Source: Meghimatium bilineatum (taxonomy: Eukaryota > Mollusca > Gastropoda > Stylommatophora > Philomycidae). Taken from it: a stretch of 64,000 bases of DNA. The translations under genes and the position numbers were made by a program. The notes under the pieces are model-generated. The model had not been told where the DNA came from. It saw only the letters and a list, made by a program, of their open reading frames with translations, and made no database searches. The stretch is taken from NCBI GenBank assembly GCA_034231615.1, contig CM067314.1, positions 6,848,501-6,912,500 of the forward strand, read 5' to 3'. This document shows positions 1 through 64,000 of this stretch, piece by piece. Within the stretch, counting starts at the first letter, position 1; each line of letters begins with the position of its first letter.

Positions 1-220
1 AGACAACACCTCGTCAAAGACCTTACTTAAAAGTAGAGTCGAGATGGAGATTGAGGATAGTAGGATAACGAACAAGAGGTAGGCATTGTTGCATGTAGGA
101 GGAAAACTCCATGAAATGGATATGTTACAGCTTAGAAGAGTGCAGCACTAAGACAAGAGGCAGAAAATGAAGTCCGTGTCAGACAACCTCCAATAAAGAT
201 ACTCTACCAAATGATATTCC
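1..220 (+). pseudogene. Degraded 3' tail of LINE-A retrotransposon
   Basis: This stretch aligns by eye with the 3' end of the LINE at 52770-53550: it shares the CGTCAAAGACCTTACTT-like block, AACAAGAGGTAGGCA, and the AGAGTGCAGCACTAAGACAA block. Many substitutions and indels break any frame, so it is an old copy. The left part lies outside the window. It encodes nothing now; the family's intact version codes the end of a reverse-transcriptase polyprotein. Confidence 0.7.
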
Positions 221-534
221 ATGAATGAAAGAATTGCATTATGTGATATGCCCGTACATTTACATAAACTAATATGTTACGCCTAATACATGATGTATTT
301 GTCAGCGGTCGATGTAATGGGTCTCCACTGATGCAAGTAGATTATGTTACACAGTAATGACACAGTAACATCGGGGCGGATACCACAAGAGCTGACAGAA
401 GGTTGTAATAAGCGCCCTGCTGTTTCAAAATGGAATCCGGCAGTGTCCCATTAAGATCTTGATAGACGATGAAAACGTGTTTTGTTGGGGGTTAAATTAA
501 CATTGCAACATATGTTTATATTCATTCGGCTTTT
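221..534. other. No feature recognised
   Basis: Unique-looking AT-rich sequence after the LINE tail. No open frame with recognisable residues and no tandem structure was seen. Confidence 0.5.
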
Positions 535-760
535 ACGTTAGCTCGTTCTACAGTTCACTTCATTTCACAATATTTTACGTTAACTCATTCATAGTTCACT
601 TCATCTCACAACGTCTTACGTTAACTAGTTCTACAGTTCATTTCATCTCACAGTTCTGAGTAGTGGTGACAGTTGGTATGTTACTGAGTAATGGTGACGA
701 TATGTTACTGAGTAGTGGTGAAGGTTGGTATTTTACTGCATTCGCAGTATGTTACTGAAT
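535..760. repeat. Short minisatellites, units about 42 and 35 bp
   Basis: About three copies of a 42-bp unit start at 535, 577 and 618 (ACGTTAACTCRTTC...TTCACTTCATCTCACA). They are followed at 655-760 by about three copies of a unit containing TATGTTACTGAGTAGTGGTG. Confidence 0.8.
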
Positions 761-1270
761 CTTCTATAACTCTGATTTATTGATCCAGTCCCCCTCCCCC
801 CCCGACAGACAATCCATACGTTCAAACTCGCATCCCAATATACTAAACTCATCTTAAACGCTAGCAGCGTACACCTGCTCCTCCCTCGCACCATAGGATG
901 AAAGTGACCTATAAGCTATGCTGAAGTCAGATATGCCAGGCCACCGTGACCAATCATTTCTGCATACGACTAACCATAGGAATTCAAATCAACCTTTTAT
1001 TGCATGTTTTCGGTTATTTTCATGATTTCTGTTTTCTGATATTTCAGTGACCATTTTATTCAAAAACTAATACGGGAGGGGGAGGGATGTTAAACCCCAT
1101 TTTAGATTTCTCCGTAATACTAAATGCCCCCTTTTGATTTCCTACTGGGGGGGGGGGGGGGATTAAACCCCCCTATTTACCTATTTACGAACATGTCAGA
1201 AGGACGATAATACATAAGACATAATATATTCTCTCCTACACCCAAGGAAGAATGAGGACAGAGAAGTAAG
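761..1270. other. Non-coding stretch with poly-C and poly-G runs
   Basis: Contains a C-rich run near 790-803 and a 16-G run near 1146-1161 close to the G-rich block at 1075-1087. No gene seen. Confidence 0.6.
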
Positions 1271-1280
1271 ACTCATAAAA

Positions 1281-1395
1281 GACTCCAGTGACATTCAAAG
1301 TTTAAATCAAGGACATGAATCACAAGATATAAAGACTCCAGTGATTCTCAAAGCTTGAGTCAAGGTCTTGACTCGTCTTACTACTGAGACCAAAT
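1281..1395. repeat. 53-bp direct repeat, left flank of a LINE
   Basis: Two copies begin GACTCCAGTG at 1281 and 1334. Related units (CGTCCAGTGGCATTCAAAG) recur at about 3365-3465, on the other side of the LINE remnant at 1528-3235. This suggests the LINE landed inside this small array. Confidence 0.65.
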
Positions 1396-1527
1396 TTGTA
1401 GGAGCGAAAGTAGTGCTGACGACATTGCTCACCTCTCCCTCACATTAATCCAGTTTTCATCGTGCAAGTCATGGCTCTTCATCCCTCATAGCCTCATCAA
1501 TCCTCACTTAAAATTCCGGAGCCCCCT

Positions 1528-3235
1528 CACCTTCAGGAGGTGGAGAAAGCTACTCCTAATTTGTCCATTGGAAAATCGCCACGTCCAGACTCTGTTCCAG
1601 TTGAATTTTACGCCGTTAGTTTCCATTTGATGTCTGCGAATCTGACAGAGCTCTTCCAGACGATGTGGAACCTGGAAACGATACGGCACGACTTTAAGAT
1701 GCCTCCATCATTCATCTTTGCAAGTGAAAAGGCAATCGCCAAACTTGCGGCCACCACCGTGGCATATCCGTGCTCTTTATAGCAGGCAAAATCCTGACTA
1801 TGGTCCTGTAAAACAGACTGCAAGCCAATCTGGAGACATGTCCTCTCCCCGAGAACCAATGTGGCTTTCGACAATGCACAGGAACAGTTGACAAGATTTT
1901 CAATGCCAGATAACTACAGGAAAAGTGTCGCGAACAGACCATCAATCCCCATACCACATTTGTCGAATTAACTAAGGCGTTAGACACTGGGAATTGCGAT
2001 GGTCTACGGAAGATGATTGCCAAAATTGGATATTCTGAAACATTCATCATATGGTTCGTCAGTTCCATGATGATACGACAGCTTGTGTGCAAGATGACGA
2101 AGCACACTCTAAAACTCTTTTTCAGTAACTAACGGTGTCAAAGAGGATTGCATCCTTGCTTCGACATTCTTTAGCATGGTGTTCTCTGCCATGTTAAATT
2201 ATGCCTTCCGGAATAATAGTGCAGGAATTTGCTTTCGTTATCAAGCTGATGGAGGGTTATTCAATTTTAGTAGACTGAAGGCCATGACTAAAACTCAGAC
2301 GGACATTGTTCGTGAACTCTTGTTCGCCGACGATTGTGTACTAAAAGCTAACAGTCTTGTAGACATGTAACACAGTGTGGGCCTCTGTTCTTCGGCCTGT
2401 AATGCGTTTAGTTTCAGCATTAGCATCGCGAAGACATAATTTAGCACCCTGCGCCAGGTGTCCTCTACACAGATCCAGTAATCACGATGAAAGGACAAAC
2501 ATTCAATACTGCTGACAGGTTTGTATATTTCGACAGTACCCTATCGCAATCTGCGACAATTGACGAGGATGTTGCCCCGCGTAATGCTTGCCCAGTGAGG
2601 CATTAGGGTGCCTACGTGCCAGCTATTGGATTGGGCGTGGTCTTAATTTGACAACAAAGTTGGACGTCTATCGCGCAGCTGTTCTGCCAACATTGCTGTA
2701 AGTATCGTCATCCTGGACTGTCTATGCGAGACACGCTCGGCAGCTCAACTCTTTCCACCTTCGGTGCCTAAGAAATTTCATGGGAGTATGTTGGCAGGAT
2801 CAAATACAGGACAAAGAACTTGTTTAAAAGTCCCGCATGCACAGCATCCTTGTTCTCTTGATTAGGTCCCAACTCCGCCGGACCGACTTACGACGTATAT
2901 ATGTCAGATAAACACCGTACAAAGAGAGCTGTGCGATGGTAAACGTTCAAACGGAGGGCAAAAAAAGTGCTTCAATGATTACTTAAAAAACTTGCTCAAA
3001 CACTGTAGCATTGATCCCGGCCTCTGTGAGACTACGGTTCTTTATCGCACAGCTTGGCACACTCAGATCACCGCTGGCATCACAAGATTTGAACAGGAAA
3101 GAACACTGCGAGCAATCAGACAGAAACGGAAGGAAAGATCTGACAACGTTCTTACTCGGGACCCTCTGCAGGCACTGCAACAGATCTTTCCTGTCACGAA
3201 TCTGACTATTGGGCATCTGCGGACATAAAAACTTA
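1528..3235 (+). pseudogene. Degenerate LINE reverse transcriptase with C-terminal zinc knuckle
   Basis: Broken remnant of a non-LTR retrotransposon polyprotein, spread over several frames. Recognisable blocks in order: GKSPRPDSVPVEFY (about 1570-1611, the RT finger region); a block at 2176-2370 with GICFRYQADGGLFN and the catalytic FADD box at about 2323-2334 (motif C); YFDSTLSQSATIDEDV near 2527 (thumb region); and at the end a CRHCNRSF knuckle near 3165 followed in another frame by GHLRT at 3214-3228. That C-terminal finger is also present in the copy at 4288-5065, so both belong to one superfamily. Stops and frameshifts are frequent, so it is dead. Exact clade (RTE, CR1 or other) cannot be fixed by eye. 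Confidence 0.85.
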
Positions 3236-3344
3236 AACCAAATTAGACAAATACGAATGTTTTGGGGTGTGTTTTCCATCACTTTTTCGCCACATATATT
3301 TATTATTTTTCACACCATGTTCATCTTCGCTTACGAAGAAAGAA

Positions 3345-3470
3345 CATCATCATTATCAAGTCATGGACATTAATCACGGGACATATAGAGCCCTATTACA
3401 TTCAAACCTCAAGACTAGGACATGGATCACGAGCAATAAAGCGTCCAGTGGCATTCAAAGTTTAAGAACG
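3345..3470. repeat. Right-flank copies of the 53-bp repeat
   Basis: Two diverged copies of the unit seen at 1281-1395, with GACATGGATCACGAGCAATA and TCCAGTGGCATTCAAAGTTT. Confidence 0.6.
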
Positions 3471-4140
3471 AACAATGAAACTAGTCTCAGTCAATATTTC
3501 TTACCTGAACGCTTCAAGTGTTTATTAAGCTATCAATCAATAACACTATCGAATAAGCAAACATATCATCAACGATTGCTAGGCACAGATTTCAATCATG
3601 CAGTGAAATTGTATCTAGGATAATCCCTTGGTTATAGGTAGGTTTTCATTTGCAGCTTTCAATCAAACGTTTTCAAAATAGTCTAATTTCTACTAAAGTT
3701 TGTGTGTCTAATCGATGAAAATTACAATAGTGTCAAATACACAAGATCAATTGATCTTAATTAAGCGTAAATCGATATGCAATCAGTCTAACATTATATA
3801 CATGGGTGAACTATACTGGTTGTGTCTTGTATGCACAAGATGAAAACTGTCTCACGGTGAGGGCAACATATTTGGAAAAAAAAGTACATGGAAATTGGAT
3901 GTTCTAGACCAAAATAAGAATAATTTCGCAGCTTTCCTCTTCTTCTTCTTCTTCTTCTCGTTCGCGGTTTGACATGTCTACACAACAAGTCCTGTTTTCT
4001 GAATAAATGCTGCTGTATTTGAAAGCTCCTCAGTGCTCCCATACATCTTTCTGTGGATATCCATCTCTGTAGGCCAGTGTTCTTCTAGATGGAAGAACTG
4101 GATCCCTACACAGCTTTTACCTCTAAACGTATCTGGTGCT
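3471..4140. other. No gene; short CTT run
   Basis: AT-rich sequence without recognisable coding. A (CTT)n run at about 3939-3958 followed by CTCGTTC may be the last trace of an R1/R2 retroposon end. Nothing else was seen. Confidence 0.5.
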
Positions 4141-4219
4141 GGTACTACTGCTACTGCTACTAATACTAATACTACTACTACTACTACGACTACTACTACT
4201 ACTACTACTACTACTACTG
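4141..4219. repeat. (ACT)n microsatellite
   Basis: Trinucleotide ACT repeats with a few interruptions (GCT, AAT, ACG). The glycine/threonine/valine runs in overlapping reading frames are by-products. Confidence 0.97.
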
Positions 4220-4287
4220 TGTGCATATAATTATAATTAATTGTTTGTGCGAGAATCCGTATGTATTATTTATTTTTAACCAGCACT

Positions 4288-5065
4288 TGGCAAAAGCTAT
4301 CTCGAGCCCTGCATAAAGGTAAATGGTGTAGCACTGAAAGTTGTGAATAGATTCACATATCTAGGCAGTACGTTATCACAAAATGCCAACGTTGATGATG
4401 AAGTGTATACAAGGATCGCCAAAGCAAGCAGTACTTTCGGCAGATTGTACGCAAATGTTTGGCGTAGCTATGGCATTAACCTACAGACTAAGCTGAAAGT
4501 TTACAGAGCAGTGGTACTTCCAGTGCTGTTATACGCTAGTGAAACATGGACTTTGTATAGACGTCATGTGAAAAAACTCAATCAGTTTCATACAAATTGT
4601 CTCAGAAAAGTTATGAACATCAGAGCTGGTATCCCAAGCATTGACACGATCCTGATGCAGACACAGATTCGTTGTGCAGGTCATTTGGTGCGCATGCCAG
4701 ACCATCGTCTGCCAAAGATACTTCTATATGGTGAGCTAGAGAAGGGTATACGATCTCAAGGTGGCCAAAGGAAGCGCTACAAGGACTCGTTTAAGAACTC
4801 ATTGAAAGCCTTTGAAATAGACCACGATACATGGGAAGAACTTGCACAAAATAGATCTACATGGCGTTCTAAAATTTTAAAAAGCGCATCATCTTGTGAA
4901 AAGAAGAGAAATGCAGCAGCTCAACAGCGGAGAGCAGCTAGAAAGTCACGGATAGACCAAGATCCGTCTACAGTCGTCATTCCATGTCCAAACTGTCCAA
5001 GAACATTTACAGCTCGAATAGGGCTCATTAGCCATCTACGAACTTATAATCAAGGACATAACTAA
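4288..5065 (+). pseudogene. 5'-truncated LINE, intact C-terminal ORF with zinc finger
   Basis: An uninterrupted frame encodes the end of a non-LTR retrotransposon polyprotein. Homology starts upstream of the first possible start (EPCIKVNGVALKVVNRFTYL from about 4304), so the copy is 5' truncated and lacks the endonuclease and RT palm. Blocks: FTYLGSTLSQ (RT thumb), VYRAVVLPVLLYASETWTLY near 4500-4560 (typical of LINE C-terminal regions), GHLVRMPDHRLPK, then a basic region KKRNAAAQQRRAARKSR. The end is a zinc-finger-like CPNC (about 4985) with H at 5033; the expected second histidine is a tyrosine. The open frame suggests a younger copy than 1528-3235. Function in the parent element: template RNA or DNA binding, inferred from the family. 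Confidence 0.85.
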
Positions 5066-5149
5066 AATTGAATTTTCAAAAGTGGATGTAACAAATGGTC
5101 ATCATCATCATGTGATGGACGAACAACATTATTTATTCTTATTGTGTGT

Positions 5150-5362
5150 GCACCCACATATAATTTATTGTGTCCGTGAGTGTGTGTATCCGCATTTACA
5201 ATTTATTGTTTTGTGTGTGTATCCGTATTTACAATTTTTTGGCTTGTGCGCTTATCCTCAAAACTATCCCAAAAAAAGGAAAAGTTACATATTTCGGACA
5301 TATAACATGACATATAATATGTCATATAACATGACACATAACATGACACATAAAATGACATA
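5150..5362. repeat. Two small tandem repeats
   Basis: About three diverged 35-40-bp copies around GTATCCGCATTTACAATTTA (5150-5260), then about six copies of a 10-bp ACATGACATA unit (5296-5362). Confidence 0.8.
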
Positions 5363-5464
5363 ATGGTTTAGAAAGATTAATCGTGGATATGATAGTTCTA
5401 GGTAAGAGAAAAAGAGACAGACCATGACTAAGATGGACACATCGTAGAAGGTCCTACCACTATC

Positions 5465-5944
5465 GGATCACAGTCTTGGTTTTTAACTGCAACTGTCCTG
5501 CTACTATCTCATCGTTTTCTTATCAGTGTCCTACAATTGTCCTACGACGCCATGTTGCTATACAGTCACAGTTATGTCACTTTGTTGTAACTGTCCTACT
5601 ACTATCGTGTAAATCATACCACTGTGGTGTAACTGTCCTACTGCTACGCATCTTATTATTATCATTGTCCTACCATGTCCTGTCGCTATCGCGTCAAAAC
5701 AGTGTCACTGTCCTGTAAAATCCTGCCACTATCGAGTCACAGTAATTGCACTGACCAACAACTGTCCTACCACTATCGCGTCAGTCATGCCACTGTTTTG
5801 TAACTATCGTATTTATATCGCGTCGTATATTTACAGCTGTCTTACAAATGTCCTATCAAGTCCTGATAATATCGCGTCATAGTTGTGCCACTGAACTACA
5901 ATAGTTCTACCAATGTCCTATCAAGTCCTGTCAAAATCGCGTCA
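5465..5944. repeat. Degenerate satellite, left half
   Basis: Diverged repeats built from CTGTCCTACCACTATCGCGT and CACAGT blocks. The array continues at 6449-6560 after the LINE insertion. Confidence 0.85.
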
Positions 5945-6448
5945 TCATCATCATCAAGTGCCGTCTCCGCAACGAAGGTTGGCTGCAACGTATCTCCAAC
6001 ATCTCCTGTCTCTTGTCTTGGTGGTGCACTCTGCTAGACTGTAACCTGTCCATCGTGTAATGTTACTCTCCAACGTGTATCTCTGCCTACCTCTTGCTCG
6101 CTTCCTTTGACTTTACCCTCAAGTAAGGTCTTCAATAGGGTGTCATGTCTTTTAATGTGTCCAAAATATTTTATTTGCCTGATCTTTATTTCTCTTAGTA
6201 GTTCTTTCTTCATATTAAGTGTCTTTAGCACCTCTTTATTTGTTTTCTTCTCTTTCCATGATGTTCTCCCTATTCTTCTATATACCCACATCTCAAAGGC
6301 ATCAATTTTTTCTTCTAATTGTTTATTTAGTGTCCATGTTTCTGAGCCATACATTAATATGGAATAGATGTAGCATTTTATAATTCTCATTTTTAACTTG
6401 TTTGTAATTTGTTTAGATATTAATAATTTCCTCATGTCATTGCAGGTA
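5945..6448 (-). pseudogene. 5'-truncated LINE-A copy inside satellite
   Basis: Minus-strand end of a LINE reverse-transcriptase polyprotein. Readable blocks: LLISKQITNKLKMRIIKCYI, SILMYGSETWTLNKQLE, FEMWVYRRIGRTSWKEK, LREIKIRQIKYFGHIKR, LLEGKVKG; then a frameshift (one base missing compared with the copy at 53390) scrambles the last 40 residues. The 3' end is a (TGA)n tail on the minus strand. CAAAATCGCGTCA occurs on both sides (5932-5944 and 6449-6461), a 13-bp target-site duplication. The 5' truncation falls in the RT thumb region. Nearly identical to 52770-53550. Confidence 0.92.
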
Positions 6449-6560
6449 CAAAATCGCGTCACAGTCCTGCTAATGCTATACAAATATCCTACCACTGTCC
6501 TGTCAAATCTGCTATCATTACGTCACAGTCCTACCATTGTCCTATCCTTTCTATAAATTA
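6449..6560. repeat. Degenerate satellite, right half
   Basis: Continuation of the TATCGCGTCACAGT-type array interrupted by the LINE. Confidence 0.8.
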
Positions 6561-7315
6561 TATCAAACTAGGTCACTAGTCGAGAAAGTTCAACATCTAA
6601 AACTTACCTGCTTCAATACCTGACAGATTGAAACTAGACACCTAGGAATCACTTTCTGAATTCATTGATTTCTGAACATGCAAACATTACTGAAAATACT
6701 ATCAATGAAGCTCTTATACTCCAGTAACCCGAGCGAGTTTGCCAGTAACCGTCCTATACTCGGTGAGAGCGTACACCATGACAAACTTTGTGTAGTTACA
6801 CTCACTGGTCTCCCGGAGAAGTTCCTTCCCCTCGATATCACTCACGCGCGTGACTCTTAAATCCTAACAAACTATATTTCTCCGCACGAAGCAAGCATAT
6901 TCATTCTCAAACTGTTTATTTTCTCCATTATTTATTTCTTTCGGATTGTTCTGTCATTTTCCATTATCCACTATGATGCTATTGTTGTCAGTGTTTCCTC
7001 ATCTCTTTTCAGGATATCTTCTTCTGTCAAGGGGTATCATGTTTATAGAGAGTTACTTTGTTCTAGAACTGCAAATATTGTTTGCATGTGCAAGATTTCA
7101 TATCTTCGTGCACGTCTCGTGTTTGAATAGATAACAATATAGATCAAAATATAGATCAAAATATAGATCTTCTTGGCGTAGTGAGTTCAAGCAGTTTTTT
7201 TTTTCTTGAGATCAAACACGGTCATCTAGATATATAAGGTCGTGCAACGACTTTACAAAAACAATTTCGGTTGTCAAGAAGCGTCGTCAAGATGTCCCGC
7301 CATTGAATAAGCTCT
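6561..7315. other. No gene recognised
   Basis: Unique-looking sequence. Three short ATATAGATCAAA units occur at 7137-7170. Small open frames here show no recognisable domain. Confidence 0.5.
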
Positions 7316-7604
7316 CGCCCGTGTGTTGTCGGGACCCAAAAACGTAGCAAAGAATAGTAACACTGTTTACTTTCCATGCATGTCGTGTATGGAAAAGGCG
7401 ACTAAGGAGATTATGGGATAGAGTTGTCTGTCCCATTCCATATAGGGTCAGTGACCCAAAGCCATGCAGAAGTCGGATGTATCAGGCCGACAGGCGCAGA
7501 TATCGCAGCAATGCTGTAAACCATAACACAACTCATTCCGTTCTCCTGACTACATCCTGCTACTCTGCAGGAATTTGAGAACGAACGCAGAAGAAGAAGA
7601 AGAA
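7316..7604 (+). mobile_element. R1 retroposon (about 280 bp), plus
   Basis: One of at least five R1 copies in the window. It starts CGCCCGTGTGTTG, carries a GTCGTAAAAGGCGACTAA-like hairpin (diverged in this copy) and a TATAGGGTCAGTGACCC palindrome, and ends GAGAACGAACGCAGAAGAAG with a (GAA)n tail. Length and 5' start are constant between copies, so it is a defined family and not random truncation. No coding capacity. No clear target-site duplication at this copy. Confidence 0.9.
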
Positions 7605-8078
7605 TCAGTTCTGACTATTATTACTAAAGAATGTATGAGTCTCGTGCATGCCAAACCCTTCTCCAGAATATTCCTACGTGTTGATCTCTCGCAGTGTTAC
7701 TTATCTTTGCTTATCCGACTGTATCCGTATTTTTAATTGACTTACCATACAAACTGCACGAAAGTGACCATTAACCAGCATTATAGCAAAAATCAATATA
7801 AAGATAAATTATCAACTACTGAAACAAGTGATAGAACAAGCTCAACATAAACATAAAGGATCAACTACTGGAACAAGCGTTAGGACAAGCTCAAGCAATA
7901 TCTTGCTTGGTTTCACTAGTCACCAATATCTTGCTTTTTTTCACTAGTCACCAATATCTTGCTTGGTTTCACTAGTCACCAATATCTTGCTTTTGTCAAT
8001 ACTAATTTACATGCCATGTTTCCGACTAACTTCTTCCAACTTTGAGGTGAGTTCCTGGAACTTAAATTCGGAACCCCC
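7605..8078. repeat. Small tandem repeats, otherwise nothing
   Basis: Two copies of a TCAACTACTGRAACAAG unit at 7812-7895, then four copies of a 28-31-bp unit containing CAATATCTTGCTTGGTTTCA at about 7890-8000. The rest is featureless. Confidence 0.75.
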
Positions 8079-8237
8079 GCCAAAGATGGATGGGTTGCGC
8101 CATTGGTGCAAATAAAACGGCAACACAACGCATTGCCATTCTCTGAACTACATCCTGCTGGAAATCTAGTAAGACAATGGTCCTGCTACAAGGGAGATCC
8201 AGCGGGAGTTTGAGAATGAACGAAGAGGAAGAGATGT
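8079..8237 (+). mobile_element. R2 retroposon (about 155 bp), plus
   Basis: Matches the R2 consensus: GGTGCAAATAAAACGGCAAC, ACTACATCCTGCTGG, TCTAGTAAGACAATGGTCCT, GAGATCCAGCGGGAGTTTGA, then a GAA-rich tail. The 5' end is diverged. Confidence 0.88.
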
Positions 8238-8424
8238 GGAACCAGCCAAGAGATAAATATGATTGGCATAACGCGTTACCCTTTGGTCTACTGCCAAAAG
8301 TTATTGAACTTTTCACAAATTTTGAAAAACAAATATATTCCAATGGAAACCAAAAGAGACATCATAAATTCAGTTTCATACCAACATTGTGTTATCAATG
8401 TCAGACATGAACACTAACAAAAGA

Positions 8425-8765
8425 ACAAGAAAGAAAGCTTACTACGTGTGAAATGAAATGTTTAAGAAAAGCAGAAAACAGAACAAGAAGAGATCATGTG
8501 AGAAATGAAGAGAATAAAGGAGATGTTGGAACAACAGCTATGATAAAATGTATTCAAAAACAGAGACTTATGGTTATGCGATTTACTGAGAATGAATGCT
8601 TATTGACCAGTGACAAAAAGGATACGACATGAAAATTGAAATAGCAAGATACAAAGGAAGACCAAGAAGAATGTGGATTGAAGGAGTTACAGAAATTCTC
8701 AGACCTCACAAAATTACTGTATATCAAGCGATCAAACGTGTCATAGCCTGAAAATCGATAGTCAT
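8425..8765 (+). pseudogene. LINE tail, TRRDHVRNE type
   Basis: Plus-strand translation reads KCLRKAENRTRRDHVRNE, then QKQRLMVMRFTEN, and in a shifted frame RYKGRPRRMWIEGVTEILR. This is the conserved end of many invertebrate LINE polyproteins (R-RTRRD-RN, then RW-GH, then GRPR--W). One or more frameshifts around 8630. A third LINE lineage in the window, different from LINE-A. Inactive. Confidence 0.7.
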
Positions 8766-9019
8766 TAAATCCTGCTACGACTTATAGACAAAAAAATGAG
8801 AGAAAAGACAATAGATAGAGGAATAGAAAGCTAAAACGAGTTGCTGTGTGATATCAGCACGCATGATTGCCAAGAAGAAGATCTTATTAAATATTGTACT
8901 GGAGATCACTGCTACTTGTTTTTATTACAACCGATCCCCCCTTTGTGTGACGTCATGGTAGGACTATAAAAATATATAGACGGCCATGCCTCAAGAGATG
9001 GCGGTTTGAATTCGTTTAA

Positions 9020-9113
9020 TTTCTTCAATTAATTCTCGCAGAATTAAATTAATTTCACTAGACCAGTTACTGCATCCTTCAGGTAATTCAAGATTCAATT
9101 TTACTAGACCAGT
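9020..9113. repeat. Short repeat interrupted by R3 copy A, left part
   Basis: Diverged copies of ACTAGACCAGTTACTGCAT with TTCAATTAATTCTCG. The same repeat resumes at 10394-10465. ACTAGACCAGT at 9103-9113 is the left target-site duplication of the R3 insertion. Confidence 0.8.
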
Positions 9114-9253
9114 GGGGTGCAAAGGGAACGCATTGCTCTAGGCGGACCCAGGGTTAGCAGATAACCAAGATCCCAAATGTACCTCCTCGCGGTGCACACT
9201 GGAAACAGAAAAACAGCATCTCGAGCTGATTCTGGCCAAATAATTTGGGGATC
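9114..9253 (+). ncRNA. HDV-like self-cleaving ribozyme, R3 copy A
   Basis: Elements occur in the order of the HDV double pseudoknot. P1: GGGGTGC (9114-9120) with GCACACT (9194-9200), one A/G mismatch in this copy. A J1/2 insert contains a GGTTA/TAACC hairpin (9152-9166). P2: GATCCCAAAT (9169-9178) with ATTTGGGGATC (9243-9253). P3: ACC/GGT (9181-9183, 9191-9193) around L3 TCCTCGC. P1.1: GG at 9201. P4: CAGAA/TTCTG plus CAGC/GCTG (9206-9234). J4/2 has CCAA with a candidate catalytic C at 9236 or 9237. The predicted cleavage point is the 5' end of the element. HDV-like ribozymes at LINE 5' ends are established; this assignment is from hand folding. Confidence 0.72.
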
Positions 9254-10393
9254 GTGTCCGAGAATGTGGAGGTAGCAGATGGAAAGAGATTTGATTGCAT
9301 ATGGAGACAGAAATATCTCCGACACTACCAGCATCACCACATACAGAGAGACTGTCGACATACAGTGACGCCAGCTAGTCCAGTCAGAACATTGGAGGGG
9401 CGGCCAATGTAAAAGACACGTAAAGGTGGATGCATGGCGAGAAACAATTATATGTCATAATGAGTACAATGACACAATGAAAGGGCAGAACAGCGCCAGA
9501 GGGCAGCGCGAACTGCAAATATAAAGTGAAAAGTTCCTAGGAAAGGGGAACTACAAGCTCTGTTAGCTCGAGACGAGCTTCTAGTTACATGTGTTCCTTA
9601 TAGGCAGAGACCCAGACCCAATCATATGCGTTCGGAAAAGAAAGAAGGCCTAACCCAACTCTAATGTCGAGCCTTTCTAAACCAGAAATATGCTCGCGTA
9701 GAGAAAGGGTTCCGTACCCGATGGGGTTAGGCACAAAAAAAAGGGACAACGATGGCAGTCCTGGCCCAACTCTACTGTCAAGATTTCCTATACCGGAAAT
9801 ACACTTGCAGAGAGAAAGGGTTCAGTACCTGATGGGGTCAGGCGCTATTGGCACAAGGTCGCTCAGCACGAGAACGCCTTGCTCTCAAACGCGTGGTGTG
9901 AGACTCGGACGAGGGGTTCACGATGTCGGTGAACGACGCCTCGGGTAGGAAGGCGAACGAGCCAGGGTCCAACTCTTCTGGCGAGTTCTTCCTCATACGG
10001 AACCAGGCTCGCGGATGAGAAACGGTTCAGTACCCGATGGGCACAGGCACAGTAGGTCCAACTGCACGAGATGAGTTCATAGATGGTGGAACACCTCGTA
10101 CCAGATAGACGCGCTCGACAAGTGTCTTGGCGAATAGGCTCTATACACCAGCATGCCCGGCGACAGATAGAGGCTGTCTCGGACTAGGGACCAAACCCGA
10201 AATAAAGGAATGACGAAAATGGATGTGCTGGACCTCGGACGTCCAGGTCACAGAGTGGCCAACCGAGGTGCAAATAACACAGTTCTACTGTGGAACTTGC
10301 AGCACAACGTACTTCATGCTCCCCGGCTGAAATCACACGATAAATTCGTTGTGGTTACATGAGAGCGAACGCTGAAGAAGAAGAAGAAGAAGA
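9114..10393 (+). mobile_element. R3 non-autonomous retroposon, copy A (1280 bp)
   Basis: Bounded by an 11-bp duplication ACTAGACCAGT (9103-9113 and 10394-10404). It begins GGGGTGC at the first base of an HDV-like ribozyme fold (separate entry) and ends GAGCGAACGCTGAAGAAG with a GAA tail. The body (about 9650-10040) holds three diverged direct repeats built on CCCAACTCTA, AGAAAGGGTTC and GTACCYGATGGG. The last part resembles the 3' module of R1 and R2. Reading frames inside are short and mirror those of copy B, with no known domain, so it is probably mobilised in trans by a LINE. Orientation is set by the tail. Family name unknown to me. Confidence 0.88.
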
Positions 10394-10465
10394 ACTAGAC
10401 CAGTTACTGCATCATTCAGTTAATTCTCGAAGATTAAATTTTACTAGACCAGTTACTGTGCAATT
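10394..10465. repeat. Right part of the repeat split by R3 copy A
   Basis: Starts with the second ACTAGACCAGT duplication and continues the CAGTTACTGCATCATTCAGT pattern of 9020-9113. Confidence 0.8.
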
Positions 10466-10784
10466 ATTACCAGGTCAATGGTGAAAATCGACTTATATGC
10501 TTGAGTGACATACACTCACACTCCCAGCTTCAACGGTCTGGAAACATTACACATCATATGCAGTTGTTACTTTGTAGTACAGTTGTACCAGGATAGATTA
10601 AGCTGTTACAATTTGATGTGGATAAACTATACTGGTATAAAATATCCTGAATCCAAACATAGATCAAAAAATAAGATAACTTTACAGTTCATAAAACGGA
10701 CTATATCGACGTTTTGGCTAAATCATCACCAATAAGGAAAGCATGTAAAGCAAATATACGCGCCATTAAAACTAATTCTTCTCC
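10466..10784. other. No gene recognised
   Basis: AT-rich sequence with a 76-codon open frame lacking any recognisable motif. Confidence 0.45.
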
Positions 10785-10883
10785 GAATTAGACAGTGTAT
10801 GTTATCACCGGATTAGACAGTGTATGTTATCACCGGATTAGACAGTGTATGTTATAACCGGATTAGACAGTGTATGTTATCAC
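10785..10883. repeat. 25-bp minisatellite, 4 copies
   Basis: Unit GATTAGACAGTGTATGTTAT plus CACCG; R2 abuts its last copy. Confidence 0.95.
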
Positions 10884-11033
10884 CGAAGACGGATGTGTCG
10901 GGCCATTGACGCAAATAAAACGGCGACACAGCGCATTTCCATTTTCTGGACTACATACTGCTGGGAATCTAGTTGGACCATTGTCCAGCTACAAAAGAGA
11001 TCCAGCGGGAGTTTGAGAATGAAGAAGAAGAAA
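10884..11033 (+). mobile_element. R2 retroposon, plus
   Basis: Full-length R2: CGAAGACGGATGTGTCGGGC start, CGCAAATAAAACGGCGACAC, CTACATACTGCTGG, and the GATCCAGCGGGAGTTTGAGA end with a GAA tail. Inserted at the end of the 25-bp array. Confidence 0.92.
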
Positions 11034-11069
11034 CAGTTTATAAATTCCCACTTAAGGCTACTCATTACT

Positions 11070-11215
11070 CACTTCATCATTGGCCACTTCTGACCACTGA
11101 TGTCTCCGTTCATCATTGGCCACTTCTGTCCACTGATGTCTCCGTTTATCATTGACCACTTATGACAACTAAAGATTTAGTTCCTCAGCGACCCCCTATG
11201 ACCACTAAGGAGGCA
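11070..11215. repeat. Minisatellite, unit about 36 bp, 3 copies
   Basis: Copies of CATCATTGGCCACTTCTGAC with CACTGATGTCTCCGT, decaying toward the right. Confidence 0.85.
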
Positions 11216-11260
11216 GTTCCTTTGAAATCCTTAAGGCTGCTAATGATTTTGGTCATTTAC

Positions 11261-11602
11261 TGGAAATGCCCGATGTGCCAGGTCTCTGGCACAAGTAAAA
11301 CGGCTGGACAACGCATGTCCGTTCCTTGAACTGCATCATGCTGGAAGTCCAGTATAAAGTACAATCAATGTTGTGTTACAAGAGAAGTCTAGTACAATCA
11401 ATGTTGTGTTACAAGAGAAGTCTAGTACAACCAATGTTGTGTTACAAAATAAATATAGTACAACCAATGTTGTGTTACAAGAGAAGTCTAGTACAACCAA
11501 TGTTGTGTTACACAAGAAATCTGGTACAACCGATTTTGTTACAAGATAAATTTAGTACGACCAATATTATCTTACAAAAGAGACGCAGCTTGAAAGCAGA
11601 CA
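11261..11602 (+). mobile_element. R2 retroposon with internally expanded core
   Basis: Diverged R2: it begins CCCGATGTGCCAGGTCTCTG, keeps CAAGTAAAACGGCTGGACAA, and ends ACAAAAGAGACGCAGCTTGA. Between these, the segment that is single copy in normal R2 (TCTAGTAGGACAATGGTCCT plus GTTACAAGAGAGATC) occurs about 6-7 times as a 33-bp unit (11347-11580). So a minisatellite has grown inside the element. Confidence 0.8.
11347..11580. repeat. 33-bp minisatellite derived from R2 core
   Basis: Unit TCTAGTACAACCAATGTTGT plus GTTACAAGAGAAG, about 6-7 copies, with decay at the right end. Confidence 0.9.
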
Positions 11603-11924
11603 ATTACAGTTAAAGGAATATCTTCTTCTTCTTCTGCGTTCAGCATCTGTGGTCATGCTATACCGTCAGGCCTGTCGTCAAAACGCAGTCCACTGTCTTC
11701 TCCAGGTCAAATTTAAAACATGAAAGGCACAGAAGTAATGACGTAGTAAGGTAGAAACACGAAATGATTATTTACCAAAAACAACTAGTAATGAAGATGA
11801 AACAAAACAGCTTGGACATGACACAAATAGAATAACCATCAACCATTCCCGGATACAAGAGCTAGATATATTGACATCAGAAACCTGACATATATAAACG
11901 ATAATATAGATTATAATAAACGTG
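11603..11924. other. No gene; possible R-type fragment
   Basis: A TTCTTCTTCTTCTGCGTTCA start at about 11622 followed by CCGTCAGGCCTGTCGTCAAA resembles the inverted 3' module of R1/R2, but only weakly. Nothing else. Confidence 0.4.
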
Positions 11925-12300
11925 AATCGAACATCCTATTTGATTCCATTCTATACCACGCGGGCGTGGAGGGAAACGAACAGGCTGACCAATTTGCTAG
12001 CCTCGTCAACACAAGAGATGCCCAGTCTATGGATCAAGCAGACATATGCATTGTTCTTCGTGAGTTCTCACGATTAGAGGATTTTGAGATGAATAAGCAT
12101 GAGTCAATATCGAGAATGCAAGAATTGGGAGTGAGGATGAATGTCGCGCGTAGAGAAACCCTGACAAAGATTTGAAATAGAGCAGTGAACTAGAACTATC
12201 AGCCGTTATACCCTAAGAGATTTACTGAAGCGGAGATCCGAGCATCTATGGACATGTCCGGTGTGCGAAGAGGATAATCAACAGACCTAATACCTAAAAC
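11925..12300 (+). pseudogene. LINE RNase H domain end and C-terminal tail
   Basis: The frame from about 11955 reads HAGVEGNEQADQFASLV, the end of an RNase H domain (the HxGVxGNExAD motif of LINE and host-type RNase H), then NTRDAQSMDQADICIVLREF and SISRMQELGVRMNVARRE. In a shifted frame at about 12190-12285 it reads YTLRDLLKRRSEHLWTCPVC and EEDNQ, a C-terminal cysteine motif. This lineage (RNase H-bearing, Jockey/I-like) differs from LINE-A. 5' truncated, with stops between blocks. Inactive. Confidence 0.8.
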
Positions 12301-12351
12301 ATTCTATTTTCCCGACTATGTTAATATCTACATTCAATTGCCGTCCTCACA

Positions 12352-12527
12352 TCACAAGCAACTGCAATAAATCTCCAACTATCTATGTGCGTTGCCTTGA
12401 CGGAGATCGTGACAAGCAACTGCAATAAATCTCCAACTATCTATGTGCGTTGCCTTGACGGAGATCGTGACAAGCAACTGCAATAAATCTCCAACTATCT
12501 ATGTGCGTTGCCTTGACGGAGATCGAA
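12352..12527. repeat. 58-bp tandem repeat, 3 copies
   Basis: Nearly identical units containing ACTGCAATAAATCTCCAACT and GCGTTGCCTTGACGGAGATC start at about 12361, 12419 and 12477, directly after the LINE tail. Confidence 0.95.
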
Positions 12528-12555
12528 ACAATATTTTTTTTAAAAACGTACCGAA

Positions 12556-12774
12556 ATGAAGGCCTCATTATTTCAGCTACAAGGTCTGCACAGTCGACAG
12601 TCACAGACGGAAGACTCTAACTTGGCTGTAGGTTGTCAATGTCTTCATGGTCTCTCACTCACATCTCTGTGTTCCGTCGACCCTCAACCCCCAGTTTCCA
12701 GCGAAGTAACAGTTCTTTTTATGTGCCCCAAATCTATGAATGGTTGTCTAATCTCTCGCAATATTTCTAGATTT
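12556..12774 (-). pseudogene. Possible LINE fragment
   Basis: Minus-strand translation near 12700-12775 reads ILREIRQPFIDLGHIKRTVT, resembling LREIKIRQIKYFGHIKR of LINE-A. The rest is too decayed to follow. Low confidence. Confidence 0.35.
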
Positions 12775-12788
12775 ATTCATAACATTTC

Positions 12789-12944
12789 CCAGTCGAAGAC
12801 GGATGTGTCGGGCCATTGGCGTAAATATCACGGCGACACAACGCATTTCCATTCTCTGGACTAAATCCTGCTGGAAATCTAGTAGGACAAGTGTCCTGTT
12901 ACAAGAGAGATCTGACGGGAGTTTGAGAATGAACGCTGAAAAAG
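12789..12944 (+). mobile_element. R2 retroposon with 14-bp target-site duplication
   Basis: Full R2 flanked by a perfect ATTCATAACATTTC at 12775-12788 and 12945-12958. Length 156 bp. The start CCAGTCGAAGACGG and end GAACGCTGAAAAAG define the family's termini. The duplication and A-rich tail point to target-primed retroposition. Confidence 0.95.
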
Positions 12945-13063
12945 ATTCATAACATTTCTAAGAACATACTTATTTTTATATTAATTATGTAAGCACGTGT
13001 TATGTACATGTACCAGTGTCGTAGATACGCCAGTGGGGGTGGGGTTTTCTATCTATCTATCTA

Positions 13064-13339
13064 TCTTCTTCTGCGTTCGTTCTCAAACTCCTGCAGAATA
13101 GCAGGATGTAGTCCGGAGAACGGAATACGTTGTGTCATGGTTTACAGCATTGCTGCGATATCTGCGCCTTTCGTCCTGACACATCCGACTTCAGCATTGC
13201 TTTGGGTCACTGACCCTATATGGGATTGGACAGCCAACTCCATCCCATAACCTACTTAGTCGCCTTTTACGACATGCGTGGAAGGTAAACAGTGTTGCTA
13301 TTATTTGCTCCCCTTTCTGGCCCCGGCAACACACGGGCG
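13064..13339 (-). mobile_element. R1 retroposon, minus
   Basis: Inverted R1: TTCTTCTGCGTTCGTTCTCA at the left, CCTATATGGGATTGGACAG in the middle, CGGCAACACACGGGCG at the right. It adjoins a short (ATCT)n run, so no clear duplication. Confidence 0.92.
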
Positions 13340-13574
13340 TAACAACTAACAAGGGCATGTGTTACCCTCTTTTTAGCTTGGTTTCTAATGTTAAATGTCA
13401 TCTTTTATTTTTTTAAAATTTAAAATGGGGGGGAGGTACTGAAAACCACAACACCCCCTTCCCCCCCACCGCCCAACAACCCTCTTCCGTCTACGGGCTT
13501 CGTGTAGGTCCATATCTCCAGACTCTACCTCATTGTTTGTTCATCAGATCATATATCATGGTACACAAGTTTGC
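13340..13574. other. No gene; purine/pyrimidine runs
   Basis: Contains a poly-G run near 13427 and a C-rich run near 13455. No coding signal. Confidence 0.5.
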
Positions 13575-13576
13575 TA

Positions 13577-13608
13577 TAGTCCGTTCAGAATCGTTTGCCG
13601 AGATGTTA
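13577..13608. repeat. Left terminal inverted repeat of transposon
   Basis: 32 bp, identical to the complement of 15925-15956, preceded by TA. Confidence 0.95.
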
Positions 13609-13865
13609 TGATTTATAATTCAAAAAGTTCTTGATGATTTCACATGAATTTTGGCATACGTTGTTAAAATGTCCATGTCGCGAAAACATATGTGTTACTT
13701 GATGTCTAGCTGTAACGGTTATTTGAAAGCGGCGAATTCTTTTGATGTTTGCCCATGTAAATATTATTTCGACCATAAACAAAATATTTTACAGTAATCT
13801 AGTGCAATGATGACCCATAGGCGTGTCCACAAAATTTTACATGGTGGCAGGTTTAAAAAAAATTT

Positions 13866-14075
13866 AAAATATATCTTTTGTTCGTAGAGTCAATTTGATA
13901 TTGTTCCATGCTCTTGGTGTGAGTTTCACAAATGTTGTCGCTGCCTTTGAAATAAGTACATATATTTCTTCATGTAAGGAAATTTTGTCTGTAATAGTTG
14001 ATCCAAGATATCTGAACTTCTGTATTGAATCAAGCGGGCTAATTTTTATAAGTAATGGTTGATGGTTTGCTTATA
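13866..14075 (-). pseudogene. LINE RT fragment nested in the transposon
   Basis: Minus-strand frame reads LDSIQKFRYLGSTITDKISL, then HEEIYVLISKAATTFVKLTP and RAWNNIKLTLRTK. This aligns with the RT thumb region of the LINE at 4343-4500 (RFTYLGSTLSQ, VYTRIAKASSTFGRL). It lies inside the transposon's inverted repeats but outside the transposase, so it is a nested insertion or captured sequence. Confidence 0.8.
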
Positions 14076-14185
14076 ACATTTTTTTGAATTGCTTGGGTGG
14101 TATTGAGCAATGAAATGTTTTACAAATCAACTTGTAAATTTTGCAAATCAAACTTTTTTTAGTGTAGACTTAATCAGAGTAATGA

Positions 14186-15464
14186 TCATTCATAAGCAGA
14201 CGAGTCAAATAGGTCGATTACTGTTTTCGGCTGAACAAACAACAAACCTTCCTTTTTCCAATATTCCTCTTCTTGGCGTAACACATGATCCTCACATTTC
14301 ACCCAGTAGTCTTTATGTATATTTGATAGAGCCTGATTTGTAAGAGTCTCAATATCACATAATTTGAAAGTTGTATTTGTAGATGCTACGTGTCCTTTAA
14401 CTTTTGCCCAAATTAGCTCTATAGGATTTAAGTGTGCATGATATGGAGGTAGTCTCAAACATCTATGACCATGTTCTTCAATTAACTTGTCTATTTTAAA
14501 TATCTTTGTTCGTTGTGTCTGTTTTACAAGGTTAAGCAATTCGGGTTTCAAGTACCTGTCGGTAAATGGTATGTGTTCTTTTATGAGCCACGTTTTGATT
14601 GCATCTTTTGTACTTGATGATGTTGGGATTCTATCTTCTACGTTCACTACGTTATGGTATGAAGCATTGTCCATTATCAGACAAGAAGGTCTATCTAATA
14701 TTGGAAGAATACTTTTTTCGATCCAGTCTTCGAATATGTGCCCATTCATTTCGGAGTGGTAGTCTCTATTGTCAATGGATTTTGAAATGAAAATTAGATG
14801 AGCATTCTGCAACAACCCATTATGTCTGCTACCTGCATGTGCAACTATCAAACGTTGCCCTTTACTACTTGGTACTGATCTTTTAATACTTCCATCTGCT
14901 AACTGCCATTCCTTTTCATTTGTATGATGAGCGTTGATCCAAGTTTCATCTAAATACACAATATCATAACCATTCTCGCGCATTCCCTTCACGTAAATAC
15001 TTGCTTCTAAGAGCTACCAGATGTGGCTTTTCACAAATAATGTTTTTTCCACCAGCATACTTTCTAAAGGTGAAGCCTGCATTTCTTACAGTTTTCCATA
15101 ATAAAGTTTTTGATATTTCAATGTCGTTATTAGTTTTCAGCCAAATCTTCAACTTTCTAAGTGTCACTTCTTCGTTTTTATCAAACATTCTACATATTTC
15201 TCTTTTTACTAGGTCCTTATCGAAACTGTCTATCTTTTCTTTCCTTCCTTGCTTTCGTGAATTTGTTGGCAATAAATATCCGCTTGCTTCCACTATTCGA
15301 TCAAATGAACGTTTACACAAACCTAAAATATGCATTGTTCTCTTCTCAGGATTTGATAAAGAACAATAAAGATGTCCCTTTTTACGCTCTCTGCAGAAGT
15401 ATTGATAAATCTTTATAGCAATGTTATGCTCAGTAAAATATTTCGCTTTCAGATTCATTCTCAC
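14186..15464 (-). pseudogene. DDE transposase, Tc1/mariner superfamily, one frameshift
   Basis: Two overlapping minus-strand frames together give about 430 residues. The N-terminal piece (15464-14964, 166 aa) carries the helix-turn-helix region (EVTLRKLKIWLKTNNDIEIS, LLWKTVRNAGFTFRKY). The C-terminal piece (14992-14186, 268 aa) carries the DDE_3-type catalytic core: YLDETWINAHH (D15 of that piece), LIMDNASYHN (D108) and HLNPIELIWAKVKG (E192). I count 83 residues between the second Asp and the Glu, far above the 34-39 of Tc1/mariner and close to the DD82E spacing of the Sailor group as I recall it. The frame changes once, around 14965-14992, where KYLREG in one frame runs into MRENGYDIVYLDE in the other. 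No other stop was seen. It would cut and paste the element by its inverted repeats if the frame were whole. A sequencing error cannot be excluded. Confidence 0.93.
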
Positions 15465-15924
15465 ATAGACTTGCAGAAGGTAATATGCTTAGTGCCGCCT
15501 ACATTCTGTAAATATTGAGACGTGCCTCTGACTTGTGACTTGAAATCGAGTCAATATCCGTTTTTGATTTCACATAATTCTAAGTTCAGGAAAAATAATA
15601 TTTGGTGCTAAACGGGAATTTCCATATGTAACATTGCTTTATACAAATGTACAGTGGAAACAACTACTTTTAGAACGGTGCACATTCTACCGTGAGGGTC
15701 ATGCCTTTATATTTAATAATCAGATGTGAGATGTAAGCATCTACATAATCCAGCGGTTGTTTATAATTTAGATTAACTTTTTTTTAATATAGGTTAAATA
15801 AGGTATCTTTGATACTGGATCACATTTCTTTGATAAAAAAATATTTCTATAGCGACATTATTATTCTAAACCTAACTTCAAATGATCAATCCAAATGAAC
15901 AATACGTTTTTGATAAAAATAATT

Positions 15925-15956
15925 TAACATCTCGGCAAACGATTCTGAACGGACTA
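15925..15956. repeat. Right terminal inverted repeat of transposon
   Basis: Perfect inverted match to 13577-13608, followed by TA. Confidence 0.95.
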
Positions 15957-16094
15957 TAACATCAATATTTTGCCTCCGTCTAGCTACACATATCAAGTTT
16001 CTCTTTGAATTGCTCAGTTCTTGAACATTGCCTTACCTTTCACTGCCTCTAACGCCAGGTGTAGTCACGCGGTATGCGCTTTATCAATGTTCAA

Positions 16095-16215
16095 GCAAAG
16101 TCAGGCAAGATGTAACGGGAACAATCTTACAAAAAGCACATAAGAAGGCAACCTCCAGAGATATCTTCTACTTCTGACGCCGCAAGGTAAACAAGGGCCA
16201 ACGCGTATAGACAGA
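16095..16215 (+). pseudogene. LINE-C 3' tail
   Basis: Reads ATGTILQKAHKKATSRDIFY then ACGCCGCAAGGTAAACAAGG, the same 3' end as at 17215-17405 (EATGTSLQTAHKKAI...LTPQGIQGRQ). It runs into a GACA-type microsatellite, which serves as the element's tail. Confidence 0.75.
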
Positions 16216-16312
16216 CAGACAGACAGAGAGGTAGGTTGGTAGGTATGTAACTAGGTAGGTAGGTAGGGGTAGGTAGATAAATAGATAGATAGACAGATAG
16301 ACAGACAGTTCA
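16208..16312. repeat. (GACA)/(AGGT)/(GATA) microsatellite
   Basis: Compound tetranucleotide run immediately 3' of the LINE-C tail. Confidence 0.95.
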
Positions 16313-16383
16313 ATTTATTCAATTGAACAAAATTCTATGTAAAGTCATTAAATAATATATTTGTTCACAGTTTCTGTTACTGA

Positions 16384-16606
16384 CATCGATTACTGAATCC
16401 ATTACTGAATCCATTACTGACATCCATTACTGACATCCATTACTGACATCCATTACTGACATCCATTACTGACATCCATTGCTGACATCCATTACTGACA
16501 TAGATTACTGACATCCATTACTGACATCCATTACTGACATCCATTACTGACATCCATTACTGACATCCATTACTGACATCCATTACTGACATCCATTACT
16601 GACATG
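16384..16606. repeat. 13-bp array, about 17 copies
   Basis: Unit CCATTACTGACAT with few variants (GATTACTGA, CCATTGCTGA). Confidence 0.97.
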
Positions 16607-16992
16607 ACTTCAAAGACAAATACAAGTAAGCACGTAAAGTATCTGACTGTTTTTCATTTCTTTATTGTCTAATATCGGATGCTAATTAACATAAAATATG
16701 AAGGAAATAAGTGAGATTAAGACATAATATCACCAATGAATGGGAAGAAATAAAAATCAGGCGCTCTTTCACGGAATTCCTGTACGCACTTGACAGCCCC
16801 CGACGGAAATGTGAAATCTATCTACACAACCAGGTAACAATATGTTGCCGATAAAATGTGTAGATTGTTGATATAAGTACATTTTTAGATCATTTAAATA
16901 TCATTTTATTTTTTTATACCAAAGTTTTTACACGATCTATTTTTTTAATTTAATTCAGAAAGGTAGGGTACGTTATTAAACCAAGCGTGCAG
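16607..16992. other. No gene recognised
   Basis: AT-rich sequence, nothing supported. Confidence 0.45.
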
Positions 16993-17470
16993 ATTGATCA
17001 GGCTGAACGGCAGACGTCACTTCAATCTTCAGTATACACATTTTGTTTGTGGTTTTTTGATCCAGTTGAGTGGCAGGCGTCACTTTAAAAAAAGTTGCCA
17101 CTATACAAGATGTGTTTGTAATTATTTGGTCAAGTTGGCTTGCAGGCGTCACTCTTGAGTTGCCAATATGTAATTTCTATTTATCAATATTAGACTACCA
17201 ACAGACAGCATGCCACAGATGGCCATGACACATAGACATAACGGCTATAAAGCCAGAGGTAGACCATGTAAAAGATAGATCACAGAAATCAAAGAAGCCA
17301 CAGGAACAAGCTTACAAACAGCACACAAGAAGGCCATCTGCGGATAACTCCTCTACCCCCTGACGCCGCAAGGCATACAAGGGCGACAGCGTACAGATAG
17401 ATAGAATATTTGATCGAGTTGACTGGCAAGCGTCAGTCATAGTTGCCAATATGCAATTTTTTTATTTGTA
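16993..17470. repeat. Array of about 66-bp units split by LINE-C
   Basis: Units begin near 16993, 17059 and 17126 (GGCAGGCGTCACT and TTGCCAATATG blocks). A fourth resumes at about 17408 (TTGATCGAGTTGACTGGCAA) after the LINE-C tail. Confidence 0.8.
17215..17405 (+). pseudogene. LINE-C 3' tail inserted in array
   Basis: Plus-strand reading: HRHNGYKARGRPCKR, then ITEIKEATGTSLQTAHKKAI, then LLYPLTPQGIQGRQRTDR. This is a conserved LINE polyprotein end (GRPRKRW, IKEATG). One stop replaces the expected Trp. It ends with a GATA-type tail. AATATTAGA/AATATTTGA near the two ends may be a decayed target duplication. Confidence 0.8.
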
Positions 17471-17989
17471 AATTTCAGGTTTGTTCTCTTTATGCAAGAT
17501 TATAAAAAAACAAAGAAATTTATGGACATAAAAAAAAAATTGATTGATAGAATGACGAAGACACAGACGAGCTAAAAAACAGACAAAAATGTGCATAGTG
17601 TGGATAATAGGACGAAAATACAAGGTCTGCAGGCAGAAAGATAATATTGATAACATAAGTAAAGTTCTGCCATAACATAAGCAAAGTTCTGCCAGAAACT
17701 AAGTAAAGTTGTCACATAACATAAGTAAAGTTCTGCCATAACATTTATTAACGCCATAAGAGTTTCAGATGTTAGCGATCTATATCAGATATTTCCGTAT
17801 CGTTGCTATATGAGGGTGGTAGCTATCTCCTCTCCCTCGCAGTCTTTACTTGCCAGACTGATACTCATACCCAATTCATGTTCGGTTGACATGGGAACGT
17901 TGCGGACTGAAAAAAAACACACATTTCCGCCTCAATTGGGAAATAAACGTAGGACCACTCATATATAGATATGGAAAGATAAATAGGTG

Positions 17990-17990
<1 letters not shown>
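17471..17990. repeat. Small repeat around 17650-17745, otherwise unassigned
   Basis: About four copies of ACATAAGTAAAGTTCTGCCA. Flanking sequence has no recognisable gene. Confidence 0.7.
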
Positions 17991-18418
<428 letters not shown>

Positions 18419-19412
18419 CCATAATATTATCATTTAGCAATCATATATCATGATAAATGCATAGACACAGAAAAAAAAAATTTTTAAAACGCTTGAGATC
18501 AAAGGCTAAATATTTTAAAAATATATTTAGAGAAACATATGAAAAGATCGGACTAGGCAATCAAAAAAAGAAAAAGAAATCTATGCCCATGGGAAATACA
18601 AACTGATGCGTTCAATAAACGTTTTTAAGGGACACATAATCACATATGAGAGTAAGGGGAGGAGAGAATTCGCTTTCAGGGAAGTGTCTTGAAATACGGC
18701 CTCTGATCTTGTAGCAAGGATTTTTGAGTTGATCTAATGTCGTAAATAAGGTGAGTCTAATGTGGGATGATGTGGTCAGTTGTTGTGGCTAACTATGGAA
18801 CTACTTATTGTGAGGTGAAATCAAGAGAGAGTGAGATTTGGGCATACAAGAATAACCAGTTGAAGATAGAATCTGTGCTTGTGACAACATGGGCGCCGGA
18901 ACGAACAGGACAAACACTTGACCGGCATTTATTCACATCAACGACCTCTTTCGTATAGATCATTGGTGGGGGAAAATACGGCATGAGGAGTAGGTCCGGC
19001 CGGCAAATCAATTAATATGGCCCGCATACAGGCGGATTAAGAATTACTATACACCATTCCCCCTCCCCCCCCCCGTGCTTAGAAAACACCAAACACTGCT
19101 TGAAATTCTATTGGGTTAATATACTGTTTGCCCGTAGTCGTAACCTTCGATAACAGTTACCATGTTGTTCCAACAGGCCGACGTTGTGTTTGAACTAGTT
19201 ACGGGCATTGCGTGGGTGGGAGGAATAACAAAGAAACCTGTTCCAAGGGCCAGAGTTGTGCCCTGATGTCGACGTCTGTTTAGGCGGCATTGGACTAGAA
19301 ACACCATCGAGTGAAATTGCTGCTGGAACAGAGGGCGGAGCACTTATGGGAATGCAACACGTGCTGTGAGGCCAGTTTTCTAATCAATAATCAAGAACTG
19401 TTTGCCTCGATA
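18419..19412. other. No gene recognised
   Basis: Contains A-runs near 18471 and 18565 and a poly-C run near 19063. Small open frames (up to 75 codons) show no domain. Confidence 0.45.
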
Positions 19413-19735
19413 TTATACGAGACAATCTCAGTATGGCCCACCTGCTCGATACCATACGAGACAATCTCAGTAGGGCCCACCTGCTCGATACCATACGAGA
19501 CAATCTCAGTAGGGCCCACCTGCTCGATACCATACGAGACAATCTCAGTAGGGCCCACCTGCTCGATACCATACGAGACAATCTCAGTAGGGCCCACCTG
19601 CTCGATACCATACGAGACAATCTCAGTAGGGCCCACCTGCTCGATACCATACGAGACAATCTCAGTATGGCCCACCTGCTCGATACCATACGAGAAAATC
19701 TCAGTATGGCCCACCTGCTCGATACAGGTTGCCCA
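19413..19735. repeat. 39-bp array, about 8 copies
   Basis: Unit CTCGATACCATACGAGACAA plus TCTCAGTAGGGCCCACCTG. Because 39 is divisible by 3 and the unit lacks stops in several frames, four overlapping frames stay open; none looks selected. The unit contains ATACGAGACAATCTC, and GGGCCC. Confidence 0.96.
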
Positions 19736-19794
19736 CCTCTTGCATCATTTATATTTCATGTAGACCATATGACTGAAGCTCTAACTGGTGTCTG

Positions 19795-19990
19795 AATCAT
19801 GTGACTTGACGTGTCCGAAAAATATGTTGACGTATTAATTTCACTGAACATACAACTTGTGTCCGAATCATGTGACTCGACGTGTATGAATCATGTGACC
19901 TGTGTACGAATCATGTGACTTGACGTGTACGAATCATGTGACCTGTGTACGAATCATGTGACTTGACGTGTCCGAATCATGTAACTAATT
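19795..19990. repeat. Degenerate array, ATGTGACTTGACGTGT type
   Basis: About seven copies of GAATCATGTGACTTGACGTG with variable spacing. The motif resembles the 32-bp array at 22940-23640 (GTCATGTGACTGGACGTATA). Confidence 0.85.
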
Positions 19991-20059
19991 TACGTCGTTT
20001 TACTGAACCTCTAACTCAGTGGCGGCAAACATTTTCTGTCTTCCACTCTCTAGTTTATA

Positions 20060-20480
20060 TGTATATTTTTCACTAAGTGCGCCAATCTTGTTCACCCTGG
20101 TACATATTCGCCATTTTCTTCGTCATTTGCGCCAATTGTTTTTCATTCTTCTCCATACGCGAAAATTGTCCATTCTCTAATTCATATGTGCCAATTTTTT
20201 CACTCTTTTATTTATATGCGCCAAATTTCACTCACATATGCGCCAATTTTTCACTCACATATGCGCCAATTTTTCACTCACATATGCGCCAATTTTTCGC
20301 TCACATATGCGCCAATTTTTCACTCACATATGCGCCAATTTTTCACTCACATATGCGCCAATTTTTCTCTCTCTATTTCAGATATAGCAATTTGTTCACT
20401 CTCTAATTCATATACGCCAATTTATTTACTCTCTAATTCATATGCCTTAGTTCATATTCGCCAACCAGCACACGTACGCG
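20060..20480. repeat. 22-bp array, ATATGCGCCAATTTTTCACTC
   Basis: Tight copies at 20216-20365 with decayed copies on both sides (TCATATGTGCCAA, TCATATACGCCAA). Confidence 0.95.
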
Positions 20481-21176
20481 CATTCAATTCTGGAAAATAA
20501 TGTTCATATTGATATATATAGCATTATTAAATTACTGATAAATGAAACGATAGATAAAAAAAAATAGAAGAAAATAGAAGAGTTCTAAAAATGTTCACCG
20601 AATAATGATCTCCTGATTAACAATTAATTCGTTTCCTATTTCTTTAGTTTTCATCGTTTTGACGTCAGAGGTTGAAATAGATTTCTTCATTGAACTATAC
20701 TGTGGTTAACAGCCGCGATCTACACGTCTATAGATCTTGTCCGTAAAAGCTTTTTTTTAGATAGTCGCAGTTTTAGTCGTGTGGTGTAGTTCAGTGGGTA
20801 GTTCTGTAATATATTATGTGTGTTCCGCAGACTGTATACAAGGGCACGTATCGGTGTTGCCAATTTCAAAACTTCCATTCATGTGCCGTTTCAGTCGGGT
20901 GTGACCATTTCTCAATCTATTAATAAAATTGTGTTCTCTTCCAAGAAAAAAGATGGCATCGCTTTTTTGGCTGTGCAGGTGAACTGAGTTTTATTGCATG
21001 TTTTTTTGTGTGTGTATGTGTGGGAAAAAGTACGGAATCATCAATCACTTTACTTGTTGCTTACAGTGACCTCCAGTTGTGTTTACCTGACCAGATTATT
21101 TCCCCTGTTTTAGGAATGGAAATGGCATTCATTAGAGAACTAAATCTTCTGCTTGTTTTTTTTTAGTTGTTTGTTT
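20481..21176. other. No gene recognised
   Basis: T-rich sequence. A tRNA-like A-box at 20782 (GGTGTAGTTCAGTGGGTAG) lacks a partner B box. Confidence 0.4.
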
Positions 21177-21345
21177 TGTAGCCCCATGAACTGTGATCGA
21201 ATAGCTCTTACTTCCTGTGTGCTATGGGATGGTTTTTTTTTCTGATATTTCATTCATACCCAGAAGACTTTAGTTTTCGGATTAGTGCAATGTCTATTAA
21301 CGAAACCTTCTACTCGGAGAGTTAAACTTGAAGTGAATTCAAGGT
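21177..21345 (-). mobile_element. R4 fragment, homologous to 3' part of R3 copy C
   Basis: The complement aligns with 29250-29430: shared GAATAGCTCTTACTTCCTGT, TTTCATTCATACCCAGAAGA, AATGTCTATTAACGAAACCT. It sits just outside the R3 copy B duplication, so it is a separate insertion. Confidence 0.65.
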
Positions 21346-21365
21346 GCTTAGGTGTAATGTGGTTG

Positions 21366-22594
21366 TTGTTTGTTTGTTTTGCGTTCGCTCCATTGTAACC
21401 AGCATGGATATCCATGCGCTTTCCGCCGGGAGCGTTATTACGTTGTGCCACCGTTATGCGCCTTGTAGGCCTAGCACATCCGATTTCGGCATGCCTTGAC
21501 AATTCGGGTGGGCTACCCTAGCCTGCGACAGCCTCCCTATCTGTCGCCAGGCACGCGTGTTTGTGGTGACTCTTCGCCCAGACGATTTTTGCTCACTTCT
21601 GTCTCGTACAAGGTGTTCCACTGTCTGTGAACTTGCCTCGAGTAATTGGACGTGCTGTGCCTGTGCCCATCGGGTACTGAATCGTTTATCATCCGTGAGC
21701 CTGGTTCCTTAAGAGGAAGAACTCAACAGAAGAGTTGGACCTCGGCTCTTTCGCTCTCTTAGCCGAGGTGTCATTCACCGACATCGTGAGCCCCTTGCCC
21801 AAGTTGGAGTCTCACACCACGCGTTTGAGAGCAAGGCGTTCTCGAGCTGAGCGACCGTGTCCCATTAGCGCCTGAGCCCATCAGGTACTGAACCTTTTCT
21901 CTCTGCAAGTGTATTTCCGGTATAGGAAAGCTTGACAGTAGAGTTGGGCCAGGACTGTCATCATTGTCCCTTTTTGCATAAGCCCATCGGGTACGACACC
22001 CTTTCTCTTCGCGAGCATATTTCCGGTTTAGGAAGGCTTGACATTAGAGTTGGGTTAGGTCTTCTTGCTTTTCCGAACGCCCATGATTGGGTCTGGGTCT
22101 CTGCCTATAAGGAGTAAACGTAGTTAGAAGCTCGTCTCGAGCTAACATAGCTTGTAGTTCACCTTTCCTTGGAACTTTTCACTTTCTATTTGCAATTTGC
22201 GCTGCCCTGTAGCGCTGTTCTGCCCTTTCATTTTGTCATTGTACTCATTATGACATATGTTTGTTTCTACTATGCATCCACCTATACGTGCTTTTTACAT
22301 TGGCCGCCCCTACAATGTTTTGACTGCACTAACTGGCGTCACTGTATGTCGACAGTGTCGTTGTATGTGGTGATGCTAACGGTGTCGGAGATATTGTCTG
22401 TCTCTTTTGCAGTCAAATCTCTTTCTATCTGCTACCTCCACACTCTCAGACACGATCCCCAAATGATTTGGCCAGAATCAGCTCGAGCTGCTGTTTTTCT
22501 GTTACCAGGGTGCACCACGAGGAGGTACATTTGGGATCTTGGTTATCTACTAATCCTGGGTCCGCCTAGAGCATTGCGTTCCCTTTGCACCCCC
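21366..22594 (-). mobile_element. R3 retroposon, copy B (inverted, about 1230 bp)
   Basis: The minus strand matches copy A along its length (GGGGTGCAAAGGGAACGCA start; three CCCAACTCT/GGTTCAGTACC internal repeats). AATGTGGTTG at 21356-21365 and 22596-22605 is the target-site duplication. The 3' tail here is (CAAA)n after GGAGCGAACGC, unlike the (GAA)n of copy A. The last 180 bp (AATCGGATGTGCTAGGCCTA, AGGCGCATAACGGTGGCACA) align with the R1/R2 3' module. Overlapping small frames are conserved with copy A but encode nothing known. Confidence 0.88.
22454..22594 (-). ncRNA. HDV-like self-cleaving ribozyme, R3 copy B
   Basis: Best-preserved copy. P1 GGGGTGC/GCACCCT is fully paired with one G-U. 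P3 ACC/GGT surrounds L3 TCCTCGT. The GG for P1.1 follows P1. P4 is CAGAA/TTCTG with CAGC/GCTG. J4/2 is GCCAAATC. P2 is GATCCCAAAT/ATTTGGGGATC with a bulged G. The first G lies within one or two bases of the target-site duplication, as expected if cleavage made the RNA 5' end. Confidence 0.75.
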
Positions 22595-22605
22595 GAATGT
22601 GGTTG

Positions 22606-22939
22606 AGTTAGGAAGGGCTTTTGTATAACTTGAATCATTATCTTGGGTTTTGTATAACTTGAATCATTATCTTGGCTTTCTCCATGCGGGATTATCTCAG
22701 TAGCAAATGCGTTGCTTTTGTTATAGCTTGACAAAGATTTGTTGAATGAACGCCAGTGGCTATTGATTTTTTCCAGTTTGCGTAAATTGCGACATTCTAT
22801 ATAAATAATAACTACGTTTATATGGTTAGTTTTTTCTAATTTATTATTAGCGGGGGGTGTGCAATGTGTCATTTATAATGAAGCAAAGTGTCACCATTGG
22901 CGCATGTGCCATGGTTTAACCATTCCTGATTTTACTTTT
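22606..22939. other. Short duplication, otherwise unassigned
   Basis: TTGTATAACTTGAATCATTA occurs twice at 22620-22675. Nothing else seen. Confidence 0.6.
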
Positions 22940-23640
22940 GTTGGAGTCATGTGACATGACATAAAAGTGATAGGGAAGTTATGTGACTGGACAAATAGGT
23001 GGTGAAGTCATGTGACTGAGCACATAATTGGTGTTGAAACTATCTGTAAGGAGTGATGTTTAAGTCACGTGACTGAACATATAGTTGGTATTGACGTCAT
23101 GTGACTGGACAAATAAGTGATGGTCAAGTCATGTTCGTGGACGTATATGCAGCGCCGGAGTTAGACTTGACAAGACCCTAAGCTATTTGCGATACGGGTC
23201 CCTTTATAAGTCTAGATATTATATGTCAGTGCCAAATATGTTTTTTTGGGGGCCCCCCCAAAAATTGGGGGCCCTAAGCTATAGCTTGTTTAGCTTATAC
23301 GTAAATCCTGCACTACGTATAAGTGGTGGTGAAGTCATGTGACTGGACGTATAGGTGGTGGTGAAGTCATGTGACTGGACGTATAGGTGGTGGTGAAGTC
23401 ATGTGACTGGACGTATAGGTGGTGGTGAAGTCATGTGACTGGACGTATAGGTGGTGGTGAAGTCATGTGACTGGACGTATAGGTGGTGGTGAAGTCATGT
23501 GACTGGACGTATAGGTGGTGGTGAAGTCATGTGACTGGACGTATAGGTGGTGGTGAAGTCATGTGACTGGACGTATAGGTGGTGGTGAAGTCATGTGACT
23601 GGACGTATACGTGGTGGTGAAGTCATGTAACGTCATTTAT
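22940..23640. repeat. 32-bp array split by a hAT MITE
   Basis: Unit GTCATGTGACTGGACGTATA plus GGTGGTGGTGAA. Nine near-identical copies lie at 23330-23625; diverged copies lie at 22945-23149 left of the insertion. Confidence 0.95.
23150..23315. mobile_element. hAT-type MITE in array (166 bp)
   Basis: Ends CAGCGCCGGAGTTA and (complement of right end) TAGTGCAGGATTTA form imperfect inverted repeats. CGTATATG (23142-23149) and CGTATAAG (23316-23323) are the 8-bp target duplication, one mismatch. Interior GGGGGCCC... and CCCTAAGCTAT repeats are typical of this non-autonomous class. No coding. Confidence 0.82.
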
Positions 23641-23740
23641 ATCTTGAAGCTGCAATATCTTGAAGTTAATATAATCAAATAATCCATCAAATAAAACAGT
23701 AACAAAGAGAATAATGACAATAATAAATAAAAAGGAAAAC

Positions 23741-24104
23741 GCTGCTTTCGAAATGAGATGCTACAGAAGATTTCTACGTAGACCATGGACAGCTGAAAAG
23801 ACAAATCAAGAAGTGTTAAAATCAATAAACGTCAAAGGCTCCTTAACATGATCATAACCAGAAAAAGTAGTTTTTTTAAAAATCATATAGAGAGAAATAC
23901 CAGCATGGAAAGATTAATAGCTGAAGGCAGAGTTAACGGCAACAAGAGAAAAGGGCGTCCAAGACGACGATGGTGCAGTGATATATGAGATTGATTAAAC
24001 ATGTCTCAAGTTGCGGCATATCAGGTCGCCCAGAATCGCGGAATGTTCAGAGAACCTATGAGATGGACCACGTTCTGGAAAGAATGTCGCAAAATGCTGA
24101 ATCT
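23741..24104 (+). pseudogene. LINE-B tail
   Basis: Reads AAFEMRCYRRFLRRPWTAEK, TNQEVLKSINVKGSL, stop; then in other frames ERNTSMERLIAEGRVNGNKR, KGRPRRRW, and AQNRGMFREPMRWTTFWKEC. This is the conserved end of a LINE polyprotein related to LINE-A (FEMWVYRR) and to the minus-strand copy at 27085-27380. Interrupted by stops and then by R2. Confidence 0.82.
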
Positions 24105-24262
24105 TCTTCTTCTTCAGCGTTCATTCTCAAACTCCAATTGGATATCTTGTATCAGGACCATGGTCCTAATAGATTTCCAGAAGGATGTAGTCCAGAGAAT
24201 GGAAATGCGTTGTGTCGCCGTTTTATTTGCGTCAATGTCCCGACACAGCCGTCTTCGGCGTG
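24105..24262 (-). mobile_element. R2 retroposon, minus, 14-bp duplication
   Basis: Perfect AAAATGCTGAATCT at 24091-24104 and 24263-24276. It contains the standard R2 blocks inverted (TCAGCGTTCATTCTCAAACT ... CCGTTTTATTTGCGTCAATG). Inserted in the last codons of the LINE-B tail. Confidence 0.95.
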
Positions 24263-24364
24263 AAAATGCTGAATCTAATCACGGCAAGTCAGTGGTCACA
24301 TAATTTATTTCCAAGAATCTAAAAACTTTTACCAGATATTGTAGGCAAAGAATTTGTATCATTT

Positions 24365-24575
24365 TCATAGTCTCTGTCAACGTTAAGAATATATGTCTGT
24401 CCAAGTTTCTGTCAACGTTAAGAATATATGTTTGTCCAAGTTTCTGTCAACGTTAAGAATATATGTCTGTCCAAGTTTCTGTCAACGTTAAGAATATATG
24501 TCTGTCCTAATTTCTGTCAACATTAAGAAAATATGTCTGTCCTAGTCTCTGTCAACATTAAGAACACATGTCTGT
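24365..24575. repeat. 35-bp array, 6 copies
   Basis: Unit TCTGTCAACGTTAAGAATAT plus ATGTCTGTCCAAGTT. Confidence 0.95.
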
Positions 24576-24607
24576 CAAGCTATTTTACAATTTACAGATT
24601 GGTTGCG

Positions 24608-24782
24608 ATATTTGCTATGCCCAATCGGCCTGACACGTCCGATGTCAGTCCAGATTATCTATTAACTTAACCCTATATGGGATGGGATGGGACATCGAAG
24701 AATGGACTTAATGGTCTCTTACAACATGCATGATAGGAAGCCATCTCCCTATTATTTACTCCCCTTAATCGCCCCGACATAA
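24608..24782 (-). mobile_element. Partial, diverged R1
   Basis: Recognisable CGGCCTGACACGTCCGATGT, AACCCTATATGGGATGGGAT, TTACAACATGCATGATAGGA and ATTATTTACTCCCC blocks. The (GAA)n end is missing. Confidence 0.75.
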
Positions 24783-24837
24783 ACATGTTCAAACTTCTGA
24801 TCATATATGGAGAAAATATGAGGGATTGTTTTTATGA

Positions 24838-25300
24838 CTTGATCGAACTACAAGTGAAGATTGGATCATAGATCGAACTACAAGTGAAGTTTGGTTCATA
24901 GATCGAATTACAAGTGAAGATTGGATCATAGATCAAACTACAAGTGAAGATTGGACCATAGATCGAACTAAAAGTGAAGATTGGATCATAGATCAAACTA
25001 CAAGTGAAGATTGGACCATAGATCGAACTAAAAGTGAAGATTGGACCATAGATCGAACTAAAAGTGAAGATTGGACCATATATCGAACTAGAAGGGAAGA
25101 TTGGATCATAGATCGAACTACAAGTTAATATTGGACCATATATCGAACTAGAAGGGAAGATTGGATCATAGATCGAACTACAAGTGAAGATTGTTCATAT
25201 ATCGAACTGCATGCGAAGATTCGATCATAGATCGAAATAGAAGTGAAGACTGAATCATAGATCGAATTATAAGTGAAGATTGGTACATAGACCGTTTTCA
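24838..25300. repeat. 30-bp array, about 15 copies
   Basis: Unit GATCGAACTACAAGTGAAGA plus TTGGATCATA. Variation (ACA/AAA, GATC/GACC) is scattered. Confidence 0.96.
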
Positions 25301-25689
25301 AGATTGTTGTTTCAGCTAGACAGTCAATCATAATTTTCAAAATTGTGGGAAAAAAATAGAAAAATTATTTTACTTTGCTTTCCCCCACATCTTTCATAGT
25401 GGAGACAAGCTATAACAGCGTCGAAAGAAGGCAACAGAAAGAAAACAGTTTAAATATTGTTGAAAGATGTGATCCGCAGTTTTTACCGCACCAACATGAA
25501 CCCAAATATTGATGAACTCATCTCCAAACATCAGTTGCAACCTGCCATGTGAGACAAATGTTTATGGAAGTGTGGCGGGATGCAGGATTGAAGGGGTTGT
25601 GGGTGGGTTGGGGTGTTGGTCTTTGAAACTTTACGAAAGGGGAGATGTCAGAGAGAATAGAAGAAAGACTAGACTAGAGCTTTCCACGG
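25301..25689. other. No gene recognised
   Basis: A 62-codon open frame at 25509 has no recognisable motif. Confidence 0.45.
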
Positions 25690-26520
25690 TACTGTAGCTA
25701 CACCGAATAATACTATGCACATTATACAGTTATACACAGTACACAGAGTAATGTAGTTACACATGACACAATAGTTACTCAGGGTATTGTAGTACATATG
25801 GAACTGCAGTTACACAGAGTACTGTAGTTACACATGACACAATAGTTACGCAGGGTACTGTAGTTACACATGGCACAATAGTTACACAGGGTATTGTAGT
25901 ACATATGGTACTATTGTTACACCGAATAATGTTATGTACATTATACAATTATACACAGTACACAGAGTACTGTAGTTGCATTGGGTACTGTAGTTACAAA
26001 TGGCACAATAGTTACACAGAGTATTGTAATACACGTGGTGCTGTAGTTAACACTGGGTACTGTAGTTACACATGGTACTGCAGCTGCACGGGGCAATGGA
26101 GTTACACAATACTGTAGTTATACAGGGCACTATATTTATACATGATACTGTAGTTACACAGGGCATTGTAGTTACACGGAATAATGTTATGTAGCTACAC
26201 TGGGTACTGTAATTACACAGAGTACTGTAGTTCCCCAGGGTACTACAGTTACACAGGGTACTGTACTTACACAGGGTACTGTACTTACACAGGGTAATGT
26301 ATTTACACAGGGTACTGTATTTACACAGTGTGCTTCAGTTACATATGATACTGTAGTTACACAGATAAATGTAATTCCACTGAGTAAAGTAGATACACAG
26401 GGTACTGTAGCAACACTGAATATTATGTAGTTACATACATAGGAGATTGTAGTTACACCGTATGTTACGTAGTTATACAGGGTACTGTAGGTCCACACGG
26501 GTACTATAGTTACACCGGGT
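25690..26520. repeat. Degenerate minisatellite, GTAGTTACACAGGGTACT
   Basis: About 40 imperfect copies of an 18-bp core with variable length, including some higher-order repetition (AATAATGTTATGTA blocks at 25705, 25925 and 26180). Open frames across it follow the repeat. Confidence 0.92.
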
Positions 26521-26574
26521 GTGAATTGTTCTGCAGATATCTAAGGTATTGTAACAATAATATTTCTCCCTGGC

Positions 26575-26880
26575 TTCTTTAATGGTTCTCACGACATCAA
26601 AGTGGCGCCATGTTATATTCAGAAGTGTCTGGTTACCCTGAAAAGTGAAAGTAATCTCCACTAATGATCGGCATTTACTTAGGGATTTCTTAGCCATGTG
26701 TGCATGTGGACAGGCAGCACAGAGTGCCAAACATATACTTCAAGAGTGTTCTGAGCATGATACGCTGAGGCAGACATATTGGCCAGAGGAAACAACACTG
26801 GAATCAAAACTCTATGGGACACTGTATGAACTACAAAAGACAGTGAGTTTTATTAAGGAGACAGAATTACAGATATAGAC
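26575..26880 (+). pseudogene. LINE C-terminal tail (Jockey/I-like)
   Basis: Frame from about 26645 reads LLRDFLAMCACGQAAQSAKH, ILQECSEHDTLRQTYWPEET, TLESKLYGTLYELQKTVSFI, KETELQI. The C-x-C-G ... EHILQ-C ... WP ... KL-G ... FI--T pattern is the conserved tail of RNase H-bearing LINE polyproteins and may be the distal part of the type seen at 11925-12300. 5' truncated, ends in a (GAA)n-like tail at 26898-26918. Confidence 0.8.
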
Positions 26881-27084
26881 ATGTTTCAAGTGAACGAAAG
26901 AAGAAGAAGAAGAAGGGATTTCTTAAACTGTACACAATTTCCTTAGCATATATTTCTTCTACCCATCATACTTAGAGCCAAATATATATCTGAATGTATC
27001 ATTTATATGTCAAACTAATTCTAACATATAATTAATTGTTCTATGTATATTATTACGTGTAGTTAATTGTTCTATGTGGTTGTG
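26881..27084. other. Short AT-rich spacer
   Basis: Nothing recognised besides the repeated TAATTGTTCTATGT. Confidence 0.5.
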
Positions 27085-27380
27085 TCATGTGAAGTATTCT
27101 TTCCAGAACGTAGTCTTCCCAATGAACTCTCTGAATCCCTCTCTGTCTTGGGCGATGCGGCTTGCATTTTTCAACGATGTAGTCATGTTACCTTTAACGT
27201 CGTCAGTCCATCGTCTTCTTGGTCTGCAGTTTCTCCTCTATCCAGGTATTCTACCCTCCATTATATGTCTTTCTAAACAGGTGTGTCTCTTTATATGTCC
27301 GCACAGGTGTAGTTTTCGTTTTGTTTTTGTGTTTAGTAACCAATACTCTGGAATCTTCAACGTGTTTAGTAAATAAGTCG
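27085..27380 (-). pseudogene. LINE-B tail, minus
   Basis: Minus strand reads LHLCGHIKRHTCLERHIMEG, RIPG, stop, then RPRRRWTDDVKGNMTTSLKN, ASRIAQDREGFREFIGKTTF, WKEYFT, stop. It aligns with 23741-24104 (GRPRRRW, AQNRGMFREPM..TTFWKEC). One in-frame stop and a probable frameshift. Inactive. Confidence 0.85.
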
Positions 27381-27460
27381 TTAAGAATATTATATTACAT
27401 GCAGTATATTTGGCAAAAAGCAAACTCTGTGATAAATTAGGACAACCTATGTAGCAATCT

Positions 27461-27603
27461 GGGGTGCAAAGTGTCTCGTATTGCTCGTGTGCGGTCCTAG
27501 GGTTAGCAGATAACCAAGATACTAAAAGTACCTCCTCGTGGTGCACCCTGGAAACAGAAATACAGCTGCTCTTACTGTATTCTTGGTCATCTCGTTTAGG
27601 CTC
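27461..27603 (+). ncRNA. HDV-like ribozyme, R3 copy C (diverged)
   Basis: P1 GGGGTGC/GCACCCT, L3 TCCTCGT and P3 ACC/GGT are intact. P4 is rebuilt as CAGAAATACAG/CTGTATTCTTG (11 positions, one mismatch). P2 is weaker: CTAAA/TTTAG, where a C-G pair of copies A and B has become T-A. J4/2 no longer matches CNAA, so activity is doubtful. Confidence 0.6.
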
Positions 27604-27604
27604 G

Positions 27605-28013
27605 TGTCCGTGGATGTGGATGCTGTAGTTGGTTGTTGATGCTGTAGATGGATGTGGATGCTGTAGATGGATGTGGATGCTGTAGATGGATGTGGATGCT
27701 GTAGATGGATGTGGATGCTGTAGATGGATGGGGATGCTGTAGATGGATGTGGATGCTGTAGATGGATGTGGATGCTGTAGATGGATGGGGATGCTGTAGT
27801 TGGATGTGGATGCTGTAGATGGATGGGGATGCTGTAGATGGATGTGGATGCTGTAGATGGATGGGGATGCTGTAGTTGGATGTGGATGCTGTAGATGGAT
27901 GGGGATGCTGTAGATGGATGTGGATGCTGTAGATGGATGGGGATGCTGTAGTTGGATGTGGATGCTGTAGATGGATGTGGATGCTGTAGTTGGATGTGGA
28001 TGCTGTAGATGGA
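27605..28013. repeat. 18-bp minisatellite inside R3 copy C
   Basis: Unit TGGATGTGGATGCTGTAGA, about 22 copies with G/T and A/T variants. It occupies the place of GAATGTGGAGGTAGCAGATG in copy A, just 3' of the ribozyme. Long minus-strand frames (HPHPSTAS type) arise from the repeat. Confidence 0.95.
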
Positions 28014-28414
28014 ATGAGAATTGCCTGCAAAGAGACAGAAAATTTCTCCGAAACCTCTGTGCCATCGCATTCAACATCACTGTCGGCACATAGAGATACA
28101 AGGCATCTGGGCATTCCGTCTCGGCCGGTCTAAAAAGGAGAAACATTGGATTGGCGATCAATGTCCCAACATAAAGTGATCTAACGAGTACAAACAAAAT
28201 CTGATAAAGGCAACATACATTAGAGGGCAGAGTGGTGTATGTGAATCAATTCAGTGGAACCGAAGCTACAGTTGACCAGCTCGAGACCGATGCTCGAGAA
28301 CACACAGAAGCCACCATGTCCCATCACAATTGACCCCATTTAAAGTATGAGTCATGATTCGGGTATTGAATGCGCCAGCTTGAACATGTAATGCTTCTCT
28401 TGTCTTTTCTTATC

Positions 28415-28550
28415 CATGTGTGTCGTTAAGCGTCATGGGGAACAGAAGTCTTGTATCTTATCCATGTGTGCCGCTAGATGTGTCAAGGGGAACAGAAGTC
28501 TTGTATCTTATCCATGTGTGTTGTTAAGCGTCATGGGAAACAGAAGTCTT
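28415..28550. repeat. 48-bp tandem repeat, 3 copies
   Basis: Unit CTTATCCATGTGTGTCGTTA plus AGCGTCATGGGGAACAGAAG. Confidence 0.92.
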
Positions 28551-29517
28551 CTTTCTTTCGCCATGATGCTGCTGCCATGGTGCAGCCTTGGTGTTCTAGT
28601 ATTCCTTGAACATGTACTCCTGGGTATGGAAAACAAGCTTAGAATACAGGTCTCTATTGAACTCAGGACAAGCATTGAACAAATGCTGGGGAGCGCGTTG
28701 TTCAAACGTCTGGCAGAAGCAATGTTAGGACTCGAACTCTGGACACTGCGGGCATCGTAGAGAGGGACGCAAGTCTTTAATGGCACTGCATACTTAGCCC
28801 AACTCGACTGTCGGCCGTTTCCCAACACGGCTCATACAGAGAGAATTGGGTTCAGTACATAAGGGCCCACTGCTAAGATCCTTGTCCTAGATTCGTATTT
28901 TGCTTACTTCTTTGAGTAATATACGCAATGGCGAAGAGAAAAATACGCAGACCGCGCCTGCGATGGATTTACATGCAATCATAAGCGGGCGAGGAGAGTG
29001 CGTGCGAAATGCACAGGTCAAATCCCATACCCACGAAGTGTTTGGCAAAGCAGCACTTCCTCTAGGAAGGTGTATCAACCCTGAGTCTAATTCAACCATC
29101 ACCGTTACCCAACACGGCCCATACGGAAGAGATTAGGTCTGGGACCTAGGGACCCAAAAGGTGGTAATGAAATGATCTTCCTACACGAGGAACAGTTCTC
29201 TGGCTGCGAAGCGCTTCGTTGGAGGTAAGATAAACAATGGGTAACCCCAGCAAACTATCAGCTCGTCTCCTGACATATACCCCCACTGAGTAGAAAGCTC
29301 CTTCAATAGGCATTGAATTAAGCCGAAAGCTGAAGCCTCCTGTGTATGAACGAAATCTAACAAAAACCAACATACTGCACATAGGAAGTAAGAGCTAATC
29401 GCTCGCAATTTCTGGGGTTCGAGAAGAAGAAGATGTAACAAGCTCTCAGATTCCTGCACAATATAGATTTGATATAGATAAATACATGCTATATCAACGC
29501 AGGACGATTGAGATAAT

Positions 29518-29797
29518 CTTCTTCTTCTTCTGTGTTCGTTCTCAAACTCCTGCAGATTAGCAGGATGTAGTCCGGAGAACGAAATGCGTTGTGTCATGGT
29601 TTACAACATGGTTTACGAAATGCGCCTTTCGGCCTGACACATTCGACTTCAGCATGGCTTTGGTTCACTGACCCTATATGGGATGGGACAGTCAACTCCA
29701 TCCCATAACCTCCTTAGTCGTCTTCTTACGACATGCGTGGAAGGTAAACAGTGTTGCTATTATTTGCTCCCCTTTCTGTCCCCGGCAATACACGGGC
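29518..29797 (-). mobile_element. R1 retroposon, minus, 12-bp duplication
   Basis: GATTGAGATAAT (29506-29517) and GATTAAGATAAT (29798-29809) flank a complete 280-bp R1. All R1 blocks are present: TGCGTTCGTTCTCAAACTCC, GGCCTGACACATTCGACTTC, CCTATATGGGATGGGACAG, ACGACATGCGTGGAAGGTAA, CGGCAATACACGGGCG. Confidence 0.95.
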
Positions 29798-29809
29798 GAT
29801 TAAGATAAT

Positions 29810-30479
29810 AGTAAACCCAGGTCCACCCAGCAGTAGGGAATTTTAGATCTGTGATCTCTACTGGAAAACATTACAGATATTTCAATGACTCATATTTGCT
29901 AGGATTTTAGACACGGCCTTTGAAACAAATATCTCTTTCCAAAAACAATGACATTGTTAGCCAGAGTTTAATAGCAGCCAAATATAAGCTTTGAATATGT
30001 TTTAAACATTAATTTATTCTTCATGGAATAACAATGTTTGTTTTTAATTTACTTTAACCGTCATTCATTTCCTGTTCCCTGTCTCCCGGAAATGATTATC
30101 ATTTGAGTAAACAAATGACGTCATTAATTTCCCAGAATTCAGAAAGTAAGATTTGTTATTTCCCACTATTGCTATTGATACAATGTCCTGTCCTGATGTG
30201 GTTTACTTGTGAGATTTATACTCCTGCTTTACACGTTCTAACATAACAGAAACCACAGTGGTACCGGAATTTCTTGTTGTGTCTTAAACAGACAAATTTA
30301 TCAAACTTTTAGAACCTCATTTACTACTCCGTTTCCATTTAAACACCTTTCTACTCTATTTTTTTATCCTTTATACCCGTGTCCACCTTTTTACTGTTTA
30401 TCTTATCATTTATACTTTTGTTCACTCCATTTTATGTCTCGTATCATTTATAATTTAGTGCACTTTTTCCTAAATAAAA
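29810..30479. other. No gene recognised
   Basis: AT-rich unique-looking sequence. A short imperfect palindrome around 30095-30130 (ATGATTATCATTTGAG, AAATGACGTCATT). Confidence 0.45.
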
Positions 30480-30785
30480 ATTAAACAATTCAGTAATTAT
30501 TAACTAAATATTAACAAGTAACAATTACATAACTAAATATTAACAAGCAAAAATTACATAATTAATATTAACAAGTAACAATTACATAACTAAATATTAA
30601 CAAGCAATTATTACATAACTAAATATTAACAAGGACTTATTACGTAACTAAATATTAACAAGCAAAAATTACATAATTAAATATTAACAAGCAACAATTA
30701 CATAATTAAATATTAACCAGCAACAACTACATAACTAAATATTAACAAGTAAAAATTACATAACTAAATATTAACAAGATAAGAA
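30480..30785. repeat. About 29-bp array, 10 copies
   Basis: Unit TAACTAAATATTAACAAGCA plus ACAATTACA. AT-rich. Confidence 0.95.
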
Positions 30786-30989
30786 TTTGTATTATCTTTC
30801 CCCAGGTGGTTTGTTATCCACTCTTGCCGTTAAGCGTAGGGGTGATTGCAGCTCGAGCTTGTGTTCCACGGGTAAGAGGTGTAGCCTCTGCTGTTCTATG
30901 ACCGTGTCTGTTCAGGATGTCCCTGACGATTTCTATCCATCTTTCTTTGGTGGTATTACCTTAATATAGGTACTTGCACATCCGGGTTT

Positions 30990-31100
30990 TCAGACGTCAT
31001 AAAAATGACGCTGTCTATTACGTCATCAAAATGACGCTGTTTATTACGTCATCAAAATGACGCTGTCTATTACGTCATCAAAATGACGCTGTCTATAAAT
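30990..31100. repeat. 26-bp array with CRE-like half sites
   Basis: Four copies of TATTACGTCATCAAAATGAC plus GCTGTC, so each unit holds an inverted CGTCAT/ATGACG pair. Confidence 0.93.
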
Positions 31101-31914
31101 ATCGTGAGATGCGTGTCTTCCGGAATCACCAAAAATGGCGCACTTTTTTGTTAGAAATTTCAAAACTAAATGTTTCTTTGCCTATTAAAAAAAATATATG
31201 ATTCATAATCGCACATGTCTGCCGGGCATGGTACATGTCGTTTTTTTTTATACGAAATATCACTTATTGGATTTATACCGAATTTAGTACCTACATGTAT
31301 TTTCAAACCATTAACTCAATTTTAGTTTAGATTTGTACAATTTGTTCTTAGTTTTATTAAGTTCTGAGACCATTTTTATGTTGGTATGTGTACATTTTAA
31401 GAATATCAGACATTGCTGGGTGATTCAAATGATTTTTAAACAGCTCGGTATTTATGCTCACAACCTTGTTGCCATCGGCCATTATCGTTTTTCTATTGAT
31501 TATTTTCGCCATGTCGGATTGTTACGAAACAATCACGCATTAAAATTTTTATTTTGCTGTGAGGTGTATGGTAGAATAAAATAGATTTTAGCAATTAAGA
31601 ACGTAGACTGATCGCTAGGGCTAACTTTGCTTAGACCTGTAGCATAGTATAGAATAACTGTATATGTACTGTACCGTACTAAGCATGTCGCGCAATTGCT
31701 CAGTCATCACTATGGCTACGGTAATAAAGAACTAGGCCTAATGATCCAGTTTGGTATCCATCTCCTATCAAATCTGCATAGTGAGCATCAGTGTTTTTTT
31801 CTTTTGTTAAAATTTGTATTTCTAATTATAATTTCATAAACGTGATGGCAGACAAGAGGTCCATATATGATCTAAGGGCACAAGATAGTAGTTGTTTGGG
31901 GGATTTTAGAGATT
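31101..31914. other. No gene recognised
   Basis: An 83-codon frame at 31333-31584 has no known motif. AT-rich. Confidence 0.4.
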
Positions 31915-32265
31915 ATTTAGACTAACGAGAATTGAACCAGTCCGCCCTAACAGCACTGAATCGTCTGGCAGCTCGAGAAAACGGGTTTTTCCGTACTTGA
32001 CTAACCACATCTCCCAAAAAAATATGCGATTTTGTCAAGACATTTTAACTGTGTATTCAAGTCACTGAGAACGGACCAATCGAGACAAGGACTATAACAA
32101 CAACAACAAACATCCCGAACAGGTATTGAAGTATCCTCAGTAACACAAACATATAACATTCTTATTCGTACTACTATGATCAATATGTCTTCATGTAAAA
32201 AATAAATAACATATAGACAGTACAATTTTGCTTCGAATAATTGCTTATACAAGTAAATTCAAGTA
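31915..32265 (+). mobile_element. R5 dispersed element, plus copy
   Basis: Shares with 36540 and 56334: ACGAGAATTGAACCAGT, TTTTCCGTACTTGACTAACC, AAGTCACTGAGAACGGACCA, ATCGAGACAAGGACTATAAC, GTATCCTCAGTAACACAAAC, ending ATACAAGTAAATTCAAG. On the minus strand GGTTCAATTCTCG is a possible Pol III B box, suggesting tRNA ancestry (inference). Confidence 0.85.
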
Positions 32266-32296
32266 GTAAGCAAGAGTATAAATTAAAAATTCTTGA

Positions 32297-32590
32297 GACT
32301 AACGAGAATTGAACCAGTTCGTTCTGACGGCGCCGAATCGCTTGGCACCTCAGCATGAACTTTATCTTTACAAGAAGATCTTTTGTCCCTTGTAGTACGA
32401 ATACGGATGTTATAAGTTTGTGTTACTGAGGATATTTCACTACCTGTACCGGATGTTTTTGTTGTTGTAATAGTCATTGTCTCGATTGGTCCGTTCTCAG
32501 TGACTTGGGTACACAGTTTGAATGTCTTTAAAAATCGCATCTTTTTTTTTTGAGATGCGGCTACTCAAGTACGGAAAAACCCGTTTACCA
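32297..32590 (-). mobile_element. R5 dispersed element, copy with internal inversion
   Basis: Starts like a plus copy (GAGACTAACGAGAATTGAAC, to about 32350), then switches to the inverted element (TTTGTGTTACTGAGGATATT ... ATTGGTCCGTTCTCAGTGAC ... TCAAGTACGGAAAAACCCGT). With the copy at 31915 it makes a large inverted repeat. Confidence 0.85.
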
Positions 32591-32829
32591 CGAGATTATA
32601 CACATATATATATGTATATAAAATGAAGTTTAGGTGTGGGAAGGGAGAAGAGAAATAATACCGCAGAAATAAAACCTCTACTTACAAGTCGATGCACAAC
32701 AACAATAATCCTCCACACAAGCTGCTCACAAAACTAAACAAAACAACGCATCGATATGCACATAATCAATGAAAGTGTTGTCATATTTGAAGCACAAAAA
32801 CATTGTATCTTAAATATCAAAGACATTTA
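32591..32829. other. No gene recognised
   Basis: TATATATATGTATATA near 32605 and A-rich sequence. Confidence 0.45.
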
Positions 32830-33120
32830 ACACTCATATACTAAAATGAATTTTAATTATGCAAATTAGCTGCCATTTTGAATTGGAATTAACCCTAGTT
32901 TCTAAACAACAGATGCGTCTTGCATTTGCAAACACAAAAATATACATTTTATGTGACATTCTATGGTATATATTAAATAGTCATATAATTTATTTCCATT
33001 TTAACTATGCTAATTAGCGGCGAATTTGAATAAAATTAGTTCCTCGTGATCTGACAATTATAGAAATGGGATCAACAGATGCGTCAAGTCTACTCGCACT
33101 AAAAATATGTATATTTCTGT
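32830..33120. repeat. About 150-bp direct repeat, 2 copies
   Basis: TTTTAATTATGCAAATTAGC...ACAGATGCGTCTTG and TTTTAACTATGCTAATTAGC...ACAGATGCGTCAAG are diverged copies. Possibly an old dispersed repeat. Confidence 0.65.
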
Positions 33121-33295
33121 TTGTTGTATTGTTGAAAATAACAAACATTATTCAGAAATTATCATAACTTTTTTCGGGATGGACGTACAGACTTGTTTTG
33201 ATGTTTCGTTGAATATGCAAATTTCAAGGGCTATCTAACTACATTATCTGTAATGATATAGCACTGTTTTGAAAATTATGTACAAGTACTTACTT

Positions 33296-33465
33296 TCAAA
33301 GGGAAGCGAGCACGAGGTAGACAGAGAGAGATACAAGTGAGAGAGTAACATCACACGATTGACAGTTTACAGTCTAGCAGAGTGCACCACCAAGACAAGA
33401 GACAGGGGAAGTTGGAGATCCGTTGCAGCCAACCTTCGTTGCGGAGACGCTACTGGATGATGATG
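33296..33465 (+). pseudogene. Very short LINE-A copy (170 bp)
   Basis: Matches the last 165 bases of the LINE at 53390-53545 (AGTCTAGCAGAGTGCACCAC, GCAGCCAACCTTCGTTGCGG) and ends in the (GAT)n tail. ACTTACTT at 33288-33295 and 33466-33473 is the target duplication. Extremely 5' truncated. Confidence 0.92.
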
Positions 33466-33473
33466 ACTTACTT

Positions 33474-33778
33474 AGTATTAACATTTTAGTATTACCATAA
33501 TGTTAACATTTTAGTATTACCATAATGTTAACATTTTAGTATTACCATAATGTTAACATTTTAGTATTACCATAATGTTAACATGTCAGTATTACCACAA
33601 TGTTAACATTTTAGTATTAGCACAATGTTAACATGTCAGTATTACAACAATGTTAACATGTAAGTATTGCCATAATGTTAACATGTTAGTATTACCATAA
33701 TGTTAACATTTTATTATTACCACAATGTTAACATGTTAGTATTAACACAATGTTAACATGTTAGAATTACGTTAAAGA
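33474..33778. repeat. 25-bp array, about 12 copies
   Basis: Unit ACATTTTAGTATTACCATAA plus TGTTA, starting immediately after the LINE-A tail duplication. Confidence 0.96.
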
Positions 33779-33834
33779 TAATAATTAACAGCTATTTTGA
33801 TAATTTCTAGGTAGTACTGACTCGTACACTTCAA

Positions 33835-34330
33835 GTATATACTCTTATGCCAAGCTTAATCAAATATTGAATCATCAGATTCTACTTATGCCAAGCTTAA
33901 TCAAATCTTGAATCATCAGATTCAACTTATGCCAAGCTTAATCAAATCTTGAATCATCAGATTCAATGCAATGACTGAGTCGTCGACATAAACTCAACTC
34001 TGATTTATGAATTTCAATTCTCCGCTGCCTTATGAGCGTTAATTCAAACTTGATGTATATTAATTCAAACTTGATGTATATCAATTCAAACTTGATGCAT
34101 ATCAATTCAAACATTAATGTAATACCAACTACAATACTGTTCTATCAACTTCAAAATGGTTCTAACAATAAATAATGTCATACAAGCTACAGTAATGTTC
34201 TAACAATTTCAATAATGTCATACCAGCTACAGTAATGTTCTAACAATTTCAATAATGTCATACCAGCTACAATAATGTTCTAACAAACTCAATAATGTTA
34301 TATCCACTTCAATAATGTCATAACAACCTC
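33835..34330. repeat. Three consecutive small arrays
   Basis: A 41-bp unit (ATGCCAAGCTTAATCAAATC, 3 copies, 33847-33968); a 20-bp unit (TAATTCAAACTTGATGTATA, 4 copies, 34040-34112); and an approximately 41-bp unit (CAATAATGTCATACCAGCTA, 5 copies, 34145-34330). Confidence 0.92.
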
Positions 34331-34587
34331 CAAATACCAACAACACGTTGTTTTAGTTCATGTTTAAATCTTACCAGCCTTGTCAACACAATATCGACAC
34401 ATTTAATGATGACATTTGGATAAATTTGTCTCTGACTTGTCAATTTTAAAGTATAAAACATCTCCTCCATAAATTAAACTCATCTGGTGGGGGGAGGGGG
34501 GGGAGGAGCGGGAAGTGAGAATAGATTGGCGTTTTCTATCTGAACTAAGACCAGCTGTTCACTTTGTGTTACATCCGGGACTAACAT

Positions 34588-34950
34588 ATGGTAAATATAA
34601 GTGTATGTGTAAATATAAGTGTATGTGTAAATATAAGTGTATGTGTAAATATAAGTGTATGTGTAAATATAAGTGTATGTGTAAATATAAGTGTATGTGT
34701 AAATATAAGTGTATGTGTAAATATAAGTGTATGTGTAAATATAAGTGTATGTGTAAATATAAGTGTATGTGTAAATATAAGTGTATGTGTAAATATAAGT
34801 GTATTTGTAAATTATGTAAAAATATATATGTATGTGTAAATATAAGTGTATGTGTAAAACTAAGCTTATGATTAAGTACAAATGTATAAGTAATTATGAG
34901 TGCATGTGTAAATACAAATGTATAAGTAAATATGAGTGCATGTGTAAATG
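34588..34950. repeat. 18-bp array, about 14 copies plus decayed tail
   Basis: Unit TGTAAATATAAGTGTATG. It opens frames on both strands (ISVCVN, YIYTYT) that follow the repeat and look non-coding. Confidence 0.97.
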
Positions 34951-35089
34951 TGAGGCCTAAAATCAGGAATACGCGTAGATAGAATTATGTTTATGTTTTG
35001 TATTCTCAATGTAAAACAATTTCTGTCAGGTAATACACAATTTCAGTATCATTTCATGCTGAATATTTCTAGTTTCAGCTATTCTCAAG

Positions 35090-35185
35090 TATACCTACAC
35101 GTAGATGGTATAAATCTCAAGTATACCTACACGTAGATGGTACAAATCTGAAGTATACCTACAAATAGATGGTAGAAATGTCAAA
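35090..35185. repeat. 31-bp repeat, 3 copies
   Basis: Unit AAGTATACCTACACGTAGAT with GGTATAAATCTC. Confidence 0.92.
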
Positions 35186-35284
35186 ATCTAGAAATTTCTA
35201 AACATGAAATGAAGACAACTTACAATAATGTGCAGTCAAGACAATTGTCAATGAAAACAGATCACAACCTGGAAAATGCACAAA

Positions 35285-35870
35285 CAGAACAATTCACAGC
35301 CAATATAACTTAGGGTAAAGTCAACACAACCAATATAACTCAGGGTAAAGTCAATTCACAGCCAATATAACTCAGGGTAAAGTCAATTCACAGCCAATAT
35401 AACTCAGGGTAAGGTCAATTCACAGTCAATATAACTCAGGGTAAGGACAATTCACGGTCAATAGATCTCAAGGTAACGTCAATTCACAGTCATCATAACT
35501 CAGGGTAAGGACAATTCACAGTCAATATAATTCACAGTAAGGACAATATACAGTAAATATAACTCACAGTAAGGACAATTCACAGTCAATAGAACTCACA
35601 GTAAGGACAATATACAGTAAATATAACTCACAGTAAGGACAATTCACAGTCAATAGAACTCACAGTAAGGACAATATACAGTAAATATAACTCACAGTAA
35701 GGACAATTCACAGTCAATAGAACTCACAGTAAGGACAATTCACAGTAAGAACAGTTCACAGCAAGAACAATTCATGGCCAGGACTGTTGATAGTCAGGTC
35801 AATTCATAGTCAGGACAATTCAGTCAAGGCAACTCACAGTCAGGTAAATTCACAGGATAATTCACATACC
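35285..35870. repeat. Degenerate array, TCACAGTCAATATAACTCA
   Basis: Two phases: AATATAACTCAGGGTAAAGT units (35300-35520), then AACTCACAGTAAGGACAATT units alternating with ATACAGTAAATA (35520-35760), decaying to 35870. Confidence 0.92.
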
Positions 35871-36536
35871 AGTTCACGGTAAAAACAACTGACAGCAAAG
35901 AAAATTTCAAAACCATTTCAATTCACAAATACAAATAAATTACCGGTGAGAACAACTCGAAGTAAGAAACACTCGCAGTACGTACAATTCGATGATGAGA
36001 ACTCAAGACGCACTGAACGAACATCTACTGAACGAGAACAGACGACTGAATCGATGGTGCCAATAGCATGAGAGATAAAGAGGAATTTCCTGGAAGTAAA
36101 AATATGGATTCAATTTCAAAAAATGTATACTCTAGACTATACTAGGTTAAAACAACATCTGCTTGTCTCTCTTTTATTTATATTTTCAACAAAGCAAGAG
36201 CTGTTTTTGTGTGAGTGTTTGATTCCATAAACATTTCTTTTGAGGTTCAAGGGTTGCCACTTCATTGTTAGAAAAGATACCAAAAAAACCTGTTAATTAG
36301 AACTAAATAACTATTGTTATTGTGGATCTATATAATGAATATGTGCAATGTTAATGGTAGTAGTATAGTATGACTGCATCAACGTTGTTTCCATGAATAA
36401 CTTTTTGAAATTAGGCTAAAGTCCGCGGTTAAAATAAGAGTACTTCAACTGAACAATGAACAAGTACTTTTAACAGGACAAATAACTATTTCTGTTTTAT
36501 ATCTTTCTACAACACCAAACTTCTACTATAATCTTA
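35871..36536. other. No gene recognised
   Basis: AT-rich sequence, nothing supported. Confidence 0.45.
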
Positions 36537-36539
36537 CAA

Positions 36540-36870
36540 CTGACGGGAATTGGACCTGGTTCGTTCTAGCTGCAATGAATAGCCTTACCACTCAAGAAAA
36601 CAGGTTTTCCGTATTTGACTAACCACATCCCCCAAAAAGATGTGATCTTGTCAAGACATTCAACCTGTGCGCTCAAGTCACTGAGAACAGACCGATCGAG
36701 ACTTGGACTATTACAACAACAACGAACATCGTACAAGTATCGAAGTATCCTCAGAAACACAAACATAGAACATTCGCAAAACAGGAACATGAAAGCTTTC
36801 CTGTAAACATACACAACATAGCTACAGAACAATGTTGCTTCAAGTAATAGCTTGTATAAGTAAACTCATG
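36540..36870 (+). mobile_element. R5 dispersed element, single copy
   Basis: ACGGGAATTGGACCTGGTTC start, CAGGTTTTCCGTATTTGACT, AAGTCACTGAGAACAGACCG, GTATCCTCAGAAACACAAAC, and TATAAGTAAACTCATGTAC end. This is the only monomeric R5 in the window. Confidence 0.85.
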
Positions 36871-36899
36871 TACAACGTATATGATACACATCGGTATCA

Positions 36900-37250
36900 G
36901 AAACAATGAAGATCTAAAGCAAATTGCAATGAAATGAGAGACATGGAAATTTATGACATCCGCCCTATTTTGCTCTATGGCTCGAGTTTTTGGCTCTAGA
37001 TGACTAACTAATGGCGAGAAAAGTCAATTCACATTCTTAAATACTTTATAACATGAAGTCGTAGTTGATTAAGGAATAGGAAGAATGTAAGACACAGACT
37101 GACAAAAAGTTATGTACAAATCAAATGTCGGGAAGAATCGAAGGCTGATAACAAGACCTAAACAAGTAAAGCTCAGGGAAGAATCGAAGGCTGATAACAA
37201 GACCAAAACAAGTAAAGCTCAGGGAAGAATAGAAGATACCCAGAAATATG
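36900..37250 (+). repeat. 46-bp repeat (3 copies) beside a possible LINE trace
   Basis: 36955-37000 reads IRPILLYGSSFWL, reminiscent of the LINE SILMYGSETW block. It is followed at 37095-37245 by about three 46-bp units (AAGTAAAGCTCAGGGAAGAA, GGCTGATAACAAGACC). These units resemble the 46-bp array at 39140-39475. Confidence 0.7.
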
Positions 37251-37500
37251 TGTACTTAACGTAGAACACAGATTTTTTAAGTTTCACGTGAATACAAATT
37301 ACAGACTATCACGAAGTCTTTTCATAAGGTGTAAACACGAAAAAATACAATTGACAATACACAAGATATTTTTAACGTTTCGAATCGTTAGGTCTTTGTC
37401 GAGAACATATACAACAAACAATTAAAAACAATTTTTAAAAAGACAGTAAAAACAATGTTACCACCACAGAGGCACTAGAGACACTATTGACATGTAAACA
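37251..37500. other. Spacer downstream of the Penelope-like fragment
   Basis: Minus strand contains AACGATTCGAAACGTT near 37372-37395, a motif often seen 3' of such elements, but no ribozyme could be built. Confidence 0.4.
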
Positions 37501-38222
37501 ATTCGAAGTTCAAGTTACCAATGGTGTACGTGTAAACATGTAGTCATTGAAGCGGGTTTTGTTGAAAAGGGGATGGGATATGAGAACAGAATTAACAAAT
37601 ATTGCTCTAAACAACATGGATAGTAATACGATAAGGACCACATCAGCATAAATTTAAACAAATGAATGTTCGGGGTTAGGTTCATAAGGCTTGATGGTAC
37701 CAACCTCAAAAATAAATCGATTTTCAAGAGCGTACCTAGATATGTCATCCGTGGTACAGGATCTGAGGGGAGTGCCCTATAAATATTGAGGGCACCATGA
37801 CTATCACCATTGAAATGTATGATGACAGGGGTAGGTTCTCTGTGTTTTATGGCATGAAGATGCCTACAGAAACGGACACTCAATCGTAAGCACATTTCAC
37901 CTATATACATCTTGTCACAACGTTTACATATGGTAAAGTAATGACATTACAGGATTTACATGTAAAGGCCTCATCGATAGTGAAAGTGGACTTAGGAAAT
38001 TAAACAGAGCGGCTCTGAACTGAATAGGGACATGTGTAGCAACGACCGCGTTTGCAACGAGTAGTGTCAAAGTGAGTAGGAACCTAAAACCTAAGATGAC
38101 TGTGAACCAAGATGTCATTAAGGATTTTTTTCCACGCCTATAGGCAAACAAAAGAAATTTCTGGAAAGTGGCACGAGTTTCAAAATCAGATTGGAGAAGG
38201 TAATAATGCTTGAACAAGATTC
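37501..38222 (-). pseudogene. Penelope-like retroelement fragment with GIY-YIG domain
   Basis: Minus strand reads MFKHYYLLQSDFETRATFQK, then LLFAYRRGKKSLMTSWFTVI (the RT-to-linker region, LL..D--T--F---P---+RR-K-L), then TIDEAFTCKSCNV, and after a frameshift FTICKRCDKMYIGEMCLRLS, VRFCRHLHAIKHREPTPVII, HFNGDSHGALNIYRALP. The CDKMYIGE...R...HL block fits the GIY-YIG endonuclease that Penelope-like elements carry at the C terminus. At least one frameshift near 37920 and another near 37735. The 5' part continues beyond an R2 insertion. Confidence 0.82.
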
Positions 38223-38386
38223 ACAGCCGAAGACGGATGTGTTGGGCCATTGGCGCAAATAAAACGGCAACACAAGGCATTTTCATTCTCTGGAGTACAT
38301 TCAACTGGAAATCTTGTAGGATAGTCCTGTTACAATAGAAATCCAGTGGGAGTTTGAGAATGAAAGCTGAAGAAGAAGAAGAAGAA
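38223..38386 (+). mobile_element. R2 retroposon inside the Penelope-like fragment
   Basis: GAACAAGATTC (38212-38222) and GAACATGATTC (38387-38397) form an 11-bp duplication, one change. All R2 blocks present: AGCCGAAGACGGATGTG, GGCGCAAATAAAACGGCAAC, ATCCAGTGGGAGTTTGAGAA, then (GAA)n. Confidence 0.95.
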
Positions 38387-38510
38387 GAACATGATTCGAC
38401 GGACAGTAGAAGTAAGAGGATGGAAAGTAAGGACACGTTTAACTCTATCAGAGAAGGATGAAGTACCATGAGCTAAGGTATCAAGTTGAGATAACTTACA
38501 GACACGAAGC
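38387..38510 (-). pseudogene. Penelope-like fragment, part beyond the R2 insertion
   Basis: Minus strand reads LTFHPLTSTVRRIMF, which continues directly into FKHYYLLQSD on the other side of R2. This confirms the R2 element split one older copy. Confidence 0.7.
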
Positions 38511-38514
38511 CATG

Positions 38515-38630
38515 CCGATGAAAGGACACTGTCAGGGAAAGGACACTGTCAGGGAAAGGACACTGTCAGGGAAAGGACACTGCCAGGAGGACACTGTCAG
38601 GGAGAGGACACTGTCAGGGAACGAACGTCT
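38515..38630. repeat. 17-bp array, about 6-7 copies
   Basis: Unit GGACACTGTCAGGGAAA. Confidence 0.95.
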
Positions 38631-38749
38631 ACGAAAGAAAGAAATCATCTCAGAGGATTTATCACAACATAAGCGACAACAGCGAAGAAACTGGGAGAAT
38701 GGTAGAGAGTTGCAACAAGCAAGAGGATGAGAAGAAATGTAGAGTAGGA

Positions 38750-38995
38750 AACTATGTGTATCAGTAGGTTTGTAGTAAACAGATGTGCTGAGGTAAGGAG
38801 GATGTGCATCAGTAGGCTTGTAGTAAACAGATGTGCTGAGGTAAGGAGGATGTGCATCAGTAGGTTTGTAGTAAACAGATGTGCTGAGGTAAGGAGGATG
38901 TGCATCAGTAGGTTTGTAGTAAACAGATGTGCTGAGGTAAGGGGGATGTGCATCAGTTGGTTAGTAGTAAACAGATTGTGCTGAGGTAAGAAGGA
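38750..38995. repeat. 48-bp array, 5 copies
   Basis: Unit ATCAGTAGGTTTGTAGTAAA plus CAGATGTGCTGAGGTAAGGA. The frame of 76 codons over it is a repeat by-product. Confidence 0.96.
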
Positions 38996-39139
38996 AGAAT
39001 AGTGAAAAATAATGTCAAGAAAGTTGACAGAAGTAGTGGAGATGTTAGATGTGAATTGAATAACAGGGTTAAAAATGTTGATAAAGTTTATGAAGCGAGA
39101 CAATTTTATTTCAGACAGAATTACATTTTATTGATTGCC

Positions 39140-39475
39140 AAAAAAATGTGTACAAATAAAGTTCAGGGAAGAATGGAAGACAATAATACAGATCTGTACA
39201 AATAAAGTGTAGAGAAGAACGGAAGACAATAATAAAGATCTGTACAAATAAAATACAGGGAAGAACGGAAGACAATAATAAAGATCTGTACAAATAAAAT
39301 ACAGGGAAGAACGGAAGACAATAATAAAGATCTGTACAAATAAAATACAGGGAAGAACGGAAGACAATAATAAAGATCTGTACAAATAAAATACAGGGAA
39401 GAACGGAATACAATAATAAAGATCTGTACAAATAAAGTGTAAGTAAGAACGGAAGACATCAAAAAGATCTACACA
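39140..39475. repeat. 46-bp array, about 7 copies
   Basis: Unit GATCTGTACAAATAAAATAC plus AGGGAAGAACGGAAGACAAT. All three minus frames stay open for 85-106 codons. Homologous to the 46-bp repeat at 37095-37245 and adjoining a LINE tail at the right. Confidence 0.96.
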
Positions 39476-39479
39476 AATA

Positions 39480-39610
39480 TAATATACAGAAGAAGAACTA
39501 GAAGATGGATAAATATTATAGAAGATTTACAAGGATTCAAGTTAACGGATTGGAAGAAAACATCTCAGTGATCAAGATGGATGAAGTCGTATTGTATGTA
39601 CAGCAATAGA
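39480..39610 (+). pseudogene. LINE tail remnant
   Basis: Reads KMDKYYRRFTRIQVNGLEEN or, shifted, RRWINIIEDLQGFKLTDWKK followed by SRWMKSY: the common RRW--II-DL-G-KL-DW pattern of LINE ends. Very short and decayed. Confidence 0.6.
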
Positions 39611-39744
39611 TCTTTTTTGTCTTGCATCGATAAGAATAAGTTAGCACAATAAATCTTGTTGACGAAGGCATTCACATAGACTTATCACATGATATTTTAT
39701 ATACACGTACGTGATATTTTCACAAGAGGTATGTTTTATATATA

Positions 39745-39965
39745 TATATGGGGATCTCCCTTACGTAGTGATTAAGCTGTATAAAGCTGTATAAATAAGC
39801 TGTTCGACTTGTGTTCAGGAGGTCATGGGTTTGAATCCGGCTCGTGTGCTCCTGTTTACAAGGTGGAAATTTTCTTTCGGAGATCCATGTGTATTATTTA
39901 GTTGAAGCTACGTAGTTACGTGCTATGCGTGGTACTCTCGGCAGGTGATGTGCCGCTTCGAAACC
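39745..39965 (+). mobile_element. tRNA-derived SINE, family S1
   Basis: A-box-like TACGTAGTGATTAAG (39762) and B box GGTTTGAATCC (39828-39838), then a body with CTGTTTACAAGGTGGAAATT and GAAGCTACGTAGTTACGTGC. The body recurs at 43000-43200. A TA repeat precedes it. Confidence 0.78.
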
Positions 39966-40537
39966 TGTGAACAATTTTTCATATATATATATATATACGA
40001 CATGTCGCAGGCTTCGAACTAATAATATCTTGAGAAAAAATTCAAACAACTTAACTATTAAAGAGACTCCTCTCAGGCTCATTTACGACCCCTCCACAAT
40101 GACTTCCTTCCTAATACCCCTACGACCTCTAAGATCCCTATATGACGTCTCTGAGACCGGCTATGGCACCTCTAAAACCCATCTAAGGCTAGCTTCAGAT
40201 ATCATAAAGCATTAAGTGTAAAAAATAATTGAAACTGCAAAACTACAAATGAAAAAAACATTTAATAATACGAACATTTTAATGCTTTTCCTCAATCCTC
40301 CCACAAATTAGAAAATGTAATTGTTACTTCCCTCTAGTGACCTCAACGATATTCCATAAATCGCATGTATACAATGTACCCCTAACATAAACTTAGCTGT
40401 AACATTACTGATATTACAACCCCGATGAGGTCAACGCCAGTAGCAATTACACTGTCTGCTTTCGGAGAAGTTAATGACATATACAGCACAGATCAATTTA
40501 TATCAGTGACAAACATCAATGTATCAAACTTGCAATG
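39966..40537. other. No gene recognised
   Basis: TATATATA run near 39980, then AT-rich sequence. An 82-codon frame (39967-40215) has no motif. Confidence 0.4.
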
Positions 40538-40545
40538 CCCTAATA

Positions 40546-40958
40546 CAGGGGGTCGGGAACCTTTTTGTTTGAGAGAGCCATGGACACCACATATTTTGAA
40601 AAGTAATTCTGTGAGAGCCATACATTATGTTTAAAACTAAAAATTCAAGTAAATGTGTCCATTTTGTGTAATGTCAACACTAAAAGTACAATAATTATGT
40701 CGTTGAATTCTTTTTAATAACATTGTTATGCTGTTGCTAATCAATAATGAGTATTTCTTACCATTAATGTGACTTCTGATGCTGAGCTGCAGTAGACTTT
40801 AGCTCATTTGTAGAATGAAATATTGATATGCAATTAATATGTAGATCAAATGAGTCTAAAGAAACATTTTTTTAAATAATCAAACATTTGTCTGCGAGCC
40901 AGATGCAGTCATCAATCGAGCCACATCTGGCTCGCGAGCCATGGGTTCCCGACTCCTG
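40546..40958. mobile_element. hAT-type MITE (413 bp)
   Basis: Terminal CAGGGGGTCGGGAACC and, inverted, CAGGAGTCGGGAACCC. A perfect 8-bp duplication CCCTAATA lies at 40538-40545 and 40959-40966. Subterminal GAGAGCCATG/CGAGCCATGG repeats are typical of hAT non-autonomous elements. No coding. Confidence 0.95.
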
Positions 40959-40966
40959 CCCTAATA

Positions 40967-41424
40967 TAACAATGAAGTTGAAATGCTAACACACAATAAC
41001 AATGAGTTCGCTGGATCAAGTAAAAAAGGAAATAAGTATTTATTGAAACCATAACTAGATAAGATACACATTTTTCACAAGTTACTTTATTTTTTTTTAA
41101 CAAGTGAATACTGAGACTGATTTGTTAAAAAAAACAACCGTTCACAATAAACAATTAGATTTTAAAATTAAAAGTAATATGGTCATTTTTGTTGGCTAGA
41201 CATAAAGTTATTTAATATGCCTTGATCATTATGTTTGCGTGAAAGCAATTTCAGGACAGTACAACCCTTCAACTTCGTTGACAATGTCCTGCCTTGAAAT
41301 GGTTCTGGAATGACTATCAATTATTATCAATGTCCCAACTGTTCTTCTCCACATTGTTGAGCTCGGCTAGAAAGTTTATTGTTAACATCTGTGCAGAATT
41401 ATAAATAATGTTGTGTCTATGTGT
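40967..41424. other. No gene recognised
   Basis: AT-rich unique-looking sequence. Confidence 0.45.
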
Positions 41425-41958
41425 AGTCGGCTTACGTTAGTTACTGCTGGCGTAGTCTAATTATTTTAGTTACTGTTGACGTAGTCTAATTATTTTAGTT
41501 ACCGCTGACGTAGTCTAATTATTTTAGTTACTGCTGACGTAGCCTGGTTATTTTAGTTACTATTGACGTAGCTTGCTTACTTTGGTTATTGCTGACGTAG
41601 CCTGCTTACTTTAGTTACTGGCGACGTAGTCTCCTTACTTCATTTACTGATGACGTATTCTTGTAGTTACTGCTGACGTAGTATGTTTACTTTAGTTACT
41701 GATGATGTAGTCTGCTAACATTAGTTACTGCTGACGTAGCATGCTTACTTTAGTTACGGCTGACGTAGTATGTTTACTTTAGTTACTGCTGACGTAGCAT
41801 GCTTACTTTAGTTACTACTGACGTAGCATGCTTACTTTAGTTACTGCTGACGTAGCATGCTTACTTTAGTTACTACTCACGTAGCATGCTTACTTTAGTT
41901 ACTGCTGACGTAGCATGCGTACTTTAGTTACTGCTGACGTAGCATGCTTACTTTAGTT
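41425..41958. repeat. 29-bp array, about 18 copies
   Basis: Unit ACGTAGCATGCTTACTTTAG plus TTACTGCTG. Left copies carry TCTAATTATT in place of CATGCTTACT, so the array has two subfamilies. Confidence 0.96.
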
Positions 41959-42029
41959 CGCGGGCAAAGTTACTGTGAAAGGTTATTTGATGAAAAAAGA
42001 TAAGGTTGAGTTAATAAGCGCAATCCTAA

Positions 42030-42150
42030 CTACTTTCTGTTACTTAGTACTAGATGTTATGTTACTTAGTACTAGATGTTATGTTACTTAGTACTAGATG
42101 TTATGTTACTTAGTACTAGATGTTATGTTACTTAGTACTAGATGTTATTT
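42030..42150. repeat. 22-bp array (TTACTTAGTACTAGATGTTA), 5 copies
   Basis: Near-identical copies; homologous to the larger array at 42365. Confidence 0.95.
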
Positions 42151-42364
42151 ACTGCTAATTGTTATGTTACTTATTACTTATTTCAAGGAAAAGGGAGCGA
42201 AGTAACAGCTGTATTATTTCTGTGTTTCACGACTATTCGCATGGAATATGTGGTTTCTGTGTTAGAGATTGCGGTGTAGACATGTGCATTTTCTGATACA
42301 GCATTGAAACAGAATTAGCAAACCGTCATTGAGAACACATTAGCTTGTAGTAAAATGGAGAATA
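42151..42364. other. Spacer between two related 22-bp arrays
   Basis: Nothing recognised. Confidence 0.5.
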
Positions 42365-42910
42365 ACTAGGTACTAAATGTTATATTACTTAGTACTAAAT
42401 GTTATATTACTGAGTACTAAATGTTATATTACTGAGTACTAAATGTTATATTACTGAGTACTAAATGTTATATTATTGAGTACTAAATGTTATATTACTG
42501 AGTACTAAATGTTATATTATTGAGTACTAAATGTTATATTACTGAGTACTAAATGTTATATTATTGAGTACTAAATGTTATATTACTGAGTACTAAATGT
42601 TATATTACTGAGTACTAAATGTTATATTATTGAGTACTAAATGTTATATTACTTAGTACTAAATGTTATATTACTTAGTACTAAATGTTATATTACTGAG
42701 TACTAAATGTTATATACTGTACTAAATGTTATATTACTGAGTACTAAATGTTATATTACTGAGTACTAAATGTTATATTACTGAGTACTAAATGTTATAT
42801 TACTTAGTACTAAATGTTATATTACTGAGTACTAAATGTTATATTACTGAGTACTAAATGTTATATTACTGAGTACTAAATGTTATATTACTTAGTACGA
42901 AATGTTATTA
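42365..42910. repeat. 22-bp array, about 25 copies
   Basis: Unit GAGTACTAAATGTTATATTA plus CT. Variants GAG/TAG and ACT/ATT alternate in blocks. Confidence 0.98.
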
Positions 42911-42999
42911 TCTGTTTTGCGAAAGGGAATGGAGGTATTGAGCATCAAAGAAACCCCTCTCCCTTAACTACGGAGTATTTTGATTATATATGGTGGCGA

Positions 43000-43200
43000 C
43001 GGATCGCAGTGGCGCAGTGATGAAACCATTTGCTTTGTGTGGACGGGATAGCAGGTTCTATACCATGCTGTAATTTCTTGTTTACACATGAAATTTTACG
43101 TTGGTTTCTGTTTATTATCAGAATAAGCTACGAAGTTACGAAGCTATGTGGTATGACTGGTTCTTTTGACAGACATTGTGGTCTCTGTAAAGTGTATATG
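43000..43200 (+). mobile_element. tRNA-derived SINE, family S1
   Basis: A-box-like CAGTGGCGCAGTGATGAAA (43008) and B box GGTTCTATACC (43054-43064). The body AAGCTACGAAGTTACGAAGC and TATGTGGTATGACTGGTTCT matches the SINE at 39745. Confidence 0.78.
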
Positions 43201-43684
43201 GAAATATCGATGTAAAATAATGTCAATCCTCTTCTCATTTTTAAGTCCTACTGAATGATGACTAAAACACTACACACTATCACTAACGGATTTTTACAAC
43301 CCATGGATTTTTCTCATTTTTAATTAGATTTAACGAATAGGACTAGTACTTACGATAGAACACTTTTGACGAAACATCCATGACGGATTGTGCGCAATAG
43401 ATAATCTGTTATAGATTACTTGTGATATGGGCACATACAACAGATAATCTGTTATAGATTACTTGTTACATCAATTAAATGCCATGCCGATTGGCGTAGG
43501 CGATCGTGCTTCTCCATAACTCTCTTCCTCTTATGTTGTTAATATGTTTAGTAGATGAATTAATGTTGTGTCACAGTGAGTCACCAACTGTGGAGATGAG
43601 CCATCTGAATGGACCTGGTTCAAATCCCGTTTGCTGCATTACATTTCTTTATTGATAAATAATCGTTGCTTCTATATTATATTA
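43201..43684 (+). other. Unassigned, with SINE-like head at 43585-43660
   Basis: TAGATAATCTGTTATAGATT occurs twice (43398-43465). A tRNA-like head with B box GGTTCAAATCCC lies at 43617. No gene. Confidence 0.55.
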
Positions 43685-44065
43685 TTGCTTTACGCATATC
43701 ACAGAGCACCGGCGACTGAACTCCTTATATATCACAGAGCACCGGCGACTGAACACCTTACATATCACAGAGCACCGGCGACTGAACATCTTACATTTCA
43801 CAGAGGATAGGCGACTGAATACCTTACATATCACAGAGCACCGGCGACTGAACATCTTACATATCACAGAGCACCGGCGACTGAACACCTTACATATCAC
43901 AGAGCACCGGCGACTTAAAAACTTACATATCACGGAGCATAAGAGACTGAACACCTTACATATAGCAGCATTAGGGACTGAATAATTTACATGTCCCAGA
44001 GCACCGGCGACTGAACACCTTACATATCACAGAGCACCGGTTACTGAACACCTTACATATCATAT
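43685..44065. repeat. 33-bp array, about 11 copies
   Basis: Unit CATATCACAGAGCACCGGCG plus ACTGAACACCTTA. Its in-frame 11-residue repeat on the minus strand is a by-product. Confidence 0.97.
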
Positions 44066-44807
44066 AAATCTTTCGAATGAACACCTGTTATTGAATGTAT
44101 AAACTAAATTTATACACCGAATTTATAAATTTAGATAAAGAGATAGAGAGACATAAAGAAAGAGAGATATACAATTGATATTCGTCCACTACCTAAATTG
44201 TCATTCTTCAAGCATCATTGGTTTTATCTCCTGGCATACATAAACATTATCAGCACAAAAACTGTCCGACTAGTAACTTGAGGCGATGCACAAATATAAG
44301 TTTGTTGTGAATTATTTGTGTGGAAGAACCCACAGGGGAGAACTACACAAGGAAATCTAACACCGATGGCAATTACATCATAAACAATGTAATCTTCAAA
44401 TTATGTCCCTTTTGAAATGCTGAATAATGTTTCAAAAATATGAAAAACACTCTGAGCAAATTATTGTCTTTCTTGTCGTATTGTTGTCATATTTTTATCA
44501 TTTTATTGATGTTACTTATCCAATAAATTGTAAGATGTGACAGTAATATCCGGTGATGTTATCAGGCTCTCAGAAAATCCCAGATAGATAAGTCAATGAT
44601 GTCAATGATAAGTCAATGATAAGAAATTAACGGTTTACACTTCTCATCTCCGTACATAGTATCACATGATTACTTTCTGAGCCATGTGGGAATCAGAGAC
44701 AACGAAAGAGTGGATCTGTTGGCGGGTAACGTTTTAGTAAAAACGTATTTAATGAAAAATTATAGTTAATTAAAATAATCATGGATGCCCTACATATAGG
44801 AAGAGGA
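44066..44807. other. No gene recognised
   Basis: AT-rich. GATAAGTCAATGATGTCAAT tandem at 44585-44620. Confidence 0.45.
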
Positions 44808-45388
44808 TGTCGAAAATAGATAATCTACTTGCACATAGACTGACAGAAGACAATCTACTTGCACATAGACTGACAGAAGACAATCTACCTGCACATAGAC
44901 TGACAGAAGATAATCCACTTGCACATAGACTGATAGAAGATAATCTACTTGCACATAGACTGATAGAAGATAATCTACTTGCACATAGACTGATAGAAGA
45001 TAATCTACTTGCACATAGACTGATAGAGGATAATCTACTTGCACATAGACTGATAGAAGATAATCTACTTGCACATAGACTGATAGAAGATAATCTACTT
45101 GCACATAGACTGATAGAAGACAATCTACTTGCACATAGACTGATAGAAGATAATCTACTTGCACATAGACTGATAGAAGATAATCTACTTGCACATAGAC
45201 TGATAGAAGATAATCTACTTGCACATAGACTGATAGAAGACAATCTACTTGCACATAGACTGACAGAAGATAATCTACTTGCACAGAGACTGACAGAAGA
45301 CAATCTACTTGCACTTAGACTGACAGAAGACAATCTACTTGCACATAGACTGACAGAAGACAATCTACTTGCACATAGACTGATAGGA
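44808..45388. repeat. 30-bp array, about 19 copies
   Basis: Unit GATAATCTACTTGCACATAG plus ACTGATAGAA. Period divisible by 3 keeps three long frames open (up to 223 codons). Base changes cause amino-acid changes in every frame, which argues against selection as protein. Confidence 0.98.
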
Positions 45389-45589
45389 ATTGCAGTGTGG
45401 AGCGGAGGACCAATATTTTGTATAGTAAGATAAAAAACCACAATCAACAATTGATTGGGATACTGAACTTATATACACTTACTTGTCTGACGGGTGACAA
45501 GCAGGAAACGTACATGTCTGACGAAGTGGTTATTAGGTCAAATGGCATTAGCTCATGGACTGCTGGATCAGCAACCAACCAACCGAGAG

Positions 45590-45865
45590 AGTGGTAAGCA
45601 GAGCACTTACATGTCTGACGGAGTGGTAAGCAGAGCACTTATTTGTTTAACGGAGTGGTAAGCAGAGCACTTATTTGTTTAACGGAGTGGTAAGCAGAGC
45701 ACTTATTTGTCTAACGGAGTGGTAAGCAGAGCACTTATTTGTTTAACGGAGTGGTAAGCAGAGCACTAATTTGTTTAACGGAGTGGTAAGCAGAGCACAC
45801 TTACATGTCTAACGGAGTGGTAAGCAGAGCACTTATTTGTCTAACGGAGTGACAATCAGAGCACT
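45590..45865. repeat. 32-bp array, about 8 copies
   Basis: Unit ACGGAGTGGTAAGCAGAGCA plus CTTATTTGTTTA. Confidence 0.96.
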
Positions 45866-46263
45866 TATGGGAATGCGTTTTTGTAGGGTGATTCAAACAA
45901 TTTTCCAAAAAAAGCTAAATTCTACTATAAACTTGTGCACCGATACTAATTTCCAATCAAGAATATACGTGGTGTGTATATTGTTTTATACAGAACTCGT
46001 ATCCATTGGTTGAAATAGGTCCACTTCATTTCTGTAGTAGGCATTTCCCCAGTTTCATATAAATGTTCGTAGATTGGCATCATTAGGCTATGCCATCTGA
46101 TAGGTTTGTTGACCACTAGATTCCTCTCGCACTATCTTTATCTGTTATTTGATGTATGCGTATGAATGTACGGGTACTTGATGTATATATGTGAATGTAT
46201 TTGATATGTGTGTGTGAATGTACGGGCTCTTGTGTGCAAGTTTATGTACGAGTATTTCGGCCT
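45866..46263. other. No gene recognised
   Basis: Unique-looking, with short TGTATGTGTGAATGTA-type repeats near 46150-46235. Confidence 0.45.
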
Positions 46264-46380
46264 AGTTAAATCTGAGACGATCTGATGACGGTCTGCTTCT
46301 ATCAACACAAGTGTTTTCATACCTCGATAGTATGATGATGGTCTGCTTCCATCAACACAAGTGTTTTCCTACCTCGATAG
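46264..46380. repeat. About 52-bp direct repeat, 2 copies
   Basis: GGTCTGCTTCTATCAACACA and its copy, each followed by GTGTTTTCMTACCTCGATAG. Confidence 0.95.
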
Positions 46381-46499
46381 TAAGATGACTGATTGCAATA
46401 GGATACCTATTGTCTAAAAAAACAGCCTTTTCAAATGTAAATATATAATCACAGTCGTCAATGAAAATAACGGAATAGTCAAATGATTTATTAAGGAAT

Positions 46500-47112
46500 G
46501 CTTCAGAAATGTCTGGCAGACACCGTTCACAACTGTGTGCACGACTTCTTGCAGTGTGTGACATACATGGTTCACATCTGTGTGCACGACTTCTTGCAAT
46601 GTGTGACATACACGGTTCACATCTGTGTGCACGACTTCTTGCAGTGTGTGACATACATGGTTCACATCTGTGTGCACGACTTCTTGCAGTGTGTGACAAA
46701 CATGGTTCACATCTGTGTGCACGACTTCTTGCAGTGTGTCACATACACGGTTCACATCTGTGTGCACGACTTCTTGCAGTGTGTGACATACATGGTTCAC
46801 ATCTGTGTGCACGACTTCTTGCAGTGTGTCACATACACGGTTCACATCTGTGTGCACGACTTCTTGCAGTGTGTGACATACATAGTTTACATCTGTGTGC
46901 AACTTCTTGCAATGTCTGGCTTACATGATTCACATCTGTGTGCAACTTCTTGCAATGTCTGGTTTACATGATTCACATCTGTGTCCAACTTCTTGCAATG
47001 TCTGGCTTACATGATTCACATATATGTGCAACTTCTTGCAATCTCTGGCTTACATGATTCACATCTGTGTCCAACTTCTTGCAATGTTTGGCTTACATGG
47101 TTCAGGTCTGTG
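46500..47112. repeat. 45-bp array and shorter derivative
   Basis: About 8 copies of CATCTGTGTGCACGACTTCT plus TGCAGTGTGTGACATACATG; then from 46885 about 5 copies of a shortened unit with ACTTCTTGCAATGTCTGGCT. The shift suggests a second expansion from a deleted unit. Confidence 0.96.
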
Positions 47113-47639
47113 TTGAAGATGTGAAATTGTCCATTCCGAGTACTGTTATTCAAAGTTATCTTATTACGCACCTACTGGCGACCCAGGAAAATTCCAATAT
47201 AACCAACAAATAAAAAGAATTACACATTACAGAACCGAAAATTAGTTTTACCAAAATAGAACAAAAATTCATTATTGACAAATGCGATATCAGAGTAAAG
47301 AATGAATTCATGTGTGTGTAGATATTCTCAGATAATGTCGATTTTAGATGAAATATGGCAGCTGCTGAAATAATCAAGGCATGAAACATGAAGATATCAG
47401 TGTAGAGATAACATGTTTCGCAATAAACATGTTTGAAGTTTGAATGTTTGCACTGAGATTGATGCAAGTTAGACGTGAACAAAAAACAAGTTCAGGACTG
47501 GGAAATCTATACAAGAAATATGAGTGTTCTACGGTAATAAATATTTGGGTTTATTGAAGGTACAGAAAATCTTAGAGAGTGGAGACATTGTGTACTAAGA
47601 GGTATTGAATTGTTTATATAGCGGAATAGAGAGATAATA
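47113..47639. other. No gene recognised
   Basis: Two overlapping small frames without motifs. Confidence 0.45.
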
Positions 47640-48720
47640 GAACAGAGGCAGAGGAAGAAGGGGGTGAGAGGGGTGAGGGAGACAAGAGACAGAGATAGAG
47701 AGGTAGAGTGAGAAAAGTTACAGAGTGAGAAAGAGAAAGAGAAAGACAGAGATAGAAGAAGAAAAGACAATAGAGACAGAGTGAGAAAGTTTCAGAGAAA
47801 TATGAGGCACATAAAGATCTCTCTATCTTTAACTCTCCCTCTATATACCTCTTGAGAGAGGGAGAGGTAGGAACAGAGAGAAATACGGGAGCAACTGACG
47901 TAGAAAAAAGTAAGAACATAGAGAAATACGGGGTGGAACTGAGATAGAAAGAGGTACAGACAGAGAGAAATACGGGGAGCAACTGAGGTAGAGCGAGGTA
48001 AGAACAGAGAGAAATACGGAGAACATCTGAGATAGAATGAGAGAGAAACATACAGGTAGAGCGACTGAAATAGAGTGAGAGATAAGGACAGAGAGAGGTT
48101 TGAAAAGACGGAAATAAAGGGAGATTTAAGAACAGAGAGACATACGGGGAGAGATAGAGAGAGAGGTAAGAACAGAGAGTCAAACGGAGAGAGATAGAGA
48201 GAGAGGTAAGAACAGAGAGACATACGGGGAGAGATAGAGAGAGAGGTAAGTAAAGAGAGTCAAACGGAGAGAGATAGAGAGAGAGGTAAGAACAGAGAGT
48301 CAAACGGGGAGAGATAGAGAGAGAGGTAAGTAAAGAGAGTCAAACGGAGAGAGATAGAGAGAGAGAGGTAAGTAAAGAGAGTCAAACGGAGAGAGATAGA
48401 GAGAGAGGTAAGAACAGAGAGACATAAGGGGAGAGATAGAGAGAGGTAAGTAAAGAGAGTCAAACGGGGAGAGATAGAGAGAGGTAAGTAAAGAGAGTCA
48501 AACGGAGAGAGATAGAGAGAGAGGTAAGAACAGAGAGACATACGGGAAGAGATAGAGAGAGAGAGGTAAGAACAGAGAGACATACGGGGAGAGATAGAGA
48601 GAGAGGTAAGAACAGAGAGACATACGGGGAGAGATAGAGAGAGAGGAAGTACAGAGAGTCAAAGGGAGAGAGACTAAGATAGACAAAGAGGTAAGTACAG
48701 ACATACGGGGAGAGAGCATG
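47640..48720. repeat. Purine-rich array, GAGAGAGATAGAGAGAGAGG
   Basis: Units of about 38-48 bp combining GAGAGATAGAGAGAGAGGTA, AGAACAGAGAGACATACGG or AGTAAAGAGAGTCAAACGG. The left end (47640-48060) is degenerate. Confidence 0.95.
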
Positions 48721-50740
48721 GGGTACAGGGAGAGGTAAGGTCAGAGAAAGTCATACGGGGAGAGAGACTGAGATAAAGGAGATGTAAGTACAGAAGGATA
48801 TAGGGAGACAGAGGTAAAGACAGAGAGACATACGGGGAGATACTGAGATAGAGGGAGAGGTAAGAACAGAGAGGCATACGGGGAGAGATACTGAGATAGA
48901 GGGAGAGGTAAGGAGAGAGAGACATACGGGGAGAGATAGAGGGAGAGGTAAGGAGAGAGAGACATACGGGGAGAGATACTGAGATAGAGGGAGAGGTAAG
49001 AACAGAGAGGCATACGGGGAGAGATACTGAGATAGAGGGAGAGGTAAGAACAGAGAGGCATACGGGGAGAGATACTGAGATAGAGGGAGAGGTAAGAACA
49101 GAGAGGCATACGGGGAGAGATACTGAGATAGAGGGAGAGGTAAGAACAGAGAGGCATACGGGGAGAGATACTGAGATAGAGGGAGAGGTAAGAACAGAGA
49201 GGCATACGGGGAGAGATACTGAGATAGAGGGAGAGGTAAGAACAGAGAGGCATACGGGGAGAGATACTGAGATAGAGGGAGAGGTAAGAACAGAGAGGCA
49301 TACGGGGAGAGATACTGAGATAGAGGGAGAGGTAAGAACAGAGAGGCATACGGGGAGAGATACTGAGATAGAGGGAGAGGTAAGAACAGAGAGGCATACG
49401 GGGAGAGATACTGAGATAGAGGGAGAGGTAAGAACAGAGAGACATACGGGGAGAGATACTGAGATAGAGGGAGAGGTAAGAACAGAGAGGCATACGGGGA
49501 GAGATACTGAGATAGAGGGAGAGGTAAGAACAGAGAGGCATACGGGGAGAGATACTGAGATAGAGGGAGAGGTAAGAACAGAGAGGCATACGGGGAGAGA
49601 TACTGAGATAGAGGGAGAGGTAAGAACAGAGAGGCATACGGGGAGAGATACTGAGATAGAGGGAGAGGTAAGAACAGAGAGGCATACGGGGAGAGATACT
49701 GAGATAGAGGGAGAGGTAAGAACAGAGAGGCATACGGGGAGAGATACTGAGATAGAGGGAGAGGTAAGAACAGAGAGACATACGGGGAGAGACACTGAGA
49801 TAGAGGGAGAGGTACGGAGAGAGAGACATACGGGGAGAGACACTGAGATAGAGGGAGAGGTAAGAACAGAGAGACATACGGGGAGAGACACTGAGATAGA
49901 GGGAGAGGTACGGAGAGAGAGACATACGGGGAGAGACACTGAGATAGAGGGAGAGGTAAGAACAGAGAGACATACGGGGAGAGACACTGAGATAGAGGGA
50001 GAGGTACGGAGAGAGAGACATACGGGGAGAGATACTGAGATAGAGGGAGAGGTAAGAACAGAGAGGCATACGGGGAGAGATACTGAGATAGAGGGAGAGG
50101 TAAGAACAGAGAGGCATACGGGGAGAGATACTGAGATAGAGGGAGAGGTAAGAACAGAGAGACATACGGGGAGAGACACTGAGATAGAGGGAGAGGTACG
50201 GAGAGAGAGACATACGGGGAGAGACACTGAGATAGAGGGAGAGGTACGGAGAGAGAGACATACGGGGAGAGACACTGAGATAGAGGGAGAGGTAAGAACA
50301 GAGAGACATACGGGGAGAGACACTGAGATAGAGGGAGAGGTAAGGAGAGAGAGACATACGGGGAGAGATACTGAGATAGAGGGAGAGGTAAGAACAGAGA
50401 GGCATACGGGGAGAGATACTGAGATAGAGGGAGAGGTAAGAACAGAGAGGCATACGGGGAGAGATACTGAGATAGAGGGAGAGGTAAGAACAGAGAGACA
50501 TACGGGGAGAGACACTGAGATAGAGGGAGAGGTACGGAGAGAGAGACATACGGGGAGAGACACTGAGATAGAGGGAGAGGTACGGAGAGAGAGACATACG
50601 GGGAGAGACACTGAGATAGAGGGAGAGGTAAGAACAGAGAGACATACGGGGAGAGACACTGAGATAGAGGGAGAGGTAAGGAGAGAGAGACATACGGGAG
50701 AGATACTGAGATAGAGGGAGAGGTAAGGAGTAAGGATATA
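48721..50740. repeat. 48-bp satellite, about 40 copies with higher-order structure
   Basis: Unit GAGATACTGAGATAGAGGGA plus GAGGTAAGAACAGAGAGGCA and TACGGGGA. Unit types differ at TACT/CACT, AAGAACAGAG/ACGGAGAGAG and GGCAT/GACAT. A seven-unit block (336 bp) is duplicated at about 50150 and 50486. The minus strand stays open for 775 codons (SVSLPVCLSVLTSPSI, 16 residues per unit), a consequence of the period. Confidence 0.98.
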
Positions 50741-50844
50741 TATATATACGGGGATAGAGGCTGGGAGGCTTCTATGACAGAGATCTGGCGGGCGTTTGGA
50801 AACGAACCCTAAAACAAAACATGAAATGTAATATATTTTTGGGG

Positions 50845-51150
50845 AAACTAGCCAAAGGTGGGAAAATACAACCGAAGGTGGGGATATTACAACCCATGGT
50901 GGGGAAACTACAACAAAAGTGTCGAAATTAATAACCAAAGGTATGGAAACTACAACCAAAGGTGGAAAAATAACAGCCAAAGGTAGGGAAACTACAATCA
51001 AAAGAGGGAAACTACAATGAAAGGTGGAAAGGTTACAACCAAAGGTGGGAAAACTACAACCAAATGTCGGAAACTACAACCGAGGGTGGGAAAACTAAAG
51101 CTAAAGGTGAGGTAACTACAAAAAGGTGGGGAAACTAAAACCAAAGACGA
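50845..51150. repeat. About 20-bp degenerate array
   Basis: Copies of GGTGGGGAAACTACAACCAA with length variation. Confidence 0.92.
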
Positions 51151-51859
51151 TTGCTGAATAATATTTTTAATTCTCTTTATGTTTGAAGCACGCCATTTCA
51201 ACCACGGAGAAAGGTTGCTTTGATCATATTAAGTCGACTGACTACTACACAATAGAGAATGTTGAAATTATGAAAATCTATTTTATAATCAACTTCAGAG
51301 AAAATTGACATATTAATAATAATAACATGTCAGCATGTACCAAGTGTAAGAGTCTCGAGATGATAGGTTTCATATTAAGTAATCCGTTCGCTAGAAATAT
51401 TCTACCTGTTTATAATTAGGAAACCAGCCTTTCAGCTTGACACTTTTTAATTTCTACTTGAGCCGAGTATCGACCCCTGGTCCCTACGGTTTATTGAGTA
51501 AACAGAAAATACTAGAAAAAAAAATAAACGAATATTTCCATAATAGAAAGTTCATGTGAGCCAAAAATAAACACCATTTCTGTTTTAACTGCGTAACGGG
51601 TTTCTGAGATTCAAGTTTGCTTTTAGGCCTACTCTTTCATGGTAGAGTTAAAGATTTGCAAAAGAAGCGTTGATTGCTAAACCGCATAGATCACGACATA
51701 ATATACATAAGAGGCACATGTTTTATATATATATATATAAAATATGTAGATATACAAATTACAAATCCACATTTTTCCCGTCATGGCCACTGCTATGTTA
51801 AAACGACCTACGGCAGTTGAGATTCAACGTGTACTCATTAACAGATAAATATTCAGTCA
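51151..51859. other. No gene recognised
   Basis: AT-rich; TATATATATATATA near 51724. A GTATCGACCCCTGGTCCC stretch (51468) resembles a B box but no SINE body was found. Confidence 0.45.
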
Positions 51860-52535
51860 TAACATTTTTATATACGAGAGAGTGTGAGAGAGAGAGTGAG
51901 AGAGAGAGTGAGACAGAAAGAGAGATTATAAATATAAATAGAGGGGAAGAGAGAGTGAGACTATATATAAATAGAGGGAAAGACAGAGAGAGTGAGAGAG
52001 AGAGAAAGAGAGAGAAAGAGAGACTATAAATATAAATAGAGGGGAAGACAGAGAGAGTGTGTGAGAGAGAGAAAGAGAGACTATAAATATAAATAGAGGA
52101 GAAGAGAGAGTGAGACTATATATAAATAGAGGGAAAGACAGAGAGAGTGAGAGAGAGAGAGAAAGAGAGAGAAAGAGAGACTATAAATATAAATAGAGGG
52201 GAAGACAGAGAGTGTGTGTGAGAGAGAGAAAGAGAGAGAAAGAGAGACTATAAATATAAATAGATGGGAAGAGAAAGAGAGTGAGACTATATATAAATAG
52301 AGGGAAAGACAGAGAGAGAGTGTGAGAGAGAGAGAAAGAGACACTATAAATATAAATAGAGAGAAAGAGAGAGAGTGAGACTATATATAAATAGAGGGAA
52401 AGACAGAGAGAGAGTGTGAGAGAGAGAGAAAAGAGAGAGAATGAGAGACTATAAATATAAATAGAGGGGAAGAGAGAGTGAGACTATATATAAATAGAGG
52501 GAAAGACAGAGAGAAAGAGAGAGAGAGAGACAATG
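51860..52535. repeat. (GA)n-rich compound array
   Basis: Alternating GAGAGAGAGA tracts with GACTATATATAAATAGAGGG and GACTATAAATATAAATAGAG blocks. Confidence 0.95.
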
Positions 52536-52699
52536 AAACTATGTATATAAATAAACTTGTTGAAATGTTTACATTTGTATACCAACATGTTGTGTTATTT
52601 ACATTTTTCTCAATGAACCAGGAGACAATAACAAATATAAAAATATGCAACGTCCCAACTTGATTTTTTACCAGATTTTTACCAGAGACTGACTAAAAA

Positions 52700-52769
52700 G
52701 GACATGCTGTGTACCAAATTGTACATCTTTGCCACGATTTGTACATCTTTGCTACTAATTATACATCTT
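52700..52769. repeat. 20-bp array, left remnant
   Basis: TTGTACATCTTTGCYACGAT-type units preceding the LINE; array continues at 53563. Confidence 0.85.
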
Positions 52770-53562
52770 ATAATAAACAATATTAGATATGCAGATGACA
52801 CTGTTCTTTTAGCAGAAAGTGAACATGAACTACAAAGTTTAATAGATCAAGTCAATAAATCAAGTAATAAACATTCAAAAAACAAAAACCATGATAATCA
52901 GCAAAGACACAGAAGAACAGGAGGTAAACATAAACATACAGGGAGAGAAACTACAACAAGTAAAACAGTATCAATATCTTGGACACATAGTCACAAATGA
53001 TGGCAGATGTGAAACAGAAGTTAAAAGGAGAATAGGAATGGCTAAAAGTACCTTCAATGGCATGAGGAAATTATTAATATCTAAACAAATTACAAACAAG
53101 TTAAAAATGAGAATTATAAAATGCTACATCTATTCCATATTAATGTATGGCTCAGAAACATGGACACTAAATAAACAATTAGAAGACAAAATTGATGCCT
53201 TTGAGATGTGGGTATATAGAAGAATAGGGAGAACATCATGGAAAGAGAAGAAAACAAATAAAGAGGTGCTAAAGACACTTAATATGAAGAAAGAACTACT
53301 AAGAGAAATAAAGATCAGGCAAATAAAATACTTTGGATACATTAAAAGACATGACACCCTATTGAAGACCTTACTTGAGGGTAAAGTCAAAGGGAAGCGA
53401 GCAAGAGGTAGGCAGAGATACACGTGGGAGAGTAGCATTACACGCTGGACAGGTTACAGTCTAGCAGAGTGCACCACCAAGACAAGAGACAGGAGATGTT
53501 GGAGATACGTTGCAGCCAACCTTCGTTGCGGAGACGGCACTTGATGATGATGATGATACATC
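52770..53562 (+). pseudogene. LINE-A copy, 5' truncated at the RT catalytic box
   Basis: Begins INNIRYADDTVLLAESEHEL, so the YADD box (RT motif C) is the first coding block. After LIDQVN an A-run has lost one base (near 52882), then the frame continues MIISKDTEEQEVNINIQGEK, YQYLGHIVTNDGRCETEVKR, KLLISKQITNKLKMRIIKCY, SILMYGSETWTLNKQ, FEMWVYRRIGRTSWKEK, IRQIKYFGYIKRHDTLLKTL, RARGRQRYTW, and ends CWRYVAANLRCGDGT with a stop overlapping a (GAT)n tail. Apart from the one frameshift it is intact. It sits within the 20-bp array; TACATCTTTGCTACTAATTA and TACATCTATGCTCCTAATTA on the two sides may be the duplication or just neighbouring units. Confidence 0.93.
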
Positions 53563-53815
53563 TATGCTCCTAATTATACATCTCTGCACCGAATTGTACA
53601 TATTTGCACCGAATTGTACATATTTGCACCGAATTGTACATATTTGCACTGAATTGTACATCTCTGCACCGAAGTGTACATATTTGCACTGAATTGTACA
53701 TATTTGCACTGAATTGTACATATTTGCACTGAATTGTACATTTTTGCACCGAATTGTACATATTTGCACTGAATTGTACATATTTGCACTGAATTGTACA
53801 TATTTGCATCCAATT
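53563..53815. repeat. 20-bp array, right part, about 12 copies
   Basis: Unit TGTACATATTTGCACCGAAT. Confidence 0.97.
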
Positions 53816-53869
53816 GCATTACGTACATCTACTTGCAGCTTTATTACTACATCTAATTGGACAGTCTGG

Positions 53870-54110
53870 CTTTGTGGCGGCGAGGTACATAGCACACTTG
53901 ACGGCCTAGGTAACTGGTTCAAATCCAGAACTGGCAATTGTGTATTCGAACCATTTCAGAAGGCAAAGGCAAACTATTGTTTATTGATTATGGACCAACA
54001 TCATTGCACTCTGGGTAGACCCATTAGTGTTGTCTCCCTTAGCAGATGACGAAGGGTATGCATGCTAATGCTTCGTGTGGCTCAGTAGCTAAATATTCCT
54101 CCATGCAGAC
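53870..54110 (+). mobile_element. tRNA-derived SINE, family S2
   Basis: Head with TGGCGGCGAGGTACATAGC (A-box region, 53876) and B box GGTTCAAATCC (53916-53926), followed by an unrelated body containing TCAGAAGGCAAAGGCAAACT. Only one copy in the window. Confidence 0.7.
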
Positions 54111-54154
54111 GTCCAATTCTACTACTTCTTCTTTTTCGCTTCATACCCCTTTAT

Positions 54155-54450
54155 TGAGGAGCGCGGTAGCCTAGTGGATAGTGAGCTTGCTTGCTATCAT
54201 CTGGTTACAGCGTGCCAGGTTCGAAACCACGTCCGGACATTTAAAAAAAAATCCGGGTTGTGATTTCTCACTTGACACGACCACTCCTCCAGTCGACTCA
54301 GCTGTAAATGAGTACCTGACGTATGAGTTAGGGAAGGTAAAAAAACAGCAAGGAAGGGAAATGGCCACCCCACCTAATAGTTGCTGCGGCTTAGTACATG
54401 AAGAGTTATCGTCATCCCCGACGGCAGATGCCATGGGACCTACCTTTACC
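54155..54450 (+). mobile_element. tRNA-derived SINE, family S3
   Basis: Clear A box TAGCCTAGTGG (54167-54177) and B box GGTTCGAAACC (54218-54228). The body includes TCGACTCAGCTGTAAATGAG and TACCTGACGTATGAG, a block that I recall from widespread invertebrate SINEs. Ends near ATGGGACCTACCTTTACC. Confidence 0.85.
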
Positions 54451-54464
54451 TTTTACCCCTTTAT

Positions 54465-54690
54465 ACCTTGCAACGTCAGAAATAGAAGAGTTTTCTGGTA
54501 CCCTTTTATGCTTTACAGCGTCAGGGTTATAAGAGTTTTCTAGTACTCTAGTACCCCTTTATGCCTTTCAGCGTCAGGGATATAAGAGTTTTCTGGTACC
54601 CGTTTATGCTTCACAGCGTCAGGGTTAGAAGAGTTCTCTAGTACTCTAGTACCCCTTTATGCCTTTCAGCGTCAGGGGTAGAAGAATTAT
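54465..54690. repeat. About 55-60-bp array, 4 copies
   Basis: Unit TACCCCTTTATGCCTTTCAG plus CGTCAGGGATATAAGAGTTT. Starts from the SINE 3' end. Confidence 0.9.
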
Positions 54691-55001
54691 CTGGAGATGA
54701 CTTTTGTGTGTGGTTCATATATGTTTGTTTTTATTTGAATCTTTATTTCTGTAATCTAACTTTTGCATGGTATGCCCCAGGGTTTGTATCCATTGTGTCT
54801 GTATAGTAATGCCGTTTGAGAAGCCCTGTCTGATGGTAAGTAGTCCTGAAGCATGCGAAATTCATCCCATCTACTACCACTACGAAACTGGTAAACCTGT
54901 TTATATTGTCTAAATAATGAATACAGCAAAATTCTGTACTGTTTATGACTAAGTCGCCAATGTGATATTCTACCAAACTTCTTTTATTTTGTTACTAAGT
55001 T
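54691..55001. other. Unassigned; possible old repeat on the minus strand
   Basis: A 77-codon minus frame (54743-54976) includes ATCAGACAGGGCTTCTCAAA; it could be an element remnant but I cannot name it. Confidence 0.35.
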
Positions 55002-55279
55002 CTTCCTCTTCTGCGTTCGTTCTCAAACTCCTGCAGATCAGCAGGATGTAGTCCGGAGACCGGAATGCGATGTGTAATGATTTACAGCATTGCTGCGATA
55101 TATGCGCCTTTTGTCCTGACACATCCGACTTCAGCATGGCTTTGAGTCACTGACCCTATATGGGATGGGACAGCCAACTCCATCCCATAACCTCCTTAGT
55201 CGCCTCGTACGACATGCATGGAAGGTAAACAGTATTGCTATTCTTTTCTCCCCTTTCGGGCCCCGACAACACATGGGCG
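55002..55279 (-). mobile_element. R1 retroposon, minus, 11-bp duplication
   Basis: Perfect GTTACTAAGTT at 54991-55001 and 55280-55290. 278 bp, full length. Confidence 0.96.
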
Positions 55280-55555
55280 GTTACTAAGTTGAAATGGCCT
55301 AGATATTCTATTTTCTAATTAGTTGTGTCATCAACGCACGTTGATGTTTCTGGGGTGTTTACAGCTGTTACCAGCTTCTGACGGTAAACGATCAGCATCA
55401 AAAGTACCTACGCTTAATCCAAATCTCTTTGTTGTTTTTGTTATTAAGCAGGTCATAAATATAATCATGAATGCTACTGCAATCTCCCATCTCTGAGCAA
55501 TAGTCTAGATATTTCTGAATAAGTGCAATAGCTTTCTCAAACTTTCGCTGGAACT
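55280..55555. other. No gene recognised
   Basis: Unique-looking sequence. Confidence 0.45.
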
Positions 55556-55975
55556 CTTTTGTAGCAGGACAATGGTCATACTAGGTTTCCAGAGATCTCT
55601 CTTGTAGCAGGACAATGGTCATACTAGGTCTCCAGCAGGATGTAGTCCAGAGATCTCTCTTGTAGCAGGACAATGGTCATACTAGGTTTCCAGAGATCTC
55701 TCTTGTAGCAGGACAATGGTCATACTAGGTTTCCAGTAGGATGTAGTCCAGAGATATCTTTTGTAGCAGGACAATGGTCATACTAGGTCTCCAGCAGGAT
55801 GTAGTCCAGAGATCTCTCTTGTAGCAGGACAATGGTCATACTAGGTTTCCAGAGATCTCTCTTGTAGCAGGACAATGGTCATACTAGATTTTCAGTAGGA
55901 TGTAACCCAGAGACTGGAAATTCGTCGTCTGCCCGTTTTATTTGTGCTAAAATCCCGGCACTTTGACGGGAATAA
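55556..55975 (-). mobile_element. R2 retroposon with internally expanded core
   Basis: The right end keeps the R2 5' region inverted (GACTGGAAATTCGTCGTCTG, CCCGTTTTATTTGTGCTAAA). The middle is seven to eight tandem copies of 41-60 bp containing TGTAGCAGGACAATGGTCAT and ACTAGGTTTCCAG, some also with AGGATGTAGTCCAGAGAT. The repeated piece is the same core expanded in the copy at 11261-11602. Confidence 0.85.
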
Positions 55976-56320
55976 CCTGTACAAAATGGTGTCTAAGAGC
56001 TTTGAAGATAAACAATACAGGTTAGTTAGTCGTCAGATCGTTATGACGGCACTTCTGATGTACTCAGGGCATCCTTTACTACTGACATAACTAGTTCTTG
56101 ATATAGTAATGCAAGGAGTCGTTGTCTGCACACATCAAACAAAATAGCACCCATCACTCTCATCGTTGTCAACCCCTCTTTGAGCTCTTAGAATCGTGTA
56201 ACGTACATACTCATTAAAACACAAACATTTGTTAAACGCACTCTCGTGTATTATAGAGTTGATGTTCTTTGTACTGTCTTTACACATAGATGTCTAGAAG
56301 ACATAAGTGGGTGGACGATG
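55976..56320. other. No gene recognised
   Basis: Unique-looking sequence. Confidence 0.45.
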
Positions 56321-56333
56321 TGGTTATTCATGT

Positions 56334-56885
56334 TCTTGAGTCTAACGGGAATTGTACCAATCCGCTCAACGGCAACAAATCGCCTAGCAACTCTCGTACA
56401 CGAGATTTTCCGTACTTGACTTACCGTATCTCCAATAAAAGATGCGATTGTGTCAAGACATTCAAACTGTGCACTAAAATCACTGAGAACGGACCAATCG
56501 AGACAAGGACTATCACAACAGCAACAAACATCCCGTACAGGTATTGAAATATCCTCAGTAACAACAAACATATAACATATAACATCCGTATTAGTTTTAC
56601 AAGGGCCGATAGGTCTAGAACTAATACGTATGTTATATGTTATATGTTTGTTGCTGTTGTGATAGTCCTTGTCTCGATTGGTCCGTTCTCAGTGACTTTA
56701 GTGCACAGTTTGAATGTCTTGACACAATCGCATCTTTTATTGGAGATACGGATAAGTCAAGTACGGAAAATCTCGTGTACGAGAGTTGCTATGCGATTTG
56801 GTGCCGTTGAACGGATTGGTTCAATTTCCGTTAGACTCAAGAATTCTGTATGTATCCTCTGTCTTCCTTCTTGAATTTACTTGTA
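56334..56885. mobile_element. R5 palindromic element (552 bp) with 13-bp flanking repeats
   Basis: The left arm (TCTTGAGTCTAACGG ... CAGTAACAACAAACATATAA) and right arm are inverted copies of R5, about 95% identical by eye over some 200 bp, meeting near 56590-56610. TGGTTATTCATGT at 56321-56333 and 56886-56898 looks like a target-site duplication. Arm ends carry a B-box-like GGTTCAATTTCCG (right arm as read on the plus strand, near 56818). Confidence 0.88.
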
Positions 56886-56898
56886 TGGTTATTCATGT

Positions 56899-57350
56899 CA
56901 TTGCTGTTTTCTTTGGGATGATCTTGTGCGGATGAACAGAGCTGCAGGTGCATTACATTCACCAGTAAGAGTGAAACAATCGGTTATTTGAACACAACGC
57001 GCTTGTATCAATGAAATTGAAAGCGTTCTCGCGTGTAGCAGTAAACACAAGTTAAATTAAAGGTAAGTTGATTTATGAACCAGCGCCATAGCTGCCTTAT
57101 TAGTGGTTCTCCAGAAACGGCATGTCTGGCGTTGCCTACCGCACTTGCTTAGTAGAGATGGCGCCCTTTTCTCGATCTCTCCAGAGCAAGATTCCTGCAC
57201 CGTATTTCACGGTGTGAATGAAAAACAGGAGTATTTTTTTATATTTTAAAACGCAAATAACGAATGTACTCGAACCCTGATCTGCTGGTCAGCCAACTAA
57301 TGGCTTAACATTAGACTACTATAGATCCATTGAAGTAAAGAATTTCTGTT
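56899..57350. other. No gene recognised
   Basis: Unique-looking sequence, nothing supported. Confidence 0.45.
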
Positions 57351-57634
57351 CGCCCGTGTGTTGCCGGGGCCCGAAAGGGGAGCAAGGAATAGCAACACTG
57401 TTTACCTTCGACGCATGTCGTAAAAGGCAACTAAGAAGATTATGGGATGGATTTGTCTGTCCCATCCCGTATAGGGTCAGTGACCCAAAGCCATGCTGAA
57501 GTCGGATGTTTTAGGCCGAATATCGAAAATATCGCAGCAATGCTATAAACCATGACAAAACGCATGTCGTTACCCGGACTACATCTTGCTAATCTGCAGG
57601 AGTTTGAGAACGAATGCAGAAGAAGAAGAAGAAG
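57351..57634 (+). mobile_element. R1 retroposon, plus
   Basis: Complete R1 from CGCCCGTGTGTTGCCGGGGC to GAATGCAGAAGAAGAAGAAG. No convincing duplication. Confidence 0.94.
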
Positions 57635-58059
57635 TTCTGCAATATAATATGTATCCATAAGAAGGACTTTTTACTTAACCAAAATCTTGTTATTTTATTA
57701 TTACTTTTAGTGTTCACCCTACTATGATCACCCCCTCCCCAGAATGAGTATGTGCCCCCCCCCCACCCCAATTAAAGAATGTATGTCCGTGAAGCCGCTG
57801 CAAGTCTCTGAGGGTACTAAGGGGACCATATATCCCACGTTGAGAACCACTGTTATATATTCGTGTGTAATCTATCATTTCTACAGAACGATATGTCACA
57901 TAGAGCTTCCAAATATCCATCAAATGATAACTGTCTTTGATCTTGATCAATCACATCCAAACTGTTAGATGATATTCACCAAAGTCGGCAGTACCACTGA
58001 ACAAAACTGAGTAACAATAGCACAATTTATAATGTACTATTGAATGCTTTTCTCTTGTA
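57635..58059. other. No gene recognised
   Basis: A C-rich run near 57757-57767. The end of this stretch runs into the 25-bp array. Confidence 0.5.
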
Positions 58060-59815
58060 CTACTAACTGATGTGGCGGTGATACCAGGAAACTGATGTGG
58101 CGGTGATACCAGGAAACTGATGTGGAGGTGAGACCAGCAAACTGATGTGGCGGTGATACCAGGAAACTGATGTGGCGGTGATACCAGGAAACTGATGTGG
58201 CGGTGATACCAGGAAACTGATGTGGAGGTGAGACCAGGAAACTGATGTAGCGGTGATACCAGGAAACTGATGTGGAGGTGATACCAGGAAACTGATGTGG
58301 AGGTGATACCAGGAAACTGATGTGGCGGTGATACCAGGAAACTGATGTGGAGGTGAGACCAGCAAACTGATGTGGCGGTGATACCAGGAAACTGATGTGG
58401 CGGTGATACCAGGAAAATGATGTGGCGGTGATACCAGGAAACTGATGTGGAGGTGAGACCAGCAAACTGATGTGGCGGTGATACCAGGAAACTGATGTGG
58501 CGGTGATACCAGGAAACTGATGTGGCGGTGATACCAGGAAACTGATGTGGAGGTGAGACCAGGAAACTGATGTAGCGGTGATACCAGGAAACTGATGTGG
58601 AGGTGATACCAGGAAACTGATGTGGAGGTGATACCAGGAAACTGATGTGGCGGTGATACCAGGAAACTGATGTGGAGGTGAGACCAGCAAACTGATGTGG
58701 CGGTGATACCAGGAAACTGATGTGGCGGTGAGACAAGGAAACTGATGTGGCGGTGAGACCAGGAAACTGATGTGGCGGTGAGACCAGGAAACTGATGTGG
58801 CGGTGAGACCAGGAAACTGATGTGGCGGTGAGACCAGGAAACTGATGTGGCGGTGAGACCAGGAAACTGATGTGGCGGTGAGACCAGGAAACTGATGTGG
58901 CGGTGAGACCAGCAAACTGATGTGGCGGTGATACCAGGAAACTGATGTGGCGGTGAGACCAGCAAACTGATGTGGCGGTGATACCAGCAGACTGATGTGG
59001 CGGTGATACCAGGAAACTGATGTGGCGGTGAGACCAGGAAACTGATGTGGCGGTGAGACCAGGAAACTGATGTGGCGGTGAGACCAGGAAACTGATGTGG
59101 CTGTGAGACCAGGAAACTGATGTGGCGGTGAGACCAGGAAACTGATGTGGCGGTGAGACCAGGAAACTGATGTGGCGGTGAGACCAGCAAACTGATGTGG
59201 CGGTGATACCAGGAAACTGATGTGGCGGTGAGACCAGCAAACTGAAATGGCGGTGATACCAGCAGACTGATGTGGCGGTGATACCAGGAAACTGATGTGG
59301 CGGTGAGACCAGGAAACTGATGTGGCGGTGAGACCAAGAAACTGATGTGGCGGTGAGACCAGGAAACTGATGTGGCGGTGAGACCAGGAAACTGATGTGG
59401 CGGTGAGACCAGGAAACTGATGTGGCGGTGAGACCAGCAAACTGATGTGGCGGTGATACCAGGAAACTGATGTGGCGGTGAGACCAGCAAACTGATGTGG
59501 CGGTGATACCAGCAGACTGATGTGGCGGTGATACCAGGAAACTGATGTGGCGGTGAGACCAGCAAACTGATGTGGCGGTGATACCAGCAGACTGATGTGG
59601 CGGTGATACCAGGAAACTGATGTGGCGGTGAGACCAGGAAACTGATGTGGCGGTGAGACCAGGAAACTGATGTGGCGGTGAGACCAGGAAACTGATGTGG
59701 CGGTGAGACCAGGAAACTGATGTGGCGGTGAGACCAGGAAACTGATGTGGCGGTGAGACCAGCAAACTGATGTGGCGGTGAGACCAGCAAACTGATGTGG
59801 CGGTGAGACCAGCCT
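58060..59815. repeat. 25-bp satellite, about 70 copies
   Basis: Unit AACTGATGTGGCGGTGAGAC plus CAGGA. Variants: GATACC/GAGACC, AGGAA/AGCAA/AGCAG, GGCGG/GGAGG. TGTAGCGG variants 325 bp apart (58246, 58571) and AGCAG variants 275 and 250 bp apart show higher-order duplication of 10-13 units. All three minus-strand frames are open across the array (575-648 codons), because the 25-bp unit has no stop in any of them. Confidence 0.98.
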
Positions 59816-60125
59816 ATTGTGTTTTTTCTTTTCTTTGTGTTTATATCTAGTTGGTAGTTTTTTTTTGTTTTTTTTTGTATTTTTTGTGAAAGCCCCTATT
59901 GGACCGTCACGTGAATAAAATTCCTTACTCTTTTGATGTTTTGTGTGTGTGTGTGTGTTATTTTCCATGAAATTATTTAACATTTCATATTCTTGTTATT
60001 TGTTAGTTATATGAATATCGGTGATAATAATACATTATCATTTGCGTTATTGTTAGAAGCATAAACCGCAATGTGATCAAGCTGGAGATGAGGACGTCAC
60101 TGTTTCTTCTTCTGTCTGGGAGTCT
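59816..60125. other. No gene; T-rich and (GT)n tracts
   Basis: Poly-T tracts near 59860-59875 and (GT)n at 59941-59958. Confidence 0.6.
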
Positions 60126-60900
60126 GTGAGACTTGTTCAGAATCTTACCTGTCTGAGATATAACTTCAATCTTACCTGTCTGAGATATAACTTCAATCTT
60201 ACCTGTCTGAGATATAACTTCAATCTTACCTGTCTGAGATGTAACTTCAATCTTACCTGTCTGAGATATAACTTCAATATTACCTGTCTGAGATATAACT
60301 TCAATCTTACCTGTCTGAGATATAACTTCAATATTACCTGTCTGAGATCCAACTTCAATCTTACTTTTCTGAGATCCAACTTCAATCTTACCTAACTGAG
60401 ATCCAACTTCAATTTTACCTGTCTGAGATACATCTTCAATCTTACTTGTCTGAGATCCACAGTCATTCTTGCCTATCTCAGAATCAACTTCAATCTTACC
60501 TGTCTGAGATGCAACGTCTATTTTACCTGTCTGAGATATAACTTCAATCTTACCTGTCTGAGGTATAACTTCAATCTTACCTGTCTGAGGTATAACTTCA
60601 ATCTTACCTGTCTGAGATATAACTTAAATCTTACCTGTCTGAGGTATAACTTCAATCTTACTTGTCTGAGATCCAACCTCAATCTTACCTGTCTGAGATC
60701 CAACTTAATACTTACCTGTCTGAGATATAACTTCAATCTTACCTGTCTGAGATATAACTTCAATCTTACCTTTCTGAGGTATAACTTCAATCTTACCTGT
60801 CTGAGGTCCAACTTCAATCTTGCCTGTGTGAGATTTAACTTAAATCTTACCTGTCTGAGATCTAACTTGAATCTTACTTGGCTGAGATCCAAACTTTAAT
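60126..60900. repeat. 27-bp array, about 28 copies
   Basis: Unit ACTTCAATCTTACCTGTCTG plus AGATATA. More diverged in the middle (60350-60520). Confidence 0.97.
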
Positions 60901-62310
60901 CTTGTATTGATGATATCTAACAATGATACAACTCTATAGTTCATGATATCTAACAATGATATAATTCTATAGTTGATGGTAGCTAACAATGATATAATTA
61001 TATAGTTGATGGTAGCTAACAATGATATAATTATATAGTTGATGGTAGCTAAAAAAGATACACCTCTATAGTTGATGGTAGCTAAAAAAGATACACCTCT
61101 ATAGTTGATGGTATCTAAAAAAGATACACCTCTATAGTTGATGGTATGTAACAATGATACACCTCTATAGTTGATGGTAGCTAACAATGATATAATTCTA
61201 TAGTTGATGGTAGCTAACAATGATATAATTCTATAGTTGATGGTAGCTAACAATGATATAATTCTATAGTTGATGGTAGCTAACAATGATATAATTCTAT
61301 AGTTGATGGTAGCTAACAATGATATAATTCTATAGTTGATGGTATCTAACAATGATACAACTCTATAGTTGATGGTATCTAACAATGATATAATTCTATA
61401 GTTGATGGTATCTAACAATGATATAATTCTATAGTTGATGGTATCTAACAATGATATAATTCTATAGTTGATGGTATCTAACAATGATATAATTCTATAG
61501 TTGATGGTATCTAACAATGATATAATTCTATAGTTGATGGTATCTAACAATGATATAATTCTATAGTTGATGGTAGCTAACAATGATATAATTCTATAGT
61601 TGATGGTATCTAACAATGATACAACTCTATAGTTGATGGTATCTAACAAAGATACACCTCTATAGTTGATGGTATCTAACAAAGATACACCTCTATAGTT
61701 GATGGTATCTAACAATGATATAATTATATAGTTGTTGGTAGCTAACAATGATATAATTCTATAGTTGATGGTATCTAACAAAGATACACCTCTATAGTTG
61801 ATGGTATCTAACAATGATATAATTCTATAGTTGATGGTAGCTAACAATGATATAATTCTATAGTTGATGGTATCTAACAAAGATACACCTCTATAGTTGA
61901 TGGTATCTAACAATGATATAATTCTATAGTTGATGGTATCTAACAATGATATAATTCTATAGTTGATGGTATCTAACAATGATATAATTCTATAGTTGAT
62001 GGTAGCTAACAATGATATAATTCTATAGTTGATGGTATCTAACAATGATATAATTCTATAGTTGATGGTAGCTAACAATGATATAATTCTATAGTTGATG
62101 GTATCTAACAATGATATAATTCTATAGTTGATGGTATCTAACAATGATATAATTCTATAGTTGATGGTAGCTAACAATGATATAATTCTATAGTTGATGG
62201 TAGCTAACAATGATATAATTCTATAGTTGATGGTAGCTAACAATGATATAATTCTATAGTTGATGGTATCTAACAAAGATACACCTCTATAGTTGATGGT
62301 ATCTAACTTC
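60901..62310. repeat. 33-bp satellite, about 42 copies
   Basis: Unit TCTATAGTTGATGGTATCTA plus ACAATGATATAAT. ATCTAA/AGCTAA and GATATAAT/GATACACC variants are interspersed. The minus strand is open for 478 codons (LLDTINYRIIS, 11 residues per unit); substitutions change residues freely. Confidence 0.98.
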
Positions 62311-62500
62311 TGTACATTATATCTAATTGTATTTTTGCGTAGGATGAATGTTCAATCTGGTTTAATATGTTTCTAGTGTGCCGGTTAACATTATCAAATC
62401 TATCCACATTTCTCTAACTAATTACCTGGTTTACTTTTAATTATAGTTGTATCATGCGGAGAGCAAATGTACAAAGATTTGACTTGGCTGTGCTAACAGC
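62311..62500. other. No gene recognised
   Basis: Short spacer between the 33-bp satellite and its decayed relative. Confidence 0.5.
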
Positions 62501-62716
62501 GGTACACTTCTATACTCGACGCAGCTAACCGCGAGGAATCTTTATGTACGATATAGCTAACAACGATCCACCTCTATACTTGTTGTAGTTAACAACGATC
62601 CACCTCTATACTTGACGCAAAAACAGCGATACACTTATATACATGATGATACAACGATATACCTCTATACTTGACATAATAACAACGATACCCTTATATA
62701 CTCGACCTCGCAACAA
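62501..62716. repeat. Degenerate array related to the 33-bp satellite
   Basis: Copies of CACCTCTATACTTGACG with GCTAACAACGAT: an older, diverged version of the neighbouring satellite. Confidence 0.8.
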
Positions 62717-62758
62717 TGACAAATCTTGATCAACAGCTGGTAAAGATTTACCCTAGCC

Positions 62759-63095
62759 TAGCGGTGGGCAAACTACGGCCCGCGGGCCGCATGCGGCCCG
62801 CTATTGGATATTTTGCGGCCCTCAAACACATTTTTAAATACACGAACATTGTTAAATTATTTGCAAAACCTTTTATCCATATTAGAAAATATACTGTTAT
62901 AGTGTAAGTCTGTTAGAAATGTAATGTATTTCAGAAGTTATTTACATTATGTAAAACTACCTTTCTTTACAATAAAAATATTTAATTGATTACTTACCAA
63001 GAATTTTTTTTAAAACACATAATATTATATGCGGTCCTCCAATAGCTTTACAATTTTCAATGCGGCCCTCTGCACAAAGAGTTTGCCCACCCCTG
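62759..63095. mobile_element. hAT-type MITE (337 bp)
   Basis: Left end TAGCGGTGGGCAAACTACGG and, inverted, right end CAGGGGTGGGCAAACTCTTT, with GCGGCCC-rich subterminal repeats. Flanking CCCTAGCC (62751-62758) and CCCTTGCA (63096-63103) look like a decayed 8-bp duplication. No coding. Confidence 0.9.
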
Positions 63096-63147
63096 CCCTT
63101 GCATGTTCTAGGTCCTGTTTATGATTATTGTTGAAATTAATGATTTA

Positions 63148-63225
63148 TCATAGGAGACTGACTCTCAAAAGAATCATAGGAGACTGACTCTCAAAAGAAT
63201 CATAGGAGACTGACTCTCAAAAGAA
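63148..63225. repeat. 28-bp repeat, 3 copies
   Basis: Unit CATAGGAGACTGACTCTCAA plus AAGAAT. Confidence 0.95.
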
Positions 63226-63664
63226 GGCAGACGCAAGTAGAGAAATAGACATGGACAGTGCTCTAACTAAACTAGAATATATTTCGTGAGACCAGAAATA
63301 GACAAGTATTGATTACTCTACAATGTTATGAATAAATGTTCGTTTTAATATCATAAATTAATAGCAATAGATCTGTTCTATACGTGTGTACACTTTGTGG
63401 GTTCAGTGAATTTTCTATAGCTTTGTTTAATCGTGACCCTCGACAATATCAGAACTGTGGACAAAATTGATAATTTACGTAATTGGCTTTGTGAATTATG
63501 TCTGGATCGTTCTGTCCATTCTTCCGTCGTCTGTAAAAATTATCCCAGGATATTTAAATATCCGCATTTGTGTCAGTCATTGATCGTTTATATTTATGTT
63601 GATTATATTTTGTTCTCTGCGTATAAATCATTTCTGTTTTTTTTCCTGTGTTTTTCTTGTTATG
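63226..63664. other. No gene recognised
   Basis: AT-rich; a 78-codon frame at 63433 lacks motifs. Confidence 0.4.
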
Positions 63665-64000
63665 TTTGAGGAAGCTTTCGTAGAGCAGGTTTATATAACC
63701 TTGAAGATCTTCACTTGACCTCTGGAGCAAGCAGTGATCGTCAGTACAGATTAATTCAATTAAGTCTTTGGATGGTAAACGTCTGGTAGTGTTTTTACTA
63801 ATTTTGTAAAATTATTCTTATAAATAATAAACAATAATGGTAATAAGACAGCCCTGTCTAACTCCTGATGTTACTGAAAAGCACTTTTCAAGTCCTGCAC
63901 TTGTTCTAATTGCAATTCATTATCTTTGTATATAGCATTTGCACAGTCTACAAATTGTTCTTTTATTTCATACTTTTCAATAATACCCCATAGTAGCTCT
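63665..64000 (-). pseudogene. LINE reverse-transcriptase fragment running off the window
   Basis: Minus strand from the right edge reads LLWGIIEKYEIKEQFVDCAN, AIYKDNELQLEQ, then in a shifted frame FSVTSGVRQGCLITIIVY (the RT motif preceding the catalytic box, xGVRQGCxxS), and further on LIELICTDDHCLLQRSSEDL, QGYINLLYESF, where CTDD stands at the YADD position of motif C. Frameshifts near 63880 and 63800. The rest of the element lies beyond the window. Confidence 0.8.

Follow-up and report, generated by a model that had tools for sequence, protein, structure and literature searches.

A dispersed family of non-autonomous retroposons in Meghimatium bilineatum with a putative HDV-like ribozyme at the 5' end

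Retroposons of the window and the anatomy of their 5' ends

The window, i.e. the whole 64,000-nt stretch of Meghimatium bilineatum DNA analysed here, contains two retroposons on opposite strands (copies A and B), both headed by a sequence that reads as an HDV-like ribozyme, and a third, decayed ribozyme sequence (copy C). Copy C is of the C-type, one of three subfamilies (A, C and E) distinguished below. The features are listed by their positions in the window.

9114..10393, + strand: retroposon copy A, with a (GAA)n tail
9103..9113, + strand: 5' target duplication of copy A, ACTAGACCAGT, at a repetitive site
10394..10404, + strand: 3' target duplication of copy A, ACTAGACCAGT
9114..9253, + strand: putative HDV-like ribozyme of copy A (helix order; drz-agam-1 at 22.7 bits, below the cut-off; own covariance model; descriptor scan)
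9114..9120, + strand: P1, 5' strand, GGGGUGC, pairing with 9194-9200; predicted cleavage at 9113/9114
9121-9168, + strand: J1/2, 48 nt, with two hairpins
9124..9149, + strand: P1.2-like hairpin of J1/2, GGG 9124-9126/CCC 9147-9149 and CGC 9129-9131/GCG 9142-9144
9152..9166, + strand: second J1/2 hairpin, GGUUA/UAACC, conserved without covariation
9169..9179, + strand: P2, 5' strand, two pairs of which covary with 9242-9253
9181..9193, + strand: P3, ACC 9181-9183/GGU 9191-9193, outer pair A-U, but G-C in the E-type
9184-9190, + strand: L3, UCCUCGC, with CC 9185-9186 for P1.1
9194..9200, + strand: P1', GCACACU (GCACCCU in copy B and most copies examined)
9201..9202, + strand: GG of P1.1, pairing with CC 9185-9186
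9206..9234, + strand: P4, CAGAA/UUCUG and CAGC/GCUG
9236, + strand: candidate catalytic C in J4/2, GGC-N-AA, where N is mostly C or U
9242..9253, + strand: P2', with G9250 bulged
21366..22593, − strand: retroposon copy B, with an (AAAC)n tail and the target duplication CAACCACATT
22454..22593, − strand: putative ribozyme of copy B (P1 with seven of seven pairs; drz-agam-1 below the cut-off; own covariance model)
27461..27603, + strand: decayed C-type ribozyme (copy C), with U at the catalytic position

Full copies of the elements are about 1.1-1.4 kb long and end in (GAA)n or (AAAC)n, mostly following GAACGC. In six elements tested there was no stop-free stretch longer than 147 codons and no match to a LINE protein. 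With target duplications, a microsatellite-like tail and no long ORF, these elements are non-autonomous non-LTR retroposons. The Pol III promoter or small-RNA head that defines SINEs in the strict sense was not seen: ARAGORN found no tRNA in the window, a scan of the six elements with the A- and B-box consensus words gave three mismatches for the best A box and two for the best B box, and Rfam detected no other small-RNA head.

Some observations concern the bodies of the elements and their surroundings. The body of copy A contains three internal repeats of 80-90 bp (9646-9732, 9757-9843 and 9966-10048; 76-79% alike), and some other copies seem to carry more of them. A 3' domain of about 160 nt (CGGATGTG...GAACGC) is common to several families (L064, L067, L068, L069, copies A and B); in L068 it stands immediately behind a C-type ribozyme, the whole element being about 340 bp long. 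A 19-bp minisatellite (TGGATGTGGATGCTGTAGA, 27611-28013) lies directly behind copy C and seems to have grown from the element itself, since in several C-type elements the ribozyme is immediately followed by GTGGATGTGGATGCTGTAGATGG. A 25-bp AT-rich minisatellite occupies 33478-33770 and gives weak matches to the miRNA mir-2012 on both strands. In the genome, haemocyanin exons form two large clusters (C15:48.69-49.24 Mb and C22:44.15-44.27 Mb). The whole genome has 50 matches to PF14830, a molluscan haemocyanin domain, compared with zero in 14 control genomes.

Comparison with the HDV-like fold confirmed that its parts are present in both copies in the canonical order. The order P1-P2-P3-L3-P3'-P1'-GG-P4-J4/2-P2', proposed in a preliminary description of this locus, was verified by inspection of copy A, and the sequence satisfies the nested double pseudoknot order P1-P2-P3-P1'-P4-P2'. 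Two further details of that description were correct: L3 is closed by ACC/GGU, and P2 has a bulged G (G9250). Across copies, L3 reads UCC[U/A]CG[C/U]. A seven-pair P1 starting at the first base of the element had been reported as well; the start holds, and all seven pairs, including a terminal G.U, form in copy B, whereas copy A has six of seven, also with the terminal G.U, G3 being opposite A9198. With this difference in P1, copy B is the better example. Copy A is also mismatched at the innermost position of P2 (G9179, A9242). The first P1 pair is G.U in 26 of 30 copies, and the two P1.1 pairs are C-G in 27 and 24 of the 30.

The likely catalytic base is C9236 and not C9237, because it is C9236 that fits the pattern GGC-N-AA, which we take to be the HDV consensus marking the catalytic C. 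Among 96 distinct copies, 88 have C at this position, and the two A's are present in 95 and 94. The P1.2-like hairpin is lengthened by UC/GA in C-type copies, and both J1/2 hairpins form unforced once P2 and P3 are imposed (four of the four sequences folded).

Family size and integration sites

The exact 22-nt core occurs in 8,941 copies in the M. bilineatum genome (1.61 Gb, 32 contigs), while a reversed-pattern control yielded none. Three whole-genome DNA searches provided the best 40 each of 1,627, 4,276 and 2,746 candidates, and 22 copies, later 59 ribozyme instances, were aligned. All 22 aligned copies open with GGGGTGC and have unrelated flanks, 20 of them having been picked by their 5' end. 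A fairer sample is that selected by the body: 17 of its 19 other copies begin at base 1 or 2, the remaining two at 626 (L034) and 37 (L045). Among 40 copies selected by the core only (the first 40 of the 8,941, from one chromosome, a few of them sharing flanks as segmental duplicates), 31 have GGGGTGC, 38 have GGCNAA and 30 have both. Two near-identical copies, L109 and L112, carry a second GGGGTGCACACT 17 bases upstream of G1.

Many of the copies read are nearly identical, pointing to a recent spread. This bears on the possibility that the ribozyme was active in an ancestor, while cleavage is now irrelevant and many copies, including copy A, are passenger relics. Pair 3 of P1 is G.A in six of 56 distinct A-type copies, copy A among them, copy C has no catalytic C, and the GCACAC variant, seen in 7 of 22 near-identical copies, may have spread; P1 mismatches have been blamed for the loss of in vitro activity of HDV-like ribozymes in other species (accessible text of PMC3774820). 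The same text, however, gives about a quarter of R2 ribozymes one or two mismatches at the top of P1, and the joint retention of GGGGTGC and GGCNAA in most of the core-selected copies, together with the many near-identical ones, argues against this possibility. We consider the relic scenario, which is compatible with self-cleavage as the main reading, unlikely.

An 11-bp target duplication had been said to place the 5' end of copy A independently at 9114. The duplication is real, but the word ACTAGACCAGT is also found at 9057-9067 and 10443-10453, and a surrounding stretch of about 57-60 bases recurs on either side of the element (9057-9113 and 10394-10453); Tandem Repeats Finder did not list this repeated site. 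Because the site itself is repetitive, the duplication of copy A is ambiguous and, taken alone, weak evidence, and it is the duplications of other copies that settle the 5' end. Of the 59 instances, the 54 with three or more G among the first five bases were scanned for duplications of 8-20 bp with no extra bases and at most two mismatches, depending on length. A duplication ending right before G1 was found in 35 of the 54 copies, in 34 of them with at least 10 bp. Duplications of at least 10 bp were found in 12, 24 and 28 of the 54 when the start was shifted by −3, −2 and −1, in 29, 14 and 3 when it was shifted by +1, +2 and +3, and in 0 to 8 with the start at +3, +5, +8, +12, −5, −8 or −12. 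Some matches are unsound, among them those of L033 (TA repeat), L060 (AT-rich) and copy A (repeated site, later place), and in two of the 54 copies, with less than 1,000 bases downstream, a duplication could hardly be found. The duplication of copy B (CAACCACATT, 22596-22605 and 21356-21365), which leaves two extra bases (CG) before G1, was missed by the scan and read by eye. Since the duplications end before G1, integration mostly starts at the predicted ribozyme cut site.

Covariation, constraint and folding

The preliminary description had named a lack of covariation in P1, P2 and P4 among genomic copies as evidence against a ribozyme. In our data there is covariation in P2, and a two-base insertion gives P4 of the C-type additional pairs, whereas P1 is nearly invariant and never covaries in the 96 distinct copies (117 instances less 21 identical ones; L150 and L151 had been excluded beforehand as unrelated). 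Each copy was mapped pairwise, and pairs were counted for the A-type (n = 56), C-type (n = 22) and E-type (n = 18). Pair 6 of P2 is C-G in 54 of 56 A-type and 16 of 18 E-type copies and U-A in 19 of 22 C-type copies; pair 10 is U-A in the A-type (52/56) and A-U in the C-type (14/22) and E-type (17/18); at pair 3, most C-type copies (18/22) have an unpaired U.C. The outer pair of P3 is A-U in 77 of 78 A- and C-type copies and G-C in all 18 E-type copies, which were chosen by that pattern. Between subfamilies, both partners thus differ in two pairs of P2 and one of P3; these represent few events, and the helices may have been kept by compensatory change.

For an alignment of 30 copies, the covariation score of the whole structure was 0.065 versus 0.046 in shuffles, none of 500 being as high, and 0.012-0.025 when the structure was slid along the alignment; pairs with double changes (3 versus 2.8 in shuffles) and further pair types (22 versus 22.6) showed no excess. 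Genome-wide, a looser pattern found the G-C outer pair of P3 in 357 places (control, 3), with the rest of the core kept in 83 of 100 of these that were listed. Single changes of this pair comprise 85 G.U and 35 A.C, compared with 8,941 A-U. The excess of G.U over A.C was considered as a sign of selection and dismissed, as CpG decay of E-type copies could yield the same.

The ribozyme is less divergent than the sequence behind it: over 19 rows (copies A and B and the 17 body-selected copies that have a 5' end) the divergence is 3.8% in the ribozyme (101 of 2,657 letters) and 8.0% in the next 560 bases (838 of 10,433), the stretch right behind the ribozyme being intermediate (5.6%). L3 alone is not low (6.8%), owing to its U/A variant. 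A- and C-type elements are alike at 74-81% over about the first 210 bases, and their bodies are unalignable in most of 14 C-type loci.

A covariance-model search of the window, suggested in the preliminary description, matched the core of both copies with the Rfam model drz-agam-1 (RF01787), at 22.7 bits for copy A (E 0.013 in 201 nt) and 23.3 bits for copy B (E 0.0083 in 191 nt), but below its gathering score of 37; no HDV-type model of Rfam attained its cut-off. The E-values over the whole window are 4 and 2.8, respectively. In copy A the match (9159-9249) spans the core and has unrelated bases placed as P1, because J1/2 (9121-9168) is long. In the whole-genome search drz-agam-1 gave nothing at E 0.001, and the positive control was likewise silent, which makes this negative result uninformative. 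Our own covariance model scored copy A, one of its training sequences, at 168.5 bits. A descriptor of P1, P2, P3, L3, GG and J4/2, written after the sequence was known, found copies A and B in the window and nothing in 150 dinucleotide-preserving shuffles, which argues that the pattern is not due to chance.

Folding was consistent with the pseudoknot in three of four sequences. Adding the P1 duplex to the constrained fold, with no penalty for the pseudoknot, gave −45.6 versus a plain minimum of −39.2 for copy B, −58.1 versus −51.9 for one C-type copy and −49.8 versus −43.0 for one E-type copy, while in copy A the total did not beat the plain minimum (−38.2 versus −40.7). The minimum-energy fold of copy B was no better than that of shuffles (z −0.32), a value of little weight for a pseudoknot. 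RNAalifold of 30 copies predicted P2 and P3; the 5' strand of P1 paired with J1/2 instead, and the proposed P4 was absent.

Conservation of the 5' block would also be expected if it served as an internal promoter or as an RNA domain bound by protein, with an HDV-like fold that is incidental or structural and does not cleave. Trypanosomatid Pr77 is both a promoter and a ribozyme (accessible text of PMC4035085), a B-box-like word with two mismatches (GGATCGTGTCC) is located at element position 136, and the second J1/2 hairpin is conserved but shows no covariation. Nevertheless, chance alone would yield about 0.24 such B-box words (a hand estimate), the best A box is poorer still, and ARAGORN found no tRNA in the window. 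A promoter requires neither GGC-N-AA nor covariation in P2 and P3 nor a P1 at base 1, and we judge this explanation improbable. Overall, the reading of the 5' end of the retroposon as an HDV-like ribozyme is supported, while its cleavage is inferred.

Proposed mechanism, origin and relation to known systems

The first 140 nt of the element very probably encode an HDV-like self-cleaving ribozyme that cuts before G9114, the freed RNA being retrotransposed by a LINE protein. Read-through RNA from an upstream start would fold as a nested double pseudoknot, and C9236, as the general acid, together with a metal ion would cut before G9114 co-transcriptionally, if the chemistry is that of known HDV ribozymes. 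The freed RNA would begin exactly at base 1 of the element and retain the entire ribozyme. A LINE protein would recognise its 3' end and start target-primed reverse transcription, and the insertion would produce a target duplication, mostly of 10 bp or more. As each copy keeps the ribozyme, a new copy could be excised from any transcript it lands in.

A LINE with pieces of endonuclease (PF14529), reverse transcriptase (RT; PF00078) and RNase H (PF00075) ends in GAACGCA(GAA)n, and GAACGC[A/T](GAA)n is the only sequence common to the retroposons and one LINE. This LINE may supply the machinery, which is a guess since the shared end is short. The search for its RT gave 50,594 first-look candidates. 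Our covariance model found no ribozyme in L065 or 13 other LINE loci, of which only L080 and L081 reach the shared 5' start, and Rfam found none at the 5' start of the L080 LINE; accordingly, no autonomous element bearing this ribozyme was found among the LINE loci sampled.

The elements could be deletion derivatives of a ribozyme-bearing LINE of the same genome, a proposal that concerns their origin and is compatible with self-cleavage of the present copies. Such an origin is described for NARTc from L1Tc and for R2 SIDE from R2 (accessible text of PMC4035085 and PMC3414825), and the LINEs read are a small sample; on the other hand, no ribozyme was found in the LINE loci, two of which reach the shared 5' start, and the six elements lacked LINE-protein matches. 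We give this origin an even chance. At C1:127557432, an E-type ribozyme that precedes the RT of a LINE by 2.9 kb was a candidate for the autonomous element. It turned out to be a separate insertion, which also speaks against the proposal: this E-type element carries an AAAC-type tail and a duplication (CAAATAGTTT) of its own, and a 5'-truncated LINE follows about 140 bases further. A second case of an E-type copy near a LINE RT, at 6.5 kb, is on C8. Alternatively, the ribozyme might be a free-standing 5' head module common to several non-autonomous families, with differing bodies and tails ((GAA)n, (AAAC)n), that was not inherited from a ribozyme-bearing LINE, self-cleavage from host transcripts replacing an internal promoter; we put this forward tentatively and with some doubt.

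Other ribozyme families were sought by the core pattern ACCTCCWCGYGGTHNNNNNNGG, found in 233 places (control, 1). The 100 listed include apparent decayed copies and a GGTCCAGTAGGG-like group. Ten places of this group (L083-L092) form a single different repeat in an alignment, to which L085 and L092 contribute only in part; our model detected no ribozyme in the ten, nor did Rfam in the four of them tried. The candidate was rejected as a chance core in an unrelated dispersed repeat. The chance occurrence of the core word ACCTCCACGCGGT in this repeat is a caution for motif-only searches.

Non-LTR elements headed by HDV-like ribozymes are an already known kind, as the preliminary description had it, with R2 SIDEs and NARTc/SIDER as examples. 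It is well supported that the present family is a new example of a known trick and no new type of machine, self-cleavage again being the inferred part. Among the matches listed in a search of titles and abstract openings, a source in which subscription journals are mostly uncovered, there was no non-autonomous element of molluscs carrying an HDV-like ribozyme. One large ribozyme is available here in thousands of natural variants. With at least 8,941 exact cores, many near-identical copies and readable target duplications, the family could serve as a test bed for whether dispersed elements owe their 5' ends in vivo to ribozyme cleavage and whether a promoter can be replaced by a ribozyme.

The R2 SIDE and the R2/R1 hybrid SIDE of Drosophila (accessible text of PMC3414825) are likewise non-autonomous and combine a 5' HDV-like ribozyme with a LINE-type 3' end, in the hybrid by joining the ribozyme to the tail of another element. 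According to the same text, R2 SIDEs are rDNA-specific, are called rare and derive from R2/R1, whereas the present elements are dispersed and no parent was found. NARTc, RIME and SIDER of trypanosomatids (accessible text of PMC4035085), relatives of L1Tc/ingi, are also dispersed non-autonomous elements with a 5' ribozyme; they have the 77-nt Pr77 ribozyme and known LINE parents, whereas the ribozyme here, in a mollusc, is 140 nt long and its J1/2 is structured.

At the level of the ribozyme, Rfam drz-agam-1 has the same core letters, ACCUCCUCG-GGU, despite the low scores. The 5' ribozymes of R2 have a P3/L3 core word identical to that of C- and E-type copies (R2Dm core CCUCCUCGUGG; accessible text of PMC5035012) and likewise tolerate a long J1/2 (accessible text of PMC3774820). 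R2 targets 28S rDNA and, as stated in the latter source, often uses target sequence in P1, while P1 lies inside the element here. The drz-Agam-2-1 ribozyme (accessible text of PMC4908430) likewise has an extended P2 and a base-paired J1/2 (P1.2) and is cut at the first P1 nucleotide; its sequence differs, and J1/2 has two hairpins here. Webb and colleagues report that the structured J1/2 and the long P2 speed drz-Agam-2-1 by bringing P1 and P2 together (accessible text of PMC4908430), and the J1/2 hairpins and the 11-bp P2 of the present ribozyme fit this design.
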